Of a stretch of 48,611 bases of DNA, positions 1-48,611 are shown one piece after another. Under the pieces are notes generated by a model. That model searched no databases, was not told the DNA's origin, and worked only from the letters and a program-made list of their open reading frames with translations. How positions within the stretch are numbered: the stretch's first letter is position 1; each line of letters starts with the position of its first letter. Source of the stretch: an uncultured Pelagibacteraceae bacterium. Its GTDB lineage: Bacteria > Pseudomonadota > Alphaproteobacteria > Pelagibacterales > Pelagibacteraceae. The DNA lies in contig CACJRJ010000010.1 in assembly GCA_902595725.1 (NCBI GenBank), forward strand, positions 1 through 48,611, in the 5' to 3' direction. The position numbers and the translations under genes are program-made.

Positions 1-717
1 AATTCAATCATAAATGGTAAAAGTCAATTTGATTTAATAATAAATTTTAATGAAAATAATAAAATTTCAAAAGAAATTTTTTTTAAAAGACAGTACAAGG
101 ATTATGAAAGTTTTGCTTATACAACTTTAATTAAACATCAAAAATGTGACAACCAAATGGCCTATCAAGTTTTTACGAAATTTGGTCCAATAGCATTCTT
201 GCCATGTTCAAACAAAGAAACGTCAGTTGTATTTTCAATTTATAAAAAATTCAAAAATCTTACAGAAGTTGAAATTTTAAAATTAGTAAAAAAATATAAT
301 AAGAAGTTTATAATTGAATCTTTTTCAAATTTTGAAAAAATTGATTTAAAAGGTTCCTTGTTGAAAAATTATTATAATAAAAATATCTTAAGTTTTGGTG
401 ATAATTTACATAAAATCCATCCATTAGCAGGACAAGGCCTTAACATGACAATAAGAGATATTAAAATACTATGTAATTTGATAGATCAAAAAATTGATCT
501 TGGCTTGCCATTAGACAAATCACTTCTAAAAGAGTTTGAAAATAAAACAAAGCATTTTAACTATATTTATGCAAGTAGCATTGATTTTATTCACGAGTTT
601 TTCAAATTTGATAATCAATTAAAAAATAATTATTCAAATAAAATATTTTATTTTTTAGAAAAAAATCCCTTATTTAAAAAATACACTACAAAATTTGCTG
701 ATAAAGGATTTATTTAA
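1..717 (+). CDS. UbiH/UbiF-type FAD monooxygenase (3' part)
   Basis: The reading frame is open from the first base, so only the C-terminal ~238 residues are present and the start lies outside the window. Two family hallmarks are visible: the DNQMAYQVF..FGPIAFLPC stretch before the sheet that contacts substrate, and GDNLHKIHPLAGQGLNMTIRD, the second FAD-binding motif (GD...HP.AGQG.N) of the UbiH/UbiF/UbiI aromatic hydroxylases. These flavoproteins hydroxylate the ring of ubiquinone precursors at the inner membrane. Which ring position this one modifies cannot be told from the C-terminal part. It abuts the convergent LON-domain gene with no intergenic base. Family assignment is firm, the exact paralogue is not. 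Confidence 0.85.
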   Translation, partial: NSIINGKSQFDLIINFNENNKISKEIFFKRQYKDYESFAYTTLIKHQKCDNQMAYQVFTKFGPIAFLPCSNKETSVVFSIYKKFKNLTEVEILKLVKKYNKKFIIESFSNFEKIDLKGSLLKNYYNKNILSFGDNLHKIHPLAGQGLNMTIRDIKILCNLIDQKIDLGLPLDKSLLKEFENKTKHFNYIYASSIDFIHEFFKFDNQLKNNYSNKIFYFLEKNPLFKKYTTKFADKGFI

Positions 718-1362
718 TTATTGAATTGTTTTGTTTTCAAAATTATCAAAACTATATGTAGACAAAATCTGTTCTAGTTTTTTCTTTCTTTCATTCAAAT
801 TGATTGTTTCCAATAAAACTTGTTTTTCCTCTAAAGAAAATGGTGATGCCATGGCTAAAGTGTTTATAGTTTGATCTAGAGTTTGTTTTTCTAATTCTTT
901 CCAATCAATTATATAACCTTGTTTAATAAATAATGATTTTAAATTTTTAAATATAAGTTCTAAATCTGAAAATTTGATTTCTTCACTTTTTTCATCCAAA
1001 TCATAAAAAAAATCTTCAAAATCTACTCTACATTTTCTATAAAGTTTTGGAGTTTCAAGTTCCTCAATAATTTTAAATCTACTAATACCACTTAAAACAA
1101 TTAAATATCTTCCATCTTCTGTTTCATTAAAACTAACAATTTTTCCAGCACACCCCACTTTATAAAGTAATGGAATATTTTGATTTGATTTCCGAGGTTG
1201 TATCATTCCAATAATTCGGTTTCCCTTCATTGCATCATCAACCATCTCTATATATCTAGGCTCAAATATATTTAATGGAACTGTTGTTTTTGGGAAAATT
1301 ATAAAGTTTGATAATGGAAAAACTGGAATTTCGTTTGGTAAGTTATTTAATATTTTATTCAT
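718..1362 (-). CDS. LON peptidase N-terminal (substrate-binding) domain protein
   Basis: About 214 residues. The N-terminal segment IPVFPLSNFIIFPKTTVPLNIFEPRYIEMV is the typical opening of the LON substrate-binding (LAN) domain, and GCAGKIVSFNETEDGRYLIVLSG..RFKI continues it. There is no AAA+ or Ser-Lys protease domain, so this is the stand-alone form common in Alphaproteobacteria, whose precise role is unknown. The ORF can be extended to a TTG at 1371, but I prefer the ATG at 1362, which begins MNKILNN. The C-terminal third is predicted helical and Lys/Glu-rich. It converges on the UbiH-like gene. Confidence 0.85.
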   Translation of the reverse strand: MNKILNNLPNEIPVFPLSNFIIFPKTTVPLNIFEPRYIEMVDDAMKGNRIIGMIQPRKSNQNIPLLYKVGCAGKIVSFNETEDGRYLIVLSGISRFKIIEELETPKLYRKCRVDFEDFFYDLDEKSEEIKFSDLELIFKNLKSLFIKQGYIIDWKELEKQTLDQTINTLAMASPFSLEEKQVLLETINLNERKKKLEQILSTYSFDNFENKTIQ

Positions 1363-1443
1363 AATTAACAATCTATCAGAAATAGTAGATCAATACAAAA
1401 CTTGATGGCATAACATAGATTAGTATAGTTAAATACATCGTCC

Positions 1444-3039
1444 ATGATACAAAAAAAATTAGATTCAGCACAAAATGCACTTAAAAATAAAGATTTTAAA
1501 AAAGCTAAAAAATTATTTGAAGAAGTTATATCTATAAATCCTAAATTACCAGCAGTTCATAATATTTTAGGTAATATAGAATTGAATTTTGGAAATTTAA
1601 AAGAGTCCATTAAATTTTTTCAAAAAGCGATTGAATTAAAACCAAATTTTTCTGGGGCATTATGTAATTTAGGATTAGCATTTAAAAGGTTAAAAAATGA
1701 GAAACTCGCAATTAACAATTATTTGAAAGCAATTAATGTTGATCCAAAAAATCATATAGCTTATTTTAATTTAGGAAATTTATACAAAGAAAAAAATGAT
1801 TTAGATAATGCAGAAAAGTTCTTTGAAAAAGTAATAGGTTTAGTGCCCTCTATGTTAGAGGCTTATGATAATCTTTTTGAACTATATGATAAATCAAATC
1901 AACTAAATAAATTAAATAATTTTTTAACTAATACAAAAACTAATCTTGGTGAAATACCTTTAGTAAAATATTTTTCTGGAATTTATGAATATAGAAAAAA
2001 AAATTATCTTAAAGCAATAGATATTTTAGAAAGTACAGAATTTAGTTCTAAAGATTTTAACCGAAACGCTATCAAATATGAAATTTTAGCCCAAAGCTAT
2101 GATGCCATTGGTAAATATAATAAAGCTTATAAATACTTTGTAGACTCAAATAATATTTTTAAAAACGTTTATGAAAAGCAAATTGATAAAAATTATTATA
2201 TTGAACACGTGGAAAAAAGAATAAATTTTTTTTCAAATAATATACTTAAAGGTCAAAATTCTTTTAATATAAAAAAAAAAATAAATGATCCAGTTTTTTT
2301 AATTGGTTTTCCAAGATCTGGAACAACTCTATTGGATTCAATTTTAAGAAGTCATAATTCAATAGATGTGTTGGAGGAAAAACCATTAGTAGAAAATTTT
2401 ATAAAAGATCTTGAGCAAAAAATTAATAAAGATTTTTCTAAATTAAATAATATTGATGAAAATTTTTTTTCTGAAATGAGAGAAAAATATTTTAATGATA
2501 GAAATAAATATATAAAATTTGATAAAGATAAGATCTTTATAGATAAATTACCTTTAAATATTGTTCATGTTGCTGAAATATTTTCTTTTTTTCCTAACTC
2601 AAAGTTTATATTGGCATTGAGAAATCCTTATGATGTTGTTTTGAGTTGTTTTATGCAATATTTTGGTGCAAACAGCGCTATGCTAAATTTTACAAGCCTA
2701 AAAGATACTGCAAAACTTTATGATTTAGTGATGAGTTTATGGTTAATTTATTTTGAAAAATTTCCAATAAAAGTTCATAAAATTAAATATGAACAAATAG
2801 TTCAGGATTTTGATCAATCGGTATCTAAATTACTCAGCTTTCTAGAACTAAAATGGTCAGATAATGTAAAAGAATTTTATAAGACGGCTGAAAGAAGAGG
2901 AATTGTAAATACTCCAAGCTATAGACAGATTAACCAGCCTTTGTATAAAAAATCAATTGAAAGATGGAAAAATTATGAAGGTGAATTTTCTGAAGTAAAA
3001 CAGATATTAGATAAATGGAAACAAATATTTAATTATTGA
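1444..3039 (+). CDS. TPR-repeat sulfotransferase
   Basis: 531 residues in two halves. Residues ~1-250 are consecutive tetratricopeptide repeats (patterns such as A..N...L....AI..Y.KAI...P). From ~282 a P-loop-like 5'-phosphosulfate-binding motif appears (FLIGFPRSGTTLLDSILRSH), followed near 392 by LRNPYDVVLSCF, which resembles the 3'-phosphate-binding motif of PAPS-dependent sulfotransferases, and by W..YEGEFSEV near the C terminus. This TPR-plus-Sulfotransfer_3 architecture is common in marine bacteria, but the acceptor is generally unknown. No signal peptide or membrane segment is seen, so it is probably cytoplasmic. The gene stands alone between the LON-domain gene and the tRNA. Confidence 0.85.
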   Translation: MIQKKLDSAQNALKNKDFKKAKKLFEEVISINPKLPAVHNILGNIELNFGNLKESIKFFQKAIELKPNFSGALCNLGLAFKRLKNEKLAINNYLKAINVDPKNHIAYFNLGNLYKEKNDLDNAEKFFEKVIGLVPSMLEAYDNLFELYDKSNQLNKLNNFLTNTKTNLGEIPLVKYFSGIYEYRKKNYLKAIDILESTEFSSKDFNRNAIKYEILAQSYDAIGKYNKAYKYFVDSNNIFKNVYEKQIDKNYYIEHVEKRINFFSNNILKGQNSFNIKKKINDPVFLIGFPRSGTTLLDSILRSHNSIDVLEEKPLVENFIKDLEQKINKDFSKLNNIDENFFSEMREKYFNDRNKYIKFDKDKIFIDKLPLNIVHVAEIFSFFPNSKFILALRNPYDVVLSCFMQYFGANSAMLNFTSLKDTAKLYDLVMSLWLIYFEKFPIKVHKIKYEQIVQDFDQSVSKLLSFLELKWSDNVKEFYKTAERRGIVNTPSYRQINQPLYKKSIERWKNYEGEFSEVKQILDKWKQIFNY

Positions 3040-3076
3040 TTTTATAATAATTTATTTTTTTAAATTTTCTAATTAC

Positions 3077-3104
3077 TTGCAATTTAAAACTTGCTACTTA
3101 TAAT
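3077..3104 (+). promoter_or_regulatory. Promoter of tRNA-Gly
   Basis: TTGCAA at 3077-3082 and a perfect TATAAT at 3099-3104 are separated by 16 bases. This places the predicted transcription start about 7 bases before the mature tRNA 5' end at 3118. The position and match to the sigma-70 consensus make this one of the clearer promoters in the window. Confidence 0.6.
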
Positions 3105-3117
3105 CAATATTTAATAA

Positions 3118-3192
3118 GCGGGCATAGCTCAGTGGTAGAGCGTCTCGTTGCCAACGAGAAGGTCGTGGGTTCAAGTCCCATTGCCCGCTCCA
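3118..3192 (+). tRNA. tRNA-Gly (anticodon GCC)
   Basis: A complete cloverleaf is readable. The acceptor stem is GCGGGCA (3118-3124) with TGCCCGC (3182-3188). The D arm is GCTCAGTGGTAGAGC, the anticodon stem TCTCG/CGAGA holds loop TTGCCAA, and the T arm contains GGTTCAAGTCC. The 3' CCA is encoded (3190-3192). The anticodon GCC reads GGC and GGU glycine codons. The next gene begins only 17 bases after the CCA end and may be cotranscribed. Confidence 0.97.
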
Positions 3193-3209
3193 ATTTATTA
3201 AAGGAGAAA

Positions 3210-3554
3210 ATGACTGATTTAGCAGATAAGAAATGTATTCCTTGCGAAGGAGGAATTCCGAGTTTTAATCTAAGTGAAATTCATAAGTATTTAAAAAAAG
3301 TTGATGGCTGGGATGTTAAGTCAGATGATGAAAAAACATATTATTTAATTAAACAATTTAAATTTAATAATTTTTTGGAAAGCCAAGACTTTATAAACAA
3401 AGTTGGGGTTATTGCTGAAAAAGAAGGACATCATCCAGATATTTGGTTTGGATGGGGATATGCCAAAATTAAAATTTTTACACATGCAATAAATGGCTTG
3501 CATGAAAGTGATTTCGTTCTTGCTGCCAAAATTGATAAAATTTCTAGTGTCTAA
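3210..3554 (+). CDS. phhB: Pterin-4a-carbinolamine dehydratase
   Basis: 114 residues from the ATG at 3210, which has an ideal AAGGAG ribosome site at 3201-3206. A longer in-frame reading would run back through the tRNA and is not credible. The family signature is EKEGHHPDIWFGWGYAKIKIFTHAINGLHESDF, with the double histidine and the later His that form the pterin site. The N terminus has the KKCIPCEGG segment often seen in bacterial members. The enzyme dehydrates 4a-hydroxytetrahydropterin. No aromatic amino-acid hydroxylase is in this window, so its partner or alternative role is not shown. It converges with purH, overlapping by 11 bases. Confidence 0.92.
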   Translation: MTDLADKKCIPCEGGIPSFNLSEIHKYLKKVDGWDVKSDDEKTYYLIKQFKFNNFLESQDFINKVGVIAEKEGHHPDIWFGWGYAKIKIFTHAINGLHESDFVLAAKIDKISSV

Positions 3555-5085
3555 AGTGCCTAGTTTTTGAAAATACTAATATGGTATTTGTTCTGTTTGC
3601 AAAATTAATTATTTCTTTATCTCTAATAGAACCATATGGTTGTATAATTGCAGATACTCCTGATTGAACTAATTTTTCTACACCATCAACGAATGGAAAA
3701 AAAGCATCAGAAGCAGCAATAATTTTATCATCTAATTTTTCCTTATGAAATTTTTTCATTTTATTTATTGCTATTTCGCAGCTATCCAATCTACTAGGCT
3801 GACCAGATCCTATTCCTATTGTTGAGTCATTATTAGATATGACAATTGCATTTGATTTAACAAAACGACAAACATTAAATGCAAATATTAAATTTTTAAA
3901 TGTTTCTAAATTTGGTTTTTTTTTGGATACAACTTTAAAATTAGACTTTGAAAAAGAAAAATCATCCAGAGATTGTACTAATATATTATTAGATAATGAT
4001 GAAATACTTTGCAAGTTATTATTGCTAAATTTACTTGCATCAATAATTCGTAAATTCTTTTTAATTTTTAATAATTTTAAAGCATCATTATTAATACTTT
4101 TACAAATTATTACCTCAAAAAATATTTTTTTTAACTCTATTGCCAACTTTTTATTAATTTTGTAATTACAAGAAATGATACCACCAAATGCACTTATTGG
4201 ATCACAAGCCAAGGCTAATTTGTAACTTTTAAAGTTATTTTTATTTATAGAAACACCACAGGGATTAGAATGTTTTAAAATAACAGTACCAGTATTTTTT
4301 GGTAAAGATTTTGAAATTAAAAGTGCAGAAAAAATATCATTATAGTTATTATAACTTAATTTTTTTCCGTGAAGCTGATTAAGATTTAATTTTTTATTAA
4401 TTGAATAAACTGCAGCATTCTGATGTGGATTTTCACCATATCTTAAATTTTCAATTAGGTTACCGTAAAATATCTTTTTTTTTGGAAACAATACTTTTGA
4501 CTGAGAATTAAAATAATTTGATATTATTGCATCATAATATGCTGTTTCAGTAAAGGCAGCTACAGACATCTTTTTTCTAAAATCTAAAGTAGTACAACCT
4601 TTGTTTAAATTTAACTCATTAGATAATTCTTTATATTGATTATAATTTGTTACTACGGCAACATCATTATAATTTTTAGCAGCTGCACGAACCATTGTAG
4701 GTCCTCCAACATCAATATTTTCTATAATTTTTTTATGGTTATTTGTACTTTTTAAAATATTTTCAAAAGGATAAAAATTAACAATAACAAGATCAATTTC
4801 TTCATAATTGTTTTTTTTTAAATCATTTTTATGTGACTTTTTATTTCTTATACTTAATATTCCAGAGTGAATTTTTGGATGTAAAGTTTTGATTCTTCCA
4901 TCTAAAATTTCTTTAGAACCTGTAAACTTTGATATTTCTAAACATTTAAAACCTAATTTTTTTATTTCCTTAAAAGTACCACCAGAGCTTAAAATTTCAA
5001 TTTTATGTTTTGATAATATTTTTAATAAAAATTTTAAATTTTTTTTATCAGATACTGAAATAATAGCTTTTTTTATTTTTTTCAT
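3544..5085 (-). CDS. purH: Bifunctional AICAR transformylase / IMP cyclohydrolase
   Basis: 513 residues, full length for PurH. The N-terminal MGS-like cyclohydrolase domain carries FTGSKEILDGRIKTLHPKIHSG. The transformylase domain shows LRYGENPHQNAA, the catalytic-loop LKHSNPCGVS, and SDAFFPFVDGVEKLVQSGVSAIIQP, ending in the usual RHFRH. It performs the last two steps of purine synthesis, AICAR to FAICAR to IMP, in the cytoplasm. Its start overlaps the stop of the upstream heparinase-like gene in an ATGA arrangement, which suggests translational coupling. Assignment is secure. Confidence 0.97.
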   Translation of the reverse strand: MKKIKKAIISVSDKKNLKFLLKILSKHKIEILSSGGTFKEIKKLGFKCLEISKFTGSKEILDGRIKTLHPKIHSGILSIRNKKSHKNDLKKNNYEEIDLVIVNFYPFENILKSTNNHKKIIENIDVGGPTMVRAAAKNYNDVAVVTNYNQYKELSNELNLNKGCTTLDFRKKMSVAAFTETAYYDAIISNYFNSQSKVLFPKKKIFYGNLIENLRYGENPHQNAAVYSINKKLNLNQLHGKKLSYNNYNDIFSALLISKSLPKNTGTVILKHSNPCGVSINKNNFKSYKLALACDPISAFGGIISCNYKINKKLAIELKKIFFEVIICKSINNDALKLLKIKKNLRIIDASKFSNNNLQSISSLSNNILVQSLDDFSFSKSNFKVVSKKKPNLETFKNLIFAFNVCRFVKSNAIVISNNDSTIGIGSGQPSRLDSCEIAINKMKKFHKEKLDDKIIAASDAFFPFVDGVEKLVQSGVSAIIQPYGSIRDKEIINFANRTNTILVFSKTRHFRH

Positions 5086-6713
5086 TCAATTTTAATTATT
5101 TCCCAAACAATTTCTTCATTCCCATTTTGTGTTATTCCTGAAATAAAAATATTTTGATTTTCAACAAAAGAATTTTTTTTACCGAAATATAAACCAGTTT
5201 CAATATCAATTTTATTATTTTTTGAAGAAAATTTCCACCCAGAATTTTCCAGTTCAATTAGAATTGATTTTTCATCTTGAGTTTTTGTTAATTTAACACC
5301 AGGTTCAAAATGAAAACGAATTTCAAAATTTGTACTTTTAAATTTTTTCTTTTTTATTAATATATCTGTTCCTAAGAATCTGTTTTTTTCTAAAAAACAT
5401 TCTAATTTTCTTTCATGAATTACTCCATATTTCTTTAAATAACCTTCATGCGATCCAATAATAGCCCAGTAATTTTTTTCATATAAAACTGTTTTTTTTA
5501 TTACTTTTAAGTCTTGATCAACTTTTAAAATATTATTTGAATTTTTTTTAAATTTGCATGATGATCTATTATCTAAAGTAAGTGTAGAGTGAGAAGCTGA
5601 AGATTTAGAAATATAATTAAGCTGGTGTTTATATTTTTGAAAATAACCGCAATTAGAAATCAATTTACAATTTTTAAAAAAAATTTCAAAAGATAGTGCT
5701 CCTGATTGATAATCATCACTGAATTTTCTTTCAGGTGAGGAACCTAAATCCATAGAAAGAATAATATTCTTATTTCTTAAAACAACATAACCACCATACT
5801 CATTACTTTCACTTTTAAATTTATAATTATGAAAATTTAAATATTTATCAAAATCGTAATTTTCATTATTTTGATTTCCATTAAATAAAAAATTTTGATT
5901 AGTATTTTGCCATATAAAATTATAGCTTTGACCTAAATAAAAAATTATTTCATTTAAATAATCTGGAATTTCATTTTGCGACTCCTTTAACCATTCTCTA
6001 ATTAAAATAAAATATTTTAAGTAGAATAAAAGTTGTCTAATATTTCTAGATTTAGGAAAACCGGAAGAATCAAAAGAAAGACTAATAATTTTTTTTAATA
6101 AATTTAAACCATAATTTAAATATTTTTCATCTTTGTATGATAAGCCTGTTAAAATAATTGCAGCACAACCTATCATTTTGTCATTTACCCATGTAGACCG
6201 AGTTATTTCATTAATTAAATGGTTAACTTGTTTTTTTATATTATTATTAAACTTTTCTTTATAAGAGTTATCACTTTCATCGTAACTTAATCTTGAATTA
6301 GAAATCCAAGATATTACCCTTTTTGACAAAGTATCTATCTCCCAATTTTTTGAATTATACTTTTGGTTTGTTTCTATCCAATTTAAAATAATTGATTGGG
6401 TTATTTTTTTTGAAGATTTTAAATCAATTGTAAATAGCCAAAAAAAATTATGAAGTTTTTTATAATCTTTTTCATTAATATTTTTATTTGTCCAGATTGA
6501 ATTTAAATAAAAATTTTCTATATTGTTTTTCTTTTTTTCGTATTTAATTAAACAATCTAAAAGGTTAGGACTTGGTTTATATTCTATAAGTTTATCATCA
6601 ATTTTTGATATTTTATTATTATATATTTTTGAACTTAAATAAATTTTTCTTATTTGATTTGATGAATAATTGAAAAACTCACTAATAAAACTTAAAGAAT
6701 TCTTTAAAATCAT
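5082..6713 (-). CDS. Heparinase II/III family protein
   Basis: 543 residues. The N-terminal half is predicted alpha-helical, a toroid like that of polysaccharide lyases, with W/Y-rich helices such as NIKKQVNHLINEITRSTWVNDKMIG. The C-terminal half is predicted beta-rich with SSASHSTLTLDNRSSCKF, the conserved His-containing strand of the Heparinase_II/III-like domain. Many Alphaproteobacteria carry such a gene beside purH and rpe, as here. A true glycosaminoglycan substrate is unlikely in a marine oligotroph, and the role may be in handling cell-envelope polysaccharide. No signal peptide is obvious, which leaves the location open. It starts 4 bases after rpe ends and overlaps purH. Confidence 0.8.
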   Translation of the reverse strand: MILKNSLSFISEFFNYSSNQIRKIYLSSKIYNNKISKIDDKLIEYKPSPNLLDCLIKYEKKKNNIENFYLNSIWTNKNINEKDYKKLHNFFWLFTIDLKSSKKITQSIILNWIETNQKYNSKNWEIDTLSKRVISWISNSRLSYDESDNSYKEKFNNNIKKQVNHLINEITRSTWVNDKMIGCAAIILTGLSYKDEKYLNYGLNLLKKIISLSFDSSGFPKSRNIRQLLFYLKYFILIREWLKESQNEIPDYLNEIIFYLGQSYNFIWQNTNQNFLFNGNQNNENYDFDKYLNFHNYKFKSESNEYGGYVVLRNKNIILSMDLGSSPERKFSDDYQSGALSFEIFFKNCKLISNCGYFQKYKHQLNYISKSSASHSTLTLDNRSSCKFKKNSNNILKVDQDLKVIKKTVLYEKNYWAIIGSHEGYLKKYGVIHERKLECFLEKNRFLGTDILIKKKKFKSTNFEIRFHFEPGVKLTKTQDEKSILIELENSGWKFSSKNNKIDIETGLYFGKKNSFVENQNIFISGITQNGNEEIVWEIIKIE

Positions 6714-6717
6714 TAAC

Positions 6718-7377
6718 TTATACTAACTTCAGAGAATCTATATTTTTTTTTATGTTACCATTATTTTCTTTAAAAATAGTTGTTCCTGAAACTAGAATAT
6801 TTGCTCCTGCCTCTATTACAATTTTATTATTTGTAAAATTAATACCGCCATCAACTTCAATATCGAAATTATATTTTTTTTCATCTTTAATTTTTTTTAA
6901 AGCCTTAATTTTTTCTACAACTTCTGGCATAAATTTTTGACCACCAAATCCTGGAAAAACACTCATGATTAAAACTAGATCTATTTTATCTAAAACATTT
7001 TCAATAATATTTAATTTAGTATCTGGATTTAAAGAAACCCCAACTTTTTTATTTAGCTTTCTAATATGATCAATCGAATCTTTTAAATTATCCGTTGCCT
7101 CTGGATGTATTGTAATTATATCTGCTCCAGCATTTGAATAATCTTCAATATATTTGTGCACTGGAGATATCATTAAATGAACATCAAATGGTAGCTTGGT
7201 AAAATTACGTAACCTTTTAATTACAGGTGGACCAATTGTAAGGTTGGGAACAAAATGACCATCCATCACATCAACATGAATCATATCTGCCCCACTTTCT
7301 TCTAATCTCTTTATTTCATTTCCTAACTGACCAAAATCAGCTGATAATATAGAAGGTGATATTTGTATTTTTTTCAT
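6718..7377 (-). CDS. rpe: Ribulose-phosphate 3-epimerase
   Basis: 219 residues, the normal length for this TIM-barrel enzyme. Visible motifs are ISPSILSADFGQLG, MIHVDVMDGHFVPNLTIGP (metal-binding His and Asp), VHLMISP, IIKTHPEA-like IITIHPEA, VLIMSVFPGFGGQKFMP, and EVDGGIN (second catalytic Asp). It interconverts ribulose 5-phosphate and xylulose 5-phosphate in the pentose phosphate pathway. It leads the rpe - heparinase-like - purH transcription unit. Confidence 0.96.
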   Translation of the reverse strand: MKKIQISPSILSADFGQLGNEIKRLEESGADMIHVDVMDGHFVPNLTIGPPVIKRLRNFTKLPFDVHLMISPVHKYIEDYSNAGADIITIHPEATDNLKDSIDHIRKLNKKVGVSLNPDTKLNIIENVLDKIDLVLIMSVFPGFGGQKFMPEVVEKIKALKKIKDEKKYNFDIEVDGGINFTNNKIVIEAGANILVSGTTIFKENNGNIKKNIDSLKLV

Positions 7378-7405
7378 TGATAGCTAGATTTACTAGTATC
7401 AATTT

Positions 7406-7762
7406 TTAAAATTTAATTGAATTAAAAAATTGATAAATTTGTCTCGAAATTTCACTTTCCAGAGGAAAAGACAACATGCCCATTACAGAATAACCCAAAA
7501 TCCATGGCATTAAGTAAAATCTTATCATAAAGAAAAACCAAGCTACATATAAAGGTACTAACGGATGGATTATGAATGAAGGGGTTATGGGCTTAAACAT
7601 ATAAATTAATGGATTAGTAAATTTAACAAAGACTTTCATAAAAAAGAATTCAGAGTCTTCTTTTTGGAAAATATTCATTGCAACTCTTCCAATCAAAGTC
7701 CACATTATTATTCCAAGAATATAATCAATTATATAGACTAAAGGATGAAAGTTAGCAGACAT
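7406..7762 (-). CDS. Small membrane protein resembling YggT
   Basis: 118 residues with two to three hydrophobic segments. The central pattern has a membrane helix ending in GRVAMNIF, then FTNPLIYMFKPITPSFIIHPLVPLYVAWFF. This mirrors YggT proteins, in which a T(D/N)P.L..I...P block precedes a second helix, as in the clear YggT at 16955. The C-terminal tail of ~30 residues is extra. It lies 28 bases upstream of rpe on the same strand. The relationship is by pattern only, and it could be an unrelated small membrane protein. Confidence 0.55.
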   Translation of the reverse strand: MSANFHPLVYIIDYILGIIMWTLIGRVAMNIFQKEDSEFFFMKVFVKFTNPLIYMFKPITPSFIIHPLVPLYVAWFFFMIRFYLMPWILGYSVMGMLSFPLESEISRQIYQFFNSIKF

Positions 7763-7796
7763 TTTAGAAATTTATATTTGAAAAAATGAGAAATTA

Positions 7797-7822
7797 AAAG
7801 GGGCGAAATTAATCGCCCCTTT
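7797..7822 (-). terminator. Rho-independent terminator of the symporter operon
   Basis: A perfect 10-bp stem (AAAGGGGCGA at 7797-7806 with TCGCCCCTTT at 7813-7822) closes a 6-base AATTAA loop. It stands out as GC-rich in a very AT-rich gap, 10 bases after the stop of the large symporter subunit. On the minus strand the stem ends in TTT and is followed by TTAATTT. The AAA arm also gives the plus strand a modest T tail, but no plus-strand gene ends here. Confidence 0.75.
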
Positions 7823-7832
7823 AAAAGATTAT

Positions 7833-9653
7833 TTAGTGTTGTTTACCAAGGATCGATTTACCAGATGGTACTCGAACCTCATCAACCATTTTTTGCGTAG
7901 CAGCATCAGGTTCTGAAGTAATTAAACTTACCACAACCATAGATACTAAGCTGACAGCTGAACCAAAGATACCAAAAGTTAACTGTGTAATACCTAAGAA
8001 TCCACTTCCACCATTTCGTACCCAAATCAGGTAACCCATACCAGAAGCAAGACCTAAAGCCATACCAGCTATAGCACCTTCTCTATTAGCTCTCTTCCAC
8101 CATACACCAAGTACAAGTGGGAAGAACAATCCAGACATCGCAAAGTCAAAAGCCCATATTACTGAACCTAAGATACCTTGGATCTCCATTGCCGCAATAG
8201 TTGCTCCAGCAAAACCAATTACTACAAGTAATACCCTTGCAACAACTAGTCTTTTTGCAGTTTCTGCTTTTGGATCAATGATCTTGTAGTACAAGTCATG
8301 AGACAAAGCATTTGCAATCGCTAGAATCAATCCATCAGCTGTCGACATGGCAGCTGCCATACCTCCAGCAGCAACTAGACCTGAGATTACGTATGGTAAT
8401 CCAGCTATTTCTGGAGTTGCTAACACAACGGCTTTACCACCCATGAAAAACTCATTTAATTCAAGAGTTCCATTTCCGTTAAAGTCGCTTACAAACATTA
8501 AGTTTGCTTGGTTCCAGTTTTGATACCAATCTATCGCTTGAACTTCACTTATCGATTTACCGATAATTCCAGTCGCTAAGTTAGGATCTATCAATGACAA
8601 TTTAGATAGTGTTGCTAACATTGGAGCAGAAGAATAAAGTAGGAAGATAAAGAATAAAGACCAACCTACTGATTTTCTTGCTGCTTTTACACTTGGAGTA
8701 GTGAAATATCTCATCATTACGTGAGGCAATGAAGCTGTTCCCATCATCATCGCTAGCGCTAATGAAATAAATGCCCAAGGTGTAGCGTTAACCGCTGAGT
8801 GAGCTTTAGTTATACCAGCCAAACCTTTTGGCACAGTAGCTAAATCTGCTGCAGTGTTTTTTATCGTTCCTAGTCCAAACTGAGTTTCTAATTCAGCAAT
8901 TCTTGCAACTTCATCAGCTAGCATAAAGTGTGGGAAGAAACCCGCACCCATTTTGTTACTGATCCAGAAAACTGGTAGCAAGTAAGCTATGATTAGAACT
9001 ATATATTGTGCAACCTGTGTCCAAGTCACCCCTCTCATACCACCTAACATTGAACATAGTAATATACTTACTAATCCAACATATACTGCGTATTGGAACG
9101 GGATATCTAGAGCAACAGATGCAATAGTACCTGTAGCGTTAATTTGTGCAGTCACATAAGTAAATGAAGCAACAGTTAAGACTACTACTGCTAGAAACCT
9201 ACTTAAATTACCACCGTATCTTGTACCAATGAAATCTGGAACTGTGTAACAGCCAAATTTTCTTAGGTATGGTGCTAATAAAGATGCAACTAATACGTAT
9301 CCACCAGTCCAACCTACAAGTAGTGCCATATAACCATAACCTTTAAAGTAAATACCACCTGCCATTGCAACGAACGATGCACCAGACATCCAGTCTGCGG
9401 CAGTCGCCATTCCATTGAATACCGTTGGTACTTGTCTTCCAGCTACGTAATAAGCATCCGCTTGTGCTGTACGTGATAGATAACCAATTATCGCGTAGAT
9501 GGCTACTGTAAAGGCTACGAAACAAATTCCGATAGCTTTTGCAGTCATACCCATCTGTTCTGCGATTGCCATAATGATTATGAAAGCTAAAAATCCACCT
9601 GTGTAGATTCCATAAACTCTAGGCAAATTGTCTATAAAATTACCTTTAATCAT
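7833..9653 (-). CDS. Sodium/solute symporter large subunit (VC_2705-type, probably acetate)
   Basis: 606 residues with about 13 hydrophobic segments in the SSS fold. Landmarks are YLSRTAQADAYYVAGRQVP, ADWMSGASFVAMAGGIY, the Na+-site helix AAAMSTADGLILAIANALSHD, and FAMSGLFFPLVLGVWWKRA. This is the subfamily paired with a DUF4212 small subunit, which is encoded immediately upstream with a TAATG overlap. A near-perfect EF-hand loop, DFNGNGTLELNE at residues 390-401, sits between helices. With acs nearby, acetate or another small monocarboxylate is the likely cargo, but this is inference. Codons are less AT-biased than neighbours, suggesting high expression. Confidence 0.92.
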   Translation of the reverse strand: MIKGNFIDNLPRVYGIYTGGFLAFIIIMAIAEQMGMTAKAIGICFVAFTVAIYAIIGYLSRTAQADAYYVAGRQVPTVFNGMATAADWMSGASFVAMAGGIYFKGYGYMALLVGWTGGYVLVASLLAPYLRKFGCYTVPDFIGTRYGGNLSRFLAVVVLTVASFTYVTAQINATGTIASVALDIPFQYAVYVGLVSILLCSMLGGMRGVTWTQVAQYIVLIIAYLLPVFWISNKMGAGFFPHFMLADEVARIAELETQFGLGTIKNTAADLATVPKGLAGITKAHSAVNATPWAFISLALAMMMGTASLPHVMMRYFTTPSVKAARKSVGWSLFFIFLLYSSAPMLATLSKLSLIDPNLATGIIGKSISEVQAIDWYQNWNQANLMFVSDFNGNGTLELNEFFMGGKAVVLATPEIAGLPYVISGLVAAGGMAAAMSTADGLILAIANALSHDLYYKIIDPKAETAKRLVVARVLLVVIGFAGATIAAMEIQGILGSVIWAFDFAMSGLFFPLVLGVWWKRANREGAIAGMALGLASGMGYLIWVRNGGSGFLGITQLTFGIFGSAVSLVSMVVVSLITSEPDAATQKMVDEVRVPSGKSILGKQH

Positions 9654-9913
9654 TAATCATCTCCTTTTTCACTGAAGCCGAACTCTTCATCGATTTTTTC
9701 TTGTCTGTTCGCAAACCAAAAAATTAGGATTACAAAAATTCCAAGAGATCCTTGACAAGTGAACCAATATGTCAGTGGATAACCGAAGGGTCCACCAACG
9801 GACTCCATTTCAGCGCCAAAAAGAAAGATGCCAATTGAGAATACAAACCAAATTGCTAATGTAACGATTAACAATCCTCTGGTTTTTTCCCAGTGTTGTG
9901 CTTGTTTTGACAT
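9653..9913 (-). CDS. Symporter small subunit (DUF4212)
   Basis: 86 residues with two membrane helices: GLLIVTLAIWFVFSIGIFLFG, and YWFTCQGSLGIFVILIFWF followed by ANRQEKIDEEFGF. This is the standard small partner of VC_2705-type sodium:solute symporters and is always encoded just before the large subunit. Its stop overlaps the large-subunit start by one base (TAATG), so translation is likely coupled. A strong AGGAGAG ribosome site precedes the ATG. The 125-base gap upstream separates it from the divergent gene at 10039 and must hold the operon promoter. Confidence 0.92.
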   Translation of the reverse strand: MSKQAQHWEKTRGLLIVTLAIWFVFSIGIFLFGAEMESVGGPFGYPLTYWFTCQGSLGIFVILIFWFANRQEKIDEEFGFSEKGDD

Positions 9914-10038
9914 TTTTATCTCTCCTCTTTTAGTTATAACTGGCGGAAACCATAACCATTATGAAAGAGATTTAAAGTGTTAAAATTGTTAATAATAGTG
10001 GAGTTTTTAGGGTATAAATTAAACTAATAGCTATTTTT

Positions 10039-10662
10039 ATGGCAAAATACAAATTAACTTGGAAAGATCTAACTTGGAAAGATTTTAAGATATATTTTTT
10101 TTCACTTTTTAAAGCCTTCATACCAAAGACAAAAATAACTAATTTGGACGAATTAGAGGATTTTATACAATCCAAATCAGCCTGGGTTACACAAGTAACG
10201 CTTTATGGTTACTTAAAAACTAGAATGGGAACAAGATATGTTCTTCATTTTGAAAATGATGAATTTATGGCATCAGTAAATCTAGCTAAGTGGAATATGT
10301 ATGCTGTTGCCATACAAGATCTGACATTTTTCACATTTTCTTATTTAAAAAATAATTTTAATTATCAAAATGTTGATGAAGCTAAAGAAGTTTTTTTAAA
10401 AATTTTAGATGATGAAACTACAAATAAAATGCCATTGGATATTATTGAGGAAGCAAAAAAGAATTTTAATGAAAGATTACAAGAAATTAATTGGAATACT
10501 TATTGTAATGATCTTCCATTTAATCCTAGTGCATTATCATTATACAAGTGGGCACCAATCGCTGATGAATTAAAACAGCTTGATCGCAAGATTGTTTTAA
10601 ATTCAGTAATTTTAAAATGGGATGTTATTAAAAAGGAATTTAAAGAGAGAGTAAAGTTCTAA
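10039..10662 (+). CDS. Conserved hypothetical protein
   Basis: 207 residues, soluble, no signal peptide or membrane segment. I do not assign a function. The block [26 protein letters not shown], then [16 protein letters not shown], looks strongly constrained, and I have a general memory of similar uncharacterised proteins in Alphaproteobacteria. Near the N terminus the hexapeptide [10 protein letters not shown] repeats. A later segment, [24 protein letters not shown], is also distinctive. It is transcribed away from the symporter genes and overlaps the 3' end of acs by 4 bases, convergently. Confidence 0.75.
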
Positions 10663-12683
10663 GTATTTTTTCTGTTATCAACTAGACTTTTAACAACACT
10701 TGGATCAGCTAAAGTTGTTGTATCTCCAAGTTGTTCATGTTCATTAGCAGCTATCTTTCTTAAAATTCTTCTCATGATTTTTCCAGATCTTGTTTTTGGC
10801 AATCCAGGTGCAAACTGAATAAAATCTGGAGTAGCAATTGCACCAATTTGTTTTCTTACCCATAGTTTTAATTCCCTTTCAAGGTCTCCATTAGGCTCCT
10901 CTCCTACATTTAAAGTTACATAACAATATAATCCATTTCCTTTTATATCATGAGGGTACCCAACCACTGCAGCTTCCGCAACTTTTGAATGTGCTACAAA
11001 CGCACTTTCTATTTCTGCAGTACCTAAATTGTGTCCAGAAACAATAATCACATCATCAACTCTTCCTGTTATCCAATAGTATCCATCTTTGTCTCTTCTA
11101 CAACCATCTCCAGTGAAATATTTTCCGTTAAATTGAGAAAAGTATGTTTCTATAAATCTATTATGGTCACCATATACAGTTCTCATTTGTCCAGGCCAAG
11201 AATGAGAAATACATAATCTTCCCTGTGCCTCTCCTTTTAAAACTTTTCCGTCTTTATCAACAATTTCAGGCTTAATTCCATAAAATGGTTTTGTTGCAGA
11301 CCCTGGTTTTAAGTCTATGGCCCCACTTTGAGGACTTATTAATATTCCTCCAGTTTCTGTCTGCCACCATGTATCAACTATAGGACACCTTGAATCGCCT
11401 ACTACTTTATAATACCACTGCCACGCTTCTGGATTTATTGGTTCGCCAACTGTTCCAAGCAGTTTTAGAGTTTTTCTTGATGTTTTTTTTACAGGTCCGT
11501 CTCCTTCTCTCATCATAGCCCTTATAGCTGTTGGAGCCGTATAAAAAATATTTACTTTATATTTATCAACTATTTGCCACCATCTGGACCAGTCTGGATA
11601 ATTAGGAATACCTTCGGACATAATTGTTGTTGCTCCATTTGAAAGAGGTCCATAGATGATATAGCTGTGGCCTGTTACCCAGCCAATGTCAGCAGTACAC
11701 CAATATATATCTTTTGGCTTATAATTAAAAATATATTGATGGGTCATTGAGGTATAAACCATATAACCACCTGTCGTGTGCATAACTCCCTTAGGTTTTC
11801 CTGTGGAACCAGAAGTGTATAAAATAAATAATGGATCTTCTGCATCCATTTCCTCAGGTTCACAATTTTTTGAGGCTTTTTTAATTATATCATGATACCA
11901 AACATCTCTACTTTCATCCCAATTAATTCTGTTTCCAGTTCTTTTTACTACAACACACTTTTTAACGTTTGGACAATTTAATAAAGCTTCATCAACTGTT
12001 GCTTTTAAATCTATAATTTTTCCACCTCTTATACCTTCATCAGCAGTAATAACGTAGTCGGATTTACAATCATTAATTCTTCCAGTAATACTGTCTGCTG
12101 AGAAACCTCCAAATATAATCGAATGAACAGCACCTATTCTTGCACATGCTAGCATTGTATATGCTAACTCAGGTATCATTGTTAAATAAATTGTGACTCT
12201 ATCTCCTTTTTTAACTCCTATTTCCTTCAATCCATTTGCAGCTTTTGAAACTTCCTGGTGTAATTGTTTATAAGTAATTTTTTTTTGAATTTTTGGATCA
12301 TCTCCAACCCAAATTATTGCAGTTTTATCTTTATTCTTTTTTAAATGTCTATCTATACAATTTACTGATGCATTAAGTGTTCCATCATAAAACCATTTAA
12401 TATGAACATCAGATTTACTATATTTGAAATCTTTAATTTTTGTATATGGTTTTATCCAAGTAATTCTTTTTCCTTCTTTTTTCCAAAACTTATCATTATT
12501 TTTAATAGACTCTGAATATTTTTTTTCATATCCAGATTTATTCACTATTGCTTTTTTCAGCCATTCGCTTTTTATTTTGTAAACTAATTCTGAATTTTCA
12601 ACTTTTTTAGATTTGATTTTTTTAAATTTTTTTTTTACAAGTTTTTTCTTTTTAATTTTTTTTCTTTTTTTCTTTTTTGGCAT
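10659..12683 (-). CDS. acs: Acetyl-CoA synthetase with poly-lysine N terminus
   Basis: 674 residues. Core motifs are complete: the phosphate loop [70 protein letters not shown], and C-terminal [10 protein letters not shown] with Lys635 at the position that is acetylated in Acs. It converts acetate, ATP and CoA to acetyl-CoA. The first 28 residues are exceptional: 18 Lys and 1 Arg, ahead of the usual Acs start region. This lengthens the protein by about 25 residues over a typical ~650. It is the last gene of a tsaD - EVE - acs run (14-base gap) and lies near the likely acetate symporter. Confidence 0.96.
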
Positions 12684-12697
12684 AAAGATTTTATATT

Positions 12698-13114
12698 TTA
12701 ATTAATATTACTCATCTTCAAAATAATTTTCCAGCTTTTAGTATCTATGGGCATAACTGATAATCTGCTTTGTTTAATAAGAGGTAAGCCACTTAGATTG
12801 CGATCTTTTTTTATATTTTTTAAGGAAACAGGCTTCTTCAAAGCTTTTTTAAACTTAACTTTAATAGCTACAAATTTTTTTTTATTATCTGTTGGGTCTA
12901 TAAAAGCAGCTTTTATAACTTCAACTATACCCACAATTTCCTTTCCAATATTTGAATGATAAAAAAAACAAAGATCACCTTTAGACATTTTTTTTAAATT
13001 ATTTGCAGCTTGATAATTTCTTACCCCGTCCCAAGTTGCACCTTTCAAGCCGACTTTTTTTTGATTATCAATAGACCAAACGTTTGGTTCAGATTTAAGT
13101 AACCAGTATTTCAT
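12698..13114 (-). CDS. EVE domain protein
   Basis: 138 residues, the whole length being an EVE (PUA-like) domain. The start [16 protein letters not shown], then [28 protein letters not shown], then [15 protein letters not shown], matches the thymocyte nuclear protein-1 family. These domains bind modified bases in DNA or RNA, and the bacterial role is not established. The start codon overlaps the tsaD stop by one base (TAATG), implying coupled translation. Linkage to tsaD, a tRNA-modification gene, is suggestive of an RNA-related role but does not prove it. Confidence 0.9.
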
Positions 13115-14187
13115 TAAATTTTTACACCAGCCCCTTTTAAAAAAACAGCTTTTTCATCTAGCTGCCATCTTGGCTTTGCAGGAAAATCTAAATCATTAAA
13201 TTGATTTTGTTTAAATTTCTCTAACCCAGCAAATGCTATCATTGCTGCATTATCCCCACACAAGTTAATAGGAGGAAATATTGCTTCAAAATTTTCTTCA
13301 TTACATAGTTTTATTAAAACTTCTCTTATTTTTTTATTTGCCGCAACGCCACCAGCAACAACAAAAATTTTATTTTTGTTCTTATTAATATTATTAAATT
13401 CTTTAAAAGCAACTTTGCTTTTTTTGTATAATATTTCTTCCATTGTTTTTTGGAAAGAAGCTGCGAGATCATATTTATCTTTTTCATTTTTAATATTTTT
13501 TGTAATTCTGAGAATAGCTGTTTTAAGTCCTGCAAAAGATAAATTGCATCCACCTTTATTAATAATGGGCTTAGGTAAATCAAATTTTGTAGGATCACCT
13601 TTTTTTGCTAACACTTCTATTTGTGGACCACCTGGAAATTCGATACCAAGTAATTTTGCAGTTTTATCAAAAGCTTCTCCAGCGGCATCATCAATAGTAG
13701 TTCCAAGTCTTTTATATTTCCCTAGTCCTTCAACACATAAAAATTGGCTATGTCCTCCAGATATCAAGAGTAATAGATAAGGATAATTTATTTTTGAATT
13801 TAATTTAGGACTTAAAGCATGCCCTTCCAAATGATTAACAGCAATGAATGGTTTTTTTAAAGATATTGCAATTGCTTTGCCAAAATTTAGCCCAACAGAT
13901 AAACAAACTATTAAACCAGGACCCGCAGTTGTAGCAACTGCGTCTATATCATTTAAATTAATTCCACTTTCATCTAAAGCTTTTTTTGTGATTAAATCTA
14001 TTTTTTCTATATGAGCTCTGGCAGCAAGTTCAGGGACAACTCCTCCGAACTCTTTATGGATATCTACTTGGCTTGAAACTATATTAGATAAAATTTCTGG
14101 CTCACCTTTGTTGTTTTCTCTAATTAAAGCCACTGCAGTTTCGTCACAACTAGATTCTATTCCAAGAATTACAGGTTTTTTTGACAT
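13114..14187 (-). CDS. tsaD: tRNA N6-threonylcarbamoyladenosine synthase subunit TsaD
   Basis: 357 residues, typical length. Motifs: GIESSCDETAVALI at the N terminus, VVPELAARAHIEKI, the metal-binding HLEGHALSP, LLISGGHSQFLCVEG, GEAFDKTAKLLGIEFPGG, and CGDNAAMIAFAG near the C terminus. TsaD transfers threonylcarbamoyl to A37 of ANN-decoding tRNAs with TsaB and TsaE, which are not in this window. Divergent from hemC with a 58-base gap, an order commonly seen in Alphaproteobacteria. Confidence 0.97.
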   Translation of the reverse strand: MSKKPVILGIESSCDETAVALIRENNKGEPEILSNIVSSQVDIHKEFGGVVPELAARAHIEKIDLITKKALDESGINLNDIDAVATTAGPGLIVCLSVGLNFGKAIAISLKKPFIAVNHLEGHALSPKLNSKINYPYLLLLISGGHSQFLCVEGLGKYKRLGTTIDDAAGEAFDKTAKLLGIEFPGGPQIEVLAKKGDPTKFDLPKPIINKGGCNLSFAGLKTAILRITKNIKNEKDKYDLAASFQKTMEEILYKKSKVAFKEFNNINKNKNKIFVVAGGVAANKKIREVLIKLCNEENFEAIFPPINLCGDNAAMIAFAGLEKFKQNQFNDLDFPAKPRWQLDEKAVFLKGAGVKI

Positions 14188-14245
14188 AAATTAGTTTTTA
14201 TTAATTTAAAATTCTAAATATAAAGATGGAGTATAAATTAATTTA

Positions 14246-15169
14246 ATGAAAAACAAAAAAATTATTATTGGATCAAGAGGCAGTAAATTAGCATTAATCT
14301 ATGCTGAAAAAGCTAAAGAAAGAATTTTAAAATTTTCAAAAGAATTTGAAATAGAGAGTGTTGAAATAAAAAAAATTACAACTACAGGAGATTTAAATCA
14401 AAAAGATAGACTTTCTGAAATTGGAGGCAAAGGACTTTTCTTAAAACAAATAGAAAATGAATTAATAGAAAATAATATTCATATTGCTGTACATGCTTTA
14501 AAAGATATGCCATCAGACGAAACTGAAGGATTACTAACAAATTGTTTTTTAGAAAGAAATGATCCTAGAGAAGTATTAATTTCTAAAGATAAAATAAAAT
14601 TTAAAGATTTAAATGAAAATTCCATAATAGGGACTTCATCTTTTAGAAGAGAATTTCAGCTAAAAAATAAAAGAAGCAATTTAAATTATAAATTAATCAG
14701 AGGCAATGTTGATACAAGGATTAACAAATTAAATCAAAATTTATATGATGCAGTAATATTATCCTGTGCCGGCATTAATTCTTTAAATTTAGACGAACAT
14801 ATTTCTGAAATTTTTTCTATTGATGAAATTATTCCTAGTGTTGGACAAGGAGTTATAGCATTACAATGTAAAAGTGATGATGAATATATAAAAAATGTTT
14901 TAAAAAAAATAAATGACGACAAAACTTTTAAAAGTGTTCAGGCAGAAAGAAATGTTCTTAAAGTTTTAGAAGGAGATTGTGAAACAGCGGTGGGTGCAAT
15001 AGCAGAAATAAATAATGAAAATATAACACTTCAAGGAGAGCTTTTCTCATTAGATGGAAAAGAAAGATTTTATTACAAGTCAACTAAAGATATAAAACAA
15101 GCAGCAGAATTAGGTATTGAGATTGGTGAAAACTTAAAGAAACAGTCTAAAGGAAGTTATAAAAAATAA
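14246..15169 (+). CDS. hemC: Hydroxymethylbilane synthase
   Basis: 307 residues. Seen are IIIGSRGSKLALIYAEKAKE, TTTGDLNQKDRLSEIGGKGLFLKQIE, the active-site VHALKDMPSDE, GTSSFRREFQL, RGNVDTRINKL, and GDCETAVGAIAE with Cys245 as the dipyrromethane attachment residue. It polymerises four porphobilinogen molecules into hydroxymethylbilane. hemD follows after one base, so the two act as a unit in tetrapyrrole synthesis. Confidence 0.97.
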   Translation: MKNKKIIIGSRGSKLALIYAEKAKERILKFSKEFEIESVEIKKITTTGDLNQKDRLSEIGGKGLFLKQIENELIENNIHIAVHALKDMPSDETEGLLTNCFLERNDPREVLISKDKIKFKDLNENSIIGTSSFRREFQLKNKRSNLNYKLIRGNVDTRINKLNQNLYDAVILSCAGINSLNLDEHISEIFSIDEIIPSVGQGVIALQCKSDDEYIKNVLKKINDDKTFKSVQAERNVLKVLEGDCETAVGAIAEINNENITLQGELFSLDGKERFYYKSTKDIKQAAELGIEIGENLKKQSKGSYKK

Positions 15170-15170
15170 T

Positions 15171-15869
15171 ATGCATATTTTATTTACAAGACCATTGGAA
15201 GACTGTGAGGAATTAATATTAAAATTTAGTGAACTTGGACATAAAGTTTCACATATGCCGGTTATTGAAATTGAAAAGATTAAACATGAAATAATAAATT
15301 TTGTAGATTACAAAGCAATAATTTTTACAAGTGCTAATGCATTAAAGTTTTTAGATACAAAATTAATTGATAAAAAAATTATTTGTTTTTGTGTTGGAAG
15401 TGCAACTGAAAAAAAGGCTCTTAGCCTTGGATTTCAAAATATTATAACAGCCGAAGGTAATGTTAGAAATTTAGAAGAATTGGTATTACAAAATTTTAAC
15501 TCTTCATCTGGAAAAATACTTTATTTGAGTGGAGAAATCATTTCTAATGATATTGATAAAAATTTAATATCACAAGGATACAATGTAAAAAGAGTAATTA
15601 ATTACACTTCGAAACCCAACCATCAATTAAATGAAAAATTTATAGAAAAATTAAGATCAAACATGCCCGATGTTGTCTATGTTTATTCACAGAACAGTGC
15701 CTTGAGCTTCCTAAAATTAATAAATAGTTATAAATTAAATGATTTTTGGATGAATACCAATTTAATGTGTATTAGTGAAAAATCCTCGTCAGTATTAAAT
15801 AAAATTAAGTGGAAAAAAATTTTTATTTTTAGTCCTGGAGAAGAGGAATTTTTGCTATATAAAATTTAA
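15171..15869 (+). CDS. hemD: Uroporphyrinogen-III synthase
   Basis: 232 residues in the bilobed HemD pattern: ILFTRPLEDCEELILKFSELGHKVSHMPVIEIE at the start, AIIFTSANALKFL, CVGSATEKKALSLGF, ILYLSGEIISNDID, then VINYTSKP and VYVYSQNSALSFLKLI. Family sequence conservation is low, so position directly after hemC is important support. It closes and isomerises hydroxymethylbilane to uroporphyrinogen III, feeding haem and, downstream in this window, the ccm cytochrome pathway. Confidence 0.9.
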   Translation: MHILFTRPLEDCEELILKFSELGHKVSHMPVIEIEKIKHEIINFVDYKAIIFTSANALKFLDTKLIDKKIICFCVGSATEKKALSLGFQNIITAEGNVRNLEELVLQNFNSSSGKILYLSGEIISNDIDKNLISQGYNVKRVINYTSKPNHQLNEKFIEKLRSNMPDVVYVYSQNSALSFLKLINSYKLNDFWMNTNLMCISEKSSSVLNKIKWKKIFIFSPGEEEFLLYKI

Positions 15870-15871
15870 AA

Positions 15872-16930
15872 ATGGAATTATTTAATAATTTTAAATCACT
15901 TTTTCTTTCTGTTTGGGAAAGGGGAATTTTAGGAGTAGATATTCTTGAAATATTAATTGGTGTTGGAATATTTTTTTTATTTTTAATATTTAGAGGAATC
16001 ATTAGCAAAGTTATTATTAAAAGATTAGAAAATATAGCAAAGAAAACAACAAATAAATTTGATGACTCTTTTGTTTCTGCAATGGAAGGTCCAGCTAGGT
16101 TTTTACCAATAGTTATTGGTTTTTTTATTGCAAGTTATTACATGTCTTTCTCAGAAGAAAGTAGAGAAATTGTAGATACAATTAATAGAACTTTAATAAC
16201 CATTTTTATTTTTTGGGTTATGCATCAAATTATAGAACCAATTTCTTATGTATTAAGTGGTTTAAATAAAATTTTAACAAGAGAACTTATTGGTTGGATT
16301 ATTAAGTCATTAAAAGTATTAATTTTTATATTAGGTATTGCTGCAGTTCTTGAATTATGGGGTATAAAAATTGGACCAATTATTGCGGGACTAGGTTTAT
16401 TTGGTGTTGCTGTTGCATTGGGTGCACAAGATTTATTTAAAAATTTAATTTCTGGTATTTTAGTACTTGTTGAAAAAAGATTTAAAATTGGAGATTGGAT
16501 TTTAGTCGAAGGAATAATTGAAGGAATCGTAGAAAAAATAGGATTTAGATCAACTGTCATAAGAAAATTTGATAAATCAATTGCAATAATACCAAATTTT
16601 CAATTTGCAGAAAATGCTGTGATAAATGTAAGCCAAACAACAAATTGGATTATTAGTTGGATAATTAATTTACAATACGACTCTACTGTTGATCAGCTCA
16701 AAACAATTAGAAATGAAATTGAAGATTATATAAAAAAAAATGAAGATTATAAACCTGAGCTTGGATATGCAGTTAGAGTTGATAAGTTTGCAGACAGTTC
16801 AATCGATATGTATATTCGTTGTTTTACAAAAACAGATGATTGGGATGAGTGGTTAGCTGTAAAAGAAAGATTAGCAATTCAAATTAAACAAATCGTTGAA
16901 AAAAAATGGTGCATCTTTTGCATTCCCTAG
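15872..16930 (+). CDS. MscS-family mechanosensitive channel
   Basis: 352 residues. About four to five N-terminal hydrophobic segments lead to the pore helix and beta-domain signature GLGLFGVAVALGAQDLFKNLISGILVLVEKRFKIGDWILVEG, then GFRSTVIRKFDKSIAIIPNFQFAENAVIN. This is the MscS pore (Gly/Ala-rich TM3) and the following cytoplasmic beta domain. It presumably relieves hypo-osmotic stress at the inner membrane. It starts 2 bases after hemD, so it likely shares transcription with hemCD. Confidence 0.93.
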   Translation: MELFNNFKSLFLSVWERGILGVDILEILIGVGIFFLFLIFRGIISKVIIKRLENIAKKTTNKFDDSFVSAMEGPARFLPIVIGFFIASYYMSFSEESREIVDTINRTLITIFIFWVMHQIIEPISYVLSGLNKILTRELIGWIIKSLKVLIFILGIAAVLELWGIKIGPIIAGLGLFGVAVALGAQDLFKNLISGILVLVEKRFKIGDWILVEGIIEGIVEKIGFRSTVIRKFDKSIAIIPNFQFAENAVINVSQTTNWIISWIINLQYDSTVDQLKTIRNEIEDYIKKNEDYKPELGYAVRVDKFADSSIDMYIRCFTKTDDWDEWLAVKERLAIQIKQIVEKKWCIFCIP

Positions 16931-16954
16931 CCAGTCAATTTACGTTGAGAAAAA

Positions 16955-17248
16955 ATGATTGCTATATTTTATTTAGTTTTGCAAATTTTAAAGATCTACA
17001 CCTATGTTGTGATCGCAAATGTAGTCATAAGCTGGTTGATAGCATTTAACGTTTTAAATACATCTAATAGATTTGTTTATTCAATATTAGAATTTACATA
17101 TCGTTTAACCGACCCTATTTTGAACAGGATAAGAAGATTCCTGCCTAACTTGGGTGCCTTTGATATTTCACCAATCATACTTCTTTTGTTGATCTGGTTT
17201 ATAGAAATGTGTATGAAGCTTTACTTAGCACCAATAATATTTAACTAA
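16955..17248 (+). CDS. YggT family membrane protein
   Basis: 97 residues with two membrane helices and the family signature between them: YRLTDPILNRIRRFLPNLGAFDISPIILLLLIWF. YggT (Ycf19-related) proteins are small inner-membrane proteins proposed to help membrane-protein or division-site organisation. The role is poorly defined. It sits 3 bases before folD in the same run. Confidence 0.92.
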   Translation: MIAIFYLVLQILKIYTYVVIANVVISWLIAFNVLNTSNRFVYSILEFTYRLTDPILNRIRRFLPNLGAFDISPIILLLLIWFIEMCMKLYLAPIIFN

Positions 17249-17251
17249 TTC

Positions 17252-18094
17252 ATGATATTAATAGACGGAAAAAAAGCAGCAGCAGAATTAAGAGAAGAAT
17301 TAAAAATAGAAGTTTCTGAATTAAAATCTAAATATAATAAAGTTCCAGGGCTAACTGTAATCTTGGTTGGTGAGGACACGCCAAGCCAAATTTATGTAAG
17401 AAATAAGGAAAAGTCAGCAAAAGAAGTAGGCTTAAAATCAGAAGTAATCAAGTATCCTGATACAGTTGAGGAAAAAACAGTTTTAAATAAAATTGAAGAA
17501 CTTAATAAAAATGAAAGCGTATCAGGTATTTTAGTTCAGCTTCCTTTGCCAAAACATATAAATAAGAAAAAAGTTATTGAAACAATTTTACCATCTAAAG
17601 ATGTAGATGGATTTCATCCTATGAATGTTGGAAACCTTTCCTCGGGTTATGAAAGTTCAATTCCATGTACTCCTCTTGGATGTTATTTGATGATAAAAAA
17701 AATTGAACCAAATTTAAGTGGAAAAAAAGCAGTTGTTGTTGGGAGATCAAATTTAAATGGAAAACCCATGACTCAACTTCTATTAAAAGAAAATTGTACG
17801 GTTACAATTACTCATTCAAAAACAAAAGATTTAAAAGGTGAGTGCTTAAAAGGTGATATTATAGTTGCTGCGGTTGGCATACCAGAGCTTGTAAAAGGCG
17901 ATTGGGTTAAGAAAGATGCAATAGTTATTGATGTTGGTATAAATAAAACTGAAAAAGGAATTGTTGGTGATGTAGCATTTGATGAGGTTTCAAAAGTTGC
18001 TAAAGCCTTAACACCAGTTCCAGGTGGAGTAGGACCTATGACAATAGCCTGCCTTCTTAAAAATACCATTGAGTGCTTCAAAAGATCTAATTAA
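17252..18094 (+). CDS. folD: Methylenetetrahydrofolate dehydrogenase / cyclohydrolase
   Basis: 280 residues, standard FolD length. Motifs: GLTVILVGEDTPSQIYVRNKEKSAKEVG with the catalytic Tyr and Lys, GILVQLPLPKHINKK, PSKDVDGFHPMNVG, the dinucleotide site VVVGRSNLNGKPM, and TPVPGGVGPMTIACLLKNT. It interconverts methylene-, methenyl- and formyl-tetrahydrofolate, and formyl-THF is a substrate of the PurH transformylase also encoded here. It is the last gene before the photolyase locus. Confidence 0.97.
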   Translation: MILIDGKKAAAELREELKIEVSELKSKYNKVPGLTVILVGEDTPSQIYVRNKEKSAKEVGLKSEVIKYPDTVEEKTVLNKIEELNKNESVSGILVQLPLPKHINKKKVIETILPSKDVDGFHPMNVGNLSSGYESSIPCTPLGCYLMIKKIEPNLSGKKAVVVGRSNLNGKPMTQLLLKENCTVTITHSKTKDLKGECLKGDIIVAAVGIPELVKGDWVKKDAIVIDVGINKTEKGIVGDVAFDEVSKVAKALTPVPGGVGPMTIACLLKNTIECFKRSN

Positions 18095-18125
18095 TTTTTT
18101 TAATTAAATTATTTATAATTTTCTA

Positions 18126-19622
18126 ATGAAGTTATTTTTCATATTAGGAAATCAATTATTTCCATTAAAACATTTAAATGATTTTAAAAATGATCATATT
18201 TTTTTTATGGCTGAAGATTATCAGCTATGTACTTATGAAAAACATCATAAATTAAAAATTTTATTATTTTTGTCGGCAATGAGATCTCATGCAGATAATT
18301 TAAAAAAAAATAAATTTAAAGTTGAATATACTAAAATTGACTCAAGGGATTTTAAAAAAGATTATTTAGAAAAAATTAAAAAAATAATTAAGTCTAAAAA
18401 AATAATAGAAATTTCAAGTTTTGAAATTGAAGACAAATCTTTTGAAAAAAAATTTCAAAATTTTGTTAAAAAAAATAACCTTATATGGAATAAAATTAAA
18501 TCACCAATGTTTTTAAATTCTAGAGAAGAATTTAAAGATTACTTATCAAAAAATAAAAAACCTTTCATGGCAACTTTTTATAAAGGAACAAGACAAAAAT
18601 TAAATATTTTAATGAAGAAAGATGGAAATCCTGAGGGAGGTAAATGGAGCTTTGATGAAGATAATAGAAAAAAACTTCCAAAAAATATTAAAGTTCCAAG
18701 GTTTCCAAACATAACAGAGACAAAACATACAAAAAACTTGAAACCTATTATTGAAAAAATGTTCAATAGTCATCCAGGTAACATCAAAAATTTTTGGTTT
18801 GCAACTGAGTATAATGATGTTGTTAAACTTTTAAATTTTTTCATAAAAGAAAAATCAAATTTATTTGGTGATTATGAGGATGCAGTTCATCAAGAAAATA
18901 ATATTCTATTTCATAGTGCACTAAGCCCATATATTAATTTAGGTCTTATAACTCCTGAATTTATAGTTACTAAAATTTTAGAATTTCATAAAAAAAACAA
19001 AATCAGACTTAATTCTCTGGAAGGATATATAAGACAGGTTATTGGCTGGAGAGAATTTATGAGAGGAATTTATCAAAATTATAGCGATGAAATGGAGACA
19101 AGAAATTTTTTTAAACAAAATAGAAAGATGAAAAATTCATGGTATGAAGGTACAACAGGCTTACTTCCTTTGGATTATGCAATTAAGAATGCAATACACA
19201 ATGGCTGGTCACATCATATTGAAAGATTAATGATACTTTCAAACATTATGAATTTGTGTGAGCTAAGACCCAAGGTTGTTTACAAATGGTTTATGGAAAT
19301 GTTTGTAGACTCATCTGATTGGGTGATGGTACCAAATGTTTATGGAATGGGTTTATTTAGCGATGGAGGAATTTTTGCAACAAAACCATATATATGTGGA
19401 TCGAGTTATTTTATGAAAATGATGGATTTTAAAAAAGGAGATTGGTGCAACACCATGGATGGTTTGTACTGGAGATTTATAAATAGAAATAGAAATTTTT
19501 TTTTAAAAAACGCTAGACTTTCAATGATGGTAAGAATATTTGATAAAATGAAAACTGAAAGAAAAAAATTAATTTTGTCTGAGGCAGAAAAATTTATTAA
19601 TAAAAATACTTATGGGAATTAA
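18126..19622 (+). CDS. FeS-BCP-type photolyase/cryptochrome lacking the Fe-S ligands
   Basis: 498 residues over the full length of the bacterial (6-4) photolyase/CryB class (PhrB, CryB). The N-terminal antenna-type domain begins FFILGNQLFPLKHL. The FAD domain shows the INLGLITPEFIV block, YIRQVIGWREFMRGIY, SHHIERLMILSN with the paired His363-His364, FVDSSDWVMVPNVYGMGLFSDGGIFATKPY, and GLYWRFINRN. Of the four [4Fe-4S] Cys I recall for PhrB (350, 438, 441, 454), the first three positions here are Pro348, Lys436 and Asp439. The intervening loop is shortened, and only Cys441 lies near the fourth. It likely repairs (6-4) lesions or senses light without a cluster. The 3' end overlaps the DCC gene by 11 bases. 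Confidence 0.88.
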   Translation: MKLFFILGNQLFPLKHLNDFKNDHIFFMAEDYQLCTYEKHHKLKILLFLSAMRSHADNLKKNKFKVEYTKIDSRDFKKDYLEKIKKIIKSKKIIEISSFEIEDKSFEKKFQNFVKKNNLIWNKIKSPMFLNSREEFKDYLSKNKKPFMATFYKGTRQKLNILMKKDGNPEGGKWSFDEDNRKKLPKNIKVPRFPNITETKHTKNLKPIIEKMFNSHPGNIKNFWFATEYNDVVKLLNFFIKEKSNLFGDYEDAVHQENNILFHSALSPYINLGLITPEFIVTKILEFHKKNKIRLNSLEGYIRQVIGWREFMRGIYQNYSDEMETRNFFKQNRKMKNSWYEGTTGLLPLDYAIKNAIHNGWSHHIERLMILSNIMNLCELRPKVVYKWFMEMFVDSSDWVMVPNVYGMGLFSDGGIFATKPYICGSSYFMKMMDFKKGDWCNTMDGLYWRFINRNRNFFLKNARLSMMVRIFDKMKTERKKLILSEAEKFINKNTYGN

Positions 19623-19962
19623 AGTTTTTTTTAACAATTCATGTAGTATTTGTAGATTGGAAATAAATCATTACAAAAAAATTTCTGATAGTAATTTAGA
19701 ATGGATAGACATTACGAATAATGATGATGCTCTAAAAATTACATCAAAAACACAAGAGGAATTGCTTAGAAGGCTTCATGTAATTGATAATGGCAAAGTT
19801 ATTGGTGGAGCCAAAGCATTTATTATAATTTGGTCAAAAATTCCAAAATATAATTTTTTAGTAAAAATATTTTCAATAAAACCTCTTTTTTTTATTTTTC
19901 ATTATATTTATGAATTTGTTGCATATTTTTTATTTTTAAAAAATAGAAATCAACTCAAATGA
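19612..19962 (+). CDS. DCC-family (DUF393) thiol-disulfide oxidoreductase-like protein
   Basis: 116 residues. The N terminus, KVFFNNSCSICRLEINHYKKI, is the DCC motif region with a CxxC pair. The family consensus Asp before the first Cys region is replaced by Asn. A hydrophobic stretch near the C terminus (FFIFHYIYEFVAYFLFL) may touch the membrane. DCC proteins recur near photolyase and DUF2256 genes in proteobacteria, but their substrate is unknown. It overlaps the photolyase upstream by 11 bases and the DUF2256 gene downstream in an ATGA pattern, so the three are probably translated as one unit. Confidence 0.85.
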   Translation: MGIKVFFNNSCSICRLEINHYKKISDSNLEWIDITNNDDALKITSKTQEELLRRLHVIDNGKVIGGAKAFIIIWSKIPKYNFLVKIFSIKPLFFIFHYIYEFVAYFLFLKNRNQLK

Positions 19963-20084
19963 AAAAACAAAATTTACCTTTTAAAATTTGTCTAGTTTGT
20001 AAAAAACAATTTTCTTGGAGAAAAAAATGGAGATTAAATTGGGATCGAGTAAAATACTGCTCCAAAAGATGCTCATCTAAATAA
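19959..20084 (+). CDS. DUF2256 zinc-ribbon mini-protein
   Basis: A 41-residue gene, easily missed because of its size. It starts at the ATG overlapping the DCC stop (ATGA at 19959-19962). The protein reads KICLVCKKQFSWRKKWRLNW, then VKYCSKRC, giving CxxC (residues 11 and 14) and CxxxC (34 and 38), a likely four-cysteine zinc site. That is the DUF2256 pattern, whose members cluster with cryptochrome/photolyase genes. Biochemical role unknown. Its 3' end overlaps the convergent second photolyase by 8 bases. Confidence 0.85.
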   Translation: MKKQNLPFKICLVCKKQFSWRKKWRLNWDRVKYCSKRCSSK

Positions 20085-21222
20085 GTTCCTGAATTATCTT
20101 TGGTATATAATTTTTAAAATTGAAAAACCCTTTATTACAATATTTCCAAGAATACTGATCAATTTTTCTGTATAAAAAAGAAATATTTTTAAGATTATTT
20201 GAATTTATATAGTCAAGATTTTCTCCAACAGATGGATATAAAGCTAATAAATTTTCTTTCATATCTTTTAAATCTTGAATATTAATCATTTTACAATTTA
20301 ATGATTTATTCTTTAAATCTTCAATTTGATTATTTATAAGTGACTTTTTGAAGTTTAGAACCTTTTCATCTAATTTTATTTGCCTAGTTTCATTTCTATT
20401 AAACACAAAATAAATATTTTTAAATGATTGATCATTAAAGTTAGATTGTTCAAAAGACAGATTATTTTCAAATATTAATAAATCTTTACTGATAGATAAA
20501 TTTGCATTTATAAAATTATTATTCAAAAAGGAATAATTTCTATCATCTACTACTGGGACTGGTTTTTCATTAAGTTTAATATTTTCAAATCTATTATTAG
20601 TGAACTTTTTTATATTCCATTCAGAGGCAACATAATTTTTACCTTTTGTTTGAATGCCTGCAACCCATCTCCAACCTAAAGTATTAGATGCACTGTCTCC
20701 ATCAAAAAGGTATTTCATAAAAAACTCAGCACCTAGTTGCCAAGGCAAACCAAGAGTAAAAATCCAAATACTTGCAAACCACATTCTCGCGTGATTATGA
20801 AGGTAATTATAATTTTTAAGTTCATTTACCCAATAATCAAAGCATTCAATATTTGTTTTACCATTAATTGCATTTAAATAGTTTTGATTATCTTTAAAAT
20901 TTTCTTTTATTTTTTTTAAATCTTCCAAATAATCTGACCAAACACTTGGTCTTAATTCAAGCCAACCTTTCCAATAAATTCTCCATAAAACTTCTTGAAT
21001 AAATTTTTCATTTTTTATGAACGAATATTTTTTTAAACATTTATCTATTATTTCTTTTTCGCTAATTATTCCGTGAGACACATATGGAGATAGACATGAA
21101 ATATTTGTTCTTTGATTTGGTCCATGATCAAAGTTTCTAAATTTAGAATATTCTATAAGATTTTTTTCAATAAAATTATTTAATCTTTCAATAGCAAAAC
21201 TTCTTGACGGCTCAAAATTCAT
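20077..21222 (-). CDS. NewPHL-like photolyase with N-terminal FAD domain
   Basis: 381 residues. The catalytic FAD-binding region is at the N terminus, not the C terminus. Visible blocks are NISCLSPYVSHGII (residues ~40-53), EVLWRIYWKGWLE (77-89), LHNHARMWFASIW (141-153) and DGDSASNTLGWRWVAG (174-189), the conserved FAD-pocket segments of photolyases. From ~225 to the end is a predicted mixed alpha/beta region without recognisable antenna-domain motifs. This inverted order matches the NewPHL group, reported to repair cyclobutane dimers in single-stranded DNA. Assignment to that group is by architecture and from memory. It shares an operon with the SDR gene and the 40-residue ORF upstream. Confidence 0.82.
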   Translation of the reverse strand: MNFEPSRSFAIERLNNFIEKNLIEYSKFRNFDHGPNQRTNISCLSPYVSHGIISEKEIIDKCLKKYSFIKNEKFIQEVLWRIYWKGWLELRPSVWSDYLEDLKKIKENFKDNQNYLNAINGKTNIECFDYWVNELKNYNYLHNHARMWFASIWIFTLGLPWQLGAEFFMKYLFDGDSASNTLGWRWVAGIQTKGKNYVASEWNIKKFTNNRFENIKLNEKPVPVVDDRNYSFLNNNFINANLSISKDLLIFENNLSFEQSNFNDQSFKNIYFVFNRNETRQIKLDEKVLNFKKSLINNQIEDLKNKSLNCKMINIQDLKDMKENLLALYPSVGENLDYINSNNLKNISFLYRKIDQYSWKYCNKGFFNFKNYIPKIIQELI

Positions 21223-21234
21223 ATTTCGAATTTT

Positions 21235-21357
21235 TTATTTTATGACTAAATATGAAATTAAAATTAACCAAAAAAATGAATAGTAATAGTAAATATATTT
21301 TCTTGTAAATAATGAAGAGACTGAATTTTTATTTTTATTTTTTTTATTTTTTTTCAT
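21235..21357 (-). CDS. Putative 40-residue single-pass membrane peptide
   Basis: Fills the gap between the SDR-type gene and the second photolyase. The ATG overlaps the SDR stop by one base (TAATG), an arrangement seen for genuine coupled genes elsewhere in this window. The peptide has a Lys/Asn-rich head of ~11 residues, then SVSSLFTRK, then a hydrophobic span YIYYYYSFFWLILISYLVI, so a signal-anchor topology is plausible. The photolyase starts 12 bases downstream. I do not recognise a family. AT-rich sequence makes chance short ORFs likely, hence the modest confidence. Confidence 0.45.
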   Translation of the reverse strand: MKKNKKNKNKNSVSSLFTRKYIYYYYSFFWLILISYLVIK

Positions 21358-22064
21358 TAAATTGAAGACCTTCCACCATCTACACCAATTATTTGTCCTG
21401 TTATCCAAGAACTTTCTTCAGTAAGTAAAAATTTAGCCATTGCAGCAGCGTCTTTTCCCTCACCAATTCTTTTCATGGGGTGAGCTTTTGCAATACCTTC
21501 GGCCATAATAGTATTCTTTAATATTGGTTGAGAAATTTTTGAATTTGTTAAACTTGGGGCTATACAATTTACTCTAATATTTGGAGCAAACTCAGCTGCA
21601 AGAGAAATCGCTAATCCTTCGATCGCAGCCTTAGTTGATGCAATAATTGAATGGTTAGCAAAGCCTCTTTGTGCTGCAACTGTAGAAAATAATATTATTG
21701 AGCCTTTATTATTTTTTAAACTATCTTGATATGCTTTAATAATTTCAACTGCAGAGTAAAGATTTAATTTCATACATTTTTGAAAGTCATCTTCCTTTAC
21801 CATTTTAAATGGCTTCAAATCTATCGAGCCGACACAATAAGCTATTCCTTTAACTTCAGAAATTTCAGATTTTACATTTTCAATAAAATTATCTTCCAAA
21901 ACATCTGCTACAGTATAGGTACACTTTAACTTTTCTGATAAAGATTTTAGTTCTTTCTCGTTTCTTGAAACGAGATGAAAGTCATGCTTTGAATTATATA
22001 ATTTACTTGCCAAATTAGAACCAATAGAACCTGTTGCTCCAAAGATTAAATACTTAGCGCTCAT
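21357..22064 (-). CDS. SDR-fold protein lacking the catalytic tyrosine
   Basis: 235 residues, Rossmann fold: IFGATGSIGSNLA cofactor loop, ADVLED, CVGSIDLKPF, then GSIILFSTVAAQRG with Ser127. The classical YxxxK is degenerate. Lys145 is present, but the Tyr position (141) is Ile, in NHSIIASTKAAIEGL. It continues NIRVNCIAPSLTNSKI and SSWITGQIIGVDGGRS, as in classical SDRs. SDR genes of this kind accompany photolyase/DCC clusters in other proteobacteria. Dehydrogenase activity is doubtful, so binding or a different chemistry is possible. It leads the minus-strand repair operon and starts 14 bases after the psiE-like gene. Confidence 0.85.
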   Translation of the reverse strand: MSAKYLIFGATGSIGSNLASKLYNSKHDFHLVSRNEKELKSLSEKLKCTYTVADVLEDNFIENVKSEISEVKGIAYCVGSIDLKPFKMVKEDDFQKCMKLNLYSAVEIIKAYQDSLKNNKGSIILFSTVAAQRGFANHSIIASTKAAIEGLAISLAAEFAPNIRVNCIAPSLTNSKISQPILKNTIMAEGIAKAHPMKRIGEGKDAAAMAKFLLTEESSWITGQIIGVDGGRSSI

Positions 22065-22078
22065 ATTTCTTTATTTTA

Positions 22079-22459
22079 TTAAGATTTTTTTTTTGATTTA
22101 AGCCCAAGTTTATCGCTATGTCTTAATCTTAAAATTACTATAGCCGATGCAATAAGAACTATAGCTACAGCTTCATAAACTAATCCAGATGGATCCATTT
22201 CTTTACCTTGTAATATTATAAATCTCGATAAAGCAGTTATCGCAATAAGTAGGGGTAAAGTAATACTTATTGATTGCTGGTCCCAAAAAACTCTAACCAT
22301 TGCCATCACCTCCAAATAAAGAAACATTAATAGTAAATCAGCTAAAGTAACTGTCTGATTTAAAAACATTTTTTTAATTTCAATTCCAACAGCAATAACT
22401 GTACTAATTAGAATTATAGTTAATAAAATAAACTGAAGATTTTTGGTTATATTTTTCAT
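22079..22459 (-). CDS. PsiE-family membrane protein
   Basis: 126 residues with four hydrophobic segments. The signature is TLADLLLMFLYLEVMAMVRVFW, then SITLPLLIAITALSRFIIL, then the AVAIVLIASAIVILRLRHSDK end, as in the phosphate-starvation-inducible PsiE family. The name reflects regulation in E. coli, and the molecular role is unknown. No Pho box was identified by eye. An unusual inverted repeat lies 46-101 bases upstream of its start (22505-22560). Confidence 0.82.
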   Translation of the reverse strand: MKNITKNLQFILLTIILISTVIAVGIEIKKMFLNQTVTLADLLLMFLYLEVMAMVRVFWDQQSISITLPLLIAITALSRFIILQGKEMDPSGLVYEAVAIVLIASAIVILRLRHSDKLGLKSKKKS

Positions 22460-22504
22460 TTTTTAAAAATTATGATTATTTGAAATTTTATTTTCATTCT
22501 TTGT

Positions 22505-22560
22505 ATTTTATGTCGCACCTAAAGAATTAAACAACGATTACTGGCCGTGCGACAAAAAAT
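22505..22560. repeat. Strong inverted repeat between divergent genes
   Basis: TGTCGCAC (22511-22518) and GTGCGACA (22547-22554) are perfect complements. Pairing extends outward through ATTTT (22505-22509) and AAAAT (22556-22560) with a single A/A mismatch, giving 13 paired positions around a 28-base interior. It is GC-rich against an AT-rich background and lies between the psiE-like gene and the plus-strand ORF at 22614. Neither strand has a T tail right after the stem, so it is not a standard terminator. It could be a leader hairpin or a protein-binding site. Confidence 0.55.
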
Positions 22561-22613
22561 GAATGTAAAAAATTTTGCAAAAAATTGAAATCATTATAGT
22601 TAACATTCACACT

Positions 22614-22832
22614 ATGTTTAAAGTTATAATTATATATGAATTATTCTTTTTTTTCTTTTGGAATATAATTTATTGGGGAGCAGATCTAAAAGATTTTGCT
22701 CAAAACGAGTCTTTAGCTTTCATTTACTATATTTTAACATCAATGGCTTTGGGCTGGGTAATAATTCATGTAATAAGATATTCTTTTGGACAAATACCAG
22801 ATCCCCGTGAAATCGCAAAAAATAAAGAATAA
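22614..22832 (+). CDS. Hypothetical small membrane protein
   Basis: 72 residues from the ATG at 22614. A TTG 39 bases earlier would add MQKIEIIIVNIHT, which looks less natural. Two hydrophobic helices: IIIYELFFFFFWNIIYWGADL, and AFIYYILTSMALGWVIIHVIRYSFG, followed by a soluble tail QIPDPREIAKNKE. I recognise no family. It converges with argG (4-base gap). The inverted repeat at 22505-22560 lies in its 5' leader. Confidence 0.65.
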   Translation: MFKVIIIYELFFFFFWNIIYWGADLKDFAQNESLAFIYYILTSMALGWVIIHVIRYSFGQIPDPREIAKNKE

Positions 22833-22836
22833 TATT

Positions 22837-24021
22837 TTATTTTAAATTTTTTTTATGGAAATTAATAAATCTCTCAACATTTGATTTATTAAATGTTTTA
22901 TTTTCTTCAAACGAAACTTTTTTCATTGAATAAGCATTACTTTTAGTTTGTCTAGATGCAATTATAATATTACCTTTGTATAGTTTAAGTTTAACAGATC
23001 CATTGACTCTGTTTCTTTTTTGATCGATAATTTTTTGAAGTTTAAATCTCGCTTTAGAATACCAATAACCATTGTAAATGAGTTCTGCATATTTAGGCAT
23101 TATTTCATCTTTTTTATGCATAGTTTCTTTATCTAATGTAACAGATTCAATTGCTCTGTGAGCATTGATTAATAAAGTTCCTCCAGGAGTTTCATAAACA
23201 CCTCTTGATTTTATTCCAATAAATCTATTTTCAACGAGATCAACTCTTCCAATTCCATTTTTACCAGCAATAGAATTTAACCTTTCTAAAAGTTTTGAAG
23301 GAGATAATTTTTTACCATTCACAGTTACTGGGTCTCCATTTTTGAATCCTATAGTTAAAAAAGAAGGCTTATCAGGTGCTTTTTCTGGAGAAGTTGTTCT
23401 TTGAAAAATAAATTCAGGAGCTGAATTTTTTGGATTTTCTAAAGCTTTTCCTTCAGTTGATGTATGAAATAAATTATCATCTACCGAAAAAGGTGGAGCA
23501 CCTTTTTTATCTTTTGGAGTTGGTATTCCATTTTTTTTTGCATAATTAATTAGGTCAGTTCTAGATTTCAGTTTCCAAATTCTCCAAGGAGCTATTATTT
23601 TTATCTTTGGTCCAAAGTAATGGTAACCAAGTTCAAATCTTATTTGATCATTTCCTTTACCTGTTGATCCATGTGAAACTGCATATGCTTTAAATTTTTT
23701 TGCAATTCTTATTTGATCTTTTGCAATCAAAGGTCTTGCAATAGAAGTTCCTAATAAATAAACACCTTCATAAATTGCATGGCCCCTTATCATTGGGTAG
23801 ACATAATCTTTAATAAAAACATCTTTTAAATCTTTTATTATTATTTTTTTTACACCTAGGTTCTTTGCGTTTTTAATTATTTTTTTTTTATTAATTTCTT
23901 GTCCAATGTCAGCTGTATAAGCAATAATTTCAGCTTTATAATTTTCTTGAAGCCATTTTAAAATAACTGAAGTATCCAGCCCGCCAGAATATGCGAGCAC
24001 AATTCTTTTATTTGATTTCAT
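22837..24021 (-). CDS. argG: Argininosuccinate synthase
   Basis: 394 residues. Motifs: VLAYSGGLDTSVILKWLQE (ATP pyrophosphatase loop), AYTADIGQE, YLLGTSIARPLIAK, AVSHGSTGKGNDQIRFELG, PWRIWKLKSR, and GIGRVDLVENRFIGIKSRGVYETPGG. It joins citrulline and aspartate with ATP to form argininosuccinate in arginine synthesis. It follows the broken IalB-like gene by 6 bases on the same strand. Confidence 0.97.
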   Translation of the reverse strand: MKSNKRIVLAYSGGLDTSVILKWLQENYKAEIIAYTADIGQEINKKKIIKNAKNLGVKKIIIKDLKDVFIKDYVYPMIRGHAIYEGVYLLGTSIARPLIAKDQIRIAKKFKAYAVSHGSTGKGNDQIRFELGYHYFGPKIKIIAPWRIWKLKSRTDLINYAKKNGIPTPKDKKGAPPFSVDDNLFHTSTEGKALENPKNSAPEFIFQRTTSPEKAPDKPSFLTIGFKNGDPVTVNGKKLSPSKLLERLNSIAGKNGIGRVDLVENRFIGIKSRGVYETPGGTLLINAHRAIESVTLDKETMHKKDEIMPKYAELIYNGYWYSKARFKLQKIIDQKRNRVNGSVKLKLYKGNIIIASRQTKSNAYSMKKVSFEENKTFNKSNVERFINFHKKNLK

Positions 24022-24027
24022 TTTAAA

Positions 24028-24539
24028 TTATGTGCAGCTTTTTTTTGCAGTATTATAGGCTTTTGTAAAACCTAACAATGAATAGTGATCTATTGTTTGA
24101 GATCCAGATTTATTATATCCAGTTACCATTATTCTAGAGCCTTTTTTCATAGTTTTAATCATTTTCTTTTCGACTTTATTACTTGAAATCCAAGCAAAAC
24201 TATCTTTGGCAATATCAAATATATATTTTCTTTTACCCGATGTAGCTAATATTTTATTTTGATCATTAAATTCATATCCAGAAGTTGTACTAATTTCATC
24301 AGCAACTTTATCGCTAGTTCTGAATGATACAAAAAGTCTTGCTTCTCTTTTATTTGTTTTAGGTGATTGCAAACAGGTTTAGTTTGAACAAAACAAGTTA
24401 ATCCACTATCTTTAATTAAAACTAATGTTTCCCAGTCCTTAAATTTTCCAATTTTTTTTAGTTCTTCAGCGGATACAAAAGCTGAAGAAAAAATAGTAAT
24501 ACTAAAAAAAAATATAATTGATTTAATAATTAAGGACAT
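24028..24539 (-). pseudogene. IalB-like secreted protein, frameshifted
   Basis: Two overlapping frames together make one protein. The first (from the ATG at 24539) has a signal peptide SIIFFFSITIFSSAFVSAEE, then FKDWETLVLIKDSGLTCFVQTKP, typical of the invasion-associated locus B family. The continuation, QSPKTNKREARLFVSFRTSD through GSQTIDHYSLLGFTKAYN, is in another frame. The junction is at a run of three T on the minus strand (24371-24373), and adding one T would restore VLQSPKT. This is either a true frameshift or a homopolymer sequencing error. Restored length is ~170 residues, normal for the family, and the protein would be periplasmic. Its start overlaps the tas-like gene end by 10 bases. 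Confidence 0.8.
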
Positions 24540-25570
24540 GGATTTGGATAAATTTTTTGAATTTCATTAATTTCTTTAATAATTTCGTCACTTAAATTTA
24601 CATTTACACTTTCTATATTAGTTTTCAACTGCTCCATTGTCGTTGCTCCAATTATCACACTTGTCGTAAAGTGCTGTAATTCACAAAACTTTAATGACAT
24701 TTGACTCATATCAAGATCGTATTTTTTACTTATTTTGTAATATTCATCTACTGCAATATTCAAATTAGGTGTATTGTATCTATATTTCCAAAATTCCCAA
24801 TCTCTCTCCATCCTAGATCCTTTTGGATATGTTTTATTTCTATATTTTCCACTTAAATATCCACTTGCTAAAGGAGAGTATGCTAGTAAGCCAATTTGAT
24901 CTCTAATAGAAACTTCGGCAAGACCAATTTCATAAGTCCTATTTAATAAGCTATAGGGATTTTGAATAGACATCATTCTTGGTAAATTTTTTTGTTTAGC
25001 TAGTTCAAGATATTTTGAAACACCCCAGGGAGTTTCATTGGATAAACCTACTTCTCTAATTTTTCCATCTTCAACGAATTTTTGTAAATTTCCTAGAACA
25101 TCCTCAAATTTATTCCAATCACCTTTGTCTTTATGTTCATATCCCAGTTTACCAAACATATTTGTATTTCTTTCAGGCCAGTGAAGTTGATATAAGTCAA
25201 TATAATCTGTTTGAAGTCTTTTTAAGCTATCGTTTATAGCTTCTGTCATTTTTTCAATTCCATAATTATATCCTCCATCTCTTAAGTACTCTCTACTAGG
25301 CCCTGCAACTTTTGTAGCTAAAATTACTTCTTTTCTTTTTTTTGTTTTTTTAAACCAATTACCCATGATTGTTTCTGTATGACCAAAAGTTTCTGCTTTA
25401 GGAGGAACTGCGTATAATTCTGCAGTATCCCAAAAATTTACACCTTGATCTAAGGCATAATCCATTTGTTCGAAACCTTCTTCTTGAGTGTTTTGTTCAC
25501 CCCAAGTCATTGTTCCTAAACAAATAGTGCTAACTTCAAGTTCTGTAGTGCCTAATTTTCTATAATTCAT
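24530..25570 (-). CDS. tas: Tas-type NADP(H)-dependent aldo-keto reductase
   Basis: 346 residues from the ATG at 25570 (a TTG lies one codon earlier). Motifs: NFWDTAELYAVPPKAETFGHTE with catalytic Asp and Tyr, LATKVAGPSREY with Lys, DSLKRLQTDYIDLYQLHWPERNTNMFGKLGY with His, VGLSNETPWGV, MSIQNPYSLLNRTYEIGLAEVS, and VIIGATTMEQLKTNIESVNV. This tracks E. coli Tas across its whole length. Tas proteins are putative NADPH-dependent reductases of uncertain substrate. It is the first gene of a minus-strand run with the IalB-like gene and argG. Confidence 0.92.
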   Translation of the reverse strand: MNYRKLGTTELEVSTICLGTMTWGEQNTQEEGFEQMDYALDQGVNFWDTAELYAVPPKAETFGHTETIMGNWFKKTKKRKEVILATKVAGPSREYLRDGGYNYGIEKMTEAINDSLKRLQTDYIDLYQLHWPERNTNMFGKLGYEHKDKGDWNKFEDVLGNLQKFVEDGKIREVGLSNETPWGVSKYLELAKQKNLPRMMSIQNPYSLLNRTYEIGLAEVSIRDQIGLLAYSPLASGYLSGKYRNKTYPKGSRMERDWEFWKYRYNTPNLNIAVDEYYKISKKYDLDMSQMSLKFCELQHFTTSVIIGATTMEQLKTNIESVNVNLSDEIIKEINEIQKIYPNPCP

Positions 25571-25641
25571 CAAATAATAAATATTTTTTAAGGTTTTTAT
25601 GATATCTTGAATAAATAGTAAAAGGCTATTATATAAATGGT

Positions 25642-26403
25642 ATGGAATTTAATAAACAGAATATATTCAATAAAGTAAAAACAGCCACACAATCAACCGT
25701 AGTGATGGATGAAGGCTTAAGAGCCTACATGCTAAAAGTATATAATTATATGGCTACAGGAGTATTATTAACTGGAATTATAGCACTAGTTTCATTCAAA
25801 ATGTCAGTAGTAACAGATGCTAGTGGAGCAATAGCTGGATTTACAAGTTTTGGAAATGCTTTATTTTTTTCTGGATTAAAGTGGGTAGTAATGTTGGCAC
25901 CTCTTGGAATAGTTTTTTATATGAGTTTTGGAATAAATAAAATGAGTGCAGCAAAAGCCCAAACAGTATTTTGGATATTCGCAGCTTTAATGGGTTTATC
26001 TTTGTCATGGATATTACTAGTTTATACAGGAGTTAGTGTTGCAAGAGTGTTCTTCATTACATCTGCTACTTTTGGTGCTATGAGCATATATGGATATACG
26101 ACTAAAAGAGATTTAACAAAGCTAGGCTCTTTTTTAATGATGGGTCTTATTGGAATAATTATTGCATCATTAGTTAATATATTTCTAAAATCATCAATGA
26201 TGCATTTTGTAATTTCTATTTTAGGAGTTCTAATTTTTGTTGGTCTAACTGCTTATGATACTCAAAAAATTAAGAACATGTATGCTGCCTCTGATACTGG
26301 TGAATTAATGGGTAAAAAAGCAGTTATGGGAGCCTTGACTCTTTATCTAGACTTTATAAATCTATTTATAATGCTTTTAAGACTTTTTGGCCAAAGAAGA
26401 TAA
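25642..26403 (+). CDS. Bax inhibitor-1 / YccA family membrane protein
   Basis: 253 residues with about seven hydrophobic helices. The N-terminal soluble lead ends VMDEGLRAYMLKVYNYMATGVLLTGIIAL, and the C-terminal portion holds GLTAYDTQKIKNMYAA and ALTLYLDFINLFIMLLRLFGQRR, both hallmarks of bacterial BI-1/YccA proteins. Family members include pH-sensitive calcium leak channels and modulators of the FtsH protease. The function here is not determined. A single-gene plus-strand unit, converging with DUF2794. Confidence 0.93.
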   Translation: MEFNKQNIFNKVKTATQSTVVMDEGLRAYMLKVYNYMATGVLLTGIIALVSFKMSVVTDASGAIAGFTSFGNALFFSGLKWVVMLAPLGIVFYMSFGINKMSAAKAQTVFWIFAALMGLSLSWILLVYTGVSVARVFFITSATFGAMSIYGYTTKRDLTKLGSFLMMGLIGIIIASLVNIFLKSSMMHFVISILGVLIFVGLTAYDTQKIKNMYAASDTGELMGKKAVMGALTLYLDFINLFIMLLRLFGQRR

Positions 26404-26405
26404 TT

Positions 26406-26744
26406 CTATAATTTTTTCCAATTAATATTTTTTAATAAAGTTTTTAATTCGTGAGAATTTTTTAATATTTTACCTTTAGCGTCTGTAATTAAATATTTTA
26501 AATTTTTATTAATAGGTTTAAAATTTTTACAAATTTTATACATTGCATTTTCTGTAGCATTTTTAAAAACACAAAAACCTACCTGTTTGCTAGAGATATT
26601 TAATCCGTAGTCTTTCCAAGAGCCTTCTGAGACCATTCTTGCGTACAAGTCTAATATAATTTTTAATTCATTTTTTTCAAAGAAATGTTGGGGTTTTTTT
26701 TCTGAATAAATATTATTAATTACTAACTTTAAATTATTCTTCAT
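26406..26744 (-). CDS. DUF2794 family protein
   Basis: 112 residues. The block FFEKNELKIILDLYARMVSEGSWKDYGLNISSKQVGFCVFKNATENAMYKICK matches the DUF2794 pattern (F...EL..IL.LY.RMVA.GEWRDYA.......A.F..F....E...Y.I.K) found throughout Alphaproteobacteria. Function unknown, soluble. It starts within the end of yciB (11-base overlap), so the two are likely coupled. Confidence 0.85.
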   Translation of the reverse strand: MKNNLKLVINNIYSEKKPQHFFEKNELKIILDLYARMVSEGSWKDYGLNISSKQVGFCVFKNATENAMYKICKNFKPINKNLKYLITDAKGKILKNSHELKTLLKNINWKKL

Positions 26745-27291
26745 TTAATTTATATTTATTGATAATTGATATTTGAAATGCAGTAAAAATAATTGTCAAA
26801 GGTAATATTCCCCAAACTTTAAAGTTAACCCAAAATTCTTCTGATTGTGTACGCCAAATAATTTCATTTAATATTGCTAAACTAAAAAAGAAATATACCC
26901 ATCGTAAGTTTAATATTTTCCAACCTTCATCGGCTAGTTGTATAGATTTACCAAGCATTTTTTTTAAAATTGGTTCGTTTGAAAAAAATTTTCCAAATAA
27001 AAGTCCTAAACCAAATAATACATTTATAATTGTTGGCTTAATATAAATAAAAATTGGATTATCAAAATATATTGTTAGACCACCAAATAAAGTAATAAAT
27101 ATTCCTCCAAGCAAAGGAACCATTGGTATTTTTTTTTCTAAAATCCACACAACCAGTAAAGCAATTAGAGTTGCAACTATAAATGGCGGAATTGCCACAG
27201 TTAAATTTTTTTCACTTTTGTAATAAAAACTAAAAAAAACTAAAAGAGGCCCAAAATCAGTAATAAATTTAAGAAATGATTTATTCACCAA
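26734..27291 (-). CDS. yciB: Inner-membrane-spanning protein YciB (IspZ / septation protein A)
   Basis: 185 residues with about five helices. Typical features: LKFITDFGPLLVFFSFYY at the N terminus, the central GGIFITLFGGLTIYFDNPIFIYIKPTIINVLFGLGLLFG, and WRILNLRW-like WKILNLRWVYFFFSLAILNEIIWR. YciB is an envelope-integrity and division-associated membrane protein. The start has Asn-Lys-Ser-Phe-Leu close to family N termini. It is transcribed with DUF2794. Confidence 0.93.
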   Translation of the reverse strand: MVNKSFLKFITDFGPLLVFFSFYYKSEKNLTVAIPPFIVATLIALLVVWILEKKIPMVPLLGGIFITLFGGLTIYFDNPIFIYIKPTIINVLFGLGLLFGKFFSNEPILKKMLGKSIQLADEGWKILNLRWVYFFFSLAILNEIIWRTQSEEFWVNFKVWGILPLTIIFTAFQISIINKYKLNEE

Positions 27292-27365
27292 AACATATTA
27301 ACAGAATGATAAAACTTTTAAATTTTTTTATTGATTTTTTTATTTAAATATTCATATTTGTAATT

Positions 27366-27686
27366 GTGAGCATTCAAAAAGCTAAATTTTCTATTGGAGA
27401 TATTGTAAAACATAAACACTTTGATTTTAGGGGTGTTATTTATGATGTTGATTTTGAATTTAATAACTCTGAAGAGTGGTATCAATCTATACCAAAAAAT
27501 GTTAGACCAAGAAAAGACCAACCTTTTTATCATCTCCTTGCTGAAAATGATGATGTTACATATGAAGCTTATGTATCCCAACAAAACTTATTAGTAGATG
27601 ATTCAGATGAACCTATAAAACATCCTCTAATAAATGAGATTTTTTCAGGAAAAAAGGGATCGACCTATTTTAAGCCTTCAAATTAG
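27366..27686 (+). CDS. hspQ: Heat-shock protein HspQ (YccV)
   Basis: 106 residues from a GTG at 27366. Sequence pattern: AKFSIGDIVKHKHFDFRGVIYDVDFEF, then NVRPRKDQPFYHLLAEN, then EAYVSQQNLLVDDSDEPIKHPLINEIF, as in HspQ/hemimethylated-DNA-binding YccV proteins. In enterobacteria HspQ helps Lon degrade selected substrates and limits DnaA. No ATG lies early enough to replace the GTG without losing conserved residues. An open reading frame opposite (27318-27584) is a shadow. Confidence 0.92.
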   Translation: MSIQKAKFSIGDIVKHKHFDFRGVIYDVDFEFNNSEEWYQSIPKNVRPRKDQPFYHLLAENDDVTYEAYVSQQNLLVDDSDEPIKHPLINEIFSGKKGSTYFKPSN

Positions 27687-27773
27687 CAGACAGACAATAT
27701 TCCAACACAATTAATTCAAAACTTAGACATATCTAAAGTTTATAAGTTAGTCAGGTAGAAAACAAATACCATA

Positions 27774-27835
27774 TCTGATCAAGAGTACTTTTTTATCCCT
27801 TATATTTATCTCCCTCTATAGTATTCTTGATCGGA
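27774..27835. repeat. Long stem-loop between hspQ and ccmC
   Basis: Within the 201-base gap between hspQ and ccmC, 27774-27789 pairs with 27820-27835 over 16 positions. The core arms are GATCAAGAGTACT and AGTATTCTTGATC, with two G-U wobbles and no bulge. The 30-base loop is pyrimidine-rich. A second complementary pair, AATATTCC (27696-27703) and GGAATATT (27833-27840), could form instead at the base. There is no T tail right after the stem, so a simple terminator is unlikely. A small RNA, ccm leader element or protein site are alternatives. Confidence 0.6.
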
Positions 27836-27887
27836 ATATTCTAAAAAAATATTCAACAAAATAAGTTTTTATAGATATAAGTCTTAA

Positions 27888-28595
27888 ATGCTAAAAAATT
27901 TTGAACCAAATAAGATTTTTTCAATAACGTCTAGAGCACCAAAATATATTCTATTTGTTTTTGTGATTGTAATATCTATTGGTTTGATTGAAGCATTAAT
28001 CATTTCGCCAGAGGATTATATTCAAAGCCATTCAGTAAGAATTATGTATGTTCATGTGCCATCTGCATGGATATCTTTAGGAATTTTTTCAACAATTGCT
28101 ATTCTATCTTTTATAATTATCGTTTTTAAAAATAAATCTTTTATATTAATTGCAAAAAGTTTAGCACCATCTGGATTAGTTTTTAATATAATCGCCTTAG
28201 TAACAGGATCAATTTGGGGCAAACCTACCTGGGGAACTTGGTGGGCTTGGGATGCTAGGATTACATCAATGTTAATATTAGCTTTATTTTATATTATTTA
28301 TATCTTGGCTTGGAGAATTTATGATAATGGAGAAAAGGCTAATAAAATAACTTCATTGATTGCAATACTGGGAGCAATTAATATTCCAATTATTAAATAT
28401 TCTGTTGATTGGTGGTCCACATTACACCAACCTGCTTCAATAAATATTTTTGCAAAAACCTCGATACATTCATCTATGATTGTTCCTTTAGCCTTAATGA
28501 CTGCGGCATTTGCACTATTCTCAATTCTGATTTTTTTGATGAAATATAATACAGAACTGATAAAAATTAAAAATAAAGGACTAGATAGATTATGA
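27888..28595 (+). CDS. ccmC: Haem transporter/handling protein CcmC
   Basis: 235 residues, six helices. The haem-handling signature WGKPTWGTWWAWDARITSML (tryptophan-rich motif) is flanked by the periplasmic histidines in MYVHVPSAWIS and WWSTLHQPAS. CcmC loads haem onto CcmE at the periplasmic face for cytochrome c maturation. It heads a tight ccmCDEFGH run, with the ccmD start overlapping its stop by 4 bases. The ccmA and ccmB ATPase/permease genes are not in this window. Confidence 0.96.
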   Translation: MLKNFEPNKIFSITSRAPKYILFVFVIVISIGLIEALIISPEDYIQSHSVRIMYVHVPSAWISLGIFSTIAILSFIIIVFKNKSFILIAKSLAPSGLVFNIIALVTGSIWGKPTWGTWWAWDARITSMLILALFYIIYILAWRIYDNGEKANKITSLIAILGAINIPIIKYSVDWWSTLHQPASINIFAKTSIHSSMIVPLALMTAAFALFSILIFLMKYNTELIKIKNKGLDRL

Positions 28596-28825
28596 TTAAT
28601 GAAATTATTTCAATGAATGGATATGGGATTTATGTTTGGTCTGCGTTCGCATTTACATTGATTAGTTTTGTAGCTCTTTACACAGTAATTAAAATTCAAC
28701 TTGTTAAAGAAAAAAATAAATTTGATACAAAATATTTAACTTTAACCTCAGATAAAAAACAAACTGTTAGAGCTCAAAAAACTTATAAAGGAATTTTAGC
28801 AAACAATTTAGTTTCAAAAATTTAA
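28592..28825 (+). CDS. ccmD: Haem exporter accessory protein CcmD
   Basis: 77 residues with one membrane helix: NGYGIYVWSAFAFTLISFVALYTVIKI. The (G)YG.YVW.A pattern and a charged C-terminal tail fit CcmD, a small protein that stabilises the CcmABC-CcmE complex. Starts with ATGA overlap of ccmC. The rest of the tail is poorly conserved in the family. Confidence 0.88.
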   Translation: MINEIISMNGYGIYVWSAFAFTLISFVALYTVIKIQLVKEKNKFDTKYLTLTSDKKQTVRAQKTYKGILANNLVSKI

Positions 28826-28837
28826 CTTTATTTTGTC

Positions 28838-29263
28838 ATGTATGGTAAAAAAGTTAAATTGCGGCTGCTGTTTTTATCATTTATTTTTTTAATTATAGCT
28901 CTATCCGTTTTTTTAATCCTTAAATCTTTAGAAGAAAATGTAGTTTACTTTATTTCTCCATCAGAAATAAAAAATCTATCCGAAATAGACAGTAAAAAAA
29001 GAATAAGAGTTGGAGGAATGGTTAAAGAAGAAACAATTAAATTAAATCAAAACCAAATTAGCTTTGTCATAACTGATTTTAAAAATGAAATAAACGTTAC
29101 TTATTCCGGCTCTGTTCCTAATTTATTTTCAGAAGGAAAGGGTGTTGTTGCTGAGGGTTATTTAAAAGATCGTAGTTTTTTTAATGCAAAGAAAATAATC
29201 GCAAAACACGATGAAAATTATATGCCCCCTGAAGTTAAAGAAGCTTTGGAGGCAACTAAGTGA
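28838..29263 (+). CDS. ccmE: Haem chaperone CcmE
   Basis: 141 residues. An N-terminal signal anchor ([19 protein letters not shown]) is followed by a periplasmic beta-barrel domain: [48 protein letters not shown]. The haem ligand motif HxxxY is present as His124-Asp-Glu-Asn-Tyr128. CcmE covalently binds haem from CcmC and passes it to CcmF/H. Its stop overlaps the GTG of ccmF. Confidence 0.96.
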
Positions 29264-31134
29264 TTTCAAGTCATATAGGATATTACTCACTTTTATTAGG
29301 TTTTATTATTTCAGTAAGTTTACTTTTTTATTCAATTTTTTATTTAAAAAAAAATAGTCAAAAAATAAATCAAAATATTTTTTCACTTTTATTTCTTCAG
29401 TTTTTTATCGTTGTAATAAGTTTTTTATCATTGGTTTATTCTTTTATTATTTCAGATTTTAGTAATGAGACTGTTTATAATAATTCACATTCAACAAAAC
29501 CATTATTTTATAAAATTACTGGAACGTGGGGAAATCATGAAGGAAGCTTATTGCTTTGGTTACTTGTTTTAACCTTGTTTATATTTTTATTTATTATTTT
29601 TTCAAAAAAACAACCAGTAAAATACAGACTTTTATCTATTTTCTTTCAACAAATTATTATTTCAGGATTTTTTTTATTTTTATTATTAACCTCAAATCCA
29701 TTTAATTTTTTATTTCCTATTCCAAATGAAGGTCTTGGTTTGAATCCAATTTTACAGGATCCGGCATTAGCGATACATCCTCCAATTCTATATTTGGGTT
29801 ATGTTGGATCATCAATAATCTTTTCTGCTTCTTTGGCTTCATTAATCCAAAATAATATTAATAAATTGTGGGCAACCCATATAAAAAAATGGATTCAAAT
29901 AGCCTGGTTTTTTTTAACAATTGGAATTTTATTAGGTTCAATATGGGCTTATTATGAATTGGGATGGGGCGGTTTTTGGTTTTGGGACCCTGTAGAAAAC
30001 GTTTCTCTAATGCCTTGGTTATGTTTGACTGCTCTTTTTCATACAGTCATAGTATTGGAGAAAAGAAACCTTCTAAAATCATGGACATTAATACTTTCAA
30101 TAGCAACATTTACATTTAGTATGATTGGAACTTTCTTAGTTAGATCTGGAATATTAAATTCAGTACATACATTTGCGAACGATCCAGAAAGAGGAGTATT
30201 TATTTTGATATTTCTGTTTTCATTAATTTTTTTATCTATAATTTTGTTTTTTATTTATCAAGTTAAAGAAAGCAATACTGAAAAAAATTTTTTTTTAATT
30301 AGTAAAGAAACATCAATTTTAATCAACAATTGGTTTATGATGTACTTTTTATCCGTTGTTTTAATAGGAACAACTTATCCAATATTTTTAGAAGTCATAA
30401 CTAATGAAAAAATTTCTATAGGTCCTCCATTTTTTAATAAACTTATGGTTCCATTTTTAATATTATTTTTAATTTTTATGGCATTAGGTTCTAATTTAAA
30501 ATGGATTAAAGATAATTATAAAAATATAAAATATTCAAAAATTGTTTTATTTTTTATCTGTATTTTAATATCTTTTTATATAGTTAAAAAAACATCATCA
30601 GATGTTTTATTCACTTCTGTTTTAGGTGCTGCTGCTTTATATTTATTATTTGTCAATATTAGAGAATTTTTGAGTAAAAATAATAATATTTCTCAGACCA
30701 TTTCACATTTTGGGTTTAGTTTATTTGTGTTAAGCATTCTTTTAAATAGTTTATTTTCTGACGAATTTTCTGCGAATATGAAACTTGGACAAGAATTAGT
30801 TCATAAAAAGGAACAAATTAAGTTTTCAAAAATTAAATCAATTGATAAAGAAAATTATAAGTCCATTATTGCAAATTTTGAAATAAAAGATGATGAAAAA
30901 AATATAACATCTTTATATCCTGAAATTAGAATTTATAATCAACCAAATATATTAACTAGCGAAGCAGATATAAAAACAACTATTTTTTTAGATAAATTTA
31001 TAGTCATAAATTTAATTAAGGGAGAAGAAATTTTTAATGTTAGGTACCAAACAAAACCATTTATGATTTGGATTTGGATATCAGTTTGTTTGATTTCTAT
31101 TGGAGGAATATTGGGTGTATTAAAAAAAAATTAG
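29260..31134 (+). CDS. ccmF: Cytochrome c haem lyase subunit CcmF
   Basis: 624 residues, multi-pass membrane protein. Seen: [62 protein letters not shown] (haem-handling motif; the first of two usual Trp is Phe), and [22 protein letters not shown]. It starts with GTG in a GTGA overlap with ccmE. Slightly shorter than the ~650 usual. CcmF with CcmH attaches haem to apocytochrome c. Confidence 0.96.
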
Positions 31135-31137
31135 TAT

Positions 31138-31659
31138 ATGAAAAAAAATATTTTTTATTTATCCGTATTATTATTTTTTACATTTATTTTCACCATATTC
31201 TATTTAGGTTTAGATAAATCCAATTTTTATAAACCAAAAGAAGTAAAAAATAAAAATTTAGAAGAATTTACTAGCACTGAACTATTTTCAAATAAACAGC
31301 TTAGCTCCAAATATATTATTGAAAATAATAATTTTACTTTAATAAATATATGGTCTTCGTGGTGTGCTCCTTGTAGGTCAGAACATGCAATTCTTATGAA
31401 TTTAAGTAAAAAAACAGACTTAAATATTATTGGTTTAAACTATAAAGACAAAAAAAATAATGCTATTAAATTTTTGGATGAACTAGGTAATCCTTATTCG
31501 AAAAATCTAATTGATGCAGATGGTACTATATCTATTTCATTAGGAGCTTATGGTGTTCCTGAAAGTTTTCTTTTAAATAATAAATCTATAGTTATTAGAA
31601 AATATATTGGTCCTTTAACAAGTGATAATATTTCAGAAATTATAAAAATAATACAATGA
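31138..31659 (+). CDS. ccmG: Thiol-disulfide interchange protein CcmG/DsbE
   Basis: 173 residues. A signal anchor (YLSVLLFFTFIFTIFYLGL) precedes a thioredoxin fold with LINIWSSWCAPCRSEH, Cys76 and Cys79, then LGAYGVPESFLLNN with the cis-Pro. It keeps apocytochrome cysteines reduced in the periplasm during haem attachment. Overlaps ccmH by ATGA. Confidence 0.94.
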   Translation: MKKNIFYLSVLLFFTFIFTIFYLGLDKSNFYKPKEVKNKNLEEFTSTELFSNKQLSSKYIIENNNFTLINIWSSWCAPCRSEHAILMNLSKKTDLNIIGLNYKDKKNNAIKFLDELGNPYSKNLIDADGTISISLGAYGVPESFLLNNKSIVIRKYIGPLTSDNISEIIKIIQ

Positions 31660-32027
31660 TTAGAATTGTAAAATATATATTATTAATATCATTTTTTATT
31701 TTATCTTTTCAAAAACTTTCAATTGCAAATAATATTTCTTCTGAGGTTGATAAAATTTCTAAAAATCTTCGATGTTTAATTTGTCAAGGACAATCAGTTT
31801 ATGATTCACAATCGGATTTTGCATTAAGTATGAAAATATTAATTAGTAAAAAAATAAAAGAAGGAAAATCAGAAAAACAAATTTATGAGTATTTAAAAAA
31901 TCAATATGGTGAATGGATTGTATATGATCCTGAGTTTAATAGAAAAAATTTGATATTGTGGATATTTCCTTTGATTTTATTTATTTTTGGGGGTCTATTA
32001 ATTTATAGAAAAGTGTTTATTAATTAG
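31656..32027 (+). CDS. ccmH: Cytochrome c maturation protein CcmH
   Basis: 123 residues. An N-terminal signal sequence, then NLRCLICQGQSVYDSQSDFA with the redox pair Cys40/Cys43, then GKSEKQIYEYLKNQYGEWIVYDPEF, and a C-terminal helix LILWIFPLILFIFGGLLIY. CcmH passes reducing equivalents to the apocytochrome CxxCH motif. CcmI, often fused or next, is absent, since the following gene is unrelated. Confidence 0.95.
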   Translation: MIRIVKYILLISFFILSFQKLSIANNISSEVDKISKNLRCLICQGQSVYDSQSDFALSMKILISKKIKEGKSEKQIYEYLKNQYGEWIVYDPEFNRKNLILWIFPLILFIFGGLLIYRKVFIN

Positions 32028-32038
32028 GTCTAAATAAA

Positions 32039-32557
32039 ATGAAACAATCTATAAAAATAATATTAAATCTATTTTGTTTATTGCTTTTAGCAATTCCAGC
32101 ATATAGCGAAGAAAAAAAAGAAAATTTTAATGAGCATGAATTAAATTTTTATACAGGTATGTTTGATTTTAGTGATGATGGACAAAGGGCAGCTTTATTT
32201 GGATTTCAACATCAAAATGAAAATTTAGTTAGAGATAGTTTTTTAGGTACACTTTCTCCAGTTACTGGGTTTATGGTGACAGAAAACAATGCCGCCTATG
32301 CTTATACTGGAGTTCAAGCACATTACAGCATTGGCAAATTAAACGTTATACCTTCTTTTACACCCGGGTTATATAATCAAGGAGATGGAAAAGATTTAGG
32401 ACATACAGTAGAATTTAAAAGTGAAATTCAACTTTCTTTGGATTTATTTTCAAATAGTGAGTTAGGCTTTTCTTATAATCATATATCTAATGCAAGTTTA
32501 GGTGAAAAAAACCCTGGGGCAAATAGCTATATGTTTAATTTTATTAAACAATTTTAA
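32039..32557 (+). CDS. PagL-like outer-membrane acyloxyacyl hydrolase
   Basis: 172 residues with a signal peptide (IILNLFCLLLLAIPAYSEE) and a predicted series of amphipathic beta strands ending in F, as in an outer-membrane barrel. The segment GFSYNHISNASLGEKNPGANSYMFNF matches the PagL lipid A 3-O-deacylase motif, holding the catalytic His and Ser (HxSNA). At the place of the catalytic Glu of Pseudomonas PagL this protein has Asn, though I believe that position varies in the family. It may trim lipid A or be a non-catalytic relative. It lies 11 bases after ccmH and 9 before the next gene. Confidence 0.72.
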   Translation: MKQSIKIILNLFCLLLLAIPAYSEEKKENFNEHELNFYTGMFDFSDDGQRAALFGFQHQNENLVRDSFLGTLSPVTGFMVTENNAAYAYTGVQAHYSIGKLNVIPSFTPGLYNQGDGKDLGHTVEFKSEIQLSLDLFSNSELGFSYNHISNASLGEKNPGANSYMFNFIKQF

Positions 32558-32566
32558 ATTAAACTT

Positions 32567-33721
32567 ATGAACCTTAAAGACTGTCATAACTTTAGTGACT
32601 TTAGAAAATTAGCTAAGAAAAAATTACCCTCACCTATATTTCATTATATTGATGGTGCAGCCGATGATGAAATTACATATCAAAGAAATACAAGTTCATT
32701 CAATGACGTCGATTTAGTTCCAAATGTATTAAGAGGAGTAGAAAATATAGATTTATCAACTACTATATTTGGAAAAAAATTAGATCTTCCATTCTATTGT
32801 GCGCCAACAGCTTTACAAAGACTTTTTCATTATGATGGAGAAAGAGCAGTAGGAAAAGCAGCTCAGAAATTTAATACAATGTTTGGTGTTTCAGCTTTAG
32901 CAACTGTAAGTGTTGAAGAAATAGCTTCATTAATTAATACACCAAAAATGTTTCAGTTTTATTTTCATAAAGATAGAGGTTTAAATGATTCCTGTTTGGA
33001 AAGAGCAAAGGCAGCAAAGTTTGATGTTTTGGCTTTAACAGTAGATACAATAACGGGAGGAAATCGTGAAAGAGATCTTAGAACTGGTTTTACATCTCCT
33101 CCTAAACTTACACTATCAAGTTTGTTTAGTTTTGCTACAAAACCAATGTGGGGAATAAACTATTTAACAAAAGGTAAATTTGAATTACCGCATCTTCAAG
33201 ATTATGTAAAAGAAGGTACTAGCACGAATACTTCAATTGGTAATTACTTTTCTACCATGTTGGATCAATCTATGAATTGGAATGATGCTGAAAAATTATG
33301 TTCTCAATGGGGAGGTCATTTTGCACTCAAAGGAGTGATGAGCGTTGAAGATGCTAAAAAAGCAGTTGATATCGGATGTTCAGGAATAATGGTTTCAAAT
33401 CATGGAGGAAGACAATTAGATGGATCAAGATCACCATTTGATCAATTAGCAGAAATTGTGGATGCAGTTGGTGATAAGATAGATGTTATTTGTGAAGGAG
33501 GATTCCAAAGAGGAACTCATATGCTTAAAGCTTTATCCATTGGTGCCAAAGCTTGCTCTGGTGGTAGACTCTATCTTTATGCACTAGCTGCAGCTGGTCA
33601 AGCTGGCGTGGAAAGAGCTTTAGGACAGTACAAGGCTGAACTAGAGAGAGATATGAAACTTATGGGTTGTAAAAAAATAAGTGATTTAAATAGAAATAAT
33701 TTAAGGTTTAGAAAAGTATGA
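32567..33721 (+). CDS. lldD: FMN-dependent 2-hydroxyacid dehydrogenase, copy 1
   Basis: 384 residues, full-length member of the LldD / glycolate oxidase family. Seen: PIFHYIDGAADDEITYQRN with the substrate Tyr, FYCAPTALQRLFHYDGERA, LALTVDTITGGNRERDLRTGF, LKGVMSVEDAKKAVDIGCSGIMVSNHGGRQLDGSRSPFDQL with catalytic His and Arg, then VICEGGFQRGTHMLKALSIGAKAC. The last segment deviates from the usual DGG(V/I)RRG that binds FMN phosphate: Asp becomes Glu and the first Arg becomes Gln. It oxidises a 2-hydroxyacid such as L-lactate, and the substrate is not readable. Overlaps its paralogue by 4 bases. Confidence 0.9.
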   Translation: MNLKDCHNFSDFRKLAKKKLPSPIFHYIDGAADDEITYQRNTSSFNDVDLVPNVLRGVENIDLSTTIFGKKLDLPFYCAPTALQRLFHYDGERAVGKAAQKFNTMFGVSALATVSVEEIASLINTPKMFQFYFHKDRGLNDSCLERAKAAKFDVLALTVDTITGGNRERDLRTGFTSPPKLTLSSLFSFATKPMWGINYLTKGKFELPHLQDYVKEGTSTNTSIGNYFSTMLDQSMNWNDAEKLCSQWGGHFALKGVMSVEDAKKAVDIGCSGIMVSNHGGRQLDGSRSPFDQLAEIVDAVGDKIDVICEGGFQRGTHMLKALSIGAKACSGGRLYLYALAAAGQAGVERALGQYKAELERDMKLMGCKKISDLNRNNLRFRKV

Positions 33722-34869
33722 ATCTAAATGATTGTCACAATTTTGATGATTTTAGAAAATTAGCAAAAAAAAAATTACCATCTCCAATTTTTCATTATAT
33801 TGATGGAGGTGCAGATGATGAAATAACCTTAAATAGAAATACAGAGTCTTTTAATCAGTGTGATTTAATTCCAAATGTTTTAGCTGGTGGTGGAAAGCCA
33901 GATATTTCAACAGAAATTTTTGGAAGAAAAATAAGTATGCCAATTTTTTTATCTCCTACGGCTATGCAAAGATTGTATGATCCAGAAGGAGATAGAGCTT
34001 CAGCAAGAGCAGCTGAAAAATTAGGAACAATGTATGGTATGTCTACTATGGCAACATCATCCATTGAAGAGATTGTAAATGTTTCAAGTGGCCCAAAACT
34101 ATTTCAGCTTTATATTCATAAAGATAAATCTATTACAGACGATTTGATTGATAGATGTAAAAAAGCAAAATTTGATGGCTTATGTTTAACAGTTGATACA
34201 ATAGTTGCAGGCAACAGAGAGAGAGATCATAGAACAGGCTTTACTACTCCTCCAAAACTTACGATCAAAAGTTTATTTGAATTTGCAGCAAAACCAGGTT
34301 GGGTATTTAATTATTTAACAAATAAAAAATTTGAGCTTTCAAACGTAAAACATAAAACTGATAAAGGAACTAATATAACTAAATCAGTTATAGAATATGT
34401 TAACGAACAGTATGATCCAGGAATGAACTGGCAGGATGCAGAATACTGTATAAAAAAATGGAATGGTCCATTTGCTTTAAAAGGAGTAATGTCAGTTGAG
34501 GATGCAAAAAAAGCAATTGATATAGGCTGTACTGCAATATTTCTTTCAAATCACGGTGGAAGACAATTAGATGGATCAAGATCACCATTTGATCAACTTA
34601 AAGAAATTTCAGATGCAGTTGGTGATAAATTAGAAATTATATTAGATGGTGGAGTTAGAAGAGGAACTCATGTCTTAAAAGCAATTGCAGCAGGCGCCAA
34701 AGCTTGCAGCTTTGGAAAAATGTTTTTATTTTCTCTTGCATCTGGTGGCCAAGCAGGTGTGGAACGTGCATTACAAAATATGCAAAAAGAAATTGAGAGA
34801 AATATGCTACTAATGGGCTGTAAAAGTTTAAAAGAATTAAATAGATCAAAAATTATTTATAAAAAATAA
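33718..34869 (+). CDS. lldD: FMN-dependent 2-hydroxyacid dehydrogenase, copy 2
   Basis: 383 residues, clearly a tandem duplicate of the preceding gene. The N terminus begins MNLNDCHNFDDFRKLAKKKL against MNLKDCHNFSDFRKLAKKKL, and similarity runs to the end. This copy keeps the canonical FMN-phosphate motif ILDGGVRRGTHVLKAIAAGAKACSFGK and the catalytic SNHGGRQLDGSRSPFDQL. It starts inside the stop of copy 1 (ATGA). Probably an L-lactate or glycolate-type dehydrogenase delivering electrons to the respiratory chain. Confidence 0.92.
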   Translation: MNLNDCHNFDDFRKLAKKKLPSPIFHYIDGGADDEITLNRNTESFNQCDLIPNVLAGGGKPDISTEIFGRKISMPIFLSPTAMQRLYDPEGDRASARAAEKLGTMYGMSTMATSSIEEIVNVSSGPKLFQLYIHKDKSITDDLIDRCKKAKFDGLCLTVDTIVAGNRERDHRTGFTTPPKLTIKSLFEFAAKPGWVFNYLTNKKFELSNVKHKTDKGTNITKSVIEYVNEQYDPGMNWQDAEYCIKKWNGPFALKGVMSVEDAKKAIDIGCTAIFLSNHGGRQLDGSRSPFDQLKEISDAVGDKLEIILDGGVRRGTHVLKAIAAGAKACSFGKMFLFSLASGGQAGVERALQNMQKEIERNMLLMGCKSLKELNRSKIIYKK

Positions 34870-34874
34870 TAATT

Positions 34875-36038
34875 ATGAAACTTGCAAAAAACCTTGAAAG
34901 ACTAGGTACAGAGTCAGCTTTTAAAATTTTAGCAGAAGCAAAAAAATTAGAGGCAGAAGGAAAAAAAATAATTCATTTAAGTTTAGGTCAGCCAGATTTT
35001 AAATCACCAAAACATGTAGTAGATGCAACAAAAAAAGCTCTAGATGAAGGTCATCATGGATATGTTTTGCCTAATGGAATAATTGAGTGCAGAGAATCTG
35101 TGACCAGAAAAATTAAAAAACTTTACAATAAAGAAATTGATCCTGAAAGAGTAATTATAATGCCCGGAGGTAAACCAACTATGTACTATGCAATAACTTT
35201 GTTTGGCGAGCCTGGTGCAGAAATTATTTACCCAGACCCAGGTTTTCCAATATATGAGTCGATGATTAATTATACTGGAGCAAAAGCAGTTCCAATAAAT
35301 ATGTTAGAAAACAAAGATTTTTCAATTAATCCAGAAAAAATTTTATCATTAATAAACGAAAAAACTCGATTAATAATATTAAATAATCCAAATAATCCGA
35401 CAGGTGCTTTCACAGAAAAAAAAAAAATAGATCAATTAGCAGAGGGTTTAAAAAAATTTCCAAATGTTGCAATTTTGAGTGATGAAATTTACAGCAGACA
35501 AATTTTTGATGAAAAAAAAATGCCAACCTTTTTTAATTACCCACATTTATACGATCGATTAATCGTACTTGATGGTTGGAGCAAAACTTATTCAATGACG
35601 GGCTGGCGGCTAGGATGGTCAGTATGGCCAGAAAATCTTGTGGAACATGTTATTAAATTTTGTGTTAATAACCATTCATGTGTAAATGCAGCAATCCAAT
35701 ATGGAGCAATAGCTGCCCTTGATGGCCCAGATGACTCTGTAAATTTTATGATGGAAAAATTTACTAAAAGAAGAAAATTAATTTTTGATGGACTTAACAG
35801 TATTAAGGGAATTGATTGTAGTTTACCAGGTGGCGCATTTTATGCTTTTCCAAATGTTATAGGAACTGGAATGAATGGAAAAGAGTTCGCAAAAAAATGT
35901 TTACATGAAGCAGGCGTAGCAATTGTGCCAGGTACATCTTTTGGAAAAAAAGCCATAGATTATGTGCGATTTAGCTTTGCGGCTTCCCAAGATAATATTT
36001 CTAAGGCACTTGAAAATATCAAAAAAATGTTAAGTTAA
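34875..36038 (+). CDS. Class I/II PLP aminotransferase
   Basis: 387 residues. Hallmarks: IHLSLGQPDFKSPKHVVDATKKALDEGHHGY, LNNPNNPTGAFTEK, LSDEIYSRQIFDEKK, the PLP-lysine segment LDGWSKTYSMTGWRLGW, and C-terminal YVRFSFAAS with the carboxylate-binding Arg. This is the aspartate/alanine-type aminotransferase subgroup (AspB-like), with substrate unresolved. Its place between hydroxyacid dehydrogenases and a GlcD-like oxidase suggests that the oxo-acid products, perhaps glyoxylate or pyruvate, are aminated. That is inference. Confidence 0.92.
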   Translation: MKLAKNLERLGTESAFKILAEAKKLEAEGKKIIHLSLGQPDFKSPKHVVDATKKALDEGHHGYVLPNGIIECRESVTRKIKKLYNKEIDPERVIIMPGGKPTMYYAITLFGEPGAEIIYPDPGFPIYESMINYTGAKAVPINMLENKDFSINPEKILSLINEKTRLIILNNPNNPTGAFTEKKKIDQLAEGLKKFPNVAILSDEIYSRQIFDEKKMPTFFNYPHLYDRLIVLDGWSKTYSMTGWRLGWSVWPENLVEHVIKFCVNNHSCVNAAIQYGAIAALDGPDDSVNFMMEKFTKRRKLIFDGLNSIKGIDCSLPGGAFYAFPNVIGTGMNGKEFAKKCLHEAGVAIVPGTSFGKKAIDYVRFSFAASQDNISKALENIKKMLS

Positions 36039-36079
36039 TATAGTATGATTTATTATATAATTTAAAATTATTTAGAAAA

Positions 36080-37453
36080 ATGAACGAACAGATACAAAAA
36101 GAATTAAAAAGTATATTTAATGGTAGATTTTCAATGTCTGAGTCTACAAGAGCAAATTATGCTCGTGGTGAAGATACATATGATCCAATTTTATCTCAAG
36201 CAGTAGTTTTTCCAGAAACAAATGATGAAGTTTCAAAAATATTAAAATTATGTAATGAACATAAAATTCCTGTTGTACCTTTTGGAACAGGAACTTCTCT
36301 TGAAGGAAATGTAGTAGGCAATGAAAATGGAATTACAATTTCTTTAGAAAAAATGAATAAAGTTTTAAGTGTTAATGCAGCTGATTTTGATTGTAGAGTT
36401 CAAGCAAATGTTACAAGAAAACAATTAAATGAATACTTAAGAGAGGATGGAGTTTTTTTTCCTATTGATCCAGGTGCAGATGCTGCATTGGGTGGAATGG
36501 CTTCTACTTCAGCATCTGGTACTATGGCAGTTAAGTATGGAACAATGCGAACAGTGGTATCAGGCTTAACTGTAGTTTTAGCAAATGGAGATATTGTTAA
36601 AACTGGAGGCAGAGCAAAAAAATCTTCTGCAGGTTATAATTTAACTAATCTATTTATTGGTTCAGAAGGAACACTAGGAATTATAACTGAAGTACAGTTA
36701 AGATTATCTCCAATTCCAGAAAATATTATGAGTGCGGTTTGTTATTTTCCTGATTTAGATTCAGCAGTTTTAACTTCTCAAGAAGTAATCCAATACGGAT
36801 TAAATGTTGCAAGAATTGAAATGTTAAACAAAGATCAAATGGAAATAAGTATTAAATATTCAAAATTAGAAAATGTAGAAGCTTCCCCAACTCTTTTTTT
36901 TGAATTTCATGGCAGTGAAACGTCAAATAAAGAAACAATAAAACTTGTTGAAGAGTTATCCAAAAATAATGGAGGAAGTGATTTTAAGTGGGCTGAGTCT
37001 ATTGAAGAAAGAAATAAATTGTGGAAAGCAAGACATGATGTTTATTATTCAGTTAAAGCTCTAGGTAATAATATGAAAGTATATTCTACAGACATATGTG
37101 TTCCTATTTCAAAGTTAGTAGAATGTGTTTCTTGGGCGGAAAAACATGTTAAAGAAAATGGCCTAATAGCACCAATGGTTGGTCATGTTGGTGATGGTAA
37201 TTTTCACTCTATTATTTTGTATGATCCTAAAGATGAAGAAAAACAAAAACTAATAAGAGACTATAGCGATAAACTTATTCAAAAAGCTTTAGAGTTAGAA
37301 GGAACAATAACAGGGGAACATGGTATTGGTTTACAAAAAAAACATTATTTATTGAAACAACACCCTGATAACTTGCCGGCAATGAAATCTATTAAGAGAA
37401 GTATGGATCCAAATAATATAATGAATCCTGGAAAAATTTTTGATCTAAACTAA
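36080..37453 (+). CDS. glcD: GlcD-like FAD-linked 2-hydroxyacid oxidase
   Basis: 457 residues. FAD-binding PCMH domain: VVPFGTGTSLEGNVVG, FPIDPGADAALGGMASTSASG, GYNLTNLFIGSEGTLGIITEVQLRL. The C-terminal FAD-oxidase domain has VGHVGDGNFHSIIL (metal-binding His) and GTITGEHGIGLQKKHYLLKQH. The same fold serves D-lactate dehydrogenase and glycolate oxidase subunit D. No glcE or glcF genes follow, so a stand-alone D-lactate dehydrogenase-type function is at least as likely. Confidence 0.9.
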   Translation: MNEQIQKELKSIFNGRFSMSESTRANYARGEDTYDPILSQAVVFPETNDEVSKILKLCNEHKIPVVPFGTGTSLEGNVVGNENGITISLEKMNKVLSVNAADFDCRVQANVTRKQLNEYLREDGVFFPIDPGADAALGGMASTSASGTMAVKYGTMRTVVSGLTVVLANGDIVKTGGRAKKSSAGYNLTNLFIGSEGTLGIITEVQLRLSPIPENIMSAVCYFPDLDSAVLTSQEVIQYGLNVARIEMLNKDQMEISIKYSKLENVEASPTLFFEFHGSETSNKETIKLVEELSKNNGGSDFKWAESIEERNKLWKARHDVYYSVKALGNNMKVYSTDICVPISKLVECVSWAEKHVKENGLIAPMVGHVGDGNFHSIILYDPKDEEKQKLIRDYSDKLIQKALELEGTITGEHGIGLQKKHYLLKQHPDNLPAMKSIKRSMDPNNIMNPGKIFDLN

Positions 37454-37532
37454 AATATACAATCTATAATTGTAATTACGTTCATATTGGGTATTTTTTT
37501 TAAGACTCTTACTTAGTTATATGCTTAAATAA

Positions 37533-37550
37533 ATTAGTTAATTAACTAAT
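37533..37550. promoter_or_regulatory. 18-bp perfect palindrome upstream of the TRAP binding-protein gene
   Basis: The sequence ATTAGTTAATTAACTAAT reads identically on both strands. It ends 13 bases before the dctP start codon, next to the AAGAGGG ribosome site. A further copy of the half site TTAGTTA lies at 37513-37519. A two-fold operator for a dimeric regulator is the natural reading. In very AT-rich DNA shorter palindromes occur by chance, but 18 bp in a 110-base leader is notable. Confidence 0.4.
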
Positions 37551-37563
37551 AAGAGGGAAAAAT

Positions 37564-38697
37564 ATGATTAAAGAAAAAAAATCATTGAAGGCAAATAAAT
37601 CACCTTCAAGACGTAAGTTCTTTAAAGCTGCTGCTGCAACTGGTGTTGCTGCTGTTGCCGCATCATCTTTAGCTGCTCCAGCAGTTGCTGCTGAAAGAGT
37701 AGAAGCTGCGATGGTAGCTACTTGGCCAAGAGATTTTCCTGGTCTAGGAACTGGTGCACAAAGACTTGCAAAAAGACTAAGCGACATGAGTGACGGAAGA
37801 ATACAAGTTACTTATTACGCTGCAAATGAAAGAGTTAAAGCATTTGACTCATTTGATGAAGTTGCTTCTGGTAACTCACAAATGTATCACGGTGCAGACT
37901 ACTACTGGGTTAAAAAACACCCAGCATTTGGATATTTTACAGCATGCCCATTTGGTTTCACGTATTCTGAAATCAATGCTTGGATTCACCATGGTGGAGG
38001 ACAAGCGCTTTGGGATGAGCTAACAGATGACTTTGGTACTCAAAGTTTCATAGCTGGTAACACTGGAGTTCAAATGGGTGGTTGGTTTAACAAAAAAATT
38101 AGATCAGCTAACGACCTTAAAGGTTTAAAAATGCGTATGCCTGGATTAGGTGGACAAGTACTTGGAAAACTTGGTGGTTCTCCAATTTCACTTCCTGGTG
38201 GACAAATTTATGAAAACCTTGTTTCAGGTGCAATTGATGCAACTGAATGGGTAGGTCCTTGGAATGACGAAGCTATGAAGTTCCATGAAGCTGCTAAGTA
38301 TTATTACTATCCTGGTATGCACGAACCTGGTTCGATGTTAGCATGTGGTGTTAATAAATCTTGGTTTACTGGTTTAACAAAATCAGACCAAATGATAATT
38401 AAAACTGCGTGTGCTTGGGCAGATGAGATTACAATGGCTGAGTACAATGCTAAAAATGGTGCAGCATTAGGACGTTTAATAAACGATCATGGTGTTAAAC
38501 TTGAGAAGTTTAATGACAAAGTTTATGATGCTTTTGCTAAAGGTGCTGCTGAGGTTTATGATGAAGTTCAACAACACAGCGATCTTGCTGCTAGAACACA
38601 CGCAGCATTCGTTAAAGCTCGTAAAGAGATTGGTGCTTGGACAAACTTATCAGACTCACCATACATTGCTCAAAGAAACAGAGCTTTAGGACTATAA
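37564..38697 (+). CDS. dctP: TRAP transporter substrate-binding protein, TakP-like
   Basis: 377 residues. The N terminus has a twin-arginine-like signal (SPSRRKFFKAAAATGVAAVAA, cleaved near APAVAA). The body follows TakP: FTACPFGFTYSEINAWIHHGGGQALWDELTD, NTGVQMGGWFNKKIRSANDLKGLKMRMPG, GGQIYENLVSGAIDATEWVGPWNDEAMKF, YYYYPGMHEPGSM. TakP-type proteins bind 2-oxoacids, and the close relative from Thermus binds calcium lactate. With lactate/glycolate-type oxidases upstream, hydroxy- or oxo-acids are the probable cargo. Codons are richer in G/C and Ala/Gly than neighbours, consistent with high expression. A terminator follows. Confidence 0.94.
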   Translation: MIKEKKSLKANKSPSRRKFFKAAAATGVAAVAASSLAAPAVAAERVEAAMVATWPRDFPGLGTGAQRLAKRLSDMSDGRIQVTYYAANERVKAFDSFDEVASGNSQMYHGADYYWVKKHPAFGYFTACPFGFTYSEINAWIHHGGGQALWDELTDDFGTQSFIAGNTGVQMGGWFNKKIRSANDLKGLKMRMPGLGGQVLGKLGGSPISLPGGQIYENLVSGAIDATEWVGPWNDEAMKFHEAAKYYYYPGMHEPGSMLACGVNKSWFTGLTKSDQMIIKTACAWADEITMAEYNAKNGAALGRLINDHGVKLEKFNDKVYDAFAKGAAEVYDEVQQHSDLAARTHAAFVKARKEIGAWTNLSDSPYIAQRNRALGL

Positions 38698-38725
38698 TAC
38701 TTAAAGTTTGATAATATTAAAAATT

Positions 38726-38751
38726 AAGGGCCCTTTTTAGGGCCCTTTTTT
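38726..38751 (+). terminator. Rho-independent terminator between dctP and dctQ
   Basis: AAGGGCCC (38726-38733) pairs with GGGCCCTT (38740-38747) across a TTTTTA loop, directly followed by T residues. It lies 28 bases after the dctP stop and 24 before dctQ. It probably ends most transcripts, so that the binding protein is made in excess over the two membrane subunits. Confidence 0.85.
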
Positions 38752-38774
38752 AATAAGAAAAAATTTTTTATTTT

Positions 38775-39758
38775 ATGGTTTCAAAAAGTAATTTACCTAT
38801 AATTATTAGAATATTTAGTTATTCAATATTAGCTATTACTTTTATTTTCCTAATTAACAATGTTTTAACAGTTTGGTTTGAATGGCCTGGTGTTAAAAAA
38901 TTATTTTCACATTATGGTTTATTTGGATTTAAAAAATTAAGTAACCCTTTAGAAGGTTCATTATTAACAACAGCCTATATACAATTATTTTTGTATTTTG
39001 CTTCAATATTATTTGCAATTATTTACGTATTTAGATCTATTAAACAAACTCTAGAAACTGACTCAAAAATTCTTACTGAATTTACTTCTTATATTATTCG
39101 TTCGTCTTTTTGGGCAGTTTTAATTGTTGGAATTGCAGATTTAATAGTTTCATTTATGGTTGTAGAAAAATTAGTTGAACCAATTTTTGGTGAAACATTA
39201 AAAATTAAACTAGTTATTCCAGCTTTTAGAATTACCTTTGTTCATTTTCCTTTAATATTAATTTCTTTTGTAATTGGTTATTTTACAAGATCAGTAGGTT
39301 TTATTTGGTTGGCCGTTCTAGTTGTTGCTAGTGAATTTTTTATTGTAGTATCAAGATTCATATTTGAATATGAACAAGCTTTTCAGGGTGATTTAGTTCG
39401 TTTCTGGTATTCAGCACTTTATCTTTTTGCTAGTGCATATGCATTAATGCACGAAGGTCATGTTAGAGTTGATGTTTTATACACTGGCTTTAGTGAGAGA
39501 AAAAAAGCCTGGACAAATTCAATGGGATCTTTGTTATTAGGAATCCCACTATGTCTTATTGTTTTATTTTTAGGAATGGGTGGTAAAGCAAGTATTATTA
39601 ATGGTCCTGTTATTTCTTTTGAAATTACACAACAAGGATCGAACGGATTATATTTACTTTATCTAATGGCAGTATATCTAGCTGTATTTGCTGTCAGTAT
39701 GTTAATTCAATTTACAAGCTATTTTATGAGTAGCAGTTATAAACTTTTAAAAAGTTAA
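38775..39758 (+). CDS. dctQ: TRAP transporter small permease subunit, extended
   Basis: 327 residues, about twice the usual DctQ. The DctQ core is the C-terminal ~150 residues: VASEFFIVVSRFIFEYEQAF, DLVRFWYSALYLFASAYALMHEGHVRVDVLYTGFSERKKAW, then two more helices. In front of it lie about four extra hydrophobic segments (roughly residues 9-31, 66-86, 108-130 and 150-170). TakQ-type small subunits can be long, so this probably belongs to that subclass. dctM starts 3 bases after it. Confidence 0.9.
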   Translation: MVSKSNLPIIIRIFSYSILAITFIFLINNVLTVWFEWPGVKKLFSHYGLFGFKKLSNPLEGSLLTTAYIQLFLYFASILFAIIYVFRSIKQTLETDSKILTEFTSYIIRSSFWAVLIVGIADLIVSFMVVEKLVEPIFGETLKIKLVIPAFRITFVHFPLILISFVIGYFTRSVGFIWLAVLVVASEFFIVVSRFIFEYEQAFQGDLVRFWYSALYLFASAYALMHEGHVRVDVLYTGFSERKKAWTNSMGSLLLGIPLCLIVLFLGMGGKASIINGPVISFEITQQGSNGLYLLYLMAVYLAVFAVSMLIQFTSYFMSSSYKLLKS

Positions 39759-39761
39759 ACT

Positions 39762-42413
39762 ATGGAACATTTATTTTTAACTCTACTTGTTTTAATTATG
39801 ATAGTTGCATTGGCATCAGGCTTCCCTGTGGCTTTTGCTTTACCAGGTTCAGCTATCATTTCAATAGGTGCTGCAGCTTTCTTTGGATATCTTTTTGAAG
39901 GAGATGTGGGTGCATATTATGCAACTGATGGACCAATAGAATGGTTAACAGCAGGGATTACAAATTTCAGGAGTAATTATTGGGATGTAGAAACTGATAC
40001 TTTAATAGCAATACCTTTATTTATTTTTATGGGTATCATGTTGCAAAAATCAAAAATTGCAGAAGATCTTTTGGTAACTATGGGTCAATTGTTTGGTCCT
40101 ATACCTGGAGGACTTGGAATTTCAGTAATTTTTGTTGGAGCATTACTTGCAGCAACAACAGGAATAGTTGGAGCAACTGTTATTGCAATGGGCTTAATTT
40201 CATTGCCTACTATGTTGAATAATAAATATGATAGAAGTCTTGCAAGTGGAATAGTTTGTTCATCTGGAACACTAGGACAAATAATCCCTCCATCAATTGT
40301 TTTAATTATTATCGCAGACCAATTAGCTAGTGCTGCTGATGTAGCAAATACAATGAGACAGGCAGACTATAAATTAATAACAGGTGAATTTAATATGCCT
40401 GGCGAGTTCAGAGTAGGCTCCACTAGTGCTGGTGATATGTTTCTTGGAGCGTTATTACCTGGATTAGTATTAGTTGGTTTGTATATGTTGTATGTATTTG
40501 TATATGCAAGATTAAATCCTAGAGCAGCTCCTCCTGTTCCATTTAAAGGCCAATTTGATTTTAAATTTTGGATGAAAGTTATAATGGTAATAATTCCACC
40601 ACTTGCATTAATATTTGCAGTTCTTGGATCTATATTAATGGGTATCGCAACAGTAAACCAAGCTGGCTCTATTGGCGCGATTGGAGCGACTATAATGGCT
40701 GGGTACCGACTACATCAAGGTAAAAAGGATGCATATTATCCATTACTAATATCTGTTGTTGCTTTAATTCCAATTTTTTTTATTTCAAATAATTATAATT
40801 TAAACATTAAAGCAATAGAAACTAGAAATTTAACTGCAATTTTTATAACAGGTTTTTTTACGTTAATCTTTTTAATAGGTATAGTTTGGAGCTTTTGGAG
40901 ATCTTATAAAGTTGATAACGTTTTAAAAGAAGTTGTAACTGAAACTTGTGTAACTACTTCGATGGTATTTATAATTCTTTTGGGAGCAGCGATGTTAACT
41001 TCAGGTTTTAGGGCTTTCGGAGGTGAGGAGTTAGTAAGAGATTTCTTACAAGATTTACCAGGTGGATTTTGGACTCAATTTATTGTTGTTATGGTAGTAA
41101 TTTTTCTTTTAGGATTTTTCCTAGATTTTATAGAAATTGCTGTAGTTGTTGTTCCAATTATTGCTCCAATATTATTGGCTGAAACAGGAGCTAATGTAAG
41201 TGCAATCTGGCTAGGTGTGATGATTGGAGTAAATTTACAAACCTCCTTCTTAACTCCTCCATTTGGATTTGCATTATTTTACTTAAAAGGAGTAGCACCA
41301 AAATTCATTACAACCTTAAATATTTGGAAAGGTGTTGTTCCTTTCATAGTATTACAATTAATAGGTCTTGCAATTGTAGGTTTTTATCCAAGTTTAGTAA
41401 ACTATTTACCCGCTAGAACATACTTAACATCTCATGTAGCCCCACCTCCAATGAATCCTAAGCTTCAACATTGCTTACAGGAATATAAATTTGATATTTA
41501 CAACAATGATGAGCAAAAAATTACAGCTGCTATAAAAAGTTTTGAGCAGTTGGTTCCCTCAGATCTTCCTAATGATAAATTAGATATTTTTGAGGAACAT
41601 TTTGAAAATGCTCTAGGCACATTTGCTTTAGTTAAAAAACTTCAAAAAACTGAGGAAGATTATAATTTATTTGCTGAAGATTATAGAGACCTTCATTTCG
41701 ATGTAAGAAAAAAACAAAAAAAGATAAGAAAAATAGATAATAAAATAGAAAAACTAAAAGCAGAAATTAGAAATTTAGATAAAAATAAAGTGGCACAAAA
41801 AAATAAAATTGAACTGAAGATTGAAGATTATAAGTTAGAAATTGATGAAATAAAAAAACAAATCCCTGAAAATTGGGAATCTAAAAATAAAGAATTTCAA
41901 GATATTCAGAAAGCTAAAAATACACAAACAAAAAGATATAAAAAAAATGTAGACGAGGCATATGATAATCTAGATCAAATTGCCATGTTCATAAAAGATC
42001 ATGAGAATTTACAAAAACTTTCATCTGAAATTGAAGATTTAAAATATGAAATTAATAATAAAAACTATCAGAATTCAATTTCAATTATAGATAGTCTATT
42101 TGAAAAACTAAGTGAAATTTCAGGTACAGAGGAATTTGCCAATAGATTAGATGATCTATATTCTTCAGTTGACAGTGAAGAAATAGATGAAAATAAAATC
42201 TCAGATACAAGCTCAGAAGTATTTATTTTGTTTGATAAGGAAGTAAATTGGAGAAAAGATGCAGCACAAAATTTAATGCCAGAACTTGAAAAATATAATG
42301 AGGTTATTAAAAATAATATAGGTTTAAGATTACAATCTCGTTTAACAAAAGAACAGGCAAAATTTGTTGCAAGTTGTAACTCTATTCACCGTGATATATC
42401 TTTAAATTTCTAA
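39762..42413 (+). CDS. dctM: TRAP transporter large permease subunit with C-terminal coiled-coil extension
   Basis: 883 residues against 430-600 for most DctM. Residues ~1-550 are the membrane part: ASGFPVAFALPGSAIISIG, IAIPLFIFMGIMLQKSKIAEDLL, LGQIIPPSIVLIIIADQ, FLDFIEIAVVVVPIIAPILL, NLQTSFLTPPFGFALFYLKG. After APPPMNPKLQHCLQEY (~559) comes a ~320-residue soluble region. From ~625 it is heptad-like and strongly charged (KKQKKIRKIDNKIEKLKAEI), and it ends in LTKEQAKFVASCNSIHRDIS. The last part has no hydrophobic segment and should be cytoplasmic or periplasmic. Its function is unknown. The reading frame is continuous, so it is a real fusion or subfamily trait. Confidence 0.93.
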   Translation: MEHLFLTLLVLIMIVALASGFPVAFALPGSAIISIGAAAFFGYLFEGDVGAYYATDGPIEWLTAGITNFRSNYWDVETDTLIAIPLFIFMGIMLQKSKIAEDLLVTMGQLFGPIPGGLGISVIFVGALLAATTGIVGATVIAMGLISLPTMLNNKYDRSLASGIVCSSGTLGQIIPPSIVLIIIADQLASAADVANTMRQADYKLITGEFNMPGEFRVGSTSAGDMFLGALLPGLVLVGLYMLYVFVYARLNPRAAPPVPFKGQFDFKFWMKVIMVIIPPLALIFAVLGSILMGIATVNQAGSIGAIGATIMAGYRLHQGKKDAYYPLLISVVALIPIFFISNNYNLNIKAIETRNLTAIFITGFFTLIFLIGIVWSFWRSYKVDNVLKEVVTETCVTTSMVFIILLGAAMLTSGFRAFGGEELVRDFLQDLPGGFWTQFIVVMVVIFLLGFFLDFIEIAVVVVPIIAPILLAETGANVSAIWLGVMIGVNLQTSFLTPPFGFALFYLKGVAPKFITTLNIWKGVVPFIVLQLIGLAIVGFYPSLVNYLPARTYLTSHVAPPPMNPKLQHCLQEYKFDIYNNDEQKITAAIKSFEQLVPSDLPNDKLDIFEEHFENALGTFALVKKLQKTEEDYNLFAEDYRDLHFDVRKKQKKIRKIDNKIEKLKAEIRNLDKNKVAQKNKIELKIEDYKLEIDEIKKQIPENWESKNKEFQDIQKAKNTQTKRYKKNVDEAYDNLDQIAMFIKDHENLQKLSSEIEDLKYEINNKNYQNSISIIDSLFEKLSEISGTEEFANRLDDLYSSVDSEEIDENKISDTSSEVFILFDKEVNWRKDAAQNLMPELEKYNEVIKNNIGLRLQSRLTKEQAKFVASCNSIHRDISLNF

Positions 42414-42422
42414 TTTAAATAA

Positions 42423-43637
42423 ATGGAAAAAAATATTTTACCGATTAAAAAAGCGGTTCTAATATTTTTTGTATTTGCTTGTGGATATTTTATATCTGCA
42501 CTTTTAAGAGCAATTACAGCAACTTTATCTCCTTTATTAACTTCAGAGTTTAATTTAAACGCTGGTGATTTAGGATTATTAGCTGGTGGTTACTTTTTAG
42601 GATTTGCATCTATGCAAATACCTCTTGGATATTTACTTGATAAACATGGACCTAAAAAAGTTGTTTCATCCTTTTTATTAATTGCAATTATTGGAACAAC
42701 TGCTTTTGCTTTGGCACAAAGCTTTTCAGGCTTACTTATCTCAAGAATTTTAATTGGAGTTGGTGTTAGTGCATGTTTAATGGGACCTTTAACTGGTTAT
42801 AGAATTTGGTTTGCAGACGAATATCAGCAAAGAGCTAATGCTTGGATGTTAATGGTGCTTTCAATGGGTTTTGTTTTTTCAACATTACCTGTTCAAATTT
42901 TATTACCAACTATGGGCTGGAGATGGATATTTGGTTCAGTAGCTATTGTAATATTTCTTATTATAATTTTAATATTGCTTTTTATTCCCTCGTGGAAAAG
43001 TGATGATAGTAAAGAGGTAGAGAATGTTGGATCTTTATCAGATATTTGGAAAAATAAATTTTTTAGAAGCACAATTCCTCTTGGATTATTTAATTACGGA
43101 GGAATGGTTGCAATTCAAACTTTATGGGCTGGACCCTGGATGGTTAGAGTTACAGGATATACACCATTAGAGAGCGCTACAGGACTTTTTTGGATAAATA
43201 TAACAATGTTAATTGCTTTTTTTATTTTTGGATACATTTTACCAAAAATTACAAAACTTGGCTTAGAGTCGATGAGACTAATGAAGTTTGGACTACCAAT
43301 TAGTTATTTATCATTACTTGTTATAATTATTTCAGGTGAAAATGCAGGTGCATTACATTTTACTTTATATATACTTACTTCAATTGTACTAACACTAACC
43401 CAGCCTGCTGTGGCTTTATCTTTTCCGACCAGTTTAGCAGGAAAATCGCTTACATCATTTAATTTACTTATTTTTGTAGGTACTTTTTTAATGCAATGGG
43501 GAATTGGTTTAGTTATTGATTTGTCTCAATTTTTAGGGAAAGGAGAAAGTCAAAGTTTTCAAATTTCTTTTACTGTTTATTTAATCATTTGTATTTTAAG
43601 TTATTCATATTTTATTATGAAAAATAAAAATGAATAA
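42423..43637 (+). CDS. MFS transporter
   Basis: 404 residues with about 12 hydrophobic segments. Motif A-like sequence GYLLDKHGPKKVVSSFLL follows helix 2, and the N-terminal half has AITATLSPLLTSEFNLNAGDLGLLAGGYFLGFASMQIPLG, typical of nitrate/cyanate/OFA-like carriers. Substrate not determinable. It follows dctM by 9 bases and overlaps the hydrolase gene by 8, so it may be part of the same transcription unit as dctQM. Confidence 0.9.
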   Translation: MEKNILPIKKAVLIFFVFACGYFISALLRAITATLSPLLTSEFNLNAGDLGLLAGGYFLGFASMQIPLGYLLDKHGPKKVVSSFLLIAIIGTTAFALAQSFSGLLISRILIGVGVSACLMGPLTGYRIWFADEYQQRANAWMLMVLSMGFVFSTLPVQILLPTMGWRWIFGSVAIVIFLIIILILLFIPSWKSDDSKEVENVGSLSDIWKNKFFRSTIPLGLFNYGGMVAIQTLWAGPWMVRVTGYTPLESATGLFWINITMLIAFFIFGYILPKITKLGLESMRLMKFGLPISYLSLLVIIISGENAGALHFTLYILTSIVLTLTQPAVALSFPTSLAGKSLTSFNLLIFVGTFLMQWGIGLVIDLSQFLGKGESQSFQISFTVYLIICILSYSYFIMKNKNE

Positions 43638-44445
43638 AAAAAAAATGTATATTTTGTCTATAGTTGGTTTAGTAGTTTTAATTTACTTAGTAATTTCATT
43701 AATATTATATAATTCTCAAAGAAGCTTATTATATCATCCCGCAGAAAATAATTATACTGGAGATATACTTACGGTTTCAATAGAAAAAATTAAAATTAAA
43801 AATGATGATAATATTGAACTACAAGCTTGGTACCATGAAAAAAATATAGAAAAGTATAAAACTATTCTTTTTTTACATGGTAATGCAGGATCTTTAGAAA
43901 ATAGAATACACAAAATTAATCATTTTAATGACATGGATGTAAATTTTTTAATTATTTCTTGGAGAGGTTTTAGCGGTAATAAAGGTAAACCATCTGAAAA
44001 TGGCCTTTATATAGACGCAAAGAGTGGGGTTGATTGGCTAAAGAACAAAGGAATTGAGGAAGAAAATATTATTATTTATGGTGAGTCGTTAGGAACAGGT
44101 GTGGCTACTGAAATTGCTCAAAAAAATAATTTTGCAGGAGTAATTTTAGAATCACCATTCACTTCAATGATAGCTGCTGCTAAATCTAAGTATCCAATAT
44201 TTCCTATCAAGTTGCTTCTTAAAGATAAATATGAAAGCGATAAAAAGATTAAAAATATAAAATCTCCTATTTTAATTATGCACGGTGAGGTAGATAAAAT
44301 AGTTCCATTTTGGATGGGAAAAAAATTATATGAGTTAGCAAATCAACCCAAGTATTCATATTTTCCTAAATATGACGATCATATGATGGATTTTAATAAA
44401 GACTTAATTAATTCAATCAATTTGTTTATTAAAAGTTTAAATTAA
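43630..44445 (+). CDS. Membrane-anchored alpha/beta hydrolase (BEM46/ABHD13-like)
   Basis: 271 residues. One N-terminal hydrophobic anchor (YILSIVGLVVLIYLVISLILY) precedes an alpha/beta hydrolase fold: FLHGNAGSLENR (oxyanion), ISWRGFSGNKGKPSENGLYIDA, the nucleophile elbow YGESLGTGVA, LIMHGEVDKIVPFWMG with the acid Asp, and DDHMMDF with the catalytic His. Family members are serine hydrolases of uncertain substrate, probably facing the periplasm here. It overlaps the end of the MFS gene. Confidence 0.9.
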   Translation: MNKKKMYILSIVGLVVLIYLVISLILYNSQRSLLYHPAENNYTGDILTVSIEKIKIKNDDNIELQAWYHEKNIEKYKTILFLHGNAGSLENRIHKINHFNDMDVNFLIISWRGFSGNKGKPSENGLYIDAKSGVDWLKNKGIEEENIIIYGESLGTGVATEIAQKNNFAGVILESPFTSMIAAAKSKYPIFPIKLLLKDKYESDKKIKNIKSPILIMHGEVDKIVPFWMGKKLYELANQPKYSYFPKYDDHMMDFNKDLINSINLFIKSLN

Positions 44446-44494
44446 GACACAATCCCAACAAATAGTTTACTCAATTAATTAATAAAAAATTTAC

Positions 44495-45055
44495 GTGAGA
44501 AAATTATTAATTTTTTTTTTTATTGTCTTAAATTATCAAAATTCTTTTGCTGAACCCAATAATTTAGAAAAAGAAGATTTTTTTTATATTGGAACAATGA
44601 AATCTCATAATAATGATTTTACACTTTACTTTAAAACTAGAGGGAAAGCTGTATTAGCTAGAGGTGAGGAATTTAATTATATTACCGATTATCCTCAGGA
44701 TTTATATATTTATAATAATCATACTAAATCTGACGAGTCATTAATTTCTTATGATTGGTTTCCATCAAGAGCAAAACAAATTATAGAAAATTATGATTTT
44801 CCAGTATTTCCAGAAGATTTTGCATATTATTTATTAAACGATAACAATACTCTTATAATGGTAAGTGCAATAAAAAATATTAATGCTAATTTAGTTTTTG
44901 ATATTTCTAAAAGAAATTTAAAAAAATATGATAAAAAAAATAGATTAGAGTTTATAATTTCGTCAGTTGCAAAGAAATGTGGTTATTTAAGTTTAGAGGA
45001 TAAATATAATTGTGATTATTATAAGCCTTTAATTTCTAATAATTTAATTAATTAG
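44495..45055 (+). CDS. Secreted hypothetical protein
   Basis: 186 residues starting at a GTG, with a short signal peptide (RKLLIFFFIVLNYQNSFAEP) likely cleaved after SFA. The rest is soluble and predicted alpha/beta, rich in Tyr and Asn. Two Cys near the C terminus (KKCGYLSLEDKYNCDYY) could form a disulfide in the periplasm. I recognise no family. It follows the hydrolase by 49 bases and overlaps the convergent ftsY 3' end by 8. Confidence 0.7.
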   Translation: MRKLLIFFFIVLNYQNSFAEPNNLEKEDFFYIGTMKSHNNDFTLYFKTRGKAVLARGEEFNYITDYPQDLYIYNNHTKSDESLISYDWFPSRAKQIIENYDFPVFPEDFAYYLLNDNNTLIMVSAIKNINANLVFDISKRNLKKYDKKNRLEFIISSVAKKCGYLSLEDKYNCDYYKPLISNNLIN

Positions 45056-45965
45056 ATGCAATAAAAGCTTCAGCAAATTGTTCTGCTTTAAAGATTTGTA
45101 AATCATCTTCTTTTTCACCCAAACCAAGAGCAATAATTGGTAATTTATATTTTTTTGCAATAGCAATTAATATTCCACCTTTTGCAGTTCCATCTAATTT
45201 TGTCATAATTAATCCTGTGATTGGAATTATTTTATTAAACTCTTCAACCTGATTGATTACATTTTGCCCAGAAGTTGCATCTAAAACTAATAATACTTCG
45301 TGGGGAGCACTCGGATCAATTTTTTTTGTTACGTTTGCAATTTTTTTATACTCCTCCATTAAATTTTTTTTATTTTGCAATCTACCTGCAGTATCTATTA
45401 AGACATGTGTAAATTGATTTTTTATAGCTTGATCAACTGCTTTGTAAGCAACAGATGCTGGGTCTGACCCTTGTGAGGACTTAACAATTTCTACATCTAT
45501 TTTTTTTGCCCAATTTTCCAATTGCTCTATTGCTGCGGCTCTAAATGTATCTGATGCTGAAAATATAACTTTATTATCATTAGATTTTAATATTTTTCCT
45601 ATTTTTCCTATTGTAGTAGTTTTTCCAACCCCATTAACTCCTGAGACAAGAATAGCATTTAAATCATTTTTATTTCTAAAAAAATTTTCATTTTCTAATG
45701 GGGACATTAAATCAATTATATAATTTTTAAGAATAGAATTAATTTCATCAACTTTATTTTTGTTTGGATCAATTTTTTTTTCAGAAATTATATTTCTAAT
45801 TTCTTCAGATGCTGCAACACCTACATCAGATTGAATTAAAAAATCTTCTATTTCATTAAGTGCCTTATCATCTATTTCTTTTTTTATAATTATTTCTTTA
45901 AGACCAGATGTAAAAGTAGATGCACTTTTTTTAAAACCTAATTTAAATTTTTCAAAAATTCCCAT
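45048..45965 (-). CDS. ftsY: Signal recognition particle receptor FtsY
   Basis: 305 residues, the short form without the acidic N-terminal A domain of enterobacterial FtsY. NG domain motifs: GVNGVGKTTTIGKIGKIL (G1), SASDTFRAAAIEQLENWA, LIDTAGRLQNKKNLMEE (G3), LVLDATSGQN, MTKLDGTAKGGILIAIA (G4), and LGLGEKEDDLQIF. It docks the ribosome-SRP complex at the inner membrane. The start overlaps dapF by one base. Its partner ffh lies just beyond, divergently. Confidence 0.97.
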   Translation of the reverse strand: MGIFEKFKLGFKKSASTFTSGLKEIIIKKEIDDKALNEIEDFLIQSDVGVAASEEIRNIISEKKIDPNKNKVDEINSILKNYIIDLMSPLENENFFRNKNDLNAILVSGVNGVGKTTTIGKIGKILKSNDNKVIFSASDTFRAAAIEQLENWAKKIDVEIVKSSQGSDPASVAYKAVDQAIKNQFTHVLIDTAGRLQNKKNLMEEYKKIANVTKKIDPSAPHEVLLVLDATSGQNVINQVEEFNKIIPITGLIMTKLDGTAKGGILIAIAKKYKLPIIALGLGEKEDDLQIFKAEQFAEAFIASN

Positions 45966-46789
45966 TAAATCTTTATGTTAATTTGATCTATATTTGAAAC
46001 AGTCCCAGTCATTGAAATATTTTCACTTTTATCTATCAAAATTAACAACTTTCCTAGTTCAAATTCTATTTCAGTTTTATTTTTTATTTTATCATTAATT
46101 TTTGCAGCATAAGCAGTTGCACAAGCAGCGGTACCACAGGCTTTTGTTAGTCCAGCGCCTCTTTCCCAAACCTTAACTTTAATATGATTCTCGTTAATTA
46201 TATTTGCTAATGTAACATTACATTTTTCGGGAAATAATTTATTATTTTCGATTTCTGGTCCAATTTTTTCTAAATTAAAATCTTCTATATTATCTACAAA
46301 AAAAACAACATGTGGATTTCCTACATTTACTGCAGTACCACCAAAATACTCATTATTATTATTATCAACTATTTTAAAATTTAAATTAATTGTATTTAAT
46401 TCTTCTAGCAAAGGAATTTCATTCCAATTAGTCTTTGCTGGGCCAATTTTTGTTTCTACTAATTTTTTATCTAAAATTCTTGATTCTAAATTTCCAGATT
46501 TTGTACCTAGTACTATTTTATTTTTATTCATTTCTTTTGACAATAAATAGGCCACACATCTTGTTCCATTTCCACAAGCTCCTGAAACACTTCCATCTGA
46601 ATTATAAAATTCCATATCAGCATCAATTTTTTCATTTTTTTTAATAAATATAAGTTGATCACAGCCAATAAAATTTCTATTACAAATTTTTTTTATTTGG
46701 TCATTTGTTAATTCAATATGATTGTGCCTTTGATCAATGATTACAAAATCATTTCCTAAACCATCCATTTTAAAAGCTTTGAATTCCAT
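45965..46789 (-). CDS. dapF: Diaminopimelate epimerase
   Basis: 274 residues. Both catalytic cysteine regions are visible: MEFYNSDGSVSGACGNGTRC and WERGAGLTKACGTAACATA. The start has KMDGLGNDFVIID, and VGNPHVVFFVDNI lies between. It converts LL- to meso-diaminopimelate for lysine and peptidoglycan. In many Alphaproteobacteria miaB or mtaB separates dapF from ftsY, but here they overlap by one base. Confidence 0.97.
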   Translation of the reverse strand: MEFKAFKMDGLGNDFVIIDQRHNHIELTNDQIKKICNRNFIGCDQLIFIKKNEKIDADMEFYNSDGSVSGACGNGTRCVAYLLSKEMNKNKIVLGTKSGNLESRILDKKLVETKIGPAKTNWNEIPLLEELNTINLNFKIVDNNNNEYFGGTAVNVGNPHVVFFVDNIEDFNLEKIGPEIENNKLFPEKCNVTLANIINENHIKVKVWERGAGLTKACGTAACATAYAAKINDKIKNKTEIEFELGKLLILIDKSENISMTGTVSNIDQINIKI

Positions 46790-46811
46790 ATAATAATACT
46801 TAACTTATTTA

Positions 46812-46837
46812 TTGACTTTTTGAACCTCTATTATAAT
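46812..46837 (+). promoter_or_regulatory. Likely promoter of the ffh leader
   Basis: A perfect TATAAT at 46832-46837 lies just before the structured leader. TTGACT at 46812-46817 is the best -35 match, but the spacer is only 14 bases, so the -35 assignment is uncertain. The predicted start, near 46843-46846, falls at or inside the TCGCAG arm (46841-46846), so that 5' helix would be complete only if transcription starts slightly earlier. Confidence 0.45.
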
Positions 46838-46840
46838 TTA

Positions 46841-46938
46841 TCGCAGTTTCCGCAAAATAAGCAATTTGCGGTGTCTTTGGTAACAAAGAGATCGACACCA
46901 GTCTGCGAGGGTTCGCCCACTGGTGCGATAGCTGCTGG
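46841..46938 (+). ncRNA. ffh leader structured RNA (SAR11 ffh motif)
   Basis: A GC-rich, highly complementary block directly upstream of ffh. Helices seen: TCGCAG (46841-46846) with CTGCGA (46903-46908); A, CCGCAAA (46850-46856) with TTTGCGG (46865-46871); B, GGTGTC (46870-46875) with GACACC (46894-46899), with an inner TTTG-GTAA-CAAA hairpin; and C, CACCAGT (46896-46902) with ACTGGTG (46919-46925), with an inner GGG-TTCG-CCC. B shares bases with both A and C, so they exclude each other. C together with the 5' helix would form a pseudoknot. I recall an ffh leader motif described in Pelagibacter. The sequence does not contain the conserved SRP RNA domain IV. Confidence 0.75.
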
Positions 46939-46946
46939 ATGAAAAT

Positions 46947-48305
46947 ATGTTTGAAAATTTGACAAATAAATTTGAAGAAGTTTTTTCTTCTCTAAAAAAA
47001 GCACCATCACTTGATGAAAAGCAAGTTGATGAAGGACTTAGAGGTATAAGGCAAGCTTTATTAGAAGCAGATGTAACCTTAGATGTTGCTAAACAATTTA
47101 TTGAAAATGTTAAACCAAAAGCTTTAGGTCAAGAAATAATTAGATCTACTTCACCAGGGCAAATGGTGGTTAAAATAGTTTATGACGAATTAGTAAAATT
47201 ATTGGGTGAAAAAAATGAAGATATAAATTTAAATGTCGTTCCACCTGTTCCAATGATGTTAGTTGGACTTCAGGGTTCAGGAAAAACAACAACAACTGCA
47301 AAATTAGCAAAATTTTTAGAAAAAAATAAAAAAAAGAAAATTATGATGGTTAGTCTTGACGTTTATAGACCAGCTGCTCAAGAACAACTCAAGTCTCTTG
47401 GTGAACAAAATAATATTTTAACATTGCCAATTATTGAAGGACAAGTGCCAGCAGATATTTGTAGAAGAGCAATTAGTGCAGCAAATTTAAATGGAGCAGA
47501 GATAATTTTATTTGACACCGCAGGACGAACTCAAATCGATCTTCAAATGATGAGTGAGATTAAACAAATAGAAAGTATAATTAAACCAACAGAAACATTT
47601 CTTGTTGCAGATTCTTTAACAGGACAAGTGGCAGCCGAAGTAGCAAAAGAATTTAAAAATACAGTAAATCTTACAGGTATAGTTTTAACAAGAGCAGACG
47701 GAGATGCCAGAGGCGGAGCGGCAGTAAGCATGAAATATGTTTCAAATGTTCCTATTAAATTTTTAGGTATTGGAGAAAAAATTGAAAATTTAGAAGTTTT
47801 TCATCCCGATAGAATTGCAAATAGAATTCTAGGTATGGGAGACATTGTTTCTCTTGTAGAAAAAGCATCTCAAGATCTAAGTGAGGAAAATTTAAAAAAA
47901 ACAGAAGAAAATTTAAAAAAAGGTAGTTTTTCCATGGAAGACTATTTAACTCAGTTAAGGCAAATGAAAAAGATGGGTGGAATTGAAGGTGTCATGTCTT
48001 TTCTTCCTGGAGTTTCAAAAGTAAAATCTCAAATGGATCAAGCTGGAATTGATGAATCAATTATTTCACAAAACGAAGCAATAATTTTATCAATGACAAA
48101 AAAAGAAAGAGAGAACCCAAAAATTATAGATGGTTCTAGAAGAAAAAGAATTGCTAATGGCTCTGGAACAGATGTAGCCACTATCAATAAATTGTTAAAA
48201 CAATTTAAAATGATGTCTGAAATGATGAAAAAGATGTCAAAAGGAAACTTGAAAGGTATGACAGACAAAGGAATACCTCCAGAGCTTTTTAATCAATTAA
48301 AATAA
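46947..48305 (+). CDS. ffh: Signal recognition particle protein Ffh
   Basis: 452 residues. N domain: FENLTNKFEEVFSSLKK. G domain: LVGLQGSGKTTTTAKLAKFL, VSLDVYRPAAQEQLKSLGEQ, LFDTAGRTQIDLQMM, TRADGDARGGAAVSM, FLGIGEKIENLEVFHPDRIA. M domain: FSMEDYLTQLRQMKKMGG, the RNA-binding SRRKRIANGSG, and a Met-rich tail MMSEMMKKMSKGNLKGM. With 4.5S RNA it recognises nascent membrane proteins and hands them to FtsY. rpsP follows 14 bases later, the usual bacterial order. Expression is probably tuned by the structured leader. Confidence 0.98.
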   Translation: MFENLTNKFEEVFSSLKKAPSLDEKQVDEGLRGIRQALLEADVTLDVAKQFIENVKPKALGQEIIRSTSPGQMVVKIVYDELVKLLGEKNEDINLNVVPPVPMMLVGLQGSGKTTTTAKLAKFLEKNKKKKIMMVSLDVYRPAAQEQLKSLGEQNNILTLPIIEGQVPADICRRAISAANLNGAEIILFDTAGRTQIDLQMMSEIKQIESIIKPTETFLVADSLTGQVAAEVAKEFKNTVNLTGIVLTRADGDARGGAAVSMKYVSNVPIKFLGIGEKIENLEVFHPDRIANRILGMGDIVSLVEKASQDLSEENLKKTEENLKKGSFSMEDYLTQLRQMKKMGGIEGVMSFLPGVSKVKSQMDQAGIDESIISQNEAIILSMTKKERENPKIIDGSRRKRIANGSGTDVATINKLLKQFKMMSEMMKKMSKGNLKGMTDKGIPPELFNQLK

Positions 48306-48319
48306 TAAAAGGAGAATAA

Positions 48320-48611
48320 ATGTTAAAACTTAGATTATCTATGGGAGGAACAAAAAAGCGACCCATTTATAAAATTGTTGTAGCAGACAGTAGGTTTGCA
48401 AGAGATGGAAGATTTATTGAAAAACTTGGTTTTTTTAATCCATTACTACCAAAAGAAAAAAAGGAAAGAGTTGGACTGGAAGAAGAAAGGATTAAATATT
48501 GGTTAAGTCAAGGTGCTCAACCGACAACAAGAGTAGCAAGAATTCTTGGTGAAAATAAAATGATGGAAATGCCTGAGAAAGGTAACAACCCTCAAAAAGC
48601 TATACCAAAAA
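48320..48611 (+). CDS. rpsP: 30S ribosomal protein S16 (3' end beyond window)
   Basis: Starts at the ATG with a good AAAGGAG site 7 bases upstream and runs off the window after ~97 codons. [45 protein letters not shown], then [20 protein letters not shown], is the S16 signature. It is needed for 30S subunit assembly. The rpsP-rimM-trmD-rplS set would be expected next. Confidence 0.97.

Follow-up and report, generated by a model that had tools for sequence, protein, structure and literature searches.

Six adjacent open reading frames (ORFs) at positions 18126-22064 of a Pelagibacteraceae (SAR11) contig encode two photolyases and four further products, which raises the question of which of these genes belong together and what they do. 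The window, i.e., the whole stretch of DNA that was analyzed, comprises 48,611 nucleotides. A preliminary description had read all six genes as one concerted light-repair unit composed of two atypical photolyases and a set of conserved companions.

Organization of the locus

The positions of the six ORFs were confirmed (Table 1), and the two convergent operons overlap tail to tail by 8 bases (20077-20084), as had been described. According to the coordinates, genes on the same strand overlap by 11 bases (photolyase and DCC), 4 bases (DCC and DUF2256) and 1 base (SDR and the 40-codon ORF), and a 12-base gap separates the 40-codon ORF from the NewPHL gene. The earlier wording that all but one junction overlaps within each operon is correct for three of the four same-strand junctions taken together but inexact for the plus-strand operon, since both of its junctions overlap.

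Table 1. Coordinates and assignment of the six genes of the photolyase locus
Product	Position	Strand	Basis
Prokaryotic (6-4)-type photolyase, Fe-S-less, 498 aa	18126..19622	+	Pfam DPRP + FAD_binding_7
Facultative cassette member of the DCC1-like thiol-disulfide oxidoreductase family, 116 aa, CxxC retained	19612..19962	+	Pfam DCC1-like
DUF2256, 41 aa, CxxC-x19-CSxxC, putative zinc finger	19959..20084	+	Pfam
NewPHL-type photolyase, 381 aa, N-terminal FAD domain and C-terminal alpha/beta domain	20077..21222	-	Pfam position + AlphaFold2
40-codon ORF, hydrophobic stretch (by eye), coding status uncertain	21235..21357	-	ORF call
SDR-fold protein without catalytic Tyr (Ser127-Ile141-Lys145), displaced cassette member	21357..22064	-	Pfam adh_short_C2

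Conservation of the gene cluster in SAR11

We surveyed 80 named Pelagibacteraceae loci that were picked for holding a NewPHL gene. DUF2256 was found in 66 of them, the first photolyase in 65, the SDR in 53, DCC in 15, and the 40-codon ORF in a single one. All 65 photolyase-bearing loci also possess DUF2256, and the SDR is present in all 53 loci whose photolyase is uncut by the end of the stretch; the SDR is out of view in the other 12 photolyase loci because there the stretch stops inside the photolyase gene. Both flanks are visible in 27 loci, of which 16 contain the SDR, the photolyase and DUF2256, and 11 contain none of the three; the whole genomes of these 11 hold photolyase and DUF2256 together elsewhere in six cases and neither of them in five. 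These gene counts demonstrate that SDR, photolyase and DUF2256 are all-or-none at this SAR11 site. The actual unit, a movable block, is composed of SDR - photolyase - (DCC) - DUF2256, and NewPHL moves independently of it.

The usual place of the SDR gene is divergent to, and just upstream of, the photolyase gene: the two starts are separated by a spacer of 10-28 bases in 66 of 100 loci (L036 and L208 among these 100 represent one genome, and L226, at a stretch end, is left out of the 66), and the spacer measures 27-28 bases in 63 of these. The SDR-peptide-NewPHL series that had been taken for a second operon is a local rearrangement; its full order recurs in one of the 80 loci (L203), and the SDR adjoins NewPHL without the peptide in three further ones (L206, L209, L210). 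The description of the satellites as conserved companions holds in so far as other Alphaproteobacteria also have DUF2256, NewPHL and the SDR and DCC subfamilies adjoining each other or photolyases, but it fails in SAR11 for DCC and for the 40-codon ORF. Scattering of the families among related genomes was indeed found for NewPHL and DCC but not for photolyase and DUF2256 within the genus.

The 40-codon ORF, which gave no match against Pfam, was rejected as a conserved companion, since it occurs elsewhere only in L203 among the 80 related loci. The two copies differ in 7 of 123 nucleotides (4 synonymous and 2 non-synonymous codons) and the accompanying NewPHL genes in 72 of 1146, a comparison that is little informative either way.

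The first photolyase lacks the Fe-S cysteines

Pfam analysis of the first photolyase revealed a DPRP domain (1.1e-62) in addition to FAD_binding_7, and its best PDB matches, 5kcm/4dja, extend over the full length with E values of about 5e-80. Relative to PhrB, Cys350 is replaced by Leu, the stretch containing Cys438 and Cys441 is deleted (10 residues), Cys454 is shifted by one position in the alignment, Glu403 is replaced by Met, and Trp342 by Tyr. The comparison was extended to 84 rows, i.e., fetched loci whose enzyme aligned over more than 300 residues (the partial G354 was dropped, and the split G398 lies outside the set). The four Fe-S cysteines (C350, C438, C441, C454) are missing from the window enzyme and from 42 of the 84 rows and present in the other 42, and the residue near FAD N5 is Met in 42/42 Fe-S-less rows versus Glu in 42/42 Fe-S rows. 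Both the alignment to PhrB and the 84-row comparison thus bear out the earlier statement that this enzyme is Fe-S-less. His366, Leu370, Trp390, Met410, Tyr424 and Tyr430 (PhrB numbering) are identical in all 84 aligned sequences; repair by PhrB requires His366, and roles of Trp390, Tyr424 and Tyr430 are reported in the same study (PMC4619345). At the level of the alignment, these data demonstrate that the enzyme has lost the Fe-S ligands and keeps residues important for (6-4) repair in PhrB.

Judged by these residues, the first enzyme is a prokaryotic (6-4)-type photolyase without Fe-S cysteines and belongs to an already known subgroup. It resembles the FeS-BCP proteins (PhrB of Agrobacterium, CryB of Rhodobacter) in its full-length match and the six key residues, but differs from them in the missing cysteines and the replacements of Glu403 and Trp342. 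With subgroup M (PromaPL of Prochlorococcus and Phr2 of marine Synechococcus) it shares the DPRP domain, the PhrB lesion-site residues, the missing Fe-S cysteines, and the Met near FAD N5, a likeness drawn from residues rather than from a tree including PromaPL; unlike subgroup M, it is linked to SDR, DCC and DUF2256. The Met is common, not unique, to subgroup M; in subgroups Chl, HC, Ac and M taken together, 37 of 50 members have it (PMC9178010). Repair of (6-4) photoproducts by such Fe-S-less forms is plausible but disputed: PromaPL has been termed a prokaryotic 6-4 photolyase without Fe-S cluster (PMC9178010), and the Phr2-like forms of most picocyanobacteria were suggested to have CPDs, not (6-4) lesions, as likely substrates (PMC9426592). 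A comparison of the first photolyase with phage records gave no match.

The second photolyase is of the NewPHL type

In the second photolyase, Pfam places FAD_binding_7 at residues 74-198 of 381. An AlphaFold2 model (mean pLDDT 94.1 when built on a 34-sequence alignment; a single-sequence run gave a pLDDT of only 35.8) consists of a helical N-terminal and an alpha/beta C-terminal domain, and Foldseek aligned it with photolyases over about 220 residues. The inverted domain order that had been noticed earlier is therefore borne out by both the Pfam position and the model. The enzyme is of the NewPHL type, an already known one, with photolyases of this kind reportedly treated by Emmerich et al. 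in 2020. NewPHL and Prochlorococcus Phr7 likewise combine an N-terminal FAD domain with a short C-terminal alpha/beta domain (PMC9426592, PMC13274461). All 19 NewPHL genomes, our own included, also contain DUF2256.

DUF2256 accompanies (6-4)-type photolyases

The DUF2256 protein (PF10013) was recognized by its Pfam profile (4e-18; 65.7 bits versus a curated cut-off of 25) and is small and basic. From its cysteine pattern and basic composition we infer a zinc- or nucleic-acid-binding protein. Zinc fingers of the zf-FCS type likewise possess a CxxC...CSxxC pattern, and a paper devoted to zf-FCS-like domains mentions DUF2256 a single time (PMC4047054). Comparison of the DUF2256 profile with the PDB revealed no solved structure of the family; the best match was ribosomal protein L24 (E 0.007), which we did not take as homology.

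Among 299 Pseudomonadota genomes (our own included), 88 encode DUF2256, 93 a (6-4)-type photolyase, and 78 both; 10 of the 88 DUF2256 genomes thus lack the (6-4)-type enzyme, and 15 of the 93 photolyase genomes lack DUF2256. With kinship ignored (no tree), Fisher p values for this association are about 1e-44 by genome, 1e-14 by family, and 2e-29 by genus (57 both, 6 and 10 with one of the two, 108 neither, of 181). Within the 192 genomes that have a class I/DASH-type N-terminal domain, the counts are 77/10/15/90 (p 8e-27, kinship again ignored), and some photolyase is present in 88/88 DUF2256 genomes compared to 193/299 overall. These distributions demonstrate that, in terms of gene content, DUF2256 and the (6-4)-type photolyase are strongly associated throughout Pseudomonadota. 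This association is a new result of this study; a literature search found no paper naming DUF2256 together with a photolyase.

As to physical linkage, the two genes lie within 10 kb of each other in 40 of the 78 genomes and are unlinked in 38. BLAST detected a photolyase-superfamily gene within 5 kb of DUF2256 in 34 of 72 genomes with loci, and coordinates placed a (6-4)-type photolyase within 5 kb in 12 of the 16 remaining DUF2256 genomes (46/88 in total). DUF2256 is retained together with Fe-S-less enzymes in 20 of 20 loci of the SAR11 genus (L033-L052, picked by photolyase) and in genomes G355 and G369, and G319 (L119) has NewPHL, photolyase and DUF2256 as successive genes. In 17 of 18 photolyase loci opened from the sister SAR11 family, DUF2256 lies apart from the photolyase gene, although genomes of this family usually have both; co-occurrence there is weak (29 both, 3 and 5 with one, 3 neither, of 40; p 0.08), and DUF2256 adjoins a carboxylesterase-like gene in all 10 loci opened. 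DUF2256 is also found next to class I/DASH-type photolyases (some of these class I labels, e.g., in G116, are low-scoring or overlap the DUF2256 ORF and may be wrong) or a FAD oxidoreductase, so that its partner may extend beyond the (6-4)-type enzyme. Other neighbors are a LitR-type MerR/B12 regulator (L107, with Pfam MerR_1 and B12-binding domains; a relative in L147) and, within 5 kb in 7 of 72 genomes examined, a FAD amine-oxidase-like gene.

The association is also weak on plasmids, whose DUF2256 neighborhoods were inspected in 7 of 128 records (H1, H2, H4, H13, H14, H16, H18; 6 kb on each side, incomplete gene table). An annotated photolyase is adjacent to DUF2256 in two of the seven (Acinetobacter, Salinivibrio), a FAD-binding-domain protein lies about 4.3 kb away on a Pseudoalteromonas plasmid, and no photolyase appears within these limits in Spirosoma, Erwinia, Azospirillum and Agrobacterium.

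The SDR and DCC proteins

The SDR matches adh_short_C2 (7.5e-43) and carries a glycine-rich GATGSIG motif, but the catalytic Ser-Tyr-Lys (YxxxK) is incomplete: all 71 subfamily rows above 170 bits have Ile (68) or Val (3) in place of Tyr, whereas Tyr is present in both PDB homologues shown. A plain dehydrogenase role is therefore weakened. Five rows below 170 bits read SYK (two), SIK, SVK, and V-K with the Ser outside the alignment. DCC, with its CxxC, matches DCC1-like (PF04134; 8e-16).

Discussion

We consider it somewhat probable that the locus comprises a light-driven cassette for DNA repair, SDR - (6-4)-type photolyase - (DCC) - DUF2256, with a NewPHL gene next to it that is maintained independently. 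The first enzyme would repair (6-4) photoproducts (or CPDs, as others argue for Fe-S-less forms) without an Fe-S cluster, and NewPHL would repair CPDs in single-stranded DNA. DUF2256 may act as a partner of the photolyase, a small basic zinc finger whose binding to DNA or to the enzyme is the likeliest way in which it would aid lesion access or turnover, and SDR and DCC may be auxiliary, perhaps with a part in NAD(P)/thiol-linked maintenance of flavin or in the response to light stress. Weighing against this reading are the weak association in the sister SAR11 family and on plasmids, the genomes that have only one of the two genes, and the proximity of DUF2256 to other photolyases or a FAD oxidoreductase.

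Several other readings of the data deserve consideration. The satellites could be part of a general regulon against light or singlet-oxygen stress, co-occurring with the photolyase through a shared sunlit habitat and with no direct tie to repair. The LitR-type regulator, the amine-oxidase-like gene and, in the sister family, the carboxylesterase-like gene beside DUF2256 are in line with this view, as are LitR/PplR light-inducible clusters of Pseudomonas, in which phrB is grouped with an SDR, a FAD oxidoreductase, cryB, folE and others, much as redox companions surround the photolyase in the window; DUF2256 is unnamed in the description of these clusters (PMC9758184). The association is nevertheless strong even among genomes that all have another photolyase, with DUF2256 in only 10 of the 100 that lack the (6-4)-type enzyme, and we regard a mere stress regulon as rather unlikely. 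A CPD-repair unit built around the Fe-S-less enzyme appears unlikely as well, a little more so; the substrate suggested for the picocyanobacterial forms favors it, and no double-stranded-DNA CPD enzyme is otherwise seen, since a PF00875 (class I/DASH-type) enzyme was not found in our own, 84%-complete genome, but the classification of PromaPL as a 6-4 photolyase speaks against it.

A role of DUF2256 in loading Fe-S, FAD or antenna cofactors would suit a tiny, Cys-rich protein tied to a multi-cofactor enzyme, yet it is improbable. A number of Fe-S photolyases have been produced on their own in E. coli, which counts against a cofactor loader, and Fe-S loading in particular was rejected because DUF2256 is retained where the Fe-S site is gone; this retention says nothing against antenna or FAD loading. 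That the first enzyme is a cryptochrome-like regulator instead of a repair enzyme has a precedent in RsCryB of Rhodobacter, which regulates gene expression (PMC9178010), but is very improbable in view of the lesion-site residues conserved in 84/84 sequences, among them the essential His366. Hardly credible, finally, is the concerted unit of all six genes. The tight overlaps in the window, the same layout in L203, the fact that five of the families recur in pairs among other Alphaproteobacteria and the gene row of G319 would favor it, but it is largely contradicted, and was rejected by us, since NewPHL stays without the block in 11 of 27 loci or where the block lies elsewhere, DCC is patchy, and the 40-codon ORF is nearly unique.

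Building on the cassette reading, we tentatively propose, as a joint suggestion that is possible but short of probable, that DUF2256 is an overlooked zinc-finger accessory subunit of about 40 residues of bacterial photolyases, above all (6-4)-type ones, that would load or turn over the enzyme on damaged DNA, and that the Tyr-less SDR would be a second non-classical partner, with a bidirectional promoter serving both it and the enzyme in SAR11. DUF2256 is by name a family of unknown function and is rarely mentioned in the literature searched; its tight tie to one enzyme class makes its function testable by deletion of a single small gene in culturable bacteria. Most high-light and LLI Prochlorococcus carry an Fe-S-less PhrB-like and NewPHL-type photolyase pair (PMC9426592), and the SAR11 bacteria studied here carry the same pair, which suggests a shared UV-repair solution in the iron-poor surface ocean. 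DUF2256 is found with one particular repair enzyme so frequently, in SAR11 as well as elsewhere among bacteria, that this protein of 41 residues may be an overlooked helper of that enzyme.

Gene content of the photolyase locus

The six open reading frames (ORFs) of the locus lie where the preliminary description had placed them, and Pfam searches assigned five of them to families; no family was returned for the 40-aa ORF. The locus is real and made of known kinds of enzymes. Its source genome (1.08 Mb in 43 contigs, 84% complete; the window is contig 10) yielded no matches in a FAD_binding_7 profile search other than the two photolyases of the locus. The nearest named relatives among those returned are Pelagibacteraceae genomes, e.g., AG-457-O17, whose NewPHL is 93% identical.

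Features of the photolyase locus and of related loci
Feature	Coordinates	Strand	Family assignment
Six-ORF locus	18126-22064
First photolyase, (6-4)-type		+	DPRP/FAD_binding_7
DCC		+	DCC1-like
DUF2256		+	DUF2256
Second photolyase (NewPHL)		-	FAD_binding_7 (N-terminal half only)
40-aa ORF		-
SDR		-	SDR
85-aa ORF	22575-22832	+
70-aa protein between SDR and NewPHL (compared loci L209 and L210)	5790-5999		TIGR03643 (E 6.5e-27, L210 copy)

The 85-aa ORF possesses hydrophobic stretches by eye and has no Pfam match. Of 20 loci from the same genus (L033-L052), 7 have a relative of it near NewPHL, DUF2256 or the photolyase, as do 10 of 80 named loci; identity is often only about 35%, and the ORF is possibly a further companion.

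Distribution of the gene cassette within SAR11

The first photolyase was detected in 81 of 101 genomes, that of the window included. In all 20 same-genus loci, which had been selected for this photolyase, we found both an SDR gene divergent to it and DUF2256 downstream. A second set of 80 named Pelagibacteraceae loci was selected by NewPHL, so that losses of NewPHL itself are uncounted; these contained the photolyase in 65, DUF2256 in 66, SDR in 53, DCC in 15 and the 40-aa ORF in 1. DUF2256 accompanied every photolyase in this set, and the lone locus with DUF2256 and no photolyase stops at a contig edge. In the 12 photolyase loci without SDR, the stretch stops within the photolyase gene; SDR is thus present in 53 of 53 loci where it could be viewed.

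The preliminary description had proposed that all six genes form one concerted light-repair unit. This proposal is not supported: among 27 loci with both flanking genes (folD and argG) in view, 16 possess SDR, photolyase and DUF2256, and 11 have none of the three and retain NewPHL; moreover, DCC and the 40-aa ORF are sparsely represented. Whole-genome searches of these 11 recovered photolyase and DUF2256 elsewhere, about 340 bases apart, in 6 and neither gene in 5. Taken together, the flank counts and whole-genome searches indicate that the cassette is relocated or lost as a whole, independently of NewPHL.

The spacing of the divergent SDR and photolyase start codons was compared in 100 loci, two of which (L036 and L208) represent one genome: it is 27-28 bases in 63 loci and 10 bases in 3. 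Very short and conserved in length, the 27-28-base spacer suggests overlapping leaderless promoters, and we infer that one bidirectional promoter would serve both genes, their starts being leaderless or nearly so. Many copies of the 27-28-base spacer (e.g., L204, L211) carry a TTATATTTA-like core. The window and one other locus (L203, whose genome contains both photolyase and DUF2256) lack the divergent arrangement; their SDR sits past NewPHL. In the same-genus loci, the folD-argG interval is a hotspot: different genomes carry varied unrelated genes (by eye glycosyltransferase-like, VCBS-like and metallo-hydrolase-like) lodged among the genes of the cassette.

Partnership of DUF2256 with (6-4)-type photolyases

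Among 40 searched of the 61 genomes of the window's genus, DUF2256 was present in 25 of 26 with the photolyase versus 1 of 14 without it, an expected result since the genes are linked there. Across 299 Pseudomonadota genomes (the window's included), 88 possess DUF2256 and 93 a (6-4)-type photolyase; 78 have both, 10 only DUF2256 and 15 only the photolyase. Collapsed to 181 genera, the counts are 57 with both, 6 and 10 with one only and 108 with neither; by family they are 24, 1 and 4, and 47 (the total of 76 is the highest family number and possibly one too many). Apart from these collapses, the co-occurrence p-values ignore the tree. Every DUF2256 genome (88 of 88) encodes some photolyase, versus 193 of 299 overall, and no case of DUF2256 without any photolyase occurred among the 299. 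The association persists within the 192 genomes possessing a class I/DASH N-terminal domain (77 both, 10 DUF2256 only, 15 (6-4)-type only, 90 neither). Among 14 named control genomes, Caulobacter and Synechococcus elongatus matched both DUF2256 and the photolyase, and Haloferax matched the photolyase only.

DUF2256 and the (6-4)-type photolyase lie within 10 kb of each other in 40 of the 78 genomes with both and not in 38; the 15 photolyase-only genomes contain no DUF2256 in a stretch of about 10 kb around the photolyase. Other results count against the partnership. In 40 genomes of the sister SAR11 family, 29 have both genes, 3 only DUF2256, 5 only the photolyase and 3 neither (p 0.08). Of 18 photolyase loci opened there, one (L059) had DUF2256 alongside; usually both genes were present and unlinked. 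In all 10 DUF2256 loci opened in this family (L290-L299), the gene has a neighbour of 605-629 aa that by eye resembles a carboxylesterase in the three loci read, and nothing in view matched the photolyase, SDR or DCC representatives. Past this neighbour, the same three loci carry a gene that by eye is NAD(P)HX-repair-like. On plasmids, an annotated photolyase adjoined DUF2256 in only 2 of 7 records opened. A gene resembling FAD amine oxidases recurs beside DUF2256 across genomes (L104, L113, L139, L153, L154, L162; Pfam for the L139 copy).

Features of the two photolyases

Residues 3-493 of the first photolyase align with Agrobacterium PhrB (phmmer, E about 5e-80). In this alignment, Leu takes the place of Cys350 of the PhrB Fe-S site, a deletion removes the segment that holds Cys438 and Cys441, and nothing corresponds exactly to Cys454. 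In an alignment of 84 (6-4)-type photolyases taken from retrieved loci, all four Fe-S cysteines are present in 42 sequences and missing from 42, the latter being the 40 examined from the window's order plus those of genomes G355 and G369. The residue near FAD N5 follows this division, being Met in all 42 Fe-S-less rows and Glu in all 42 rows with the Fe-S cysteines. His366, Leu370, Trp390, Met410, Tyr424 and Tyr430 (PhrB numbering) are identical in all 84. As far as the passages of PMC4619345 on PhrB go, His366 is essential for repair, Trp342 and Trp390 are electron carriers, and Tyr424 is required in lesion binding. At the Trp342 position, 40 of the 42 Fe-S-less rows carry Tyr, directly preceded by Trp or Phe. 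Such a residue pattern is described in PMC9178010 for (6-4) photolyase subgroup M, including PromaPL, and the first photolyase is therefore a new member of an already known kind. There is disagreement on its substrate: PMC9178010 classes PromaPL among the prokaryotic 6-4 photolyases, whereas according to PMC9426592 CPDs are the likely target of Phr2-like forms that lack Fe-S. The Fe-S-less photolyases have cysteines of their own, C35, C378, C424 and C441 (numbering of the window's photolyase), in 38, 37, 40 and 42 of the 42 rows, respectively. At these positions the Fe-S types carry mostly Ala, Ser or Thr, and the cysteines may form a new disulfide or metal site.

In NewPHL, the FAD profile spans residues 74-198 of 381 (Pfam). 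Its AlphaFold2 model, built from 34 relatives (pLDDT 94.1), has helices as far as residue 207, followed from about residue 247 by an alpha/beta part, with Foldseek matches to photolyases across about 220 residues. It shares the NewPHL/Phr7 architecture as summarised in parts of PMC13274461 and PMC9426592. NewPHL (E <= 1e-40) occurs in 19 of the 299 Pseudomonadota genomes, with DUF2256 in 19 and a (6-4)-type photolyase in 18 of them.

Satellite proteins

DUF2256 possesses a CxxC-x19-CSxxC pattern, W20, R21, K22, W24 and W28 are invariant in 13 aligned copies, and the window copy has 14 basic versus 1 acidic residue; from these features, we read it as a putative zinc finger that probably binds nucleic acid. 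In all 71 rows of the SDR subfamily, Ile or Val stands in place of the YxxxK tyrosine and both Ser and Lys are retained; two ordinary SDRs from the same loci keep Tyr. The replacement argues for a protein that is non-catalytic or has another chemistry. This subfamily (E <= 1e-50) occurs in 7 of 299 genomes, within 1.5 kb of DUF2256 in 6 of them, the window's included; one SDR-bearing genome (G178) has neither DUF2256 nor the (6-4)-type photolyase. DCC of the window retains CxxC. Relatives of it are found no more than 5 kb from DUF2256 in 5 of the 72 genomes examined, and they adjoin NewPHL in G395 and G347; the DCC profile matches 61 of 299 genomes overall, many unrelated to the module. The TIGR03643 protein is another small photolyase-linked family. 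It has no match within the window; similar ORFs occur in photolyase/DUF2256 loci L118, L119, L157 and L173 and in plasmid records L286 and L287.

Relation to earlier reports and significance

We found no paper joining DUF2256 with photolyase in the open-licence literature, and absence there is not absence in print. Where PMC9649867 treats photolyases in operons, it counts only two earlier reports; the photolyase passages of PMC3686209 concern Prochlorococcus. A passage of PMC9758184 describes Pseudomonas LitR clusters, in which phrB is found with an SDR and an FAD oxidoreductase near a light-responsive regulator; these clusters support light regulation of such companions in general. Any joint mechanism of DUF2256 and the (6-4)-type photolyase is still a matter of inference. 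As judged from the genomes compared, the durable result is the SDR-photolyase-DUF2256 cassette, together with the wide partnership of DUF2256 with (6-4)-type photolyases.
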